42,548 nt of DNA from positions 1-42,548 of the forward strand of contig JAADIG010000139.1 in assembly GCA_013151445.1 (NCBI GenBank), read 5' to 3'. A model generated the notes under the pieces. The model saw only the letters and a program-made list of their open reading frames with translations, made no database searches and had not been told where the DNA came from. Numbering within the stretch: the stretch's first letter is position 1; each line of letters opens with the position of its first letter. The translations under genes and the position numbers were made by a program. Of the stretch, positions 1 to 42,548 are shown piece by piece. The DNA comes from Actinomycetota bacterium. Lineage in GTDB: Bacteria > Actinomycetota > Acidimicrobiia > Spongiisociales > UBA5794.

Positions 1-113
1 CGAATCTTTTGGGCATACTCGTCAGCAGGAGCGCTCGAACGGTCCTGGACGGCCTCAAGAGTCGTCTTGTGTTTGGGTCGTCTGCGAAACATGATGTCTC
101 TATCGGCAGACAT
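1..113 (-). CDS. N-terminal start of an unidentified gene running off the window
   Basis: The minus strand is open from an ATG at 113 to the window edge, giving about 37 residues beginning MSADRDIMFRRRPKHK. A second in-frame ATG lies at 92. The composition is basic at first and then polar, and I recognise no family. It lies 68 nt downstream of the ilvE stop on the same strand and could be co-transcribed with it. An AGG about nine bases before the first ATG is a weak ribosome-binding site. Too little of the gene is present to assign a role, and it could be chance. Confidence 0.35.
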   Translation of the reverse strand, partial: MSADRDIMFRRRPKHKTTLEAVQDRSSAPADEYAQKI

Positions 114-181
114 CACCAGAAACCTAAACACAAGATTTTCGCGACCCGCGGAGACCTCACAGACCAACACCACAGGACCAG

Positions 182-1087
182 CTACCAGACGGGTGTCAGC
201 CATCCCATTCGATGCTCGACACGGCCACGCACAACATCCTCGTAGTGCTGCTGGATCATTTTGGAGACCGACCCACCCGAGCCATCACCAACCAGCCGAC
301 GGTCAACCGACGCGACCGGTGTGACCTCGGCACCGGTCCCGCAGAGAAATATTTCATCGGCGCTGTAGAGCTCGGTGCGCCCAATGGGACGCTCAACGAA
401 CTCGAGACCGAGATCCTCGGTCGCCAGCGATATCAGGGATTGGCGCGTGATCCCATCGAGGTTGTCCTCGGTTGATGGTGGGGAAAATAACGCACCATCT
501 CGCACTAGGAAAATGTGTTCGGCGCTGCCCTCGGAAACCTTGCCCGCCTCGGTAAGCATGATCGCCTCGGCGAAACCGTTATCGATGGCATCTTTGCGTG
601 CGAGCGCGCTGTTGACATACCCACCCGTCGGTTTCGCACGGGACGGGATAGCGTTGTCGGACGTCCTCCGCCACGGCGAGACACATACGTCAATTGCATC
701 GTCGGATAGGTACCGCTTCAACGGCATGGAGTAGGCCACGAACGTGGTCGTTGCGGGATCGAGGATGGGTGCCAGTTCATTCGAGTTGTGGAGCAACAGA
801 GGGCGAATGTACACGTCGTAGCGGGCATCGTTCTTGCGGAGCAGCTCAAGAAGCGTGTCGTGCACACTCGACGGGTCGGGCATGGCGAGATACAGAATCT
901 TCGCCTGGTAACTCAGGCGATCAATGTGACGATCGAGACGAAAGACATAAACCTGCTCGTTATCGTCTGCGAGATACCCACGTACACCCGCAAAACAACC
1001 GAGTCCATAGTTCACCGCGCGTGAGCGCACACTCAAGGTTGCATCTGCGTCGTCGACCCACCGGCCGTCTATGTATGTGGTACCCAT
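182..1087 (-). CDS. ilvE: Branched-chain amino acid aminotransferase (class IV PLP aminotransferase)
   Basis: A 301-residue fold-type-IV PLP enzyme, expected to transaminate Val, Leu and Ile with 2-oxoglutarate in the last step of branched-chain amino acid synthesis. The N-terminus carries the DGRWVDDADATLSV strand and the NYGLGCFAGVRGY segment found in IlvE proteins. The PLP-binding lysine is K152 in AKPTGGYVNSA. The second signature, EGSAEHIFLVRDG, and the cofactor-phosphate segment GITRQSL follow, and FLCGTGAEVTPV closes the active site. Length is normal for bacterial IlvE (about 300-310). D-amino acid aminotransferase or 4-amino-4-deoxychorismate lyase share the fold, but length and motifs favour BCAT. 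The gene is divergent from typA. No Shine-Dalgarno is seen; a TAATGT box sits 6 nt before the ATG. Confidence 0.88.
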   Translation of the reverse strand: MGTTYIDGRWVDDADATLSVRSRAVNYGLGCFAGVRGYLADDNEQVYVFRLDRHIDRLSYQAKILYLAMPDPSSVHDTLLELLRKNDARYDVYIRPLLLHNSNELAPILDPATTTFVAYSMPLKRYLSDDAIDVCVSPWRRTSDNAIPSRAKPTGGYVNSALARKDAIDNGFAEAIMLTEAGKVSEGSAEHIFLVRDGALFSPPSTEDNLDGITRQSLISLATEDLGLEFVERPIGRTELYSADEIFLCGTGAEVTPVASVDRRLVGDGSGGSVSKMIQQHYEDVVRGRVEHRMGWLTPVW

Positions 1088-1093
1088 ACGTTG

Positions 1094-1099
1094 ACATTA
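1094..1099 (-). promoter_or_regulatory. Putative -10 box of a leaderless ilvE transcript
   Basis: On the minus strand TAATGT lies six bases before the ilvE ATG, with no purine-rich ribosome-binding site between. A -10 hexamer this close to the start places the transcript 5' end at or near the start codon. The same spacing recurs at several genes in the window. Confidence 0.5.
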
Positions 1100-1162
1100 G
1101 CGGGAGAGTCCGCGGATGTGACAGGGCATCAGCCAACAGCATTGGTGTACATGCGGACCGGC

Positions 1163-1168
1163 TACCAT
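1163..1168 (+). promoter_or_regulatory. Putative -10 box of typA
   Basis: TACCAT nine bases before the typA ATG, with no Shine-Dalgarno sequence in the gap (TGCGGCCTT). It fits the leaderless pattern, with a slightly longer spacing than at other genes. Confidence 0.4.
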
Positions 1169-1177
1169 TGCGGCCTT

Positions 1178-3004
1178 ATGGCTACTACCTCCTTCCGAAA
1201 TGTTGCCCTGATCGCGCACGTCGACCACGGGAAAACTACGCTCGTTGATGCAATGCTATCCGCAACTGATGTCTTCGCAGCGCATGAGAAGCATGTGGAT
1301 CGCGTGATGGACTCCAACGACCAGGAGCGCGAGCGAGGAATCACCATCCTTGCGAAGGCGGCCTCGATCATATGGAAGGGCACCAAGATCAACATCGTTG
1401 ATACACCCGGACATGCCGACTTCGGTGGCGAAGTCGAGCGTGCTCTTGAGTTGGTAGATGGTGTTCTCCTGCTCGTCGACGCCGCCGAGGGTCCGATGCC
1501 TCAGACGCGGTATGTTCTTTCGAAGGCCCTGGGTAGGCATATCCCGACCGTGGTCATCATCAACAAGGTCGATCGCGGTGATGCGAGAGCAGAAGAAGTG
1601 GCCGACGAGATCTACGAACTGTTCTTCGATCTTGATGCTTCGGACCACCACATCGAATTCCCGATCATCTCCGCTATCGCCCGCGAGGGACGATCGGTCG
1701 CTGGCATCGGCATGCCGGCGGCAGACGCCGACCTCGCCCCGATCCTCGATGCTGTCCTGGAGACCATTCCCGCCACCTCGGGCAACGCCGCCGCTCCCCT
1801 CCAGGCGATCGTTACAAACCTTGACGCATCCGACTATCTCGGCCGTCTCGCCATCGGCCGTGTCGTCCAAGGAACCCTGAAGGCCGGTGACCAGATCGCC
1901 CTCTGCCAGAACACCGACGAGCCTCCCGTGCGACGGCGCCTCACCCAACTCATGGGTTTCGAAGGTCTCGGCCGCGAAGATGTCGATGAGCGAGTAGCGG
2001 GGGATCTCTTCATCGTTGCTGGTTTCCCCGACGTGGAAATCGGCGACACACTCGCAGACCCGACGGATCCGCAGCCACTCCCCCGTCTCACCGTCGACGA
2101 ACCGGTGCTCCGTATGACGTTCGGTGTGAACACATCACCGCTCGCTGGTGTAAGCGGAAAGTTCCTCACATCGCGCCAGATCCGCGATCGACTTGAAAAG
2201 GAGGTGCTCGGTAACGTCTCGATCAAGATTGAGAACACCGCCTCCCCAGAGATTATCGAAGTCGCCGGACGGGGTGAGCTCCAGCTTGCTGTTCTTATCG
2301 AATCGATGCGCCGCGAAGGATTCGAGCTTCAGGTCAGCCGACCGCAGGTCATCATCAAGGAAATCGACGGGGTCCGCCACGAGCCCGTAGAACAGGCCAC
2401 AGTCGATATCCCCGAGGAGTACGTCGGTATCGTCACCCAGGCGGCGGCGCCCCGCAAGGGCCGCGTCCTCGACATACGTGCCGGGGCGACGGGACGAACG
2501 ATCCTAACTATTTCCGCCCCTGCGCGCGGTCTGCTCGGATTCCGGTCTCTGCTTATGACTGCGACCCGAGGGACTGCCCTCATCAATCAGCGCCACGAGG
2601 GATGGATGCCCTGGGCGGGTGAGCTCCCACACCGCACCGGCGGCGCCATGTCGGCCGACCGCATCGGCGTATCGACGGGGTTCGCCCTCGACAATCTCCA
2701 GAAACGCGGTGAGATGTTTATTGGTCCGGTCACCGATGTCTACGAGGGCATGATCATCGGTGAGTCAACCCGGAACGAAGAGATGGTGGTCAACGTCACC
2801 AAGGGCAAGCAGCTCACCAATATTCGAACACACTCAACCGATGACGCCATCAAACTAAAACCCCACAAGGTCATGACCCTAGAACTCGCGATCGAATGGA
2901 TCTCGGACGACGAACTCGTCGAGGTCACACCCGACGCGATTCGTGTTCGGAAGCGGCACCTCTCAGAGTCCGATCGCAAACGGGCACGCAAGCAAGCCTC
3001 CTGA
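1178..3004 (+). CDS. typA: Ribosome-associated translational GTPase TypA/BipA
   Basis: A 608-residue translational GTPase of the EF-G-like TypA/BipA family, which binds ribosomes and is linked to stress and 50S assembly. The G domain shows G1 AHVDHGKTT (residues 13-21), G3 DTPGHADF and G4 NKVD, plus the switch I segment RERGITILAK. It is followed by a beta-barrel domain II, two EF-G-like alpha/beta domains and the family-specific C-terminal region ending in a basic tail (RVRKRHLSESDRKRARKQAS). Length matches the family (about 600-640). The frame is open further upstream, but residues before this ATG have no similarity to TypA, which begins directly with the RNVALIAH strand. It is transcribed divergently from ilvE across a 90-bp gap. 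Confidence 0.95.
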   Translation: MATTSFRNVALIAHVDHGKTTLVDAMLSATDVFAAHEKHVDRVMDSNDQERERGITILAKAASIIWKGTKINIVDTPGHADFGGEVERALELVDGVLLLVDAAEGPMPQTRYVLSKALGRHIPTVVIINKVDRGDARAEEVADEIYELFFDLDASDHHIEFPIISAIAREGRSVAGIGMPAADADLAPILDAVLETIPATSGNAAAPLQAIVTNLDASDYLGRLAIGRVVQGTLKAGDQIALCQNTDEPPVRRRLTQLMGFEGLGREDVDERVAGDLFIVAGFPDVEIGDTLADPTDPQPLPRLTVDEPVLRMTFGVNTSPLAGVSGKFLTSRQIRDRLEKEVLGNVSIKIENTASPEIIEVAGRGELQLAVLIESMRREGFELQVSRPQVIIKEIDGVRHEPVEQATVDIPEEYVGIVTQAAAPRKGRVLDIRAGATGRTILTISAPARGLLGFRSLLMTATRGTALINQRHEGWMPWAGELPHRTGGAMSADRIGVSTGFALDNLQKRGEMFIGPVTDVYEGMIIGESTRNEEMVVNVTKGKQLTNIRTHSTDDAIKLKPHKVMTLELAIEWISDDELVEVTPDAIRVRKRHLSESDRKRARKQAS

Positions 3005-3112
3005 TCGGTTCGCGCCAGCCGTCGGTATCGCATGCCGCAGCTCGGTGCACGAAAACCGGGAACCCCCATCCCGCCACGGTGCGTCGTACCCATAGGAACG
3101 AGAGGACCTCCT

Positions 3113-3565
3113 ATGAAGAAGCTAACCGTGCTCATCGCCGCACTGGCCGTTGTCGCCGCCGCCTGTGGAACATCGTCAACCACCTCGACGACGTCTGTGC
3201 CATCAGCTACCTCGACGACGTCTGCTCCCGCCCCCGCCGAACTCAACGGTACGTGGACGCTCGTCTCCGTTGCGCTCAAGACGCAGATGATCAGCGTCGC
3301 AGAGGAGTTCGGGGCAAAAATTGATTTCGCCAACGGTGAGTTCACCGGCAACGGCGGATGCAACTCGCTGTTCGGATCGTATACCGCGGCCGCGGGCTCG
3401 ATCACATTTGAATCCGTCGGTATGACAGAGATCGGCTGTCCCGGCGCCCAGCAGCTCGAAATGACATTCGTCCGGATTCTGACGAACGCCGACTCGTACT
3501 CGATCGACAACGGCGTCCTCATCATTCGTTCCGGTACCGAGGAGTTGGCGCTACGCCGCTCATAG
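3113..3565 (+). CDS. META (HslJ-like) domain lipoprotein
   Basis: A 150-residue secreted lipoprotein. The N-terminus is a lipoprotein signal peptide (MKKLTVLIAALAVVAAAC) with the lipid-modified Cys at 18. It is followed by a Ser/Thr-rich spacer (residues 20-40) and a META domain: LNGTWTLVS, then the family hallmark GNGGCNSLFGSY, then GMTEIGCPGAQQLEMTF. META domains occur in HslJ of E. coli and in many surface lipoproteins, with no defined enzymatic activity. The start is supported by GAGAGG about eight bases upstream. It lies 108 bp after typA and is probably transcribed separately. The 3' end faces a long hairpin. Confidence 0.8.
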   Translation: MKKLTVLIAALAVVAAACGTSSTTSTTSVPSATSTTSAPAPAELNGTWTLVSVALKTQMISVAEEFGAKIDFANGEFTGNGGCNSLFGSYTAAAGSITFESVGMTEIGCPGAQQLEMTFVRILTNADSYSIDNGVLIIRSGTEELALRRS

Positions 3566-3596
3566 TCAGGGGGCTGGTACCGGATCGGGGGAGCCG

Positions 3597-3640
3597 TCCA
3601 CTGTGGGGTGGGGTTGAAAAAGACCTCACTCCACTGTGGA
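3597..3640. terminator. Long bidirectional hairpin between convergent genes
   Basis: The arms TCCACTGTGGGGTGGGGT and ACCTCACTCCACTGTGGA pair over 18 positions with one T-T mismatch and two G-U pairs, around the loop TGAAAAAG. It lies between the lipoprotein and the convergent membrane gene and includes the stop codon of the latter. No T-run follows on either strand, so it is a likely bidirectional transcription end or mRNA-stabilising structure rather than a classical terminator. Confidence 0.6.
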
Positions 3641-4714
3641 CGCAAGGCCCTCATCATCATGCAGGTCGTCCACTCGGCGCAGGTTCGACTCCAGACCCGT
3701 TCCGGGAACGGACCCGGGCCGTCCACCGCCAAACGCTCCACGCACCGCTGACGCCATCATCACCGCCGCGACAATCACCGCACCACCCCATATGGTGACC
3801 ACCGCATACACCTGGGTCAGTGGAATCACCGATGCAGTGACCGCTATCCCAAGAAACTGAAAAACCCGACGCCTCGTGACCATCGGGTGCGGGATTCGCA
3901 CCGTCGGCGGTGCCGCTGGATTGCGAAGATTACGCACCAGCAACACCGCGAGCGCCACATAGATGAACCAGACAATCATCTGGCGTTCGACCGGTATGGA
4001 GACCTCGGGACGCCATGTTGGAATGAACAGGAGGTAGGTCGCCGCAACAACGAATCCCACACCGAACAAGGGTTTGCCACGTGGCAGGATGTCGGCGAGA
4101 GACTCAACCTTTTCTTGCGGCACAAGGTGCCTCGCCGCCCATGCAAGAACCAGCGCAGTGCCCGGCACAACGATTGCGAGAACACCCGGATTCGCCGTAA
4201 GTGCGCCCTGGTTCGTCGCGACCGTCACAAATAACACGACGGCGACCCACCGCTTGGGCTGCCGAAGCCATTTCGGAAAGAGTCCGGCTATGTGCGGGTC
4301 CTTCACCAGGAGTTGCTCGCCAACGACGAGTGGGGCGATGAAAGCCATAAAGGGATGCCAGAATCCCACGAGCACGACCGTGGTCAGCACCTCGATCCCT
4401 TGGGTCACGACGACTGGATCCCATGGGTTGTCCCAGAGCACCTTCGTGATATAGAACTCGTACATGCCAAAGATGGCACCCGCGGTCCACAACGCCGCCA
4501 AGGTGGGCACACGGTTCCTGCGGAACACGAACGTGGCAAGCACCAGTAGGTGCCCGCCGTACACTGCGGCAAGAAACAGAAATTCCGGTGGGTTCAGTAG
4601 CCCAAAGGGTGCGGACCCACTCAAAACCTCAGCAAACACAATCGACAGGATCGTCAGCAGTAACCAGGCGTGACGTGATTTGAACTCTCGTGGAAACACA
4701 GCAAGTTTCTTCAT
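3626..4714 (-). CDS. Polytopic membrane protein of unknown function
   Basis: A 362-residue integral membrane protein I cannot assign to a family. It begins MKKLAVFPREFKSRHAW and then shows roughly nine to ten hydrophobic segments, for example LLLTILSIVFAEVLSG, FLFLAAVYGGHLLVLATFVF, VLTTVVLVGFWHPFMAFIA, VAVVLFVTVATNQ and a C-terminal pair around residues 290-335. The cytoplasmic tail is acidic. I placed the start at the ATG giving MKKL because the basic-then-hydrophobic N-terminus suits membrane insertion; an in-frame ATG five codons upstream is possible. It lies 113 bp downstream of the RNA helicase on the same strand. There are no transporter signature motifs that I can see. Confidence 0.65.
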   Translation of the reverse strand: MKKLAVFPREFKSRHAWLLLTILSIVFAEVLSGSAPFGLLNPPEFLFLAAVYGGHLLVLATFVFRRNRVPTLAALWTAGAIFGMYEFYITKVLWDNPWDPVVVTQGIEVLTTVVLVGFWHPFMAFIAPLVVGEQLLVKDPHIAGLFPKWLRQPKRWVAVVLFVTVATNQGALTANPGVLAIVVPGTALVLAWAARHLVPQEKVESLADILPRGKPLFGVGFVVAATYLLFIPTWRPEVSIPVERQMIVWFIYVALAVLLVRNLRNPAAPPTVRIPHPMVTRRRVFQFLGIAVTASVIPLTQVYAVVTIWGGAVIVAAVMMASAVRGAFGGGRPGSVPGTGLESNLRRVDDLHDDEGLASTVE

Positions 4715-4827
4715 ACCCCCACGATGCACGCCAGCCCGGACACCCGCAATCGGGTATCACCCCGAGTTCACCTCAGGGGCAACGACCCGGGTTGCCACAC
4801 CTCGCTCTCGATGCCCCACGTGACGAG

Positions 4828-6243
4828 CTAGTGACGACCGCGGTGGCTGCTGCTGCTGCTCTTCCTACTGGATCCACCCTGAGACCCGCCGCGGCTCGAT
4901 CGGCCACCGGAATGACCACCCGAACCGGCGGACGCCTTTTGCCCGGTTCGGTTGCGGGAACCCCCGGCCGAACGGCCACCCTGACCCTTGTGCTGGCCCC
5001 CCTTGGAGTTGCGTGACCGGTTTCGATTCCCGGAACCGTTGCGAGACCCGCCGCGGGGCCGAGGATCTTCCTTGAAACGACCCACCTGCTCAAACGTCCC
5101 GAGAATACCGCCGGTACCATCGAACACGTCGTCATATCCGACGCGGGTCACCTCACCCGACAGCCCCAACGCGGACTGGAGACGCTGGTTGGAACGCTTC
5201 TGGTCCGGGAGAACAAACGAGATAACGCTCCCCTTTTTGCCGGCGCGCGCCGTACGACCGCTGCGGTGCAGATACGTCTTGTCATCCTCGGGTGGATCCA
5301 GATGGACCACCAGCGAGACACCGTCTACGTGAATTCCACGGGCTGCGACATCGGTGGCGACGAGGGCATCAGCCTCACCTTCGGTAAAGGCGCGCAACGC
5401 ACGATTCCTCTGGCCCTGTGTACGGCCGCCGTGTAGTGCGACGGTAGAAACACCCTGATCCTTGAGCTGGCGAGCGATGCGATCAACACCCCGGCGTGTG
5501 CGGGCGAACACGATCGCTGGCGCATGATCGTCAACCAAGTCGGCTGTGATCAGAATCTTGTCACTGTTCTCACAGCTCCAAAAGTAGTGCAGGGCATCGC
5601 CGGCATCGGGTTTGTCGGATCCGACCTCATGGCGCACCGCATTGGTCTGATACTGCTCGGTCAGCACCTTCACGTCGCCGTCAAGTGTCGCGGAGAACAA
5701 GATTGTCTGGCGATCCTTAGGGGTCTTATCAAGCAGACGTTTCACCTCGGGCAGGAAACCCATATCCGCCAGACGATCCGCCTCATCAATGACCACAGTC
5801 TTGATGTTGTCGAGCTTCACCGAACCACGTTCGATCAAATCAGCCAACCGGCCGGGGCAGGCAATAAGGATTTCTACTCCGGCGTGGAGTTTGTGACGCT
5901 GCTGACCGTACGGCACGCCGCCGTACACCGCGGCCACACGAACACCACGTGCGGCACCGAGTGGCGCTATTTCGCGCCGGATCTGATCCGCCAGTTCACG
6001 GGTCGGAGAAAGTACCAGGGCATGGGGCCTCTTCGGTTCTGCCTTGCCGACGTTTGCAAGAAGGGGAAGACCGAACGCAAGGGTTTTGCCGGATCCTGTC
6101 GGGGCGCGCCCGAGAACGTCGCGCCCCGCAAGGGCGTCGGGAATGGCGGCTACCTGGATGGGGAAAGCTGAATTGATATCGCGCTGGGCGAGACCACGAA
6201 CAAGATGTTCGGGCACGCCGAGGTCGGCGAAGGACGTTGACAT
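4828..6243 (-). CDS. DEAD-box ATP-dependent RNA helicase (RhlE/CsdA-like)
   Basis: A 471-residue cytoplasmic RNA helicase that would unwind RNA duplexes using ATP in ribosome assembly, mRNA decay or cold adaptation. Motifs in order: Q motif FPIQVAAIP, motif I APTGSGKT, Ia PTRELADQI, GG (YGGV), II DEADR, III SAT, IV IVFARTRRG, V ATDVAARGIHV and VI HRSGRTARAG. The core ends near residue 370. The remaining 100 residues are a low-complexity basic Gly/Ser/Arg/Asn-rich tail typical of RNA-binding extensions. AGGAG seven bases before the ATG supports the start. The 143-bp leader could hold regulatory structure, but I see none clearly. A small hairpin (GGCAAC/GTTGCC, 4778-4796) follows the stop. Confidence 0.92.
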   Translation of the reverse strand: MSTSFADLGVPEHLVRGLAQRDINSAFPIQVAAIPDALAGRDVLGRAPTGSGKTLAFGLPLLANVGKAEPKRPHALVLSPTRELADQIRREIAPLGAARGVRVAAVYGGVPYGQQRHKLHAGVEILIACPGRLADLIERGSVKLDNIKTVVIDEADRLADMGFLPEVKRLLDKTPKDRQTILFSATLDGDVKVLTEQYQTNAVRHEVGSDKPDAGDALHYFWSCENSDKILITADLVDDHAPAIVFARTRRGVDRIARQLKDQGVSTVALHGGRTQGQRNRALRAFTEGEADALVATDVAARGIHVDGVSLVVHLDPPEDDKTYLHRSGRTARAGKKGSVISFVLPDQKRSNQRLQSALGLSGEVTRVGYDDVFDGTGGILGTFEQVGRFKEDPRPRGGSRNGSGNRNRSRNSKGGQHKGQGGRSAGGSRNRTGQKASAGSGGHSGGRSSRGGSQGGSSRKSSSSSHRGRH

Positions 6244-6386
6244 TGAAACTCCTGAGGGCGTCGCAACACGAAACGTGCGATCACCAGATGGAAGAGTGGT
6301 GTGACCCAGACAGAGGTTCTGCGACCCGGGTCTTTTCTAGACGCTCTCTCCATGACTGATCAGGATGGAACGCGGACCAGACTGTA

Positions 6387-7166
6387 TCAGGGATTCACGT
6401 CCATGTCGATACCTGTCGGCTGCGGCGCCTCCACCGCGGGCCAATCGAGGAGCTTGAGGTACGCCCCCTTGGCGTGCCAGGCGAGTCCCAATGCCCGGGT
6501 TGAACGCAGTCGTCGAATACGAAACGCCCATTCGTCCCACAACACGCGAGCCGCCGATGCATCCTCGGTGAGGGTTCCACTGCGGCCGAAGTACCAGCGA
6601 CGTCCGGGATGGCGAAACCCCTGTATAGCCAGTGGGACTCTGGGCACCGGATCGACATAGTTGATCACTCGAAAGATCCTGGACTGCAATCGGAAATTCA
6701 TCTGACGTGAGAACGCGGCCTTGCCGACACGTGGCTGGCCGAGGGTGACCACACCATCCACCTGACGGCCCAGGGACAGCAGGCGGGCAGCCGTCAACAC
6801 GGCGAGTGCGCCGCCGAGACTGTGACCGGTTAGAAAAACCTTCTTATCGGTGGAAAGAATAATCGGCCGGAGTTCATCCCATACGGCGTCGAGAGCTCGA
6901 CGGAACCCGCTGTGGACGCGGGTCCCGAGCGCCCCGAACTCGGTAGAGAACTCGGCGTCGTACAGCACGTCCTTGGTATCGTCCGTTCCCCGAAACGCGA
7001 CGACAAGATTGCGTTCGTCGGAGCCGACGACGACCACCGTGCCGGCTCGTTCGAACTGGATGATGTCGCGCAGGCCAAGCACGCCAACCCCGGTGACTAC
7101 CGCGTCGGGGCCTTCATAGGCCAAGATTGCCATCGCTGCTAGATCGCTCATCAATTCTCGTTGCAT
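6387..7166 (-). CDS. Class 3 lipase / alpha-beta hydrolase
   Basis: A 259-residue serine hydrolase of the lipase class 3 family (Rhizomucor lipase-like fold). The nucleophile is S116 in the elbow GHSLGGA. The family N-terminal strand NLVVAFRGTDD supplies the oxyanion region. The catalytic Asp is D172 in NYVDPVPRVP, and H231 near the C-terminus fits the catalytic His. There is no signal peptide or membrane segment, so it would act in the cytoplasm, unlike most secreted family members. The substrate cannot be read from the sequence. GGAGGGT lies four bases before the chosen ATG; a second in-frame ATG five codons on is a weaker alternative. It is divergent from the HisA-like gene. Confidence 0.85.
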   Translation of the reverse strand: MQRELMSDLAAMAILAYEGPDAVVTGVGVLGLRDIIQFERAGTVVVVGSDERNLVVAFRGTDDTKDVLYDAEFSTEFGALGTRVHSGFRRALDAVWDELRPIILSTDKKVFLTGHSLGGALAVLTAARLLSLGRQVDGVVTLGQPRVGKAAFSRQMNFRLQSRIFRVINYVDPVPRVPLAIQGFRHPGRRWYFGRSGTLTEDASAARVLWDEWAFRIRRLRSTRALGLAWHAKGAYLKLLDWPAVEAPQPTGIDMDVNP

Positions 7167-7300
7167 CTACCCTCCGAAGCGTTCGGTCACTCATCTGAGT
7201 GCCCCCGTCCGGGGGTGATACATCAAAATCACGCATCCCACTTCTCGGCAGCGGGCCCAAAATCCTGCAGTTCAATTCCCCCAAAGGACCCCAACCGCGG

Positions 7301-7306
7301 TATCTT
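7301..7306 (+). promoter_or_regulatory. Putative -10 box of the HisA-like gene (leaderless)
   Basis: TATCTT, then six bases (GGACTC), then ATG. No Shine-Dalgarno sequence lies in the gap. This is one of the clearest leaderless starts in the window. Confidence 0.55.
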
Positions 7307-7312
7307 GGACTC

Positions 7313-8185
7313 ATGGAGCTCTACGCACGCGTCAATATTCTCAATGGAAGAGCGGTTCGTTTACCTCACGGAGACATCACCGAGTTCATATCGCTCGACG
7401 ACGATCCGGTAAACCGGGCGAAGGGCTGGGTTAAAAAGGGAGCGGATCGGCTACACATCGTTGATCTCGATGCGGCGGCGCGCGGCGACTACCGGAACCG
7501 TGATCTCATCGGCGACATGATCAAGGCGCTCGACGTGCCCGTGCAAGTTGGCGGTGGAATCCGCTCCGAAGCCGAGATCGCTCGAGTACTCGACATGGGG
7601 GCATGGCGGGTCGTGGTCGGCACACTCCCCATGGTTGACCAGGTCCTCTTCTGGGAACTGAACCGCAAATATCCCTACCGGATAGTCGTCTCCCTTGATG
7701 TCTGCGAGGACCTGGAAGTTGTCATCAAGGGGTGGACCGAACACTCGGGTGTGTACCTCGAGGAGGCACTGATCAACCTGTCGTCTGCGGGAGCGGCGGG
7801 TTTCATGATTTCGGAGGTTGGTCGCGACGCCTTTGTCGACCCGCCGAACTACGAAGCTCTCGAGATGGCAGTCGAAATCGTCGACGAACCCGTCGTAGCC
7901 GCCGGTGGTGTCCGCAACCTCGACGACATCGGGCAACTTATGCAGATCGAGGCCAACGGAAAAAGGCTTGCGGGACTGGTGGTCGGTCGCGAGGTCACAG
8001 GTGGACGATTCACCGTCGAGGAGGCGTCTGCTGCACTGGCTGTTGTCGGTTCGGCGTTCGGTCCATGGACCCGAGCCGACCTTGATGCCGCCGTTGCAAA
8101 ATACCGCACCGTGGTCTCCGAGTCCCAATCCGCCGATGCGGCAGCTGCCTTCGTGCAGTGGCTCGACAACGGCGGAGCCGAATAA
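7313..8185 (+). CDS. HisA/HisF-family TIM barrel with altered catalytic residues
   Basis: A 290-residue (beta/alpha)8 barrel of the HisA/HisF family. The phosphate-binding signatures are present: VPVQVGGGIRS (residues 76-85) and EPVVAAGGVRN (192-202), plus the DLDAA strand end at 51-55. By alignment of ARVNILNGRAVRL with the usual A-I-D-x-x-x-G-x-x-VRL start, the catalytic Asp of strand 1 is Asn8. The second catalytic Asp, normally in TDIxxDG, is Glu168 in ISEVGRDAFVDPPN. D129 (SLDV) is kept. Classical HisA/PriA need both acids, so this may not be a working ProFAR isomerase. It is about 45 residues longer than HisA at the C-terminus and stands outside any his operon. A small membrane protein follows after 27 bp. 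Confidence 0.8.
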   Translation: MELYARVNILNGRAVRLPHGDITEFISLDDDPVNRAKGWVKKGADRLHIVDLDAAARGDYRNRDLIGDMIKALDVPVQVGGGIRSEAEIARVLDMGAWRVVVGTLPMVDQVLFWELNRKYPYRIVVSLDVCEDLEVVIKGWTEHSGVYLEEALINLSSAGAAGFMISEVGRDAFVDPPNYEALEMAVEIVDEPVVAAGGVRNLDDIGQLMQIEANGKRLAGLVVGREVTGGRFTVEEASAALAVVGSAFGPWTRADLDAAVAKYRTVVSESQSADAAAAFVQWLDNGGAE

Positions 8186-8212
8186 CACCGACGTCCCCAA
8201 CACGGAGGTCAC

Positions 8213-8497
8213 ATGAAGCGTCTGATCAAACTCCTGTTCCTGGTACTCATCGTCAGTTGCATTGCGGTGTTCGTCGTCATGACTGTGTCGAAGCAGAAAT
8301 TTGCAGGCATGACGGATGACGAAATTCGAGAGTTCCTGGCCGAACGCATCGGAGACAAACTCGGACCGGACCAGCTCATGGCCGTACAGACTGCGGTTAT
8401 CGGGGCGGTGCGGGGACGGACTGTCCCACCGACCGCGCACACCGATCCTACGAACGAGCCTACGGATGAACCGGATGCCGGGGACTCTGCCACCTAA
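8213..8497 (+). CDS. Small single-pass membrane protein
   Basis: A 94-residue protein of unknown function. Residues 5-25 (IKLLFLVLIVSCIAVFVVMTV) form one membrane anchor after a basic start. A short predicted helical region follows (MTDDEIREFLAERIGDKLGPDQL), and the tail is Pro/Thr/Asp-rich and probably disordered. GGAGGT five bases before the ATG is a strong ribosome-binding site. It follows the HisA-like gene by 27 bp and is almost certainly in its operon, which may mean a functional link. No family is recognised. Confidence 0.7.
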   Translation: MKRLIKLLFLVLIVSCIAVFVVMTVSKQKFAGMTDDEIREFLAERIGDKLGPDQLMAVQTAVIGAVRGRTVPPTAHTDPTNEPTDEPDAGDSAT

Positions 8498-8561
8498 CGC
8501 AGAACCGGTCTCGTCCCCTGGTCAACTGCGGGACTAACGAACGTCACTGGCGGGCCGATGC

Positions 8562-9200
8562 CTACGGTGTAGCTCCGTATTTTGCCCGGTGTTGCTCCGC
8601 GGCGCTTGACATCCAATCGTCACGTTCGATTCGTCCGGGAAACGCATCCAATGCGGCAGTCACGTATGCGACGTCGTCTGGTTCGAAACGCGACACCTGA
8701 CGAAAGCTTGTGATATCCATGCTCTTGAGGAGGCGCTCCAACTTCGGACCGACTCCGTGAATGAGTTTCAGATCATCATCGACGCGGGCGTGGGCGCCCC
8801 TCGCACGAGCCGCGATTTCGGCCACCTGCATAATGGCAGTTTCCCGATCGGGTGGTACCTCAGGCGGTGTCGCCGTTGCTGCGAAAGTCGATGCTGCGAC
8901 GGATGTCCGCACCGCGCGAGATGGGGGCGATACCGACCGTATCTCCGACCCGAGAGTCTTCCGATTCCGAGACGCCAGCAGCGACGCACAGTCCTTGTGC
9001 CCAAGTTTCGCCACACCAAGTTTGGTATTCAACTCGTCTACTTGGGTTCGGAGCCCAACGATCAGGGCTTCGTTCTCAACATCCTGGTTGGTGTTTTCCC
9101 TTCGAATCCGGCCGACCACCCACCCGATGGCAGCCCCAACTACACCAGCGGTGAACATCCACCATACGATCTCCGCGATCGCATATCCCGCTCCACGCAC
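8562..9200 (-). CDS. Membrane-anchored helix-hairpin-helix protein
   Basis: A 212-residue protein. An N-terminal membrane segment with a glycine zipper (residues 13-31, WWMFTAGVVGAAIGWVVG) is followed by a short coiled coil (about 40-70), a low-complexity linker, and a C-terminal helix-hairpin-helix domain. That domain has the motif DDLKLIHGVGPKLERLL and ends with the typical GRIERDDWMSSA segment. Such domains (COG3743-type, sometimes labelled flap-endonuclease-like) are thought to bind nucleic acid or mediate assembly, and catalysis is unproven. The start is GTG, with GAGGAGGAG just upstream. Its first base is shared with the TAG stop of the preceding gene (TAGTG), so the two are translationally coupled. 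Confidence 0.75.
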   Translation of the reverse strand: MRGAGYAIAEIVWWMFTAGVVGAAIGWVVGRIRRENTNQDVENEALIVGLRTQVDELNTKLGVAKLGHKDCASLLASRNRKTLGSEIRSVSPPSRAVRTSVAASTFAATATPPEVPPDRETAIMQVAEIAARARGAHARVDDDLKLIHGVGPKLERLLKSMDITSFRQVSRFEPDDVAYVTAALDAFPGRIERDDWMSSAAEQHRAKYGATP

Positions 9201-9607
9201 TATTCGTCTCCTCCTCTCACCAGGGCACCATCGCGACCGTCCCTAACTGCGGTATTGCCCCACGGAATACCAAACGCCTCACCCTCAGATTCAAGATCGT
9301 GTTCGCTTCCCGATCCCTCGTCCGGAGTCACGATCGTCGCAGTCCTCACACCTCGCAGGTCGACCAGCCGTGCAATGACCTGTCGAAGTTCAGAACTATC
9401 CGTATCCCCAACGATCGACACATCACGTCCCTCCACGATGACTTCGTATTGATCCCCGACCGAGGCACTCGCTCGACCCTCGAGGTCGCCCTCTTCGTGC
9501 GGAATGACCCACAACAACGCTCCCACCGTTACGAACATCCATAGTGCTATCAACCACCACACCGCGCCGGATGACGAAACGCCACCCGTCGTATCCCTGT
9601 TTATCAC
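9200..9607 (-). CDS. Single-pass membrane protein with BON-like domain
   Basis: From the GTG at 9607 this is a 135-residue protein with one membrane span (AVWWLIALWMFVTVGALLWVI). An extracytoplasmic segment follows (YEVIVEGRDVSIVGDTD and onward) that resembles a BON/ArfA-type alpha-beta unit. The tail is acidic and probably disordered. GAGGGG seven bases upstream supports this start. The frame is also open to a GTG at 9676. The stop overlaps the start of the helix-hairpin-helix gene by one base, so both membrane proteins probably act together. The sequence just upstream is coding-like in two other frames, so this may be the C-terminal part of a longer protein whose frame is broken. Domain assignment is tentative. 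Confidence 0.55.
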   Translation of the reverse strand: MINRDTTGGVSSSGAVWWLIALWMFVTVGALLWVIPHEEGDLEGRASASVGDQYEVIVEGRDVSIVGDTDSSELRQVIARLVDLRGVRTATIVTPDEGSGSEHDLESEGEAFGIPWGNTAVRDGRDGALVRGGDE

Positions 9608-9810
9608 CGTCAACCCCTCGCTCAACACGGTCGCTCCGTAGCGCGACCGTGAACTGCTTGCCCACCCATGGGACACCCCGGCACGACAATAGTTCCCAGA
9701 TCTCCTCTATGCCCAGAATCCGGTAGTTCGCGGGGTCCCTGGTACTGATCGGACCCCTGGGCAGGCACTCCAAACCAGGCGGGGTCCGGTGCGTCCGGCT
9801 TGTGCGTCAC
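9608..9810 (-). pseudogene. Coding-like fragment, apparently frameshifted, upstream of the BON-like gene
   Basis: From a GTG at 9810 the minus strand reads MTHKPDAPDPAWFGVPAQG with GC-rich third positions. Good coding character then continues one frame over as RDPANYRILGIEEIWELL and PWVGKQFTVALRSDRVE. Removing one G from the run at 9754-9757 joins these into one frame. Removing another from the GGG at 9584-9586 would join that product to the BON-like membrane gene, giving one protein of about 200 residues. I recognise no family for this part. Either two overlapping genes exist, or one gene is broken by two homopolymer indels. Evidence is compositional only. Confidence 0.3.
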
Positions 9811-9820
9811 ACCTCGCCAG

Positions 9821-9826
9821 TACCCT
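9821..9826 (+). promoter_or_regulatory. Putative -10 box of the UvrD2-like gene (leaderless)
   Basis: TACCCT, then seven bases (TGGTTTC), then ATG at 9834. No ribosome-binding site is present. Confidence 0.5.
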
Positions 9827-9833
9827 TGGTTTC

Positions 9834-12630
9834 ATGACCATGTTCGCCCCAGCCACGCTTGGTCGTGGCATCGTCGTTGCGCCCGGCACACCACCGCCAG
9901 AGCCGTGGACCGAGGCGCCACGGTCAACAGTCAGCACCGCGACGCTGAACAACCCGAAAAACTTACGCACACTCATTGATACCCTGCACCGATACTGGGT
10001 CTCCCGCACCCCTCACGTCATCGAATGGGACTGTGAAGCCACGGCGCTTGGTACCCACGAAACCGACGAACGAGCCGTCTACGAACTGCCGACAGAGTGG
10101 CTCCCCCCGCTGGAGCGCCTCCGATTCCTCTGTTTCTCCAACAACTATGACGCCCGGACAGGAGAAGCAGTTTGGTGGTGGACGGCAAAGGCCGCCCACC
10201 TCATCACCTGCTCGCCATCGAACACTGCCGATGTGGTCGTCGATGGGGTCGACATGTGGATCGACGGTGGGCCACGGCAGACCTTCGACCTGGTGCTCAA
10301 CCATCCGGTCGTATCCTACGAGTCCATCGAACTCGCAAGACCACGAGTACTGCCCCAACGCGTTGCTGTCACCGGCGCCCTGGCCACAGATCAGCGAGAA
10401 GCCGTTGAACATGGCGCGGGCGCCGCCCGAATCATCGCTCCGGCAGGTTCGGGCAAAACACGCACCCTCACAGAGCGCCTCCGTTACCTACTCGAAGAGC
10501 TGGGTGTCGAAGCGGAGATTGTGACCGCCCTGGCGTACAACGACCGGGCAGCGGCAGAACTGCGGAACCGGCTTGGTGTCGATCGCAGCCTGGCGCGCAC
10601 TATCCATTCGCTTGGTTGGGAGATTCTCCGCGCGGCCCGCCCCGGATTAGACCTCATTGGTGAGATGGACGTGAGGCGGGCATTGGAGCGCTTTGTTTCT
10701 GTGCCTCGGCGCTCCAACACCGATGCGATCGGCCCGTACATCGAGGCGCTTGACCGAGTCCGGTCGGGGCTCGTCAACCCTGAAACGGTGGAGTCCGAAC
10801 GCGACGACGTACCCGGATTTGCTGCCGCATTTGAGCCATATCGAGAGTATCTTTACCGTCGCGGAGGGGTCGACCACGGTGAACAGATCTACGGCGCGAT
10901 CGAAGCTCTGATTCGTGACCCGGCCCTGCGAACCCGATGGCAGCAACGCTGCCGGCATCTCCTTGTCGATGAGTTCCAGGATCTCACACCGGCGTATCTG
11001 ATGCTTATTCGTCTCGTCGCTTCACCACAGCTCAACGTATTCGGTGTCGGCGACGACGATCAGGTCATCTACGGGTACGCCGGCGCCGATCCCAGCTTCC
11101 TGATCGACTTCGACACGTACTTCCCGAGTGCCGGCAAACACACGCTCTTGACGAACTACCGATCGCCGGGAGCGGTGGTCACCGCAACGATGAACCTGCT
11201 GTCATACAACAAACGTCGCATCAACAAGGAGATTTCGAGCACCGATGCCACCGCGGCCGCCGACTCGTTGCAGGTCCTCCGAGTGCCGACAGACACAATG
11301 GCGTCCGAGGCAGCCTCGCTCGTCGCCACATGGTGCACCGGCGGTGGATCACCCACCGACATCGCTGTCCTGGCTCGCGTCAACGCCGCGCTCCTCCCGG
11401 TGAAGGCAGCATTGGCGGATCTCGGTATATCGACGAACGACCAGCTCACCGCCCAGACGTTGCAGCGCACCGCGGCGCGAGCTCTGTTCGCCTGGCTGCG
11501 GGTGGCGATGCGGCCAGAGGCAATCTCCCGATCGGACCTGCTTGAGATCGTGCGGCGGCCATCACGAGGGTTGAACAGGCTCACCGCAGAATATGCGCCG
11601 CGACGACGCTTCGGTCTCAACGATCTTGGGCGTATCCGAGGCCAGCTTGACGACAAACCAGCACGTCGATGGGACGAATTCCTCGACGACATCACGACGA
11701 CCGTGGCTATGGCCCGCAGCGGTGATGCGTTGGCCACGGTGCGCCATATCATCACCCACGTGGGCCTTGCGACGTCGGCGGGTGGGCTCGACCACGGGCG
11801 AACGAACGCCGCGCGGCCAAGCCACACACGACCTCATCGCCATCGAGCGAGCCGCCAGTATCCACCGCGATCTGGACAGCTTTGCATCGTGGTTGACGGA
11901 TGCTCTCGACCAGAAATCAGACCCGGCCGGTGTCGTGCTGTCGTCGGTGCATCGCGTCAAGGGCATGGAATGGCCCCAGGTAGTCGTGTTCTCGGCAGAC
12001 GCCGGGTCGGTCCCGCACGCGCTATCGGACGATCATGAGGAGGAGCGGCGCGTGTTTCACGTCGCGATCACGCGCGGTATCGACAAGGTGCACATCTTCG
12101 CCGCCGCGGAACGGCCGTCACCCTTCCTCCGCGAACTGACAAGAAAGCTGGTGCCAGGTGACCGCGCCGTCGCACCAAAACGATCGAGCAACGCGATTCC
12201 CAAACGGAGCTCTCGATCCACCAAGAAGGTACCAGTCACGGGTGACCGGGTATGGGTGTTTGGCTACGAGGCAACGGTGACCGGTGTGTCCGGAAGTACT
12301 GTTGAAATTCAACTCGACGGTGGCTCACAGATGGACGTGAAGACAACCGACATTCGCAAGATTCTTCCCCGAGTTGTCACCCACGGACCGAGAAACGAGA
12401 CCGTCGTCGACACCCTCAAGGCGTGGCGGCTGGAGACAGCGCAAGGCCTCTCCGTGCCCGCGTACGTAGTTCTTCACGACAGGACGATTGATGAAATCGC
12501 TTCGGTGATGCCGATGGACGAATCCTCACTGTTGTCGATCCAGGGCATCGGCACATCCAAACTCGAACACTACGGGGATGACCTTCTCAGGATCGTTGAA
12601 GAGGGCCGCGAAGATCCAGGCGAGGAATAG
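9834..12630 (+). CDS. UvrD2-like superfamily I DNA helicase with HRDC tail, interrupted by one frameshift
   Basis: A UvrD/PcrA-type 3'-5' DNA helicase for DNA repair, about 930 residues if the frame is restored. Part one has motif I APAGSGKT (about 202-209), motif II LLVDEFQDLTPAYL, motif III GDDDQVIYGYAGAD and motif IV LTNYRSP. Near 11,786 the frame changes: the first frame runs into non-coding character and stops at 12,038, while coding continues +1 with motif V SSVHRVKGMEW and motif VI EERRVFHVAITRG. A C-terminal HRDC-like domain (about the last 75 residues) matches mycobacterial UvrD2. Dropping one G from GGG at 11,784-11,786 reads smoothly through. About 190 residues precede motif I, whereas UvrD2 starts almost at it. 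The frameshift may be a sequencing error or a real lesion. Confidence 0.8.
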
Positions 12631-12722
12631 CCGCTACTGGTCGCCGGGGAGGGAACACCCCGAAGGAACATGTGCAGACCCATGTCGATTCTCGTGGTCG
12701 ATGATCGTTGGCTTGCTGACAT

Positions 12723-12739
12723 GACCGCACGGTGCGGTC
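12723..12739. promoter_or_regulatory. Perfect palindrome upstream of the YciI-like gene
   Basis: GACCGCAC-G-GTGCGGTC is a perfect 8-bp inverted repeat with a one-base centre, 28 bp before the YciI-like ATG and 93 bp after the helicase stop. It has the geometry of an operator for a dimeric regulator. As RNA the one-base loop is too tight for a good terminator. No regulator gene is adjacent. Confidence 0.35.
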
Positions 12740-12767
12740 GGGAGAAACCTCTAACGAAAGGTCCACC

Positions 12768-13085
12768 ATGGCAAACTACTTGTTGGCCTATTCAGGCACA
12801 ACACCCCCGGAATCAGAAGAAGGTATGGCGAACGTCATGGAAGCCTGGGGTGCCTGGTTCGGTGCACTCGGGCCCGCCATCGTCGACGGGGGTGCCCCCA
12901 CCGGAGAAGCACGCACAATCAAGGGCGACTCGGTGTCACCCGGCGGCGGCGTTCACCCTCTGAGTGGCTACTCAGTTATCTCCGCCGACTCGATCGACAC
13001 CGCGGTGACACTCGCCAAGGGTTGTCCAGTGCTCGCCGACGGTGGCACCGTCAACGTGTACGAGGCTGTCGCTATCGAAATGTAG
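12768..13085 (+). CDS. YciI-like (YCII/DGPF-related) small protein
   Basis: A 105-residue cytoplasmic protein resembling the YCII/DGPF superfamily, a ferredoxin-like alpha-beta fold often found with ECF sigma factors or in catabolic clusters. The pattern is MANYLLAYSG, then a helix, then GPAIVDGGAPTGEA, SGYSVISADSIDTAVTLAKGCPVLADGGTVNVYEA; the last part matches the family's ADS-x-EEA-x-x-x-A-x-x-CP and final YE. No catalytic role is established. AAAGG eight bases upstream supports the start. It stands alone between the helicase and a convergent gene. Confidence 0.75.
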   Translation: MANYLLAYSGTTPPESEEGMANVMEAWGAWFGALGPAIVDGGAPTGEARTIKGDSVSPGGGVHPLSGYSVISADSIDTAVTLAKGCPVLADGGTVNVYEAVAIEM

Positions 13086-13176
13086 GCAGCGCACACGCGA
13101 GACGAATATCGCCCCAGGGTCGTCCTGACCCGAGATTATCCTGACCCGGGCACTGACCGTACCGATCGGTGCCATC

Positions 13177-13210
13177 GGTGAAGACCGCCATCACCGTGGC
13201 GGTCTTCACC
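13177..13210. terminator. Bidirectional hairpin terminator
   Basis: GGTGAAGACCGCC and GGCGGTCTTCACC form a perfect 13-bp stem around an 8-nt loop (ATCACCGT). It lies between the stop of the YciI-like gene and the convergent stop of the surface-protein gene. No T-run follows, as is common in high-GC actinobacteria. Confidence 0.7.
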
Positions 13211-13217
13211 TATCGGG

Positions 13218-15557
13218 TTACTCGCAGGGTCCAGGCGGGTTTGCCTTCTCCCACGCAGCGAGCGCCTTGGTGGACTGCACAATCTTGCCGCGTCCGCGCG
13301 CCGCCAGTCTGCTGATCTCGCGTGTGGTCTTGTATCTCTCGCGGTCTCCCTTGCGGCTGTAGGGTCCCCTGTCTTTGGCGGAATCCTTCTCGAGGTTTCC
13401 AACGGTGTAGACATTCACCCGGGTGACACATTCCCACATCGCCCCGCGGCACTCCCAGATCTGCGTCGGCTGGATAGAGACCACTTGATAGAAGTACGCC
13501 GGACGCATGTATACCGTGACGTTGTCGTCCATCCACTCCGTGATCTTGCCAGCGACAAGCGCCCCCAGGTTCGCCGCGGCGGCGAGACCAACGGCGATAG
13601 CCTCCGGCAGACTCGTCGGGACGCTCGGAATAACCTCGGCTGCCCCAAGCCCGGTGACAGTCCCCGTCACACCGTCAAGCGACCCCTTCACTATTTTCCC
13701 GGTCTGGAACGACGAGGCGGCCGAAGCGATGCTCTTGCCAGAACCGGCACCACCCAGAATGTTGCCGATCGTACCGAGTGTCATCCCGGCGCTCTTCAAA
13801 CCGGCTGTCATTGCCTTGCCATGTTCGTGTGATCCGTGTTTCGATGCGTCGTCGATCGTCACGATGACATCAAAGTCCGTATACAACTTGAATTTCACTG
13901 CCGGTCCGATCGGGACCGTCACCGGATCCGGCTGCCCCTTCGCGTCGCATCCGGTGTTCTTGCGTGGTTCACTCGACACCGGCGGGGTGTAAACGGACGG
14001 CGGTGATGGTGGGGTCGTTGGCGGCGTGCCACCCCCGTCATCGGGTGGTTTTGGTGGTTCCGGGGGCGGTGGTGGCGGAGCTGTTGCAGCTTCAACGCAG
14101 GCCTCGTATTCGGCGCGCGCCGCTTCCTCAGCTTCAAGCGCTGCGTTGTAGGTTGCGAGACGGCGCTCAACATCCTCGTTGGCGCGCTCGACTTCCCACT
14201 GCGCATCGGCAATCGGCTCGACAAGCCCATCGATCAACTCCTGGAGATCGTCATACTGGATGAGCTGGCCATCGAGCTTGACCATGTCGAGCCCGCCGGA
14301 ACCACCCCGCGGACCGCTCTGGGCCTGGAGATACTCATCCCGGGTCGCCTCCATCTCCATGAGGAAGAGCTGCCGAGCCTGAAAATTCTCATACGCGGAA
14401 CCGAGGAACTCCTCGGCGGTCTCACGTTGTCTGGTGAGGTCCTTCCACTTTGCCAGCAGCGGATCACAGTCCTTCACCGGCGACTCCTCGTCGTCCTTCT
14501 TGGTGAAGATGAGCAACGCACCACCAATGCCTACGATACCGATCCCGATCGGTATCCAGGGGAATGATCCCCCCGTGCCATCCTCGCCCGTGCCATCCTC
14601 GCCCGTGGCAGGATCGTCGCCGGGGGAAGTGATGGTCGTCGCTGGCGGTGGTGTCGTGGTCGTTGTTGTCGTAGTCGACGTTGTCGTTGTGGTCGCGACC
14701 TCGGGGATCGAGAGTGGGATCACGGGTGGAAACACGACGAGATCGTCGATGGTTCGCGGCACCGGTGGGTAGGCATTGATGACCGAGAGGCACGTCTCAC
14801 AGGCGCCGTAGGAACCATCGTGTACGTGGGAGCCGAACGCCCAGCGCATTTCGCCGTCGCCGCCATTGGCGATCAGTGTGTTCAAATCGACGGCGGCGAT
14901 CATCCAATCGGGACCGGCAGCAAAGAAACCAGAAAAAGGAACGGACGCAAATTCGTTGTTTGCATCGATGAGTTCAACGAACGGGGCTTCTCCTGGTTGC
15001 ATCTTGGCACTGAGGATCAGCGACCCGCCCTGCCAGGTATCGCCGGGGAATGCATCGATCGCCTCCCACCCAGGGGAACCCTCGAACCCGACGACAAAAT
15101 CGATTTGGACAAACCGGTCGACACCGCCTTCGCCTTCATCAACCGAGGTGCCAAGATTGGGGTCACGGCCCGAGAAGAACATCGCCATCGGTACCTCGGG
15201 TAACGACTCGCCGCTCCCAGTAGCAAAAATGGTCGCTTCGCCTCGAATGACATCGATGGTGTTGCCAAATCCAACAGTTCCGGGATCGAATATGCCAGCA
15301 CCCACAACGTCGGGTTGGGCATACGGGGCATCGTTCCTTCCAAGTGTCGGTACCCCGCGAATATCATTGGCGTAGCGGTATGCGGTCCCCTCGGGTAGGG
15401 CATTGAGCAGGTCGGCAACGTTCACCGGCGAATTCACTGCCCAGTCTGTCTGATCGATAACCGAGATCGGTGTCGGTGTATCTTGAGAGGATTGGGCTCC
15501 TGCGATTCCCGAGACCCCCAAGACAAACACCGCGATCGCGGCTCCGATTCGTTTCAC
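13218..15557 (-). CDS. Large secreted, membrane-anchored protein of unknown function
   Basis: About 779 residues from a GTG preceded by GGAAGGAAG. A signal peptide (MKRIGAAIAVFVLGVSGIAGA) leads into an extracellular domain of roughly 260 residues with a few Cys, including the pair CETC. A Thr-run and Pro linker follows (around 290-310), then acidic Gly repeats (GEDGTGEDGTGG), then one membrane span (PWIPIGIGIVGIGGALLIF) and a KK stop-transfer. Beyond it are a charged coiled coil (about 370-490), a Pro-rich linker, and a C-terminal domain with Gly/Ala-rich amphipathic segments and four Cys. I recognise no family. The order signal-ectodomain-linker-TM-coiled coil suggests a surface sensor or envelope scaffold, which is inference only. 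Confidence 0.75.
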   Translation of the reverse strand: MKRIGAAIAVFVLGVSGIAGAQSSQDTPTPISVIDQTDWAVNSPVNVADLLNALPEGTAYRYANDIRGVPTLGRNDAPYAQPDVVGAGIFDPGTVGFGNTIDVIRGEATIFATGSGESLPEVPMAMFFSGRDPNLGTSVDEGEGGVDRFVQIDFVVGFEGSPGWEAIDAFPGDTWQGGSLILSAKMQPGEAPFVELIDANNEFASVPFSGFFAAGPDWMIAAVDLNTLIANGGDGEMRWAFGSHVHDGSYGACETCLSVINAYPPVPRTIDDLVVFPPVIPLSIPEVATTTTTSTTTTTTTTPPPATTITSPGDDPATGEDGTGEDGTGGSFPWIPIGIGIVGIGGALLIFTKKDDEESPVKDCDPLLAKWKDLTRQRETAEEFLGSAYENFQARQLFLMEMEATRDEYLQAQSGPRGGSGGLDMVKLDGQLIQYDDLQELIDGLVEPIADAQWEVERANEDVERRLATYNAALEAEEAARAEYEACVEAATAPPPPPPEPPKPPDDGGGTPPTTPPSPPSVYTPPVSSEPRKNTGCDAKGQPDPVTVPIGPAVKFKLYTDFDVIVTIDDASKHGSHEHGKAMTAGLKSAGMTLGTIGNILGGAGSGKSIASAASSFQTGKIVKGSLDGVTGTVTGLGAAEVIPSVPTSLPEAIAVGLAAAANLGALVAGKITEWMDDNVTVYMRPAYFYQVVSIQPTQIWECRGAMWECVTRVNVYTVGNLEKDSAKDRGPYSRKGDRERYKTTREISRLAARGRGKIVQSTKALAAWEKANPPGPCE
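14575..14609 (-). repeat. 15-bp in-frame tandem repeat
   Basis: The unit GTGCCATCCTCGCCC (plus strand) occurs twice exactly, at 14575-14589 and 14590-14604, followed by a partial third copy. It encodes the GEDGT repeats of the linker before the membrane span. Copy number could vary between strains. Confidence 0.7.
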
Positions 15558-15635
15558 GTGCACTTCCTTCCTTCGCACACAGCCAATGTAGCGATAAGAA
15601 CTACTCCGCGTAGGCGGTCGACACCGGAGCGCGAG

Positions 15636-16217
15636 TTAGTCGTCGAACTCTTCACGCAGACGAACCGGAGAGCCCTGGTTGGGGAACTTGCCCTCAACGC
15701 CGTCGTAGAACTCCCGGAACTTGTCCATATCGGCGGAAATGTCGCCGGTGAGGTAGATCTCCGGACCGACGGTGGCGACCTTATTGGCGTAATCGACCGA
15801 TGTTGGCACCACCGGAATCCCTGCCGCAAATGCTATGTGATAGAACCCGCTGCGCCAGTACTCGGTCGCCTTGCGGGTCCCCTTTGGCGCAACAACCAAG
15901 GTGATGTCGTCCTTCTTTTCGATCGCGGCGACCATCTGTTCGACCATTCCCTGGCCACTGTCCCGCTGAACGGGGAGTATGTATCTGCCCATGAACCATC
16001 CAAAAGGGGGTTTCACGAGTGTGTGCTTTCCGATGGCCATTGCGGGCATACGGAATTTCTTGATCACGGCAAGAAACAGGAGGAAGTCCCAGTTCGACGT
16101 GTGTGGGGCTCCAAGAGCGACATACTTGCGGGCGACCGGCCGTTCACCGACGAACGACCAACCGCGAGCTTTCATGAACCATAAACAGAGTGTCTTCACC
16201 CGCTCATGCTCGCTCAC
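15636..16217 (-). CDS. Small PlsC-like acyltransferase
   Basis: A 193-residue protein of the glycerolipid/1-acyl-glycerol-3-phosphate acyltransferase superfamily. The catalytic HX4D motif is HTSNWD (H39, D44). The second block FMGRYILPVQRDSG and third block LVVAPKGTRKATEYWRSGFYHIA correspond to the acceptor-binding motifs (usually EGTR, here KGTR). A proline block, GIPVVPTSVDY, follows. There is no membrane anchor and it is shorter than PlsC (about 240). The same short form occurs in lysophospholipid acyltransferase-like proteins of unknown substrate. The start is GTG without a clear ribosome-binding site. It lies 52 bp downstream of the Rieske-ThDP gene on the same strand and may share its transcript. 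Confidence 0.8.
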   Translation of the reverse strand: MSEHERVKTLCLWFMKARGWSFVGERPVARKYVALGAPHTSNWDFLLFLAVIKKFRMPAMAIGKHTLVKPPFGWFMGRYILPVQRDSGQGMVEQMVAAIEKKDDITLVVAPKGTRKATEYWRSGFYHIAFAAGIPVVPTSVDYANKVATVGPEIYLTGDISADMDKFREFYDGVEGKFPNQGSPVRLREEFDD

Positions 16218-16269
16218 TGCGCCGAATCATGTCAAGCGTGCCGACGATGCTCGCATCACGGGGACACCT

Positions 16270-18336
16270 CTACAGGAGTTCGGTGTCGGTCAGGATCTCG
16301 ACGGTCGCGGGTCCATCAAAAGCCATGGCGCTTGCCATGGCATCCTCGAGGTTGCCAGCGGCTTCGACGCGGATACCCAATCCCCCGCACGACGTGACGT
16401 ACTCGGCGATGTTCGGGTTGCTAAGCGATGTCTGCCACACCGGCCAGGCTCCGGCTCGCTGTTCCTTCGTAATCTTGCCAAGTTCACCATTGTTGAGGAG
16501 CACATGGGTGAGATTCATCCCGTACTTAACTGCGGTATTGACCTCCCAGGCGTATTGGCCGAAACCACCATCACCGGTGATGGCAAACACGGGGCGATTC
16601 GCAAACTGCGCCCAGTGGTCGTCGTCGGAGAAGAGGTGTGCACGAGTCGCCGCCCACGCCCCCATCGCGGCCGGATACCCAAAGCCGATCGAACCGAGAT
16701 AACCGCTCATCAAGACCGCTTGATCACCCGAGCTCTCGAAGTAGCGGCCGAAGCTGTACGTGTTGTTGCCGACATCGACCGCAAATATCGCATCCCGCGG
16801 GGCGAGGCGAGTCAGCACGTCGAATATCCGGGCGGAGTTCATTCCGGCACCGAGGTCGTCGGTCATCCTGCTGACCTTCTCGGCTCGCCAGATCTCCCAC
16901 CGGGCGGCAACCTCGGAGGTGTGATCGACGGATTGGTGACGTCCCTGGATGCGATCGAGTAGGAGACGTGCGGTCGTACCGACCTCACCCCAGACCGGCA
17001 CATCGATGCTGTGGGTCTTGCCGAGGTGCATGCGATCGAAATCGACTTGAATTGTTGGCCGCTTGGGTGTGATTCCGGTGTGGTTGCTAAAACTCGCACC
17101 GAACACGAGCAGGGTGTCGCATTCATTCATGAACCAACTTGCGATCGGCGTCCCGGATCGGCCGAGCACACCCGCACCGAGAACATGACCCGACGTCGCT
17201 GAGCCTGCTGCACCGGGACCGTTGCAGCCCATGTCACCGATGAGACCCTTCGCCTTGAAGGTTGTGACGACCGGGCAACGAAGTTCCTCCGCGAGGGCGA
17301 GCACCGCATCCATGGCAAATCGTGCACCGTGTCCGACAACGATGAGTGGCCGTTTCGACTGTGCGAGCAGGCTCGTCGCCTGGTCAAGTACTCCTGTCGG
17401 AGGAATGATCGCATTGTCAGCGATGCGGCCCTCGGGGCCACCGGCTTTTGCGCTCTCGCCGGCGGGAAGTGTTTGGACGTCATCGGGAAAGATGAGGTGT
17501 GCGACATCACGGTTCAGTATCGAACTCTTGAGCGCCAGATTCATCAGCTCGGCGTGGTTCGACCCCGGAAGCGCTAGGTGACTAAACCCGGCTACGGCGC
17601 TAAACGCCTCCTTGAGCGGAAGTTCCTGAAATGCCCCTGGGCCGAACACCTGCTGGCGGACCTGGCCGGTCAAGGCCAGAAGCGGTGCGCGATCTACCTT
17701 GGCATCCCAGCATCCCGTCAACAGATTCGTCGCACCCGGTCCGGCAATGGCGAGACAAGCCGCAGGACGGTCCGTGAGTTTCCCAAAGGCGCTCGCGGCG
17801 AAGGCGGCCGCACCCTCGTGACGAATCCCGATGTACTCGATCTTCCCGGCTTCCTCCTGGATGCGCACCGCATCGGCGAGACCGAGGTTGCTGTGCCCCA
17901 CCATCCCGAACACGTGGGTGACCCCCCAGTTGACCATCGTCTCGGCCATCACGTCCGTCACCGTCCGCACCCGCATCGGTTCGCTCGCCAGACCAACAAA
18001 GATCTCACCGTCACGGATCTCGACCGGGAACGCAGCGATCCCATCGTCGAAGCCACCCGGGGTGTTGCCGGTTACCGGGTCGAAGTCCCAGCCATGCCAC
18101 GGGCAGCGAAGATAACACTCACCCTCATCGGTACATTCGATAGAACCCTCGCCAAGGGGTCCCCCTTGATGCGGACACCGGTTGTCGAGCGCATGAAACG
18201 ACCCGTCAACATGAGTGAGTGCGAACTGATGTGTCGTCGAACCAACGGTCACACTCACCGTCTTGACCCGCCCCTCGGGAAGATCACCAACGCTTGCGAC
18301 CCTATGCCACCTCGTTGCCCCGTCACGATCGTTCAC
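16270..18336 (-). CDS. Rieske [2Fe-2S] domain fused to a thiamine-diphosphate enzyme (pyruvate oxidase/acetolactate synthase type)
   Basis: A 688-residue fusion. Residues 10-116 are a Rieske ferredoxin domain with cluster ligands C54, H56 (CPHQGGPLGEG) and C78, H81 (CPWHGWDFD). Residues 120-688 are a full ThDP enzyme. The PYR domain has the catalytic Glu in RHEGAAAFAA (E174) and the AGPGATNL turn. A central domain follows. The PP domain has the metal/ThDP motif from GDGGFGQ (588-590) to NN (615-616). Overall it resembles PoxB/AHAS-type 2-oxo acid enzymes. The Rieske domain could take electrons from the bound hydroxyethyl intermediate, which is inference. GGGAGAG five bases before the GTG supports the start, and the Rieske part is in frame with no break. 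The substrate is unknown. Confidence 0.88.
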   Translation of the reverse strand: MNDRDGATRWHRVASVGDLPEGRVKTVSVTVGSTTHQFALTHVDGSFHALDNRCPHQGGPLGEGSIECTDEGECYLRCPWHGWDFDPVTGNTPGGFDDGIAAFPVEIRDGEIFVGLASEPMRVRTVTDVMAETMVNWGVTHVFGMVGHSNLGLADAVRIQEEAGKIEYIGIRHEGAAAFAASAFGKLTDRPAACLAIAGPGATNLLTGCWDAKVDRAPLLALTGQVRQQVFGPGAFQELPLKEAFSAVAGFSHLALPGSNHAELMNLALKSSILNRDVAHLIFPDDVQTLPAGESAKAGGPEGRIADNAIIPPTGVLDQATSLLAQSKRPLIVVGHGARFAMDAVLALAEELRCPVVTTFKAKGLIGDMGCNGPGAAGSATSGHVLGAGVLGRSGTPIASWFMNECDTLLVFGASFSNHTGITPKRPTIQVDFDRMHLGKTHSIDVPVWGEVGTTARLLLDRIQGRHQSVDHTSEVAARWEIWRAEKVSRMTDDLGAGMNSARIFDVLTRLAPRDAIFAVDVGNNTYSFGRYFESSGDQAVLMSGYLGSIGFGYPAAMGAWAATRAHLFSDDDHWAQFANRPVFAITGDGGFGQYAWEVNTAVKYGMNLTHVLLNNGELGKITKEQRAGAWPVWQTSLSNPNIAEYVTSCGGLGIRVEAAGNLEDAMASAMAFDGPATVEILTDTELL

Positions 18337-18621
18337 GTCGACTCTCCCTGCATTCTCCGGCCCAGCAACAATCTAACCATCTGCCGCGACACGGTACACA
18401 GGTAGCAGCAACGGAACCCCCTGGCCGAGTGCGGCGGACCGCACCTACAGGCCCCCGAGCTGTTGTCAGCAACGGTTCGGACCACGTATCCAACGTATCA
18501 ACCACCGATTATCACCAGCGCCCCGTTGACCCGACCGGCCGATTCGAAGGACATATCCGTCACCTGCACGGCCTGTTGGCACTGATCTGCATCACCAGTC
18601 ACCGGGGACTCTGTGGGCACG
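18337..18621. other. Intergenic region between divergent Rieske-ThDP and MFS genes
   Basis: About 285 bp with no convincing gene. It must hold the promoters of both divergent genes. A short hairpin, GTGCGG-CGGA-CCGCAC, lies near 18,430. I see no TPP riboswitch motif on the minus strand. Confidence 0.4.
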
Positions 18622-18627
18622 TAGACT
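18622..18627 (+). promoter_or_regulatory. Putative -10 box of the Bcr/CflA-type MFS gene (leaderless)
   Basis: TAGACT, six bases (GACCCG), then ATG at 18634. There is no Shine-Dalgarno sequence. Confidence 0.55.
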
Positions 18628-18633
18628 GACCCG

Positions 18634-19860
18634 ATGCCCTCCGCACCCACGTCCTCTCTCAGCGCGCGCAACACCATGGGAAGACGCGAGTTCACGGTCC
18701 TCATGTCGATGACAATGGCGCTCACCGCCTTGTCTATCGACATCATGCTCCCGGCGTTCCCTCTCATACGGCAGAGTTTCGGACTCGACCCCACTTCCAC
18801 GGATGTGGCCGGTATCATCACGGTGTTCTTCGTCGGTCTTGCAGTTGCCCAGCTCGTTTACGGGCCGCTCGCTGATCGATTCGGGCGCAAGCCCGTGCTC
18901 TACGGTGGTTACGTCGTATTCCTTGTCGGTGCAATCCTCTCGATCCTCGCCCCAACACTTCCGCTGCTGCTGTTGGCACGCTTCGTCTGGGGTGTCGGTG
19001 CCGCCGGATCCCGGGTGGTTGCCCTATCGATCGTACGCGACCAGTACGAGGGCGAGGCCATGGCGAAAACCATGTCGCTCATCATGGCGATCTTCATCAT
19101 GGTTCCCGTGGTCGCCCCCGCGGTTGGGGCCGCAATCATTGTGGTGGCTCCCTGGCGAACTCTGTTCGGGTTCGTGGCTGTGTTTGCCGCCAGTGTCGCG
19201 CTGTGGGCCCGCCGTCTCCCCGAGTCGCTGCACCCCGAGGATCGTCTGGAACTGTCATTCAAACGCATCTTCGAAGCGGGAAGGGCCGTCGTCTCCAATC
19301 GCACCACTGTTGGGTTCACGATCGCTGCAAGCTGCACAACCGGGGCTCTCCTAGTCTGGCTCTCTCTTTCCGAGCTGGTGGTCGGTGACGTGTACGGTCG
19401 CCTGGAGGACTTCCCAATCTTCTTCGGAGGGATGGCGGCGATCACCGGCGGCGTGATGATTCTCAACAGCCGGCTGATCGACCGGGTGGGGCTGCATCGC
19501 CTCGTTACATTGGTGACAAGGACGTATGTTGTGGCGGCTGGTGTGTTCGTGCTGATCGTTATGGCATACGACGGTGTTCCACCGTTCTGGCTGCTCTTTG
19601 TTCTGCTCTCGGTGGTATTCGGACACTACGGTCTGATCATCCCAAACTTCACCTCGATCGCGATGCAGCCGATGGGGCACATTGCGGGAACCGCATCATC
19701 GGTCATTGGGGCAACCTCCACGTTCGTGGGGGTCGTGTTGTCGGCCCTGATCACCGCACAATTCGATAACACGGTCATGCCGGTGGCCCTGGCATTCTTC
19801 GGTCTGGGGGGGCTGGCACTTTTTGCTTCGTCGTGGGGCGAGCGGCACTGGGAGGAATAG
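18634..19860 (+). CDS. MFS drug-resistance transporter, Bcr/CflA type
   Basis: A 408-residue, 12-span inner-membrane antiporter of the DHA1 Bcr/CflA group, which exports drugs or small metabolites by proton antiport. Helix 1 carries the signature ALTALSIDIMLPAFPLI, typical of this group. The loop 2-3 motif A is YGPLADRFGRKPVLYGG. Motif B/C-like stretches are LLLLARFVWGVGAAGSRVVALSIVRD and MVPVVAPAVGAAIIVVAPWRTLF. The six C-terminal helices are complete, so the gene is intact. Length is normal (about 400). The first 15 residues are a polar leader; an internal ATG at residue 15 (MGRREF) is an alternative start, but the -10 box position favours 18634. Confidence 0.9.
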   Translation: MPSAPTSSLSARNTMGRREFTVLMSMTMALTALSIDIMLPAFPLIRQSFGLDPTSTDVAGIITVFFVGLAVAQLVYGPLADRFGRKPVLYGGYVVFLVGAILSILAPTLPLLLLARFVWGVGAAGSRVVALSIVRDQYEGEAMAKTMSLIMAIFIMVPVVAPAVGAAIIVVAPWRTLFGFVAVFAASVALWARRLPESLHPEDRLELSFKRIFEAGRAVVSNRTTVGFTIAASCTTGALLVWLSLSELVVGDVYGRLEDFPIFFGGMAAITGGVMILNSRLIDRVGLHRLVTLVTRTYVVAAGVFVLIVMAYDGVPPFWLLFVLLSVVFGHYGLIIPNFTSIAMQPMGHIAGTASSVIGATSTFVGVVLSALITAQFDNTVMPVALAFFGLGGLALFASSWGERHWEE

Positions 19861-19909
19861 GTCCTTACGTACCTGCGTTCTCGCTCCCGTTGTCTACCTG
19901 GTGGTCCCC

Positions 19910-20638
19910 TCAGGTCACGGAAACGGGTGGTGGTGAGGCGTTGAGAAGGGTGCGTCGGTGACGCCAGTCGGGTAGATACTGGTCCATCAGTCCGTAGAAC
20001 CGAGCATTGTGGCGCCGTTCCACAAGATGGACCATTTCGTGCACAAGCACCGACTCAAGCGACTCGACCGCACGAGTTCCCAATTCAAGGTTCAACCAGA
20101 TCCGACGGCGTTCGATGTTGCAACTTCCCCAGCGGGTTCTCATCTTGCGAAACCGAAACTCGGCCACATTGACGCCGATGACCGATTCCCAGGAGGTGAC
20201 AAGATCCGGCAGCACGCGATGCAACTCCTTACGGAGAAAACCGTCGACCAATGCAATGCGTTGAGAGCTGCCGTCACCGGATCGGAGGGCGAGAACAAGG
20301 TCACCACCATCTCGAAAGGCCCCTCGTCTGTTGATCGCCGGAACACTACGGACGGTGTGACCCACACCCCATACCCGGGCAATATCTCCATCGGTATAGG
20401 AATGCATCCGAGGCGGTACGGAGTCGGCGATCGATTGTCGCTGACGCCTGATCCAGTCGATCCGGGAGGAAATAAACTCCCGGGCTTCGGTATTGGTGAC
20501 GCGATGCGGCATCGCTAACCGGATTCGTCCGTCGGGTGGCCGGACCGAGAGATTGAGATTCTTTACACCCTTGCGAACGACGTTGACCTCAAAACCCGCG
20601 ACCTGAATCTTGGAGTGACGTTCTCTTCGGTTTGCCAT
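19910..20638 (-). CDS. YgjP/DUF45-type zinc metallopeptidase-like protein
   Basis: A 242-residue protein of the DUF45 (YgjP-like) family with a gluzincin-type active site. The zinc motif is HEMVH (H200, E201, H204), followed by H210 in VERRHNARFY. The family hallmark RTRWGSC lies at 168-173, and the C-terminal PDWRHRRTLLN is also typical. The N-terminal half is the usual beta-rich region. There is no signal peptide. Family members are found in restriction-modification loci and as stand-alone genes, and their substrates are poorly known. A CAGAAT box six bases before the ATG resembles the leaderless -10 boxes nearby. It follows the small membrane-protein gene by 43 bp. Confidence 0.85.
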   Translation of the reverse strand: MANRRERHSKIQVAGFEVNVVRKGVKNLNLSVRPPDGRIRLAMPHRVTNTEAREFISSRIDWIRRQRQSIADSVPPRMHSYTDGDIARVWGVGHTVRSVPAINRRGAFRDGGDLVLALRSGDGSSQRIALVDGFLRKELHRVLPDLVTSWESVIGVNVAEFRFRKMRTRWGSCNIERRRIWLNLELGTRAVESLESVLVHEMVHLVERRHNARFYGLMDQYLPDWRHRRTLLNASPPPVSVT

Positions 20639-20681
20639 CCCCGGATTCTGCCACGTCTGCCAGCATCCAGACGCGCCAGGG

Positions 20682-21221
20682 TCAGCGCATCAAAGGACTC
20701 CCGCCGGATGAGCCGTCCGCCAGAAGCTGTCGGGCCTCCACCATTCCGACCCTGCGCTGTGCGGACTGAAACGCGTAATACGCCGCAAACCCGTAGAAGA
20801 GGAAATCAAGGGGTTGGAGGGCGGTCAACACTTCGACCCAACCGCCGGGACCCAGCCGATCGAATAGGACGTTCGGGATCTCCGCTATTCCATCAGCGGC
20901 GAACGCGGCAACCCCGAGTACGTTGCCAAACGCGACACCGAGGAGAGCGAGGACACCGGCCATGATCCCAAAGGATTTATCAATCCCCTTGCCAAAGCGC
21001 GCCACCGCAAACCCGACTAGCGCACCGATACCGATGGCCACGATGCCGATCTGGAGTTCGGTCACAACCACGAGGATCGCCCACGCGACCGCACCGATAA
21101 CGGCAGCGAGCGCTCCTGCTACGAACCCGGCCGTTGTGTTCTCCTGGCTTTGAAGGATCTCGCGAAGTCGCTCCGCCTCACTCTGTGACAGGCGCTCACT
21201 TCCATGCTGTTCGGCGGTCAT
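20682..21221 (-). CDS. Four-span membrane protein of unknown function
   Basis: A 179-residue protein. A soluble charged N-terminus (SQSEAERLREILQSQE) is followed by three to four hydrophobic helices: two adjacent ones at about 31-75, one at 85-110 and one at 135-155 (PLDFLFYGFAAYYAF). The glycine-rich packing (VGALVGFAVARFGKGIDKS) resembles small permease-like proteins. I recognise no family. GGGGAGC just before the ATG supports the start. The YgjP-type gene follows 43 bp downstream on the same strand. Confidence 0.65.
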   Translation of the reverse strand: MTAEQHGSERLSQSEAERLREILQSQENTTAGFVAGALAAVIGAVAWAILVVVTELQIGIVAIGIGALVGFAVARFGKGIDKSFGIMAGVLALLGVAFGNVLGVAAFAADGIAEIPNVLFDRLGPGGWVEVLTALQPLDFLFYGFAAYYAFQSAQRRVGMVEARQLLADGSSGGSPLMR

Positions 21222-21405
21222 TGCTCCCCATTTCGTTCATCGTGATGTGGAGCGTACCCCGACACCCGACTTTATCGTGTACCAGTAGCGTCGGCAGTGC
21301 TCACCTGTTACTTGACGAGTATGCGATTCGTCGATCGACCGGATGCCCTCCAGAAGAAGAAGACAAACAACGAGACACCCGACCCGGGGCCAGCAAGCCG
21401 GTCCC

Positions 21406-21411
21406 TAGAAT
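21406..21411 (+). promoter_or_regulatory. Putative -10 box of the glycerophosphodiesterase gene (leaderless)
   Basis: TAGAAT, six bases (CGTTCC), then ATG at 21418. The same hexamer precedes the MFS gene at 23,673 on the opposite strand. Confidence 0.6.
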
Positions 21412-21417
21412 CGTTCC

Positions 21418-22440
21418 ATGATCCGGGCTCGCGCAACCACTCTCACCGCAGTGATACTCACAGTAATTGCGGCCGCATGCGCAACGACGACCGATTCTCC
21501 CACTCCCGGCACCAGCAGTGAGAGGGGCGATCCCCAACGGATTCTGGACAAGTTCGATGTGCAGGGTCATCGCGGCGCTCGCGGTCTCAAACCGGAGAAC
21601 ACATTGCCAGCATTCGAGGCTGCACTGGACCTCGGCGTCTCAACGCTCGAACTCGATCTCCACTTCACCGCGGACGGGGAGGTCGTGATCTCGCACGATC
21701 CGGTGATCGATCCGGCGAAGTGCGGTCTGCGACCTGGGGCCCCGGCGGGAATCCCAGACCCCGATGATGCCGAGACCTCACCGAGCGAGCTCGCCATCCG
21801 CACAATGACCGCGCAAGATATCCAGTGGTTCGTTTGCGACCGCAATCCCGACCCCGGCAAGTTTCCGCAACAGACCTCCGACCCGACAGCCGTCGCCGGA
21901 GATAACTTCGCCATGGTGACGCTCGACCAGCTCATTGATTTTGTCCAGGAGTACGCATCGTCCGAGACCAAGACTGAGGAGCAGCGCAACAATGCGCGAA
22001 GCGTCGTGTTCAATGTTGAAACCAAACGCAAGGCGAACGATCCGGCGAGAATCGGAGATGGCTTCGACGGCGTCAATGCTGGCCCATTCGAGATCAGACT
22101 GCTGGAGATAATCAACGACCGTCAGATTCGTGGACGGGTAATTGTGCAGAGCTTCGACCTGCGGTCGATACGTGCGATCAACGCAGTTGACCCGAGTATT
22201 CGGCTGTCCGCACTCACGTCCGACGGTTCTATCCGACTCGCCGAATATGCGGCAGCAGGTGCGACGATCTGGTCACCGCGAGCTTCTACCGTCACCGCGG
22301 ATCTTGTCACACAGGCGCATGCTCTCGGTCTCGCGGTGATTCCATGGACCGTAAACGAAACCGATGAGATCGATCGTCTGACGGCGATGGGAGTCGACGG
22401 AATCATTACCGATCTCCCCGGTCTGTTTGTGGGTCGATAG
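21418..22440 (+). CDS. Glycerophosphodiester phosphodiesterase lipoprotein
   Basis: A 340-residue surface lipoprotein that would hydrolyse glycerophosphodiesters to glycerol-3-phosphate and an alcohol, outside the membrane. The signal peptide ends in the lipobox IAAAC (C21). The TIM-barrel GDPD domain begins with GHRGARGLKPENT (H51, R52, E60), then the metal ligands ELDL (E78, D80) and the second catalytic His in ISHDP (H93). The C-terminal half contains VIPWTVNE and GVDGIITDLPGL, the closing strands of the family. It is complete and of normal length. It converges on the MFS gene, with only 15 bp between stops. Confidence 0.92.
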   Translation: MIRARATTLTAVILTVIAAACATTTDSPTPGTSSERGDPQRILDKFDVQGHRGARGLKPENTLPAFEAALDLGVSTLELDLHFTADGEVVISHDPVIDPAKCGLRPGAPAGIPDPDDAETSPSELAIRTMTAQDIQWFVCDRNPDPGKFPQQTSDPTAVAGDNFAMVTLDQLIDFVQEYASSETKTEEQRNNARSVVFNVETKRKANDPARIGDGFDGVNAGPFEIRLLEIINDRQIRGRVIVQSFDLRSIRAINAVDPSIRLSALTSDGSIRLAEYAAAGATIWSPRASTVTADLVTQAHALGLAVIPWTVNETDEIDRLTAMGVDGIITDLPGLFVGR

Positions 22441-22455
22441 GGCCCGAATGGTCTG

Positions 22456-23673
22456 TCAGCCGATGGTATCCGTGGCGACCCGCCGAGCAATGTCATCGGA
22501 CGCCCTACTCGCAGCCACCCCAAGGGCGGCTGCCACCGCCATCCCAACCACCACAATCAACATCGGTACCACGTAGCTCCCGAGGGCATCTCGCAAGACG
22601 CCCCCGATCCACGGCATCGCACCACCGGCGAGCGCAGCGAGTGACCATTGTTTCCCCATCAACAACCCGAAATCTTCACCTGCGTACCACTCGTTCATGA
22701 TCACCGCCCGCATTGGAAGTAACACACCAAAGAACACGCCGAACAGCGCAAAGAATGCCCACATGACCCATGCCGGACTTGCTACCACGGCGAACATCAT
22801 GACCCCGGCCAGAGCAGCGCATGACCCCACGAAGATCGAGATAGCCGGCACTCTCTCGGCCATGCGGGGCGCCAACCATCGGCCGGGGAACGTAAACAAA
22901 CTTGACATACCGGCGAGAAGAGCAACATACCGCACGTCGAAGCCAGCCTCTTGGAACACCGCGACCCTATGCAAGAACACCGTGCTCAGCACACCGAACG
23001 AGACCAGGACCGCAGCGGAAAAGGCAAACAACCGCCGATCTTCCACGAAGCGGCGCCACGGCACCGAGGATGCCGAAGAAACAGCCTCGGCTGGGGGGCC
23101 TCCCTTTGGAAGGAAGATGAAGGCTCCGACTCCGCCGACCACAACCATCGTCATACCAAGAACCCCCGAGGCGAACCGCCATCCGATCGTGGTCACCATC
23201 CATCCGGTCAACGGGATGAATATTGGGCCCGCGAACCCACCGACGACCGATACCAAGGCAATGGCCCGGTTACGCTCCGAGGGTAATATCCACTGGCCGA
23301 TCGCCACGTAGGCCGGTTCGTACCCTGTCATTGCTGTTGCCGGGCCGAGCAGAAGCCAGAACGCCGCAACGATCTGCCAACCCTCGGTGGCAACTGCGAA
23401 CAACCCAAAAGCACCACCGCTCATCAGTGCCCCGAATCCGATCAGGCCGCGTACGGAATGACGGTCGGCTATTCGGCCGACCAGTGGTGCGCTCAGCCCG
23501 GCAACGATCGCCGCGCCCCCAAACCCGGCAGACAACAACGAGATGGAGAACTCCCCGCCGGCAGCCTTCTCGGTGACCATCACGGACAGCGCATAGAGCT
23601 GGGTTCCGTATGCGACCGCGACCAACCCCGCAAGAGAGAAAACGGCGCGACGTGTAAGTGGAGGGGTACCCAT
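22456..23673 (-). CDS. MFS transporter (monocarboxylate/oxalate-formate antiporter-like)
   Basis: A 405-residue, 12-span MFS protein. Motif A is LVGRIADRHSVRGLIGFGALM. The central loop has the polar PKGGPPAEAVSS stretch, and the second half repeats the pattern (GRWLAPRMAERVPAISIF). The arrangement and sequence resemble the monocarboxylate/oxalate:formate antiporter branch more than drug exporters, but the substrate is not readable. The frame is open 57 codons further upstream; I chose the ATG giving MGTPPLTRRAVFSLAG because it precedes the first helix and has a TAGAAT box eight bases before it. It is divergent from the DUF454 gene. Confidence 0.85.
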   Translation of the reverse strand: MGTPPLTRRAVFSLAGLVAVAYGTQLYALSVMVTEKAAGGEFSISLLSAGFGGAAIVAGLSAPLVGRIADRHSVRGLIGFGALMSGGAFGLFAVATEGWQIVAAFWLLLGPATAMTGYEPAYVAIGQWILPSERNRAIALVSVVGGFAGPIFIPLTGWMVTTIGWRFASGVLGMTMVVVGGVGAFIFLPKGGPPAEAVSSASSVPWRRFVEDRRLFAFSAAVLVSFGVLSTVFLHRVAVFQEAGFDVRYVALLAGMSSLFTFPGRWLAPRMAERVPAISIFVGSCAALAGVMMFAVVASPAWVMWAFFALFGVFFGVLLPMRAVIMNEWYAGEDFGLLMGKQWSLAALAGGAMPWIGGVLRDALGSYVVPMLIVVVGMAVAAALGVAASRASDDIARRVATDTIG

Positions 23674-23681
23674 GGAGGGCG

Positions 23682-23687
23682 ATTCTA
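23682..23687 (-). promoter_or_regulatory. Putative -10 box of the second MFS gene (leaderless)
   Basis: On the minus strand TAGAAT lies eight bases (CGCCCTCC) before the ATG at 23673. There is no Shine-Dalgarno sequence. It also decides the start among several in-frame options. Confidence 0.5.
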
Positions 23688-23820
23688 AGCGGGAAAGAGC
23701 AAACTGTTCGAAGACTGGCCACGCACTCGCAGCGACACGCCCCGTAGTGCCAAACCGAACCGCCAACCTCACAGGGTCGCGGGACGTACACTCACAGGCC
23801 ACGGACGAGAGGTTTCGATT

Positions 23821-24246
23821 GTGGCAGCCGACGATCACGATCAACCGGATACCAGACCAACTGTCTACCGAGGGTTAAAGCGCGTCCTGGCGATCGGTGC
23901 CGGGCTGCTACTCGTCGGTATCGGCATCATCGGAATCTTCGTTCCGGGCCTCCCGGCAACCGTGTGGTTTCTCATGGCGTCATACCTGTTCGCACGTTCA
24001 TCCGAGCGGCTGCACAAGAAACTTCGCAATTCCAGAGTCGCAGGCCGTCTCCTGGTTGACTGGGAGGACCATCACGCGATTCGGCGCAGCACCAAGCTGC
24101 GCGCCATCGCACTGGTCCTTGTTTTCAGTTCCCTGTCAATCGCGTTTGCCCCCATCCCGGCTCCATCGAAGATCGGGATCGCAGTCCTGGCTGGGATCGG
24201 TGTGACCGTGATCGGTCGACTCGCGGTCCTTCCGGTAGACGTCTAG
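23821..24246 (+). CDS. DUF454 (YbaN-like) inner-membrane protein
   Basis: A 141-residue protein of the DUF454/YbaN family. The hallmark is GIIGIFVPGLPATVWFLMASYLFARSSERLHK, where the PGLP turn between two helices and the FARSS motif are diagnostic. A short cytoplasmic stretch (LLVDWEDHHAIRRSTK) and two more helices follow. The function of the family is unknown. The start is GTG with GAGAGG eight bases upstream. The N-terminal 15 residues are Asp-rich. It converges on the PLP enzyme gene with a 21-bp gap. Confidence 0.85.
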   Translation: MAADDHDQPDTRPTVYRGLKRVLAIGAGLLLVGIGIIGIFVPGLPATVWFLMASYLFARSSERLHKKLRNSRVAGRLLVDWEDHHAIRRSTKLRAIALVLVFSSLSIAFAPIPAPSKIGIAVLAGIGVTVIGRLAVLPVDV

Positions 24247-24267
24247 ACCGCGGCCGAACGGCAGCGA

Positions 24268-25752
24268 TCAGCCAGCAACACCGGTGCGGTCGTTGAAATC
24301 GCTGATCATTTCATCCCACTCCGCGAGGTAGTGTCGAATACCGTTCCAGAAGTCCTGTCGACGCCGATCCTCGAAGTGCTCGAATGACACTCCCTGCTGC
24401 TCAACCCAGGTGAAGTAACCGAGGTTGAAAACACGATCCGTCTCGGGCTGCCCGAGTTCCATCAGGTGAGCCGATGACTCACCCCCCAGGTGCTCCCCAA
24501 ACGCCGCCGCAGCCTCCTGTGCTCCGAACCCATCCGGATAGTCACGCGTGGTGAACTTTGCGATCTCCGAGGTGTACATCGCGGCACCATCTGTAGCGAC
24601 CGTTACGATCACGTCATCTGAGGTGAGTCGGTGGTATTGCGCATACTTGATCGAAGCCAGCATGTTGCAGATGGAGGACAAACCCATATGCCGGAGCTGC
24701 TCGATGGCTGACGGCGCTAGGCCCTTATCGGCGAGCAGTGCGTGACCCGCGGCGGTGTTGAAGACCATAAACAACGCATCGGTGGCGCGGTCCGACACAC
24801 CGACAACGTCATCGCTGTTCGTGACGTTGTGGATGAGTGGAATGTGCTTGTCGCCGATCCCCTGGATATTGTGATCACCGAATCCGTTGTACAGCATCGT
24901 CGGACACTCAAGGGCCTCGACCGGGACAATATGACAGCCGGTCCTTTCCTTGAGATAGTCCCCCGCCCCGAGTGTTCCCGCGGAACCCGATGCGGAGACG
25001 TACGCCGCAAGCCGTTTTCCCCCCGAGTCGTTGAAGATGTGATGCAGTGCGGGTCCGGTCACACCGTAGTGCCCGAGGTGGTTTGAGTACTCGGAGAACT
25101 GGTTGAGGATCACATTCCGGGGATCCTGTGCTAACCGGTTGCACTCGTCATAGATCTCCTTGACGTTGGACTCCACACCATATGTACGAATGACGTCGTC
25201 GGGGGATGCAATCCATTCATCGAGCCAATCGAAGCGCTCCTTGCTCATCCCCTCGGGAAGCACTGCAACACCGCGGCTTTCCATGATCCGCGAGATGGCC
25301 ACACCACCACGGGCGTAGTTTCCCGTAGATGGCCATATCGCACGATGGGTTGTCGGGTCGAAGGCACCCGCAACGATCCGCGGCGCAAGACAGGAGTATG
25401 CGGCCAGGACCTTGTGGGCCGTGATCATCGGGAATCGGTCTCCGATTGCCAGGATGATGCGAGCATCAACACCGGTCAGCTCCGACGGCAGTTCGATGTA
25501 TCCGGGTACCTCTACTCTGCCCGTGCGAGCTTCATCGTTGTACCAATGCACGCGGAACAGGTTGAGCGGATGCGGCTCATCGGGGCCGACGTCGGCAAGT
25601 TTGTCGACGATGGAACCTGGAATCGTCGCGGGATCGCCGAGTTCCGCAAACGTTGGAAGCCGAATGCCGACGGATCGAAAGCGTTCCACGGTACGCGTAA
25701 GTGCAGCTTCATCAACGACCGCTTCATATAATCCGAGTGTTTCCTGCGACAT
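24268..25752 (-). CDS. Fold-type-II PLP-dependent enzyme (cysteine synthase-like)
   Basis: A 494-residue enzyme of the tryptophan synthase beta/cysteine synthase fold. The likely PLP lysine is K114 in [13 protein letters not shown], and the phosphate/substrate loop is STGNYARGG (142-150). A glycine-rich cofactor loop [13 protein letters not shown] follows further on. It is much longer than CysK (about 310), with N-terminal and C-terminal extensions of about 90 residues each. Actinobacteria carry such long homologues annotated only as PLP-dependent proteins, so I do not name a reaction. AGGAG five bases before the ATG supports the start. Upstream lies an AT-rich promoter region with the palindrome TACATTTTGTA at 25801-25811. 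Confidence 0.8.
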
Positions 25753-25800
25753 CCTCGCTCCTGCTTCTCATCGATGTGCTCGCAATACTATTCGAAACTT

Positions 25801-25811
25801 TACATTTTGTA
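25801..25811. promoter_or_regulatory. AT-rich palindrome upstream of the PLP enzyme gene
   Basis: TACA-TTT-TGTA, a perfect inverted repeat 49 bp before the PLP enzyme start, in a locally AT-rich patch that on the minus strand also contains TAGTAT as a possible -10. It is a plausible operator, but short enough to be chance. Confidence 0.3.
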
Positions 25812-25914
25812 TCATTGTCGTGTAGAGCCGAAACACCCTATTGCCCATCCGCCCACAATCGGGTCCGGTAACCGTCGCCCGGCACGACCGCGGAAGAGGT
25901 CCCTGGGAGAAGTC

Positions 25915-25943
25915 TTGACAGAGTTACCTAACAGCGTTAACTT
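25915..25943 (+). promoter_or_regulatory. Sigma-70 promoter of the MMPL-TetR operon
   Basis: TTGACA at 25915-25920 and TAACTT at 25938-25943 with a 17-bp spacer, an excellent housekeeping promoter. The -10 lies inside the left arm of the inverted repeat, so a bound repressor would block it. Confidence 0.75.
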
Positions 25944-25966
25944 ATCGTTCATCACTTAACGCTGTT
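25930..25966. promoter_or_regulatory. Candidate TetR operator (inverted repeat)
   Basis: AACAGCGTTAA (25930-25940) and TTAACGCTGTT (25956-25966) are exact reverse complements separated by 15 bp. Each arm is itself nearly palindromic (TAAC-N3-GTTA), so this may be two operator sites. It overlaps the -10 box and lies 16 bp before the MMPL start. The TetR gene in the same operon is the obvious candidate regulator. Confidence 0.7.
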
Positions 25967-25982
25967 CACTTAGGAGACATAC

Positions 25983-28202
25983 GTGAAAGCACTCGGAAAT
26001 GCCGTCGTTCGATGGCGCAAGCTCATTCTCATCGGGACATTTCTCGGCTTCCTCGCGGCGGGGGCCTACGGCGCGTCGGTGGCTGACTCGCTCTCAAGCG
26101 GCGGTTTTCAGGACACCGATTCCGAATCGGCTATCGCCGCGCAGTACCTAGATGCAGAATTTGGCGTCTCAACCCCCGCCATGGCACTCGTCATAACCAC
26201 CGCATCGGGATCCGTCGATGACCCCGCGGTCGCGGCACTCGGTGTTGAGATTTCGCGCCAACTCGCCGCCGAGGAGGGTGTCACCGGGACAACGTCGTAC
26301 TGGGAGCTTGGTTCTCCCGCGGCGCTGAAGTCGACGGATGGCACAAGGGCACTGATCTTCGCAAGCGTCGAAGGCACCCAGGGTGAAGTTCTTACTCGAT
26401 CGGGTGAGCTTGCAGAGGAATACCGAGGAACGACCGACGGGATCGAAGTACTCGTCGGAGGCACGGGCCCACTCTTTGCGGAAGTAACCGATACGATCGA
26501 GAGTGATCTCGCAACGGCGGAGGCAATCGCCTTCCCCCTCACCGGGATTCTTCTGGTCATTATCTTTGGCAGCCTTGTCGCAGCGTCTCTCCCCCTCCTG
26601 ATGGGAGGTCTCGCAATCGTCGGAACCCTGGCAATTCTCCAGGTCATCTCCGGCCTGACCGAGGTATCGATTTTCGCCCTCAACCTCACGACCGCTCTCG
26701 GTCTTGGTCTCGCCATTGACTACTCCCTGTTTGTCGTTTCGAGGTACCGAGAGGAACTCGCTCTCGGTTTCGCCCCCCACGATGCTGTCGTCCGAACGAC
26801 ACAGACGGCGGGTCGCACAGTCCTCTTTAGTGCGGCCACGGTTGCTGCCTCACTGAGTGCGATGCTCGTATTCGACCTGGCTTTCCTCCGGTCGTTCGGG
26901 TATGCGGGGATCGCAGTTGTAGCGATGGCAGCTTTCGGAGCGACGATCGTACTCCCTGCAATGCTTGCGGTCCTCGGGCACCGTATCGAAAAAGGCCGGG
27001 TCCGCAAGGTCAACCCCGTCAACTCGGAATCGGGCATCTGGCACCGGATTGCGCTCGCTGTGATGCATCGGCCGATCCGGATCGCCGGTATTGCGATCCT
27101 GTTCCTCATCGTGCTCGGACTTCCGTTCCTTCGAGTCCAGTTAGGCCAATCCGACGACCGGATACTTCCAGAGACCGCCAACGCACGTATCGTCGGAGAC
27201 ATTCTCCGGGAGGACTTCACCTCCTTCGAGTCAACACCCCTCGATGCGGTCATCATTGGAAACCGGGGCTCCGAGCCAACGGTCGCCTCGTACGCCGCAG
27301 CACTGTCAAGCGTCGAGAACGTCGCCCGCGTTGATGCGCTCAGCGGGACCTATGTCGGTGGGACCCTCGTTGCCGAGCCGACGCCGGCGAACGCCCGGTT
27401 CAGCAACGGAGCCGACACCTACCTATCGATCGTTACCAGTGTTGACTCGATAAGCCCGGAAGCCGAAACACTCGTTGCCGCGGTCCGCGCTATTGAGACC
27501 CCGTTCGACGTCCAGGTCGGCGGGGCAGCAGCCGATTTCGTCGATACGAAGGCCTCCCTGTTCTCGTCCCTCCCGTGGGCGATCTTCATCATCGCAACAG
27601 TGACGTTCGTCCTGCTGTTCTTGATGTTTGGATCGGTCGTCGTCCCGCTCAAGGCGGTCGTCCTGAACATCCTGTCTCTTTCTGCGACATTCGGTGCGCT
27701 GGTCTGGATCTTCCAGGATGGGAACCTTGCGGGGTTCATCGGGTTCACGAGCACAGGCAGCATCGACCTCACGATGCCGATCCTCATCTTCGTGATCGCG
27801 TTCGGACTTTCGATGGACTACGAGGTCTTCCTGCTTTCTCGAATCAAAGAGGAGTACGACAAGACCGGTGACAACGAGGCATCCGTCGCCCTCGGTCTTG
27901 AAAAGACCGGACGTATCGTTACCGCCGCCGCTGTCCTCATCGCGGTTGTGTTCATTGCCTTTGCGACGTCTGGGGTCATGACTATCCAGATGTTTGGAAT
28001 CGGCATGACTCTTGCGGTTCTCGTCGATGCTTTCATCGTTCGAGCAACACTGGTACCCGCGTTCATGACGCTTGCGGGTTCCCTCAACTGGTGGGCACCG
28101 AAGTGGATGGTGCGTCTCCATAGTCGTATTGGAATTTCCGAGTCCGTGGAGCTGGACCCAATGCCAGCCTCCGCGTCGGACGGTGTATTCTCTGAGGCAT
28201 GA
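25983..28202 (+). CDS. MMPL-family (RND superfamily) transporter
   Basis: A 739-residue inner-membrane transporter of the MMPL family, proton-driven exporters of lipids or hydrophobic compounds in actinobacteria. The N-terminal helix is followed by a large extracytoplasmic loop (about 35-175). Next comes a block of five to six helices containing TTALGLGLAIDYSLFVVSRYREE, the family core with charged residues in the membrane. A second loop and second helix block follow (IFVIAFGLSMDYEVFLLSRIKEEY), giving the expected internal duplication. Length is in the usual range (700-1000). The start is GTG with GGAG seven bases upstream. It overlaps the TetR gene by 4 bp. Confidence 0.93.
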   Translation: MKALGNAVVRWRKLILIGTFLGFLAAGAYGASVADSLSSGGFQDTDSESAIAAQYLDAEFGVSTPAMALVITTASGSVDDPAVAALGVEISRQLAAEEGVTGTTSYWELGSPAALKSTDGTRALIFASVEGTQGEVLTRSGELAEEYRGTTDGIEVLVGGTGPLFAEVTDTIESDLATAEAIAFPLTGILLVIIFGSLVAASLPLLMGGLAIVGTLAILQVISGLTEVSIFALNLTTALGLGLAIDYSLFVVSRYREELALGFAPHDAVVRTTQTAGRTVLFSAATVAASLSAMLVFDLAFLRSFGYAGIAVVAMAAFGATIVLPAMLAVLGHRIEKGRVRKVNPVNSESGIWHRIALAVMHRPIRIAGIAILFLIVLGLPFLRVQLGQSDDRILPETANARIVGDILREDFTSFESTPLDAVIIGNRGSEPTVASYAAALSSVENVARVDALSGTYVGGTLVAEPTPANARFSNGADTYLSIVTSVDSISPEAETLVAAVRAIETPFDVQVGGAAADFVDTKASLFSSLPWAIFIIATVTFVLLFLMFGSVVVPLKAVVLNILSLSATFGALVWIFQDGNLAGFIGFTSTGSIDLTMPILIFVIAFGLSMDYEVFLLSRIKEEYDKTGDNEASVALGLEKTGRIVTAAAVLIAVVFIAFATSGVMTIQMFGIGMTLAVLVDAFIVRATLVPAFMTLAGSLNWWAPKWMVRLHSRIGISESVELDPMPASASDGVFSEA

Positions 28203-28879
28203 TGCCTGGTTCCCTTCACCGTCCGACCAGCCCCCGGTGCACGGTTGCGCCGGGGGCTGGCGCGACCCGTCGACGGGCACGGAAGGGCGAAGGAGAAAAA
28301 CTCCACATCGAAATCCTCGATGCTGCCGAACAGTTGTTGATCGAGAACGGAAGTATTGACAACGTCTCGATGCGGGCTATCGCCGAGCGGGTCGGTGTGA
28401 CGCCACCGTCTCTCTACATTCACTTTGCGGACAAGGAAGCCCTCTTCTTCGAGTGCTGTGCCCGCCGGTTCGCCGAACTCCAGGAAGCTATCGTTTCCGT
28501 GTTGGCCGACGGTTCGGTGCTCGACCGTCTCTGGGCGGTCGGCGAGGCATATATCGGCTTCGGCCTCCGACGGGGCCAGCAATACGAAGCTATGTGGGCT
28601 TTCCGCCTGCCCGACGATATGGACGAGACCGAGCTGCCCCTACTCCCCGGTTACGAACTGCTTGCGATTGTGTCGCTCCTGGTCACCGAGGGAATTGCCA
28701 ACGGCGAGATCCGCAAGGACGTCGATCCGCAGCAGTCCGCGATCGCGATGTGGGGCTCCGTCCACGGGACCACCCTGATCCTGATCAACGGCGACGCCCA
28801 TCCGACACCATTCCCCATCGACCCAGCTGCTGTCACCGAAGAGACACTGCAGATGATCCGCCGCGGTGTTCGGGCGTAG
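28199..28879 (+). CDS. TetR-family transcriptional regulator
   Basis: A 226-residue regulator whose start overlaps the MMPL stop (ATGA), so the two are translationally coupled. After a basic leader of about 35 residues, the helix-turn-helix domain reads LLIENGSIDNVSMRAIAERVGVTPPSLYIHF, with the TetR recognition helix and the FADKEALF segment. The C-terminal half is the variable ligand-binding domain and ends in a WHG-like region (WGSVHGTTLI). It probably represses its own operon by binding the inverted repeat at 25930-25966 and releases on binding the exported compound. The ligand is unknown. Confidence 0.92.
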   Translation: MMPGSLHRPTSPRCTVAPGAGATRRRARKGEGEKLHIEILDAAEQLLIENGSIDNVSMRAIAERVGVTPPSLYIHFADKEALFFECCARRFAELQEAIVSVLADGSVLDRLWAVGEAYIGFGLRRGQQYEAMWAFRLPDDMDETELPLLPGYELLAIVSLLVTEGIANGEIRKDVDPQQSAIAMWGSVHGTTLILINGDAHPTPFPIDPAAVTEETLQMIRRGVRA

Positions 28880-28976
28880 AACCCCGTTCGACGCAATCCC
28901 GGAAGAACAGCAGAACTTTCGATCCGCGCCACCTGAACCGGCGATTTGCGCGCAATGAGGATGTTTGTTTTCCGGC

Positions 28977-28995
28977 CATCGGTTCGGTACCGATG
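28977..28995 (+). terminator. Probable terminator after the TetR gene
   Basis: CATCGGT-TCGGT-ACCGATG forms a 7-bp stem with a 5-nt loop, followed by TTTC. It lies 97 bp after the TetR stop and 71 bp before the next gene. Confidence 0.5.
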
Positions 28996-29066
28996 TTTCA
29001 ACACCTCGACGCATATTCGGTGTTGACGACGTGCAACGATGACACCGGTCGATCCAAGAGGACGCG

Positions 29067-29795
29067 ATGGAACCTACGATCCTCATCCTGCTGGTAGCAG
29101 TCGCCTTCGGTACCGCGATTATCTCGGGCATCATCGGCATGGGCGGAGGGATCCTATTGTTGGCAACTCTGGTTTCGTTCCTTCCGCCGATCGTTGCGAT
29201 CCCTCTCCACGGGGTCATTCAGATAGCCTCCAATGGGTCGAGAGTCGTCGTCCAACGCCGCCACATCGAGATTCGAATCGCCGCAGCCTTTGCGATCCTC
29301 ATCCTCCCCGGGGCGTTCCTCGGATACCTTGTGCTCACCTCGGTACCTGAGACGGTGGCGAGTACCGCCCTTGGGGTCTTCATCCTCGGGGCTGTGTGGT
29401 TGCGCCTTCCGGTTCCCCGACGGTCCCGCTCCGTGCGACGAAGATTTCTCGTTCTTGGTGGTGCCGCGGGTATCGCCAACACGTCGTTGGGAAGCTCCGG
29501 TCCGCTGATCGCACCCTTCTTTCTCGACCTCGGCCTCACACGCCACGAGATCATCGGCACCAAGGCAGCGTGCCAGACACAGGGTCACCTCGCAAAGATC
29601 ATCGTCTTCGGCGTCGCCGGGTTCGCCTGGTCGCAGTACTCGCTGCTCCTCGGGCTAACGATCATCGCGGTGATCGCGGGAACCGTTGTCGGAAGCCGGA
29701 TACTCGACCGGGTGAACGAACGAACCTTCGTGGTCCTGTACAAGTTGACACTGACGTTGATCGCAGTGCGCATGATCCTTGTTCAACTCGTATGA
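29067..29795 (+). CDS. TSUP-family (TauE/SafE-like) transporter
   Basis: A 242-residue protein with about eight membrane helices of the sulfite exporter TauE/SafE (TSUP) family, which moves sulfur-containing or other organic anions. The first repeat has GTAIISGIIGMGGGILLLATL, the characteristic glycine-rich helix. The second repeat has AGIANTSLGSSGPLIAPFFLDLG followed by GTKAACQTQGHLAKI, both typical. Length fits (about 240-260). AAGAGG seven bases before the ATG supports the start. It converges on the acetyltransferase gene with a 28-bp gap. The substrate cannot be inferred from neighbours. Confidence 0.88.
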   Translation: MEPTILILLVAVAFGTAIISGIIGMGGGILLLATLVSFLPPIVAIPLHGVIQIASNGSRVVVQRRHIEIRIAAAFAILILPGAFLGYLVLTSVPETVASTALGVFILGAVWLRLPVPRRSRSVRRRFLVLGGAAGIANTSLGSSGPLIAPFFLDLGLTRHEIIGTKAACQTQGHLAKIIVFGVAGFAWSQYSLLLGLTIIAVIAGTVVGSRILDRVNERTFVVLYKLTLTLIAVRMILVQLV

Positions 29796-29823
29796 CGGCG
29801 GTGACCTCTGCCCGGACCTGCCG

Positions 29824-30600
29824 CTAGACAGTCATGCCGAACTCCGACTGGTAGAGCGCACGGAGCTCATCGTCGTCAGATATTTCGCGACGGTCCTTCA
29901 CACCATCGACTGTGACAATCAGGTCACGTCCCGAGATTGTGACCTTGCCGCGCTCGTTTGGCAGAGTGCAGATAGTCTTCTTCGTAAAGAGCGAGTCCAC
30001 CGATGTTTGATGGAAAATGCAGGTAGGGGCGAAATGCACGAGGGGATGAGGAGTCCGGTCGAAGCGGTACTGCGGATTCCCGTTGTTGACGAGGTCGATC
30101 CAGTCGGATTCAGTCGGTGCGAGATAGAACGGTCCGGCCGACCCAAGCTCATCGATCCGAATGGGTGCGGGTATGAGCGTCCCGAAACCGACATCGACGA
30201 GCCATTCGGCCTCATCGAGGTAGACGCAGATCGTGACATGATCGAACCTGGGTCCCAGACGCGAGTCGTTGAACACCCTGGCTTCCAACAAATCGACCTC
30301 GTAACCGAGGGATACAAGCAGTGCCGCGAACGCACCATTCAGTTCGTAGCAGAACCCTCCCCGATTATCGAGGGTGAGTTTGTCCACGACCTCCTCGGGA
30401 ACAAGAGAGATTGGGTTCTCAAGGTGAATGTCAAGGTTCTCGAACGGAATCGTGGTGACGTGAGCGTGAGCAAGACGTGCGAGAGCGTCGAGCGTTGGAG
30501 CGGTCACTGGCCCAGCCCCGATGCGGGCAAGATACCGGGTGACACGATCTGGGTCCAGGGTCGTGACCCTCGACTGTCGCACATGCCTGGTTGTGTCCAT
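29824..30600 (-). CDS. nat: Arylamine N-acetyltransferase
   Basis: A 258-residue enzyme that transfers an acyl group from a CoA donor to arylamines or hydrazines through a Cys-His-Asp triad. The nucleophile is C84 in the invariant RGGFCYELNG. H121 is in FDHVTICVYL, and D136 in VDVGFG. The N-terminal IPFENLDIHL and the third domain strand pattern (PHPLVHFAPTC) are also typical. It is slightly shorter than mycobacterial NAT (about 280). I placed the start at the ATG giving MDTTRHVRQS because GGGAG lies six bases before it; the frame extends 28 codons upstream without similarity. A pair of 12-bp direct repeats lies upstream. Confidence 0.92.
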   Translation of the reverse strand: MDTTRHVRQSRVTTLDPDRVTRYLARIGAGPVTAPTLDALARLAHAHVTTIPFENLDIHLENPISLVPEEVVDKLTLDNRGGFCYELNGAFAALLVSLGYEVDLLEARVFNDSRLGPRFDHVTICVYLDEAEWLVDVGFGTLIPAPIRIDELGSAGPFYLAPTESDWIDLVNNGNPQYRFDRTPHPLVHFAPTCIFHQTSVDSLFTKKTICTLPNERGKVTISGRDLIVTVDGVKDRREISDDDELRALYQSEFGMTV

Positions 30601-30684
30601 GGTTGCTCCCGGAGCACGAAATAGTTCGGGGCACCGTCTCAATATCCGAAACGACTCTGTCCCGTAGGTCTCCTTGTCCCCCAA

Positions 30685-30714
30685 CCTACGCGTCTTTGAA
30701 ACCCTACGCGTCTT
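30685..30714. repeat. Direct repeat upstream of nat
   Basis: CCTACGCGTCTT occurs at 30685-30696 and again at 30703-30714, an 18-bp period, 85-114 bp before the nat start. The spacing puts both copies close to the same face of the helix, as in tandem activator or repressor sites. There is no further copy that I see. Confidence 0.45.
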
Positions 30715-30744
30715 GGGAACGTTGTGCCGGACGCGATGAGCAGA

Positions 30745-30770
30745 GAGGGGGTCGTGCGGACGACCCCCTC
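30745..30770 (-). terminator. Strong hairpin terminator after the VOC gene
   Basis: GAGGGGGTCGT and ACGACCCCCTC form a perfect 11-bp GC-rich stem with a 4-nt loop, 38 bp downstream of the VOC stop. On the minus strand it is followed by TCTGCTC. It should separate the VOC and nat transcripts. Confidence 0.65.
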
Positions 30771-30808
30771 GACGGTAGTTTCTTCGAACGTTTGACAGCC
30801 GCCGACGG

Positions 30809-31585
30809 CTACCCCGGCTGCTCGGATCGGATCACCGAGAACACGGCCCCCTGAGGGTCCGCGATAACCGCGGTTCTACCGACACCCGGCATGTCGACAG
30901 GTCCGTGGATCACTCGCCCACCGCCAGCAACGGCCGCATCGACGGTTGCATCGGTGTCGGCGACAGCGAAATACACACCCCACATGCTTGGCGCTCCATC
31001 AGGGAGCAAAGTGGTGGCATCCAGGAGACCGCCATTCATATTGGGGCCATTCATGATGGTGGTGTACGGCGGCTCCGAATCCTCCACCTTCTCAAAGGAC
31101 CAACCGAACAGGGCGATGTAGAACTCGGCGGCAGTCACCGGATCACGGGTCATGAGTTCGTTCCAAGTCAAGGAGTTCGGCGTGTTGAACTTTTCGCCCC
31201 CGTCGTGACCATCGGGCTGCCACAGCGAAAAGGCGGCCCCAACGGGGTCAACGATGTGTGCCATTGTGCCGGCGCCCTCAATGGTTCGCGGTTCAAGCAT
31301 GATCGTCGCACCCAGATTTCGTGCAGCACCGACGCTCGCCGCAACATCATCGACCGTGACGTAACTGTTCCACATCGACGGCACACCCTGTGCCTTCATC
31401 GCGGCCGAATGTTCACCAAGCCCGGCGACCAGATCACCTTCGTGAGTGAGCATCATGTACGTCGATCCGTCCGGTGTTGGTATGTCCTGCGACGACCATT
31501 CGAGCACCTTCTCATAGAACTCCCTCGCACCCGCTGCATCGGTCGACATCAAGTCGACCCAGTAGAAACCACCTGTCTTGTTCAC
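30809..31585 (-). CDS. Two-domain VOC (glyoxalase/bleomycin-resistance fold) protein
   Basis: About 258 residues with two tandem vicinal-oxygen-chelate domains. The first begins GGFYWVDLMSTDAAGAREFYEKVLEW and ends at GAAFSLWQP. The second begins LTWNELMTRDPVTAAEFYIALFGW and ends at GAVFSVI. This pairing resembles actinobacterial proteins such as mycobacterial CFP32 and daunorubicin hydroxylase-like VOC proteins. Substrate and metal use are unknown. I chose a GTG (MNKTGGFYW) because GGGAG lies eight bases upstream; an ATG six codons earlier has no ribosome-binding site. A GC-rich hairpin follows the stop. Confidence 0.85.
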   Translation of the reverse strand: MNKTGGFYWVDLMSTDAAGAREFYEKVLEWSSQDIPTPDGSTYMMLTHEGDLVAGLGEHSAAMKAQGVPSMWNSYVTVDDVAASVGAARNLGATIMLEPRTIEGAGTMAHIVDPVGAAFSLWQPDGHDGGEKFNTPNSLTWNELMTRDPVTAAEFYIALFGWSFEKVEDSEPPYTTIMNGPNMNGGLLDATTLLPDGAPSMWGVYFAVADTDATVDAAVAGGGRVIHGPVDMPGVGRTAVIADPQGAVFSVIRSEQPG

Positions 31586-31977
31586 AAAGAATGCTCCCTT
31601 CATCAAAGCTTCGAACCGGCAGGGGACACCCACGACGGTCCCGGCAACTGCCGAGCTCCACCGTATCGGGTGGGTGTGACAAGAAACTGCGTGGAGCGGA
31701 ATCGGTTCGGCCCCGCAACGAACGCGGCAAAGACCACCGATTCCCCTACACAATCAGTGGCCTTCGCCCGTGGCCCGCCGTCCAAGCCGGACTTGCGTCC
31801 TAGCCCATTCTGCGGTGGTGATTCGGAACAAGTTCACAGCCCGAAACAAACCAGACCCGCTCCCGTCACCACCCCCTACCTTTGCGCCGGTGGCCCCCCT
31901 CTTGGCTACACCGACACGCATAAGAGCATCCACCACGGAACCTGATACAAAAACATCCGAGAAATCTTGCAGCAGTG
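31586..31977. other. 392-bp gap between the VOC and CHAT genes
   Basis: No convincing gene. A 60-codon minus-strand frame (31754-31936) lacks a clear start signal and family. No tRNA T-loop or structured RNA stands out. The region probably holds the VOC promoter and the 3' end of the CHAT transcript. Confidence 0.4.
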
Positions 31978-34524
31978 CTAGAAAGGTAAGGAAGTCGCCC
32001 GGCCGAGCGACACAAAGGATGCCGCGGTGATCCGTTCAACATCGGTACTCGCCGTGGCTACCACACTCGCAAGGGCCTCAGCCGAGTCCATTCCCCTCGA
32101 CATCGCTTCGTAGAATCCACTCATGACGGCAGCTGTGTACTCGTCGGAGACTACGAACAGTGGTGCCACGACGGTCGTCGCACCCATCCCCAGGAATGCG
32201 ACACCAAGACTCATGACGTCCGCCCCCGGTTTGCTGGAAGATGCGGCGGCGTCGCAAGCTGCAAGCACCACAAACGGTGGTGCGGCGCCGACCGCCTCGA
32301 CGTCATAGATTCGAAACGGTCCGTCCTCGAGCTCGAGCGAGCTGAACATTGGATTATCGAAACGAGGCGTGGCGTGGGCTGCGATATGTGCAACACCGAC
32401 TGATCCGAGGGAACGCAATAACTCGTCGCCGGTACGCACCACCGAAGCGTCCAGCCGTGCTGCAACGGCAGCAATCTCTTGCTCGGCGGCGTCAAGCCTT
32501 GGACCGGCCACAACGACGGAGCCATCGCGGCGTGCAGCGGGTGAGCGCATCCACGTTTGAACCGCGGGAACGACCTCCACAGGTACCGACGTCGCCAACA
32601 ACCAGGGAACAGCCTGGGTCGATGGAGACGGAACAATGAGCAGCCTCGCCGCAGATCCGGCGGGGTCGAGTAACGATGTGCGGACCTTGTCTGCATGGTG
32701 TTTCACCAAGTCACATGCGGCTGAAATCCCGCGGAGAGATCCAACACCGCGGGCAACCCGACGCACAGCACTAACAAGCTGTCGAAGTTCCTCACCCACC
32801 GTCGCCAAGTCGCCGACAACAACGACTCGGCTGCCGACGGCATCGACAACTAACGCCATGAGATCCGGATCGTGGTCGAAGAACATGACCAGGGTGCGGT
32901 CCCCCAGCGCGCCCACAAGAGCTTCGAAACCCAGGCCGGGCGACACATCCTGGTGAGCTCCAGTGCTGACGCGAGCGGCGGTTGCGAGTTCGGATTCACG
33001 GATCTGGATCTCGCGCAAGAGATCGGGGTTCTCCGGGTCGCTCACCACTGCAGCAGCGACCTTCCGCAGGGCAACGCGTGCGGCGTCCACCGACTGGGTG
33101 TGCGCCATACGCTCCAACGCCAGTGAGCCCGCTCGCACCCACTCCAGCCACCGAAAGAGCAGGGATGGATCGGCCTTATCTAGAGCTATGTCGATAGCTA
33201 AACGAGCGATCTCCTCGCCCTGATGAGCAGCAAGCAGACGCAATTCCGTGGCGCCGAGCGACGAACGGTACGAGTCAAGGGCCGCCGCGGATTTCTCAAG
33301 GTAGGAAAGGGCAGCATCGTGTGAATCGGCCAACGCTGCATTCGCTATCGATCTGAGAAGGTCCAGTTCAAGACCCTCCGCGTCGGAACTGACACCGGCC
33401 GCAAGCTGGTGGGCGACGTCGGCGAATCCCATGCGTACGGCGAGCGGCACAGCAGCGAGACGAACATGTGCCGCATCGACCCCCTCCTCCGCATCGGTGT
33501 CTGCAGAGACCGACAGGAGGGTTGCAAATGTCCGCTCATCGGCGACACCGTTGGCGAGCCGAACTCTCGCTCCGGCGAGCAGCAGGTCCGGGCTGTACCG
33601 GGATTGAACCGAGGGTGTGCCGACGGTTTCGACCACACGCAGGGCTTCTTCCTTTTTCCCAGTCCGCATGTAGACATCGATCAACTGCAGGTAACCGTGG
33701 CGCAGCACAATGTCGTTGCCGTCGTGTGCCTCGAGGCGCGGAATCGCAGACTCCAACACCTCGATGGCTTCCTCATAGAGACCGGCGGCAATGAGTACGT
33801 CCGCTCGTTCCATGTGGCCGACGAGGTGGTCGGGCACATGGTTGTCGTAGAGTTCCCCGGCAATGCTCTGCCACTGCAACGCGGCTGGCATCTTGCCCAG
33901 ATCGGCGTGTGCTCGGGCCAGATGCAGTGCGGCGTCCGCGGCGGTGGCCGGATGCCGGTTTGCGCTCGCCGTCGTATAGACCGTCTCGAGATCATGAATG
34001 GCGGCTTCGAGCCTTCCAAGACCCAGGTGCATGGACCCGCGGTTTCCGTAGACGAGCTCGACAAGGCTTGCCTCCTCGAGTTCGAAACGATCGCACACCC
34101 CATCCAACAACGCTATCGCTTCGCAATAACGTGCTGCCTGCCCAAGGATAAAGGCGTGTTGCAACTCCGCCTTCATGAGCTCTTCTCCGTCGAGAAGAGA
34201 ACTTGCCCGCTCAATCGTGTGGAGTGCTCTTGGAATATCACCACCGCCGGCGTAGTCGAATGCGAGGCTCCGGAGCGTTTCACCCAAGAGTTGGGTATTC
34301 CCGACGGATTGGGCAAGCGCGGCGGCACGCTCCAGATACTTGATGGCAACGTCCGAGGCGTACACCATGCGATTGGCGAGTCCGATCGTCGATAGGGCGA
34401 TGATTTCGGCCTCCACCCCGGGCTCTTCGGCGAGGACCGCTTCCGCTTCACGAATCGCACGCCGTGGGTCACCCCTGCTGAACGCATAGGCGTGCCGGGC
34501 GCGCTCTACCGATGACGGGGTCAC
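31978..34524 (-). CDS. TPR-CHAT protein (caspase-like protease with TPR sensor region)
   Basis: An 848-residue protein. Residues 1 to about 480 are repeated helix pairs of TPR type, for example the repeats around AIKYLERAAALAQSVGN, ALHTIERASSLLDG, AIHDLETVYTTASA and AIEVLESAIPRLEAHD. The C-terminal part is a CHAT domain, clan CD with caspases and separase. H717 lies in VAHIAAHATP and C757 in FVVLAACDAA, the expected catalytic dyad. There is no signal peptide or membrane span, so it should act in the cytoplasm. The start GTG overlaps the stop of a 30-codon ORF (GTGA), and an upstream subtilase gene is on the same strand. No other start codon exists in this frame back to the subtilase. The proteolytic target is unknown. 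Confidence 0.88.
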   Translation of the reverse strand: MTPSSVERARHAYAFSRGDPRRAIREAEAVLAEEPGVEAEIIALSTIGLANRMVYASDVAIKYLERAAALAQSVGNTQLLGETLRSLAFDYAGGGDIPRALHTIERASSLLDGEELMKAELQHAFILGQAARYCEAIALLDGVCDRFELEEASLVELVYGNRGSMHLGLGRLEAAIHDLETVYTTASANRHPATAADAALHLARAHADLGKMPAALQWQSIAGELYDNHVPDHLVGHMERADVLIAAGLYEEAIEVLESAIPRLEAHDGNDIVLRHGYLQLIDVYMRTGKKEEALRVVETVGTPSVQSRYSPDLLLAGARVRLANGVADERTFATLLSVSADTDAEEGVDAAHVRLAAVPLAVRMGFADVAHQLAAGVSSDAEGLELDLLRSIANAALADSHDAALSYLEKSAAALDSYRSSLGATELRLLAAHQGEEIARLAIDIALDKADPSLLFRWLEWVRAGSLALERMAHTQSVDAARVALRKVAAAVVSDPENPDLLREIQIRESELATAARVSTGAHQDVSPGLGFEALVGALGDRTLVMFFDHDPDLMALVVDAVGSRVVVVGDLATVGEELRQLVSAVRRVARGVGSLRGISAACDLVKHHADKVRTSLLDPAGSAARLLIVPSPSTQAVPWLLATSVPVEVVPAVQTWMRSPAARRDGSVVVAGPRLDAAEQEIAAVAARLDASVVRTGDELLRSLGSVGVAHIAAHATPRFDNPMFSSLELEDGPFRIYDVEAVGAAPPFVVLAACDAAASSSKPGADVMSLGVAFLGMGATTVVAPLFVVSDEYTAAVMSGFYEAMSRGMDSAEALASVVATASTDVERITAASFVSLGRATSLPF

Positions 34525-34613
34525 GATCGGTATCCCGTGGGCAGGTTCAGTTGCGGGTCGCCTCTCCGACCGGACCTGGCTGGCTGGCTGGCACCGAGAT
34601 CTCTCTGTAACAC
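34521..34613 (-). CDS. 30-codon coupling ORF between subtilase and CHAT genes
   Basis: A GTG-started frame of 30 codons, with GGGAGG nine bases upstream and its TGA overlapping the GTG of the CHAT gene. The peptide begins MLQRDLGASQPARSGRRG and ends LPTGYRS, and is basic. The CHAT gene has only a weak ribosome-binding site of its own, so this ORF probably delivers ribosomes to it by termination-reinitiation. Whether the peptide itself has a role is open. Confidence 0.45.
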   Translation of the reverse strand: MLQRDLGASQPARSGRRGDPQLNLPTGYRS

Positions 34614-34630
34614 CCCCGTCGACCTCCCGA

Positions 34631-35884
34631 CTAGAAGAGCGCTTCCAAGATGTCGGAAACCGACGGCACCGAACCACCGACAGCACCGGCGGCGACACCC
34701 GCAGCGATGGGAGCGGCAAAGGAGGTACCGGTGAAGAGGGCCCAGCCCTTGAAGTTCTGCTTCGAGACGAAATCGCCGGTGTTCTTCTCTCCGCCCTCGA
34801 TCGTGTAGGTACCGGTCAGGAATGGCGCCGGTACACGAACCCCCGGGGCCGCAAGTTGCGCACACACACCGCTGTTTGACCATGGCGCCAGCGCCAGCTT
34901 TGGTAACCCGGCGTACGGCGCCAGCACGACCTTGGCGGCGCCGCGGGCATACGCCAGATCCATTGCACTCGACTTCCAGGCACCAACACCGACAACATCG
35001 GGGTCTGACGCCGGGTACACCGTTGGATCGTCGCCACTGTTGCCTGCGGATGCGATCACCACGGTGGACCCCAAGTACGGATCAAGGGCCCGTGCGGTGG
35101 CGGGCATCGCTCCCGACCGGGTCGAGCCGCCAAGCGGCAGGACAAGCATGTGTACCCGATGTTCGCCGAGCAGTCGCTCGATCGCATCGGCAAGCGCCGT
35201 GTCGCTCATCGTGCCGGGAACATCACCCTTTGCGGTCGCGACGGTTGCCGTGACGACCCGAGATTCTGGAGCGAGCTGCTTAATGATGCTGACGACGGCG
35301 TTGCCGTGTCCGACGGTCACACTGTGCGTAGATCGCTCAGCGGGCAGTGCTCCCACTACGTCAAAGTCAACACCTTCCGTCGCCCAGGACGGATGTCCAG
35401 CGGCAACCGGATCATAGAAAAATGAGTCAATCACGCCGATCGTCACGCACTCGCCTCTGCCCTTCAGCGGTCTTGTCGCGATCTTCGCCGGGTCCACAGC
35501 CTGCGGGCGCAGCACTGCAAGTCCTCCAAGGTGGAAGTGTGTTGTCAGGACATGATTCGGTTCGACTGCGAGCGGACCACTCAGAAGATTCACGAGTTGG
35601 TCAATTCGGGTCCGTGCATCAACCTCGATCGTGACCAGGCCGGTGTCACCGACCGGTGTCGTTGGACACTCAGCGATATCGATGCGGCGCAGAGCTACCA
35701 GGACGTCGTCCACCGCCCCAGAGTCCGCCACCAGCTCACCGGTAACGTAATAGTAGGCGCCACCGACACCTTTCCCCGAGTGACGGATCCGCTTACCCCC
35801 CACGCGAGCCCGTGGCCCATCGAGCGGGTTGGCCGGCGAACGTGGTTTCCCTTTGCTTGGTCCTTTGCCGTGTCCCGCACTCAT
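34631..35884 (-). CDS. Cytoplasmic S8 (subtilisin-like) serine protease
   Basis: A 417-residue S8 peptidase. The catalytic triad is D153 (IGVIDSFFYD), H193 (VGHGNAVVSII) and S388 (FTGTSFAAPIAAG). The oxyanion Asn is N282 (ASAGNSGDD). About 145 residues precede the protease domain, starting with a Gly/Lys/Pro-rich stretch. No signal peptide or propeptide is evident, so the enzyme should be cytoplasmic, which is unusual for S8 enzymes. GGGAG six bases before the ATG supports the start. It heads a minus-strand operon with the CHAT gene and is divergent from a sigma factor gene 93 bp away. Co-occurrence with CHAT suggests a protease relay, which is inference. Confidence 0.9.
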   Translation of the reverse strand: MSAGHGKGPSKGKPRSPANPLDGPRARVGGKRIRHSGKGVGGAYYYVTGELVADSGAVDDVLVALRRIDIAECPTTPVGDTGLVTIEVDARTRIDQLVNLLSGPLAVEPNHVLTTHFHLGGLAVLRPQAVDPAKIATRPLKGRGECVTIGVIDSFFYDPVAAGHPSWATEGVDFDVVGALPAERSTHSVTVGHGNAVVSIIKQLAPESRVVTATVATAKGDVPGTMSDTALADAIERLLGEHRVHMLVLPLGGSTRSGAMPATARALDPYLGSTVVIASAGNSGDDPTVYPASDPDVVGVGAWKSSAMDLAYARGAAKVVLAPYAGLPKLALAPWSNSGVCAQLAAPGVRVPAPFLTGTYTIEGGEKNTGDFVSKQNFKGWALFTGTSFAAPIAAGVAAGAVGGSVPSVSDILEALF

Positions 35885-35977
35885 CTCAGTCTCCCTAATC
35901 GTGCCACCTGCGTTGCCCCATCTTCCACCAGTTTGCCAGAATCGCCACTTCAGGGAGACGACTCCTACAATTTGGCC
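35885..35977. promoter_or_regulatory. Shared divergent control region of the sigma/protease cluster
   Basis: This 93-bp region separates the subtilase and sigma factor starts. It contains an exact 8-bp inverted repeat, GTCTCCCT at 35889-35896 and AGGGAGAC at 35952-35959. The left copy overlaps the subtilase ribosome-binding site and the right copy lies just before the -10 box of the sigma gene. Self-recognition by the sigma factor is possible but not shown. Confidence 0.45.
35966..35971 (+). promoter_or_regulatory. Putative -10 box of the sigma factor gene (leaderless)
   Basis: TACAAT, six bases (TTGGCC), then the GTG start. There is no Shine-Dalgarno sequence. The near-consensus hexamer suggests transcription by the housekeeping sigma factor. 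Confidence 0.6.
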
Positions 35978-36526
35978 GTGGATTCACTCACCGAACCGAG
36001 CAATGCCTCCCTACTGCAAGCGGCCAATGCGGGCAGCTCCGAAGCATGGGACAACCTCGTCGAGCGCTACCACCGTCTCGTGTGGTGGTCGCTCGCCAGT
36101 CACCGGTTCGATCGCGCAACGGCCGAAGACGTATACCAGACGGTGTGGTGTCGGCTGGTCGAGAACCTCGGATCGATCCGCAACCCCGATTACCTCGCAT
36201 CGTGGCTCACGACGACCACGCGCAATGAGGCTATCCGTGTGTCGAAGAAACGCTCACGCGAAACACCTACCGAGTTCGAGGACCGGTTCGCCGCACCCGA
36301 CTCTCCCGAAACAGACGCCGTCGACAACGACGAACGGAGGCGCGTCGGCAAGGCGTTCCTCGCCCTCGACGAGCCGTGTCGAGAACTACTCACCCTGCTC
36401 ACCGCAGAACCCCCGTTGAGCTACTCCGAGGTCGCCCATGCGATCGGCAAACCCATCGGTTCTCTTGGTCCCACTCGGGCACGGTGCCTCACCAAGCTCG
36501 AAGCGATCCTGGAAGAAACATCATGA
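35978..36526 (+). CDS. Sigma-70 family (ECF-like) RNA polymerase sigma factor
   Basis: A 182-residue alternative sigma factor. Region 2 spans about residues 18-85 (AWDNLVERYHRLVWWSLASHRFDRATAEDVYQTVWCRLVENLGSIRNPDYLASWLTTTTRNEAIR), and the AEDVYQTVW and SWLTTTTRNEA blocks are typical. A linker with acidic residues follows, then region 4 with a helix-turn-helix (LSYSEVAHAIGKPIGSLGPTRARCLTKLEAIL). Region 3 is absent, as in ECF factors. The frame continues upstream, but the GTG chosen follows a TACAAT box. It is divergent from the subtilase and followed after 52 bp by a small protein, which may be its partner. No classical zinc-type anti-sigma factor is adjacent. Confidence 0.88.
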   Translation: MDSLTEPSNASLLQAANAGSSEAWDNLVERYHRLVWWSLASHRFDRATAEDVYQTVWCRLVENLGSIRNPDYLASWLTTTTRNEAIRVSKKRSRETPTEFEDRFAAPDSPETDAVDNDERRRVGKAFLALDEPCRELLTLLTAEPPLSYSEVAHAIGKPIGSLGPTRARCLTKLEAILEETS

Positions 36527-36578
36527 CGATGTATCACGACGCACCGTCACGACTCTGTTTAGTGCGAAGGGGATTTAG

Positions 36579-37046
36579 GTGGATGTAAACCCAGACGAAG
36601 AGGAACGGCGGGAACACCACATGTTGGATGCAGTACGAAAAGGGATTGCGTGGCTCCACCCGGAGCCTGACAACCTGGCTGAGTGCGCTTCGGGCCTCTA
36701 CTCGCTGCGCACGCTCGACGGCGAGCTGGCTGCACTGGCGTACGACTCCTCAGTGGATGAAACCATTTCCGTTCGCTCAACGGGGACCCTCACACGCGTC
36801 TTGAGTTTCGAGGCCGACGCCGCAACCTTCGAGATGGAGGTGGACGATCGCCTCCGCACCATCATCGGACAGGTGGTACCCCCGATGGATGGACACGTCG
36901 AGCTGCAGGGAACGGCAGGCTCCCAAACTACCGAGCTTGGTGCGATCGGTTCGTTCGAGTTCACCAACATCCCGACCGGCCCGCTGCATCTACGCGTCAT
37001 CGTGGACGAACAGGTCGTCGCAACGACCGAATTCTTCACCCTCTAG
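36579..37046 (+). CDS. Small protein with C-terminal beta-sandwich domain, partner of the sigma gene
   Basis: A 155-residue cytoplasmic protein of unknown function. The N-terminal half is acidic and mixed alpha-beta (HMLDAVRKGIAWLHPEPD; ELAALAYDSSVDETIS). The C-terminal 65 residues look like a carboxypeptidase-regulatory-like beta sandwich: VDDRLRTIIGQVVPP, GHVELQG, IGSFEFTNIPTGPLHLRVIVDE. AAGGGG six bases before the GTG supports the start. It follows the sigma factor by 52 bp and is probably in its operon. From its position it could be an anti-sigma factor or adaptor, but it has no His/Cys anti-sigma motif or membrane span. Confidence 0.75.
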   Translation: MDVNPDEEERREHHMLDAVRKGIAWLHPEPDNLAECASGLYSLRTLDGELAALAYDSSVDETISVRSTGTLTRVLSFEADAATFEMEVDDRLRTIIGQVVPPMDGHVELQGTAGSQTTELGAIGSFEFTNIPTGPLHLRVIVDEQVVATTEFFTL

Positions 37047-37202
37047 AGCGGAGATCCCGAGCCAACTCGGTGGGCAAACCGCGGTCGATCTTACGAGCAA
37101 CCCCCAAAGTCCCAGCCAAGCCGCGGGCAGGGGTTCGCACCGCAGTATCCCCGTGGCCATGGCTCCTCGGGCGGGTTGGCATCGAAAGGCCGACGGGACC
37201 AC

Positions 37203-37208
37203 TAATCT
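37203..37208 (+). promoter_or_regulatory. Putative -10 box of the rhomboid gene (leaderless)
   Basis: TAATCT, seven bases (CCGACAA), then ATG at 37216. It also identifies this ATG as the start, since the frame is open for over 100 codons upstream. Confidence 0.55.
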
Positions 37209-37215
37209 CCGACAA

Positions 37216-38046
37216 ATGAACGAGACCAGCCCCTCCTGCTACCGACACCCCAACACACCAACAAGGCTCCGGTGCAGCGAGTGTGGGCGGTACATCTGTG
37301 GGGAATGTTCGGTCGATGCGCCCGTCGGTCAACGCTGCCCGGAGTGTGCCAAGGCACGGGGTACTACACGGGTCGTCAACCGCCACCAAATATTTGGCGG
37401 ACCATCGTTTCAGACGGCCCCCGTGACGATGACCCTGATAGCCATCAGCGTCGCAGCGTACGTGCTCGGGGCCGCCAGCCCCGCGCTGGGAGACTCGCTC
37501 TTTACCAACTTCGCTGCCGCCACCTGGTTGATTCGAGGGGGAGAAATCTACCGCATCGTGACGGCGATGTTCCTCCATGCTGGTTTCTTCCACGTCGCCA
37601 TCAACATGTACTCGCTCTACGTGCTCGGGCCGGCACTTGAGCGTTCGGTGAAATCGTGGCCATTTGCGGGTTTGTACTTTGGCTCGGGAATCGCCGGTGG
37701 CGTCGCTGCCGTCGTACTGTCATCGGGACCATCGGTTGCGGTCGGGGCGTCGGGGGCGATCTTTGGCGTGTTCGGGGCGTGGTTCCTTCACGGTTACCGC
37801 ACCCGACACACCGCGTTCGGTGACGCCATGTTCCGGCAGATGCTGGCCCTGCTCGTGATCAATGCAGTCATCAGCATTGGGGTGCCACGAATCAGTTGGC
37901 AGGCCCACCTTGGGGGTTTTCTCGGTGGCATGTTCATCACCTGGGTGTGGCAGTCACTTCCGCGAGAGTCCAACACGGTGGCCATGCGGACCGCAGTTGG
38001 CGCCACGGTATCCGTCGTCGGTCTCGTTATCGCCTGGATGCTGTAA
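37216..38046 (+). CDS. Rhomboid intramembrane serine protease with Cys-rich zinc-binding N-terminus
   Basis: A 276-residue protease that cleaves substrates within the membrane. Residues 8-44 hold a cytosolic Cys-rich module (C8, H11, C20, C23, C28, C31, C41, C44; CSECGRYICGECSVDAPVGQRCPEC), resembling a B-box-type zinc finger. The rhomboid core follows, with about seven helices. The oxyanion region is HAGFFHVAINMYSLYVLG, the nucleophile S179 is in GASGAIFGVFG, and the catalytic H231 is in WQAHLGGFLGG. Similar zinc-finger rhomboids occur in actinobacteria. It lies next to the sigma/protease block, but its own promoter suggests separate control. Confidence 0.92.
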   Translation: MNETSPSCYRHPNTPTRLRCSECGRYICGECSVDAPVGQRCPECAKARGTTRVVNRHQIFGGPSFQTAPVTMTLIAISVAAYVLGAASPALGDSLFTNFAAATWLIRGGEIYRIVTAMFLHAGFFHVAINMYSLYVLGPALERSVKSWPFAGLYFGSGIAGGVAAVVLSSGPSVAVGASGAIFGVFGAWFLHGYRTRHTAFGDAMFRQMLALLVINAVISIGVPRISWQAHLGGFLGGMFITWVWQSLPRESNTVAMRTAVGATVSVVGLVIAWML

Positions 38047-38058
38047 CAACCTTCGGTT

Positions 38059-38850
38059 CTAGCGCCGACTCCGCCATGCGAGCGGTGCCTCATCGACGAT
38101 AGTCTCGTACTTCAGACCCATGAGAACGATCCCGCGAGCCCCTGCTTTGCGTGCGGCCTCAGCTGTTTCCTCGGCGACCTTCCAGCCGAAGGCCCTGCGC
38201 TCTGCGGGCAACATCCCCAACAGCTGAGCCTTGAGGTCATCCGATGCGGGGATCGCCCCAAACCCCTCAGCACGTTCGACCCAGCCGGGGGAGAACGGCG
38301 GAATTATTGCGAGGAAAACCGGGGGATCATCGGTGCGCCGGTCGAGTTTCTCCATGTTCTCGGCAACCGTCGATGGATCCAGCAGTGGCCCAGCGATAAA
38401 GTACTGGGCGCCAAGATCGACACGTTTTCGAAACTGCCACTTTCGGAACCGTGTCGGCATCCCGACCTCGAACCACGGCATGTCCTCCTGAAGTTCCCGC
38501 AGGTGCTCGACAATCTCGTAGTGGTGGGAATAGTGGTCGACCTGCGGCACGGTGTCACCAATCACGACAAAGAACGAGTTCACACCGTTGCCAAGGGCAC
38601 CGCGGACCTCGGACTCGATGGCCAGAATGTTGCGATCGCGTGTTGACACGACAACCGTCGGATGTACGTCCGGGGTGTCATGGGTGATGCGGGCCGCGTA
38701 GGCGTAGGGCGAAACCCTGACCTTGCCAAATACGTTGTCGGTGATCAGAACGTTTTGCCACACACCGTCGAGCATGAGGTGATCCATGGTCGGCAGCATC
38801 GGTGGGTTCACTTCGGCAACCTCGATCCAACCGTCGTGTCTAGTAAACAT
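38059..38850 (-). CDS. Methylenetetrahydrofolate reductase-like (MetF) protein
   Basis: A 263-residue protein with the MetF TIM-barrel pattern: EVNPP near residue 15, then NVLITDNVFGKVRVSPYAYA, PTVVVSTRDRN, and the FFVVIGDTVP block that binds the flavin or folate side in MetF. GAQYFIAGPLL and AIIPPFSPG follow. It probably reduces 5,10-methylene-THF to 5-methyl-THF for MetH. It is clearly divergent from E. coli MetF (296 residues). The ATG lies two bases after the metH stop, with GAGG eight bases before it inside metH, so translation is coupled. The frame open further upstream inside metH is not used. Confidence 0.78.
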   Translation of the reverse strand: MFTRHDGWIEVAEVNPPMLPTMDHLMLDGVWQNVLITDNVFGKVRVSPYAYAARITHDTPDVHPTVVVSTRDRNILAIESEVRGALGNGVNSFFVVIGDTVPQVDHYSHHYEIVEHLRELQEDMPWFEVGMPTRFRKWQFRKRVDLGAQYFIAGPLLDPSTVAENMEKLDRRTDDPPVFLAIIPPFSPGWVERAEGFGAIPASDDLKAQLLGMLPAERRAFGWKVAEETAEAARKAGARGIVLMGLKYETIVDEAPLAWRSRR

Positions 38851-38852
38851 CT

Positions 38853-41800
38853 CTACGCCTCGTCTCGGGTGATGAAATACTTCGCCCGCGGATGGTGGGC
38901 AATGATCGCTGACGTAGTTTGCTCCGGCTGGTATTGCCAACCGGTGTCTTCGCTGACCACGATCCCGAGCCGGTCCGCACCAAGAAGGTCGGCGACACGG
39001 GCGTTGTCCTGCAGGTCGGGACAGGCCGGATACCCCCATGAGTATCGACTCCCCCGATACTGCTGACGGAAGAGACCGAGCACCGTGGGACCGTCCTCAT
39101 CACCAAACCCCCACTCGTCGCGGATGCGCTTGTGCCATAGTTCGGCCAACGCCTCGGCCATCTCGACTCCGAGACCGTGGGTGAACAAATAGTCACGGTA
39201 TTCGTTGGCCGCAAACAGGTCAGCAGTGACATCCGATACGCGCCCGCCCATCGTCACGATGTGAAAGGCTGCGTAGTCAAGCTCGGTACTAACAACCGGG
39301 CGATAGAAATCGGCGATGCACAGGAACGGTGCTTGAGCCTGACGGGGAAATCGGAACCGGGTTCGTTCAACGACGCGGGTTTCGTCCTCCCAAACGATGA
39401 GATCATCACCGTCACTGTTGACCGGGAAGTATCCGTACACAACCTGTGGCACGAGGAGATCTGCTGCCTTGGCTGCTGCAAGCCGACGACGGAACTCGGG
39501 GCGGATACGGTCCTTGAACTCGGCATCGCTCTCATCGCCACGGGGACGGTATTGCCATTGGTTTCTAAACAGCGCGGTTTCATTGACGAACGCTGCGATG
39601 TCGTCGAGCGGAATGCCCTTGACGACACGAGATCCCACAAACGGTGGCACGAATAGTTGATTGTCCGTCACGACCTCAGGTGATCGGAGCGGCAATTCGA
39701 TTGCTACAGATTCTCGGATCATCTCCGGGAACGCTGGTCGCGTTGCGAGCCGACCGAAATCGGTGTTGGTAACCCCCGTGCGTTTCATCTCTGCGATCTT
39801 GTCCATCACGTCGAGACCAGCGAAGGCATCCTTACCGTAGAACAGGGGTCCGTCGTAGACACCACGGAGATCGCCCTCAACATATTTGCGCGTGAGCGCC
39901 GCCCCACCCAACAATACGGGCGTGTGCTGAAGCCCACGCCTCGTGATTTCTTCGAGGTTGTCGCGCATGATCAACGTCGACTTCACGAGCAACCCCGACA
40001 TGCCGATCGCGTCGGCGTCGACCTCGAGAGCTTTCTCGACCATGTCCTGAATTCCGACCTTGATACCAAGGTTGTGCACCCTGTACCCGTTATTCGTGAG
40101 GATGATGTCTACAAGGTTCTTCCCTATGTCGTGAACGTCACCACGCACGGTTGCGAGGACGATGGAGGCGCGCTCGTTGGTCTCCGACTTCGCCATGTAC
40201 GGTTCGAGGTACGCCACCGATGCCTTCATCGTCTCGGCCGACTGCAGAACGAACGGCAACTGCATTTCGCCGCTCGCAAACCGTTCACCGACGACCTTCA
40301 TGCCGCTGAGCAGCACTTCGTTGACGATCGACAGTGCTGACATCCTTCCCAGCGCCTTATCGAGGTCATCCGACAACCCATCCCGATCCCCCTCGATGAT
40401 TCGTGCCGCGAGGCGATCCTCGACGGTCCATCCACTGCGGTCTTCGCGAACCAACTTCACCGATTCGACGTCGGCGAACAGTTCGAGAAGTTTCGTCAGC
40501 GGGTCGTACCCATCGCGACGCCGGTCGTAGATTAGGTCGAGGCACACCGCCGCTTGCTCTTCGGAGATCCGGTCCATGGGGACGATGCGTCCGGCGTGAA
40601 GAATCGCGGAGTCGAGTCCGGCCTCCACACATTCGTGGAGGAACACCGAATTGAGGACATGGCGGGCAGCGGGTTTCAAACCGAACGACACGTTGGATAT
40701 GCCCAGGGTCGTCGTACAATCCGGCAACTCGGCCTTGATCCGGCGGATCGCCTCGATGGTTGCCATGGCATCGCGACGTAGATCGTCACCGCCGGTAGAG
40801 AGCGGAAATGTGAGCGCGTCGAAGATGAGGTCGGTCGCCTCAAGCCCGTATCGAGTGGTTGCGATGTTGTAGAGCCGGTGCGCGACTCGCATTTTCCACT
40901 CGACGTCGCGTGCCTGGCCCTCCTCGTCGATAAGGAGACAGATCACTCCGGCGCCGTGTTCTTTCGCCAAGGTCAAGACACGATCGAGGCGTGACCCAGG
41001 GGCATCACCCTCTTCGAGGTTTGCTGAATTCACAATGGAGCGACCCCCGATTCGCTCAAGCCCGGCCTGCATGACCTCCGGCTCGGTCGAGTCGAGCACG
41101 ATCGGGGCGGCCACCTGGGTTGCAAAGCGCGCAGCGATCTCGTCCATGTCACGCACACCGTCGCGCCCGACATAGTCGACACACAAATCGACCAAGTGGG
41201 CCGACTCGGCGACCTGATCCTTCCCAACCTGGGTGCAGGAATCCCAATCCTCGGCGAGCAGCGCATCTCTGAACTTCTTCGAGCCGTTTGCGTTCGTGCG
41301 TTCACCAACAATCAGCATCGAGGTGTCCTGGTTGAATGGCACAAACGAGTACATCGATGTCGCACCCGCCTCGTGCACAGGATCGCGCCGCGCAGGTTCA
41401 AGGTCCCGACAAACGTCGATAACTGCCTTGAGATCATCAACCGTGGTCCCGCAGCAACCGCCGACGACACTCACACCGAAATCGGCGATGAACTCGGCGT
41501 GGTGGCTAGCAAGCTCCGCGGACGTAAGGTCGTAGTGCATTTCCCCATCGACGACCGATGGCAGACCGGCATTGGGTATGACGGAGATCGGCATGCGGGA
41601 ATGTCGCGACAAGTGTCGGACATGTTCGATCATCTCCGCCGGACCAGTCGCACAGTTGAGACCTACGACGTCGACACCGAGCGGATCGATCGCAGCAAGG
41701 GCCGCACCGATTTCGGTGCCGGGCAGCATCCGTCCAGTGACCTCCATCGTCACTTGCGCCTGGATTGCAACAGTACGCCCGGCGGCGCGCATGGCAGCCC

Positions 41801-42323
41801 GTGCTCCGTTCACTGCCGCCTTCAAACCCAGTAGGTCAAACTGGGTTTCTACGATGAACAGGTCAACACCGCCGTCCAATAGTCCACGCGCCTGCTCTTC
41901 GTAGCTGTCGCGGAGTTCGGAGTATCGGATGTGGCCAAGGGATGCGAACTTGGTACCCGGACCGATCGACCCGGCCACCCACCGCGGGTGGTCGGCGGTG
42001 GCGTGATCCCGTGCGACACGTACTGCTATTTCTGCCGATACCTTCGACAGTTCGTACGCCCGGTCGGCGATCCCATATTCGGCGAGGGTGATCGACGATC
42101 CACCGAACGTGTTCGTCTCGACGACATCACACCCAATGGCGAGAAACGAGTCGTGGAACGTCTCGATAACGTCCGGGCGCGTCACCGAGAGAAGCTCGTT
42201 GCATCCGTCGAGGTCAGGTCCACCAAAGTCGTCCGCTGTGAGGTTCGCCTGTTGAAGGGTGGTACCCGTCGCACCGTCAAAGATGACAACGCGCGAGTTG
42301 ACCGCGTCGAGGTAACCGTTCAC
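38853..42323 (-). CDS. metH: Cobalamin-dependent methionine synthase
   Basis: A 1156-residue enzyme that methylates homocysteine using 5-methyl-THF and B12. Domains in order: homocysteine domain (1 to about 315; zinc ligands C224, C290, C291 in GLNCATGP and GGCCGTT), pterin-binding domain (about 335-600; IVGERTNANGSKKF), cobalamin cap (about 630-715), B12-binding Rossmann domain with DVHDIG (729-734; H731 is the lower axial ligand), and the C-terminal AdoMet-activation domain (about 890-1156; RYSWGYPACPDL). All modules are present. The start is GTG and overlaps the stop of a 19-codon leader ORF (GTGA). An S-box riboswitch lies upstream, and the metF-like gene is coupled downstream. Confidence 0.95.
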   Translation of the reverse strand: MNGYLDAVNSRVVIFDGATGTTLQQANLTADDFGGPDLDGCNELLSVTRPDVIETFHDSFLAIGCDVVETNTFGGSSITLAEYGIADRAYELSKVSAEIAVRVARDHATADHPRWVAGSIGPGTKFASLGHIRYSELRDSYEEQARGLLDGGVDLFIVETQFDLLGLKAAVNGARAAMRAAGRTVAIQAQVTMEVTGRMLPGTEIGAALAAIDPLGVDVVGLNCATGPAEMIEHVRHLSRHSRMPISVIPNAGLPSVVDGEMHYDLTSAELASHHAEFIADFGVSVVGGCCGTTVDDLKAVIDVCRDLEPARRDPVHEAGATSMYSFVPFNQDTSMLIVGERTNANGSKKFRDALLAEDWDSCTQVGKDQVAESAHLVDLCVDYVGRDGVRDMDEIAARFATQVAAPIVLDSTEPEVMQAGLERIGGRSIVNSANLEEGDAPGSRLDRVLTLAKEHGAGVICLLIDEEGQARDVEWKMRVAHRLYNIATTRYGLEATDLIFDALTFPLSTGGDDLRRDAMATIEAIRRIKAELPDCTTTLGISNVSFGLKPAARHVLNSVFLHECVEAGLDSAILHAGRIVPMDRISEEQAAVCLDLIYDRRRDGYDPLTKLLELFADVESVKLVREDRSGWTVEDRLAARIIEGDRDGLSDDLDKALGRMSALSIVNEVLLSGMKVVGERFASGEMQLPFVLQSAETMKASVAYLEPYMAKSETNERASIVLATVRGDVHDIGKNLVDIILTNNGYRVHNLGIKVGIQDMVEKALEVDADAIGMSGLLVKSTLIMRDNLEEITRRGLQHTPVLLGGAALTRKYVEGDLRGVYDGPLFYGKDAFAGLDVMDKIAEMKRTGVTNTDFGRLATRPAFPEMIRESVAIELPLRSPEVVTDNQLFVPPFVGSRVVKGIPLDDIAAFVNETALFRNQWQYRPRGDESDAEFKDRIRPEFRRRLAAAKAADLLVPQVVYGYFPVNSDGDDLIVWEDETRVVERTRFRFPRQAQAPFLCIADFYRPVVSTELDYAAFHIVTMGGRVSDVTADLFAANEYRDYLFTHGLGVEMAEALAELWHKRIRDEWGFGDEDGPTVLGLFRQQYRGSRYSWGYPACPDLQDNARVADLLGADRLGIVVSEDTGWQYQPEQTTSAIIAHHPRAKYFITRDEA

Positions 42324-42379
42324 GAGTGCCGCCTTCGCGAAACACCATCAGAACATCGAATTGATATAGAACGTTGCAT
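42320..42379 (-). CDS. 19-codon leader ORF coupled to metH
   Basis: ATG at 42379 is preceded by GAGGA at seven bases and encodes MQRSISIRCSDGVSRRRHS. Its TGA overlaps the metH GTG. The metH start itself has no good Shine-Dalgarno sequence. The bases between GAGGA and this ATG (CGGGTCG) are complementary to CGACCCG at the 3' edge of the riboswitch aptamer. Regulation of leader translation would pass to metH by coupling. Confidence 0.45.
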   Translation of the reverse strand: MQRSISIRCSDGVSRRRHS

Positions 42380-42403
42380 CGACCCGTCCTCAGGTAGCTC
42401 TTC

Positions 42404-42431
42404 TCTTGACGCGCTCGGTGAGCACTCAAGA
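42404..42431 (-). other. Stable hairpin between riboswitch and leader ORF
   Basis: On the minus strand TCTTGAGTGCTC and GAGCGCGTCAAGA pair over 12 positions with one bulged G and one G-U pair, around the loop ACC. No U-run follows, so it is part of the expression platform or a spacer rather than an intrinsic terminator. Confidence 0.5.
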
Positions 42432-42450
42432 TGGCTACGCCGTCTCGGGT

Positions 42451-42538
42451 CGCTCATCGTTCAGGCATTGGCACCGTGTGTTACCCCGGTTGCCGCGGTT
42501 TCAAAGGGCCTGTCCCTCCACCGCTCTGGATGATCGCG
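42451..42538 (-). promoter_or_regulatory. SAM-I (S-box) riboswitch aptamer
   Basis: Read on the minus strand, the region has the conserved S-box order: AGAGCGGTGGAGGGAC, then GGCCC, TGAAACC, GGCAACC, and GGTGCCAATGCC. A closing P1 helix forms from CGCGATCATC with GATGAGCG (42451-42458). These are the core SAM-binding and kink-turn elements of the SAM-I family, which turns off methionine genes when SAM is abundant. It lies 72 nt upstream of the leader ORF of metH. The exact 5' boundary is close to the window edge. Confidence 0.88.
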
Positions 42539-42548
42539 TTTGAGCAAG

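Follow-up and report, generated by a model that had tools for sequence, protein, structure and literature searches.

The ThDP-dependent 2-oxo-acid oxidoreductases are known to feed their electrons to FAD/quinone, O2, lipoamide/NAD or [4Fe-4S] ferredoxins. In PoxB a C-terminal segment attaches to the lipid of the membrane and gives quinone access to the active site (cf. the title of PDB entry 3eya). The POX/SpxB enzymes of Bacillota, which lack an iron-sulfur domain, pass their electrons to O2 or quinone. The PFOR/OFOR enzymes do tie ThDP chemistry to iron-sulfur electron transfer, with a different domain set and [4Fe-4S] clusters. Rieske proteins of the ferredoxin type, such as CarAc, NdoA, T4moC and BphF, are electron carriers with a potential of about -0.15 V, and these four are free-standing carriers for oxygenases. 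Here we describe a protein in which a Rieske domain with the same ligand motif is permanently tied to a ThDP enzyme, i.e., a Cys2His2 Rieske [2Fe-2S] center on a PoxB fold.

The gene lies in a stretch of 42,548 nucleotides (hereafter the window), which corresponds to contig C26 of an actinomycetote assembly of 3.07 Mb in 159 contigs that is 98% complete. A preliminary description had recognized here a Rieske domain and a pyruvate-oxidase-type ThDP enzyme in one uninterrupted frame, with the four Rieske ligands, the ThDP catalytic Glu and the GDG-NN motif intact, and each of these features is present as it had been described (Table 1). An hmmscan of the 688-aa protein recovered only the Rieske and the TPP_enzyme N, M and C domains, all far over the Pfam cut-offs (54.2 bits against 20.3 for the Rieske match, which has the CxH...CxxH ligand set), and found no PFOR-type domain; the G+C content per codon position is coding-like in the Rieske and ThDP parts alike.

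Table 1. Coordinates of the fusion gene, its domains and neighboring genes (window positions as plain ranges; genes at relatives' loci prefixed by the locus)
Feature	Position	Strand	Basis or remark
Rieske-ThDP fusion gene, 688 aa, GTG start	16270..18336	-	ORF, Pfam, recurrence in 115 full-length homologs
Rieske [2Fe-2S] ferredoxin-type domain, residues 10-91, ligands C54/H56/C78/H81	18064..18309	-	PF00355 1.4e-14
ThDP N (PYR) domain, residues 125-239; catalytic E174, H148-S149-N150, F236-Q237	17620..17964	-	TPP_enzyme_N 2.1e-30; invariance
Middle domain, residues 318-457; FAD-type segments GxGAR, TFKxKG, GVLGRSG, SFSNHTG, QVD	16966..17385	-	TPP_enzyme_M 2.2e-27
ThDP C (PP) domain, residues 521-681; GDGG...NN Mg/ThDP motif, invariant K621	16294..16776	-	TPP_enzyme_C 1.5e-27
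Translation start GTG with preceding AGGGAGAG, Shine-Dalgarno-like	18322..18353	-	sequence
Acyltransferase-domain gene (PF01553), 52 bp downstream of fusion, same strand	15636..16217	-	absent from recurring neighbor clusters
Rieske-GltS (N-terminal Rieske on lone FMN/[3Fe-4S] GltS domain)	L110:6131-7753	-	neighbor locus
Rieske-GltS	L056:5503-7116	+	neighbor locus
GltS protein with two CDGSH [2Fe-2S] domains replacing Rieske	L079:2426-3931	+	beside Rieske-ThDP
GltS protein with two CDGSH [2Fe-2S] domains replacing Rieske	L094:9963-11492	+	beside Rieske-ThDP
Ferric-reductase-like membrane domain with C-terminal Rieske	L101:8626-9675	+	1 of 9 loci
Ferric-reductase-like membrane domain with C-terminal Rieske	L093:4659-5726	-	1 of 9 loci
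DUF5996 gene	L056:7129-7965	+	1 of 22 loci

The genes around the fusion in the window itself, namely that for the downstream acyltransferase, that for a divergent MFS transporter upstream and that for a YgjP-like peptidase, were considered as pathway partners and rejected, being absent from the clusters of neighbors that recur at relatives' loci; the transporter and peptidase genes are syntenic with the fusion in one congener. Elsewhere in the window, a UvrD-type helicase with an HRDC domain is split over two frames (9789-12038 and 11593-12630, both on the + strand), with the N part in one and the UvrD_C end and HRDC in the other, a frameshift that marks a pseudogene or else stems from an error of assembly. 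The window also codes for a 786-aa, probably secreted protein with a signal-like start, Thr-/Pro-rich low-complexity stretches and no Pfam match (13218-15578, - strand) and a 913-aa protein combining TPR repeats with a CHAT protease domain (31978-34719, - strand).

How widespread the architecture is had been left uncertain; a scan of GTDB species genomes recovered at least 577 loci that encode a relative, spread over many phyla and haloarchaea. The best 80 of these matches were taken for study; they are the most similar ones and hence a biased sample, with members in Planctomycetota, Acidobacteriota, Pseudomonadota, Gemmatimonadota, Myxococcota, Nitrospirota and others. The closest fused relatives, from the same genus, are 80% identical, and full-length fused homologs elsewhere in the order, in other genera and families, extend down to 46%; the Rieske motif is retained even in the most divergent homologs examined (46-47%). 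Below the fused family (at least 46%) identity drops to about 32%, at which level the next matches are ThDP enzymes without the fusion; no unfused homolog above 40% identity was found. The gene is also borne by four haloarchaeal plasmids (57% identity) and a Mycobacteroides plasmid (51%), on which it is annotated merely as "thiamine pyrophosphate-binding protein". Each of C54, H56, C78 and H81 is present in 115/115 full-length homologs, as are E174, F236, Q237, D521, D589, G590, G591 and K621, while G588 and N616, the second Asn of the NN motif, are each kept in 111/115. This invariance points to long purifying selection acting on both halves jointly. A chance frame, a misassembly or a recent accidental fusion devoid of function is thus vanishingly improbable: nothing was found in its favor, the ligands are complete in bacteria of different phyla and in archaea, and the recurrence of the fusion in independent genomes at 46-80% identity rules out a chance frame, local chimera or misassembly. 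The Rieske-ThDP fusion is genuine and old.

On sequence grounds the ThDP core belongs to the pyruvate-oxidase branch, in keeping with the type named in the preliminary description. In a maximum-likelihood tree of ThDP cores, which includes few references and some long branches, the fused proteins form one clade (support 100/100) that joins PoxB, the Metabacillus and Listeria POX and PRK08273-like enzymes at 100/98 as a separate sister clade; IlvI, the AHAS of the same genome and Gcl fall in a different clade. The fusion shares with PoxB and the pyruvate:quinone oxidoreductases (PQO) the ThDP N-M-C core, the catalytic Glu and the GDG...NN motif, and differs from them in its Rieske domain; E. 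coli PoxB is its top PDB sequence match, over residues 124-685. The best unfused sequence relatives are the Bacillota POX/SpxB enzymes (31-33% identity), with which it has a short-form middle domain in common. No curated NCBIfam cut-off is reached, the best score being 326 of 742 bits for PRK08611 (PRK09124, 254 against 792; PRK06546, 243 against 893; TIGR02720 for POX, 238 against 638; TIGR00118 for AHAS, 216 against 538), and the fusion is therefore not filed as PoxB, POX or AHAS. Together, these cut-offs and the tree led us to reject an AHAS or Gcl identity. The fold comparison, which covered residues 121-688, i.e., the protein without its Rieske domain, gives tied or nearly tied scores and hence does not separate PoxB (3eya, Z 41.0, 519 residues aligned at 2.4 A), the Corynebacterium glutamicum PQO (9ev6, Z 40.2, 530 aligned at 2.6 A), HKA synthase (8xod, Z 41.2) and AHAS-type enzymes; cyclohexane-1,2-dione hydrolase (4d5g) follows at Z 39.9, with 122-688 of the model matched to 2-550. 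A literature search on PQO structure returned nothing useful.

An alignment of the fused family with PoxB, Metabacillus POX, IlvI, Gcl and Oxc bears on the cofactor of the middle domain. The segments that form the nucleotide site of the FAD-binding relatives (Table 1) are kept and are nearly invariant in the fused family. Oxc binds ADP, not FAD, and its GxxGxxG loop is deleted, whereas the fused family retains this loop. AHAS and glyoxylate carboligase share the fold, domain order and FAD-type segments with the fusion, which differs from them in having the PoxB/POX FAD loop, five residues shorter. FAD is hence a likely, predicted occupant of the middle domain, and would probably sit between ThDP and the Rieske cluster. 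AHAS-type relatives bind FAD without net redox use, so an FAD-like site is in itself no proof of oxidation. The fused family also lacks the Arg of the GTQFPYR segment of PoxB (FDDR in AHAS), and has R393-S394 in the GxxGxxG loop where the references have M-H or L-I. These substitutions mean that FAD could have been lost and that electrons might pass from ThDP directly to the Rieske cluster, a PFOR-like logic in a PoxB fold; we consider this quite improbable in view of the near-invariance of the nucleotide-site segments in a family that has not suffered the loop deletion of Oxc. Of the oxidation of the ThDP intermediate by a Rieske cluster that had been predicted from the fusion, the redox coupling thus stands as the natural reading of the invariant ligands and the oxidase branch, while its directness sits poorly with the conserved FAD-type segments.

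Two further residues set the fused family apart. K621 occupies the position of PoxB F465, a residue that helps couple ThDP to FAD, and this change counts against the oxidative reading given below. H148, invariant in an 86-row alignment, takes the place of D27 in PoxB and, going by residue numbers, has H28 as its counterpart in cyclohexane-1,2-dione hydrolase. Together they suggest that the substrate may differ from pyruvate and be more polar.

The best PDB sequence matches of the Rieske domain are the ferredoxins CarAc, NdoA, T4moC and BphF, and by this likeness it is of the soluble ferredoxin type; as the extra disulfide cysteines of the high-potential, bc1-type Rieske proteins are absent, its cluster is predicted to be of low potential. 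In the predicted model of the fusion (mean pLDDT 92.4, pTM 0.91) the linker is short and confidently modeled (pLDDT 89-94 over residues 111-130), and therefore the Rieske domain is probably docked at a fixed position. At the other end of the protein, the PoxB-type tail is missing in 114/115 homologs, which have 12 residues after the last conserved Pro (P676); PoxB has 52 residues there and a Metabacillus POX has 45.

Hence, we propose, at about even confidence, that the fusion is a soluble enzyme of the cytosol, a 2-oxo-acid oxidoreductase that passes its electrons, probably by way of FAD, out through the Rieske cluster to a protein partner and not to membrane quinone. Its substrate, either pyruvate or a more polar 2-oxo acid, would add to ThDP and be decarboxylated; the two electrons of the resulting carbanion-enamine would then be removed, probably by the FAD of the middle domain, and handed singly to the N-terminal low-potential Rieske cluster and onward to the partner. 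The Rieske domain would thereby stand in for the C-terminal tail that, bound to lipid, gives PoxB access to the membrane quinone. The potential of a ferredoxin-type Rieske cluster lies above that of the hydroxyethyl-ThDP couple, and outward electron flow would therefore be downhill. The parts of this mechanism that we infer are the FAD occupancy, an oxidative rather than carboligating chemistry, the direction of the electrons, the substrate and the partner.

Candidates for the partner come from gene neighborhoods, which were surveyed by clustering the ORFs around the Rieske-ThDP gene at the sampled loci. The commonest neighbor, seen in 33 loci and often immediately upstream on the same strand, codes for a 500-570 aa protein joining a Rieske to a Glu_synthase (GltS) domain. 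It occurs in this setting in Planctomycetota, Pseudomonadota, Acidobacteriota, Myxococcota, Nitrospirota, Actinomycetota and haloarchaea, and the CX5CX4C motif expected for a [3Fe-4S] cluster is kept in 28/28 long GltS proteins. The genome under study also has a Rieske-GltS gene, away from the window gene on contig C157 (L126/L129). Over 99 genomes, 28 code for both Rieske-ThDP and Rieske-GltS, 17 and 9 for one alone and 45 for neither, giving a one-sided Fisher p of 3e-6 (0.0025 within the family), uncorrected for phylogeny and assembly gaps. In two loci the Rieske domain of the GltS protein is replaced by two CDGSH domains, a swap between His-ligated [2Fe-2S] modules that would be expected for an electron-transfer role; CDGSH-Glu_synthase proteins are on record (PMC5859297).

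A second type of neighbor, found in nine loci, couples a Ferric_reduct domain to a C-terminal Rieske domain; its gene often adjoins one whose 250-310 aa product has conserved cysteines but matches nothing in Pfam. By neighborhood, the Rieske-GltS and ferric-reductase-Rieske proteins are the candidate electron acceptors. The opposite direction, wherein a reductase or the Rieske-GltS flavoenzyme would supply the Rieske domain with electrons for a reductive step at ThDP/FAD, fits with an FMN-type partner gene nearby in 33 loci and with the usual role of flavoprotein reductases as electron donors to Rieske ferredoxins. It nevertheless strikes us as improbable, as the nearest clade is oxidative and we know of no reductive ThDP enzyme of this fold. 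Genes for DUF5996 proteins, with a conserved WPHHFD motif, adjoin or lie near the Rieske-ThDP gene in 22 loci; the AF2 model of one such neighbor (pLDDT 92.2) found no match among PDB folds under E 0.15, and a literature search on DUF5996 yielded nothing useful. Na_H_Exchanger genes lie nearby in 16 loci. The haloarchaeal plasmid islands (L035-L038) have stress-type neighborhoods, with genes for mercuric reductase/dihydrolipoyl-dehydrogenase-like proteins, peroxiredoxin, pirin, quinol monooxygenase, Na+/H+ antiporters or K+ channels. As a long shot, electrons taken from a 2-oxo acid by the Rieske-ThDP enzyme might pass from Rieske to Rieske into the FMN and [3Fe-4S] centers of Rieske-GltS for an NAD(P)H-independent reductive amination to glutamate, which, in lineages that also bear the Na+/H+ antiporter and K+ channel genes, would make up a K+-glutamate module for stress or osmotic adaptation.

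A different type of association is seen in three relatives from another family (L148, L154 and L155), where the gene order runs from a divergent XRE-family regulator, RamB-like by position, through malate synthase, isocitrate lyase and Rieske-ThDP to a GAPDH-II-like protein. A model identified the malate synthase of L148, and those of L154 and L155 were called from the agreement of their start and length with it. This glyoxylate-bypass cluster would tie the enzyme to C2/acetate metabolism in those relatives; the setting with malate synthase and isocitrate lyase fits C2 metabolism, but also glyoxylate carboligation. It thereby lends some color to a reading of the fusion as a redox switch, in which a non-oxidative decarboxylase or carboligase, similar to acetolactate synthase or glyoxylate carboligase and with a structural FAD, is gated by a Rieske domain that senses redox state or oxygen. 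The polar, invariant H148 and K621 and the many non-redox enzymes among the fold relatives (AHAS, Gcl, 8xod and 4d5g), scoring close to or level with PoxB, speak for the same reading. We nonetheless regard it as unlikely, while granting it a real share of the probability: the fused clade joins the oxidase branch and not AHAS/Gcl, ferredoxin-type Rieske proteins are established carriers of electrons, and recurring partners with Rieske or CDGSH domains suit a wire better than a sensor. Outward transfer from a 2-oxo acid to a protein partner thus continues to be the reading that we favor.

The domains and the fold are known, and their combination is visible in databases; no paper describing a Rieske-ThDP fusion, biochemically or otherwise, was found in the open-access literature (open-licence PMC papers). 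In several hundred genomes the fused family has been hidden under the name "thiamine pyrophosphate-binding protein". Its linkage to Rieske- or CDGSH-bearing GltS-like enzymes points to an unstudied redox module common to bacteria and haloarchaea, and if this widespread, strictly conserved branch does use its Rieske cluster, ThDP chemistry would gain one more exit for its electrons.

Follow-up and report, generated by a model that had tools for sequence, protein, structure and literature searches.

A candidate protease-gated ECF sigma factor module in Actinomycetota and its recurring promoter motif

The 42,548-nucleotide contig analyzed here (JAADIG010000139.1, from an actinomycetotal genome of the UBA5794 lineage; hereafter the window) carries four genes, coding for a TPR-CHAT protease, an S8 protease, an ECF sigma factor and a small beta-sandwich protein (BSW), which form a real actinobacterial module. 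We consider the chances about even that it is a proteolytically gated ECF sigma factor system of the ECF54 type. The neighbourhood itself is already published as the context of ECF54 sigma factors in the ECF54 text of PMC8999054, which places the sigma factor near a CHAT protein, a subtilase and a carboxypeptidase or carboxypeptidase-regulatory protein, proposes proteolytic control, and cites Casas-Pastor 2021 and Huang 2015 for the group. The original prediction that proteases control the sigma factor fits this gene context. What is new here is a sigma-type promoter motif that recurs before sigma factor and S8 genes; in the window, its strong sites stand before the genes for BSW and a class 3 lipase and before a predicted structured RNA.

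The four genes have the divergent arrangement that the original prediction described, with the CHAT (31978..34524) and S8 (34631..35884) genes on the minus strand, the sigma factor (35978..36526) and BSW (36579..37046) genes on the plus strand, and a shared 93-bp intergenic region (35885..35977) between the S8 and sigma factor genes. The CHAT protein, for which a GTG start is assumed, matches PF12770 (81.5 bits) and TPR_12 (37.5 bits), and the S8 protein matches PF00082 (56 bits). The sigma factor has 182 residues and a sigma2-sigma4 ECF architecture, with TIGR02937 covering residues 22–176 (81.8 bits) and Sigma70_r2 scoring 42.5 bits; a CHAT protein, a subtilase and a carboxypeptidase-type protein, the last of which we read as CarboxypepD_reg, are nearby as in the ECF54 context. 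The sigma factor and the small beta-sandwich protein are thus both as originally described, the latter in an AF2 model with a pLDDT of 90.6.

All four genes are present in 112 of the 136 CHAT loci fetched, and their order and orientation vary widely between loci. Among 296 genomes sampled in the phylum, BSW is found in 36/36 CHAT-positive genomes versus 2/260 CHAT-negative ones (Fisher 2.6e-44), and in five genomes where the CHAT gene has no BSW nearby (L235, L236, L237, L239 and L240) a sigma-BSW pair is located elsewhere; in the L240 genome (G200) a single module is probably split by a contig end. The distribution is patchy, with the module in 17 of 50 genomes of the window's family and 36 of 296 in the phylum, and the genera that carry it include Micromonospora, Lentzea, Saccharothrix and Salinispora. 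There is no widely common fifth protein gene, the largest cluster being present in 8 of 77 loci, and a patatin gene adjoins one module. The genes flanking it on both sides (NAT, VOC and rhomboid genes) are the same in the window and its congener, which argues against a mobile defence island.

The catalytic residues numbered in the original prediction are correct and are conserved in both proteases. The CHAT dyad, H717 and C757, is His and Cys in 139 of 144 alignment rows, with gaps in the other five, as expected of a CHAT peptidase. In the S8 alignment of 134 rows, D153 is Asp in 133 (one gap), H193 is His in 130 (Tyr in three, one gap), and S388 is Ser in 132 (two gaps). Rare adjacency of the four genes in other genomes, or loss of these residues among close homologues, had been named as evidence that would count against the original prediction; the genes recur together and the residues are kept, so it stands on both points. 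The CHAT gene is split in two genomes, by one in-frame stop in the congener (L021) and into fragments in L101. By profile, the CHAT family matches 8d9f (E 4e-9) and similar CHAT chains, which we take to be Csx29; a Csx29-type CRISPR system is rejected, as the window's CHAT protein scores 9.7 bits against NF041237, versus a cut-off of 300 bits.

The window's S8 protein is a predicted pro-subtilisin zymogen. Its model (pLDDT 91.8) has an Asp/His/Ser triad and an N-terminal prodomain packed before the catalytic domain, and the top VIA match of residues 48–417 is 3whi, the unautoprocessed form of pro-subtilisin E (280 residues aligned, Z 26.2, rmsd 3.5). A fervidolysin prodomain is matched by 9 of 60 S8 relatives, the window's S8 protein not being among them. 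The claim that secretion signals are lacking holds for the window's S8 protein, with a maximum 19-residue hydropathy of 1.46, but does not extend to the family: 19 of 134 S8 hits reach at least 1.9, and in 11 of the 12 listed with the highest values this hydrophobic stretch is near the N-terminus, such that some relatives may be exported.

BSW is closely tied to the sigma factor. A same-strand sigma factor gene lies directly upstream in 118 of 123 BSW hits and not in the other five, and 5 of 12 extra regions examined have a BSW gene with no strong sigma match upstream. The position directly after the sigma factor gene is the usual one for an anti-sigma gene. The window's BSW has no match in Pfam, NCBIfam or PADLOC, and 27 of 79 members of its family, the window's protein not included, match CarboxypepD_reg, a non-enzymatic domain. 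The protein that ECF54 descriptions name a carboxypeptidase thus appears to be BSW, and by this family match to be non-enzymatic. Its model has two N-terminal helices followed by a beta-sandwich. Most of the VIA matches listed, which reach a Z of 8.1, are sandwiches of the Ig/Fn3/CBM56 type, and Foldseek gave no match with an E of 0.001 or lower. Neither Csx30 nor an anti-sigma fold is among the 50 VIA matches listed, an absence compatible with a relationship to either, and no specific sequence or fold match in the profile and fold comparisons names BSW an anti-sigma factor. Gene order and co-occurrence make it a candidate anti-sigma factor, as it directly follows the sigma factor gene in nearly all instances and is related to a non-enzymatic domain.

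The motif tGTATC[A/T]-N15/16-[G/C][C/G]TC recurs before the sigma factor and S8 genes. It is present before 13 of 55 hand-picked representatives of the sigma factor gene and 13 of 53 of the S8 gene, compared with 133 of 11,200 random segments, and its strict form is missing from the majority (42/55 and 40/53, respectively); overall there are 168 sites versus 29 in reversed sequence. As it stands before the sigma factor's own operon, we infer that the module's own sigma factor recognizes it. The window was outside the motif training set, and the three best of the 85,038 positions scored in it are a site 3' of the CHAT stop codon (31922..31951, minus strand; score 20.9), one before BSW (36528..36557, plus strand; 16.7) and one before the lipase gene (7195..7224, minus strand; 16.0). 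The congener has a matching site after CHAT (15.4) and one at the same place before BSW (15.1). The original prediction had overlooked the strong sites at 31951(−), 36528(+) and 7224(−) and the weaker, fourth-best site at 15475(+), which has only a doubtful frame downstream. The 93-bp divergent region contains no strong sigma-type site (best score −2.6). A block of this region common to the window and the congener, GTTTGCCAGAATCG, occurs at up to two mismatches 41 times in the window's genome versus 5 in the reversed control, and 35 versus 12 times in the congener.

Immediately beyond the site after CHAT is a predicted structured RNA of about 190 nt with G-run hairpin loops (31728..31921, minus strand; ends approximate). 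Two hairpins picked by eye (31886–31915 and 31732–31762) keep 20 of 20 pairs in the congener, with two compensatory and three one-sided changes between these two sequences, and the fold z score is −2.35 for 31772–31921. Rfam reports no match at gathering score in this region or in eight loci, and only sub-threshold matches in L028; its sole match in the window is a SAM riboswitch located elsewhere. The 6C RNA, which would have its C-run loops on the opposite strand, was considered for this region and was not reported by Rfam. Within 260 nt after CHAT, at least two G runs are present in 14 of 137 loci versus C runs in 9 of 137, which limits the generality of the RNA; it recurs in some lineages but not in others. 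The VOC/glyoxalase-like gene 3' of the RNA (30809..31603, minus strand; PF00903, 62.6 bits) is possible as a direct target of the same site but is not favoured, because the structured RNA intervenes and the gene is about 320 nt after the motif.

The class 3 lipase gene (6387..7166, minus strand; PF01764, 89.6 bits) is a likely candidate for a trans target of the sigma factor in the window's family. Nine CHAT-positive genomes have a lipase relative, and in five of them the motif is 27–34 nt before the aligned start; the lipase genes of the other four lack it. Together with the patatin gene beside one module, this makes a self-damaging output possible. We do not claim a broad trans regulon: strict-pattern sites number 31 versus 23 for the reversed pattern in eight genomes. 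In a further nine genomes of the family they number 15 versus 9 for the control, and with counts so near to control the trans regulon would be small or beyond the resolution of these patterns. A pattern from the genus's five known sites gives 5 versus 0 sites in the window's genome, three of the five having been used to draw it. The other two sites are located before a frame that by eye resembles a lipoprotein gene and over another long frame.

The gene set, motif, RNA structure and lipase promoter are all sequence-based, and the protein events and functions that we infer from them would run as follows. At rest, BSW, encoded directly after the sigma factor, would hold it inactive. Binding of a signal by the TPR superhelix would, by family analogy, activate the CHAT cysteine protease, which would activate the S8 zymogen, or S8 would act beside CHAT, in either order, with removal of BSW as the result. 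The free sigma factor would then recognize the motif and raise its own module (sigma-BSW and/or S8, or BSW alone in the window's genus), in part of the lineages the G-run-loop RNA, which directly follows one of the module genes, and in the window's family the class 3 lipase.

The ECF54 text of PMC8999054 states, from gene context, a model in which no anti-sigma factor is present, the proteases degrade the sigma factor, and a signal stops degradation; BSW would then be an adaptor or substrate. The motif before S8 in some representatives would provide negative feedback in such a scheme, which we nonetheless regard as unlikely, given that the family match makes the supposed carboxypeptidase a non-enzymatic beta-sandwich protein, and that its gene nearly always comes directly after that of the sigma factor. 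A role for BSW as a co-activator, a targeting factor or an effector that the proteases cleave, and not as a sigma factor inhibitor, is improbable. In favour of such a role, Ig/Fn3-like sandwiches such as that of BSW commonly serve for binding, a sigma-type promoter precedes the BSW gene itself in the window and the congener, and a few BSW genes lack an upstream sigma factor. Against it, an inhibitor induced by its own sigma factor is an ordinary homeostatic loop, and the separate promoter is compatible with an anti-sigma role.

What a protease-gated sigma factor would serve is a separate matter. That the module functions in stress or envelope/lipid homeostasis and not in phage defence, with the lipase remodelling lipids and the RNA tuning translation, has only a little less than an even chance. 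The neighbours that the module shares in the window and congener set it apart from a mobile defence island, the PADLOC matches are all weak, and the lack of a widely common fifth gene points the same way; against it are the patchy presence of the module and the immune functions of known relatives with the same logic. It is doubtful that a relay of caspase-like and subtilisin proteases frees the sigma factor for a self-limiting or suicidal response, encoded portably across Actinomycetota, through an intracellular lipid hydrolase and, in part of the lineages, a dedicated small RNA whose G-run loops might imitate Shine-Dalgarno sequences or pair with C-rich RNA.

The second protease of the SAVED-CHAT cascade is reportedly caspase-like and not of the S8 type. 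In that system, according to the passages of PMC11229360 on it, a CHAT protease likewise starts a proteolytic cascade, with a SAVED sensor where the module here has TPRs. The Type III-E CASP/Craspase system, in the corresponding part of PMC10028731, has the TPR-CHAT protein Csx29, CASP-sigma and the sigma-binding Csx30 in one locus, and Csx29 cleaves the sigma factor inhibitor Csx30. The module here shares the TPR-CHAT protein and ECF sigma factor and differs in the added S8 protease and the low Csx29 score of its CHAT protein; its inhibitor candidate is a 155-residue protein likened to Csx30 without direct comparison. CalpL/T/S follows the same logic of a protease, an anti-sigma factor (CalpT) and an ECF sigma factor (CalpS), with a Lon-SAVED protease and a cyclic oligoadenylate trigger, and the CalpL sections of PMC11417357 describe no CHAT, S8 or RNA product. 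As for ECF54, its text in PMC8999054 calls the third partner a carboxypeptidase, assumes no anti-sigma factor, and does not mention a promoter motif, an RNA or a lipase as target; here the partner is small, apparently non-enzymatic and linked to the sigma factor, and all three additions are present as sequence-based candidates.

A neighbourhood described by context only becomes a testable circuit. Its promoter motif is named, the protein misleadingly labelled a carboxypeptidase is a candidate anti-sigma factor, the S8 protein is predicted to be a zymogen, and a candidate RNA is joined by a lipase as a likely target. If the circuit is as proposed, protease-gated release of a sigma factor, shown so far beside CRISPR (CASP, CalpL), would be a general actinobacterial strategy.

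The four genes of the divergent cluster lie at the positions first predicted, as an ORF check on the window bears out: the TPR-CHAT protease gene (31978-34524 (-); Pfam CHAT and TPR), the S8 protease gene (34631-35884 (-); Pfam Peptidase_S8), an ECF sigma factor gene, sigma (35978-36526 (+); Pfam Sigma70_r2), and the gene for a 155-residue beta-sandwich protein, BSW (36579-37046 (+); no Pfam match). PADLOC matches are weak for both CHAT (BovA, 22 bits) and S8 (subtilase model, 30.9 bits). The CHAT start is uncertain and residues are numbered from the GTG at 34524, a count that reproduces the catalytic H717 and C757 of the original prediction. Among all CHAT hits in the fetched loci, H713, H717 and C757 are conserved in 139 of 144 rows, with a gap in the remaining five; among all S8 hits, D153 is conserved in 133 rows (one gap) and S388 in 132 (two gaps), and the proposed H193 is histidine in 130 rows, being replaced by Y in three and missing in a gap in one. 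In a congener (genome G007, locus L021) the CHAT frame is interrupted by one in-frame TAG, reflecting either decay or a sequence error, while those of S8, sigma and BSW are open. The 93-bp region between the divergent genes includes a block, GTTTGCCAGAATCG (35931-35944 (+)), also present in the congener; near matches to it number 41 vs 5 and 35 vs 12 in reversed controls for the genomes of the window and the congener. Elsewhere in the window there is a SAM riboswitch (RF00162, 75.5 bits; 42451-42536 (-)) with a large frame downstream (38853-42323 (-)) that is MetH-like by eye.

The module recurs widely in Actinomycetota. CHAT relatives are found in 17 of 50 genomes of the same family (protein search, E <= 1e-10) and in 36 of 296 genomes of the phylum (E <= 1e-15), and in GTDB contigs a CHAT alignment had 260 matching stretches, the 80 best loci among them being retained; we take these to be actinobacterial from their record titles, and the claim is made for Actinomycetota. 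The predicted recurrence of the four genes together held up, with the complete set within the fetched stretch in 12/18 family, 29/38 phylum and 71/80 GTDB loci, noting that many of the incomplete loci are on short contigs, that the GTDB loci include many close relatives (Lentzea, Micromonospora, Saccharothrix), and that two loci (L069/L152 and L067/L157) were each entered in two sets. Gene order and orientation vary widely. As a test independent of the CHAT neighbourhood, a BSW profile was searched against the 296 phylum genomes and was positive in all 36 CHAT genomes and in two others, one weakly (Fisher 2.6e-44); the profile derives in part from the same loci, and it also detected BSW genes far from CHAT or on other contigs. 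The twelve such regions inspected comprise five with a sigma-BSW pair and no adjacent full CHAT gene, two complete second modules, and five with BSW lacking a strong sigma match immediately upstream; the pair in genome G200 adjoins a CHAT fragment where the contig ends, and probably reflects an assembly break. In Actinomadura rubrisoli (L176) two complete modules are arranged tail to tail (BSW- SIG- S8- CHAT+ CHAT- S8+ SIG+ BSW+). Four loci (L078, L080, L085 and L088) have CHAT-S8 pairs with sigma and BSW not adjacent and BSW elsewhere in the same genomes, and these are possible satellite protease pairs.

The window module fits the context published for the ECF54 sigma group, for which, in PMC8999054, proteolytic control without an anti-sigma factor is proposed on the basis of conserved carboxypeptidase, subtilase and CHAT proteins. 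The product described there as a carboxypeptidase is here, by family match, a regulatory-like sandwich protein and not an enzyme: CarboxypepD_reg is matched by 27 of 79 BSW family members (best E 2.8e-5), although the window BSW itself has no match in the same scan. The AlphaFold2 model of BSW (pLDDT 90.6) has helices at residues 5-26 and 33-45 followed by a beta-sandwich; Foldseek gave zero matches at E <= 0.001, and VIA returned mainly Ig, Fn3 and CBM56-type sandwiches with Z <= 8.1. In 118 of 123 cases BSW is the gene immediately 3' of sigma, in the same orientation. BSW is a good anti-sigma candidate.

The S8 model (pLDDT 91.8) is matched best by unautoprocessed pro-subtilisin E (3whi; Z 26.2, rmsd 3.5, 280 aligned) and next by pro-Tk-subtilisin (2e1p; Z 25.4), the pro-subtilisin matches covering residues 48-417. 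Nine of 60 S8 relatives match the fervidolysin prodomain family, which is not among the families listed for the window protein. From these structural matches and the prodomain in relatives, we predict that S8 is synthesised as a zymogen. The description of a cytoplasmic subtilase without secretion signals may not extend to all relatives, since 19 of 134 S8 hits have a stretch of mean hydropathy of at least 1.9, and some may thus not be cytoplasmic. In one group (L086-L103) hydrophobic segments occur at the N-terminus of several S8 proteins, and BSW is extended at its N-terminus by a long stretch; because of these two features the module of this group may sense outside the cell. Matches to the CHAT family profile include CHAT chains such as 8d9f, which we take to be Csx29 (E 4e-9), and a stronger match is to 8rot, a 991-residue CHAT protein (E 3e-15).

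A putative promoter motif accompanies the module. GTATC words upstream of sigma were first spotted by eye, and when 7-mers were counted in the regions preceding sigma, S8 and CHAT, TGTATCA came second for sigma, and the S8 list was led by GTATCAG, followed by CGTATCA; site alignment gave GTATC[A/T] and [G/C][C/G]TC, separated by 15 or 16 nt. In hand-chosen representatives (about one per genus; up to 250 nt upstream) the strict motif, in the sense direction, precedes sigma in 13/55, S8 in 13/53, BSW in 3/56 and CHAT in 0/56, and is thus absent from most; as controls, 133 of 11200 random segments drawn from these loci and 0.3-0.4% of shuffles contain it. The opposite strand of these regions has 1 (sigma), 5 (S8) and 11 (CHAT) motifs, in keeping with loci in which S8 or sigma is divergent. 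With a weight matrix of 42 sites, excluding the window and congener, the four highest of 85038 window positions are 31951 (-) (score 20.9), 36528 (+) (16.7), 7224 (-) (16.0), roughly 30 nt upstream of a class 3 lipase gene, and 15475 (+) (14.3), with only a doubtful frame downstream. Over 149 loci (2.36 Mb, near-duplicates included) there are 168 sites scoring at least 13 vs 29 in reversed sequence. Sigma accounts for 44, S8 for 35 (partly by construction), BSW for 7 and none of these for 82, nine of the latter being in L235-L246, where no gene table was used and some in fact precede sigma or BSW. As the motif precedes sigma's own operon, we infer that sigma itself recognises it. In two genomes of one genus (L077, 11589 (-); L100, 5117 (+)) strong sites are immediately 5' of a LuxR-type regulator gene adjacent to the module.

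The lipase gene following the 7224 (-) site encodes no signal peptide by eye, and 15 of the 50 family genomes together hold 16 lipase relatives. The motif is 27-34 nt before the aligned start in five of nine CHAT-positive genomes, with scores of 10.5-17.4 (G000 16.7, G007 17.4, G012 12.9, G032 16.7, G033 10.5), and in 0/7 genes from CHAT-negative genomes, these being genomes without a CHAT match at E 1e-10 and some of them incomplete. Random segments of the same loci have 95% and 99% points of 8.6 and 15.2, the latter exceeded by three of the five. The constant spacing of the motif and its association with CHAT make the lipase a likely sigma target in this family, albeit from small numbers. 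A patatin-like phospholipase gene adjoins the module in A. rubrisoli, and a site scoring 22.2 lies 45 nt ahead of the patatin start. Strict-pattern counts in nine other family genomes are close to those of the control (15 vs 9), and a large regulon is therefore not claimed. Among the papers listed by full-text searches on the module proteins, ECF54, SAVED-CHAT and G-rich-loop RNA, no title, abstract opening or retrieved passage describes a promoter motif, RNA or lipase target for the group.

The 31951 (-) site is 27 nt past the CHAT stop codon with no protein gene directly downstream, and the congener likewise has a site after CHAT; about 190 nt beyond the site align between the two. Two hairpins chosen by eye keep 20/20 pairs between these two sequences, with two compensatory and three one-sided changes; the loop regions contain GGGGGG in one and GUAGGGGA in the second, which is followed by UUU in the window. 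The first hairpin is part of the best fold of the window segment and forms in a 100-nt segment of L021, where the best fold of a 150-nt segment differs. Setting aside the sites of sigma, S8 and BSW leaves 79 (L152 duplicates dropped). Of these, 22, one of which (L239) actually precedes a sigma gene, have at least two runs of at least five G in the next 200 nt; equivalent C runs follow one site, and 526 of 24000 random segments have such G runs (Fisher 2.8e-18). Fifteen of the 22 are 12-93 nt past the stop codon of a CHAT, S8 or BSW gene and share its strand, and these include nine of 19 family loci (window and L021-L038). Folding of 18 of the 22 gave z <= -2 at 11 (window -2.35, best -4.90) and higher values at seven (L029 +0.42, L158 +0.04, L074 -0.67, L075 -1.03, L181 -1.37, L184 -1.37, L073 -1.77). 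A terminal hairpin in L024, L025 and L028 has compensatory changes in 3/15 pairs, a level reached in 20/500 shuffles, from these three sequences only. Of 137 CHAT genes followed by at least 200 nt of sequence, only 14 have two G runs after the stop and 9 have two C runs, which speaks against a general occurrence of the RNA. No Rfam family matches it. A structured terminator or 3' UTR is an alternative, but the preceding promoter motif and the bias of the G runs at the sites to one strand favor an RNA gene, and we read the element as an RNA gene that accompanies the module in some of its lineages.

PMC10028731 (Csx29/Csx30/CASP-sigma) and PMC11417357 (CalpL/T/S) show that some ECF sigma factors are released by proteases. 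In the present module, sequence shows the gene set, the sigma-BSW partner relation, intact proteases, the motif, the structure of the RNA and the promoter of the lipase, and S8 has a predicted zymogen architecture. What we infer beyond this includes the order of CHAT and S8 action and the biological role of the module: the TPR part would sense a signal, BSW would be the anti-sigma factor, and sigma would be freed through proteolysis. Where an S8 gene lies under the sigma motif, feedback could be positive if S8 removes BSW, and negative if S8 removes sigma.
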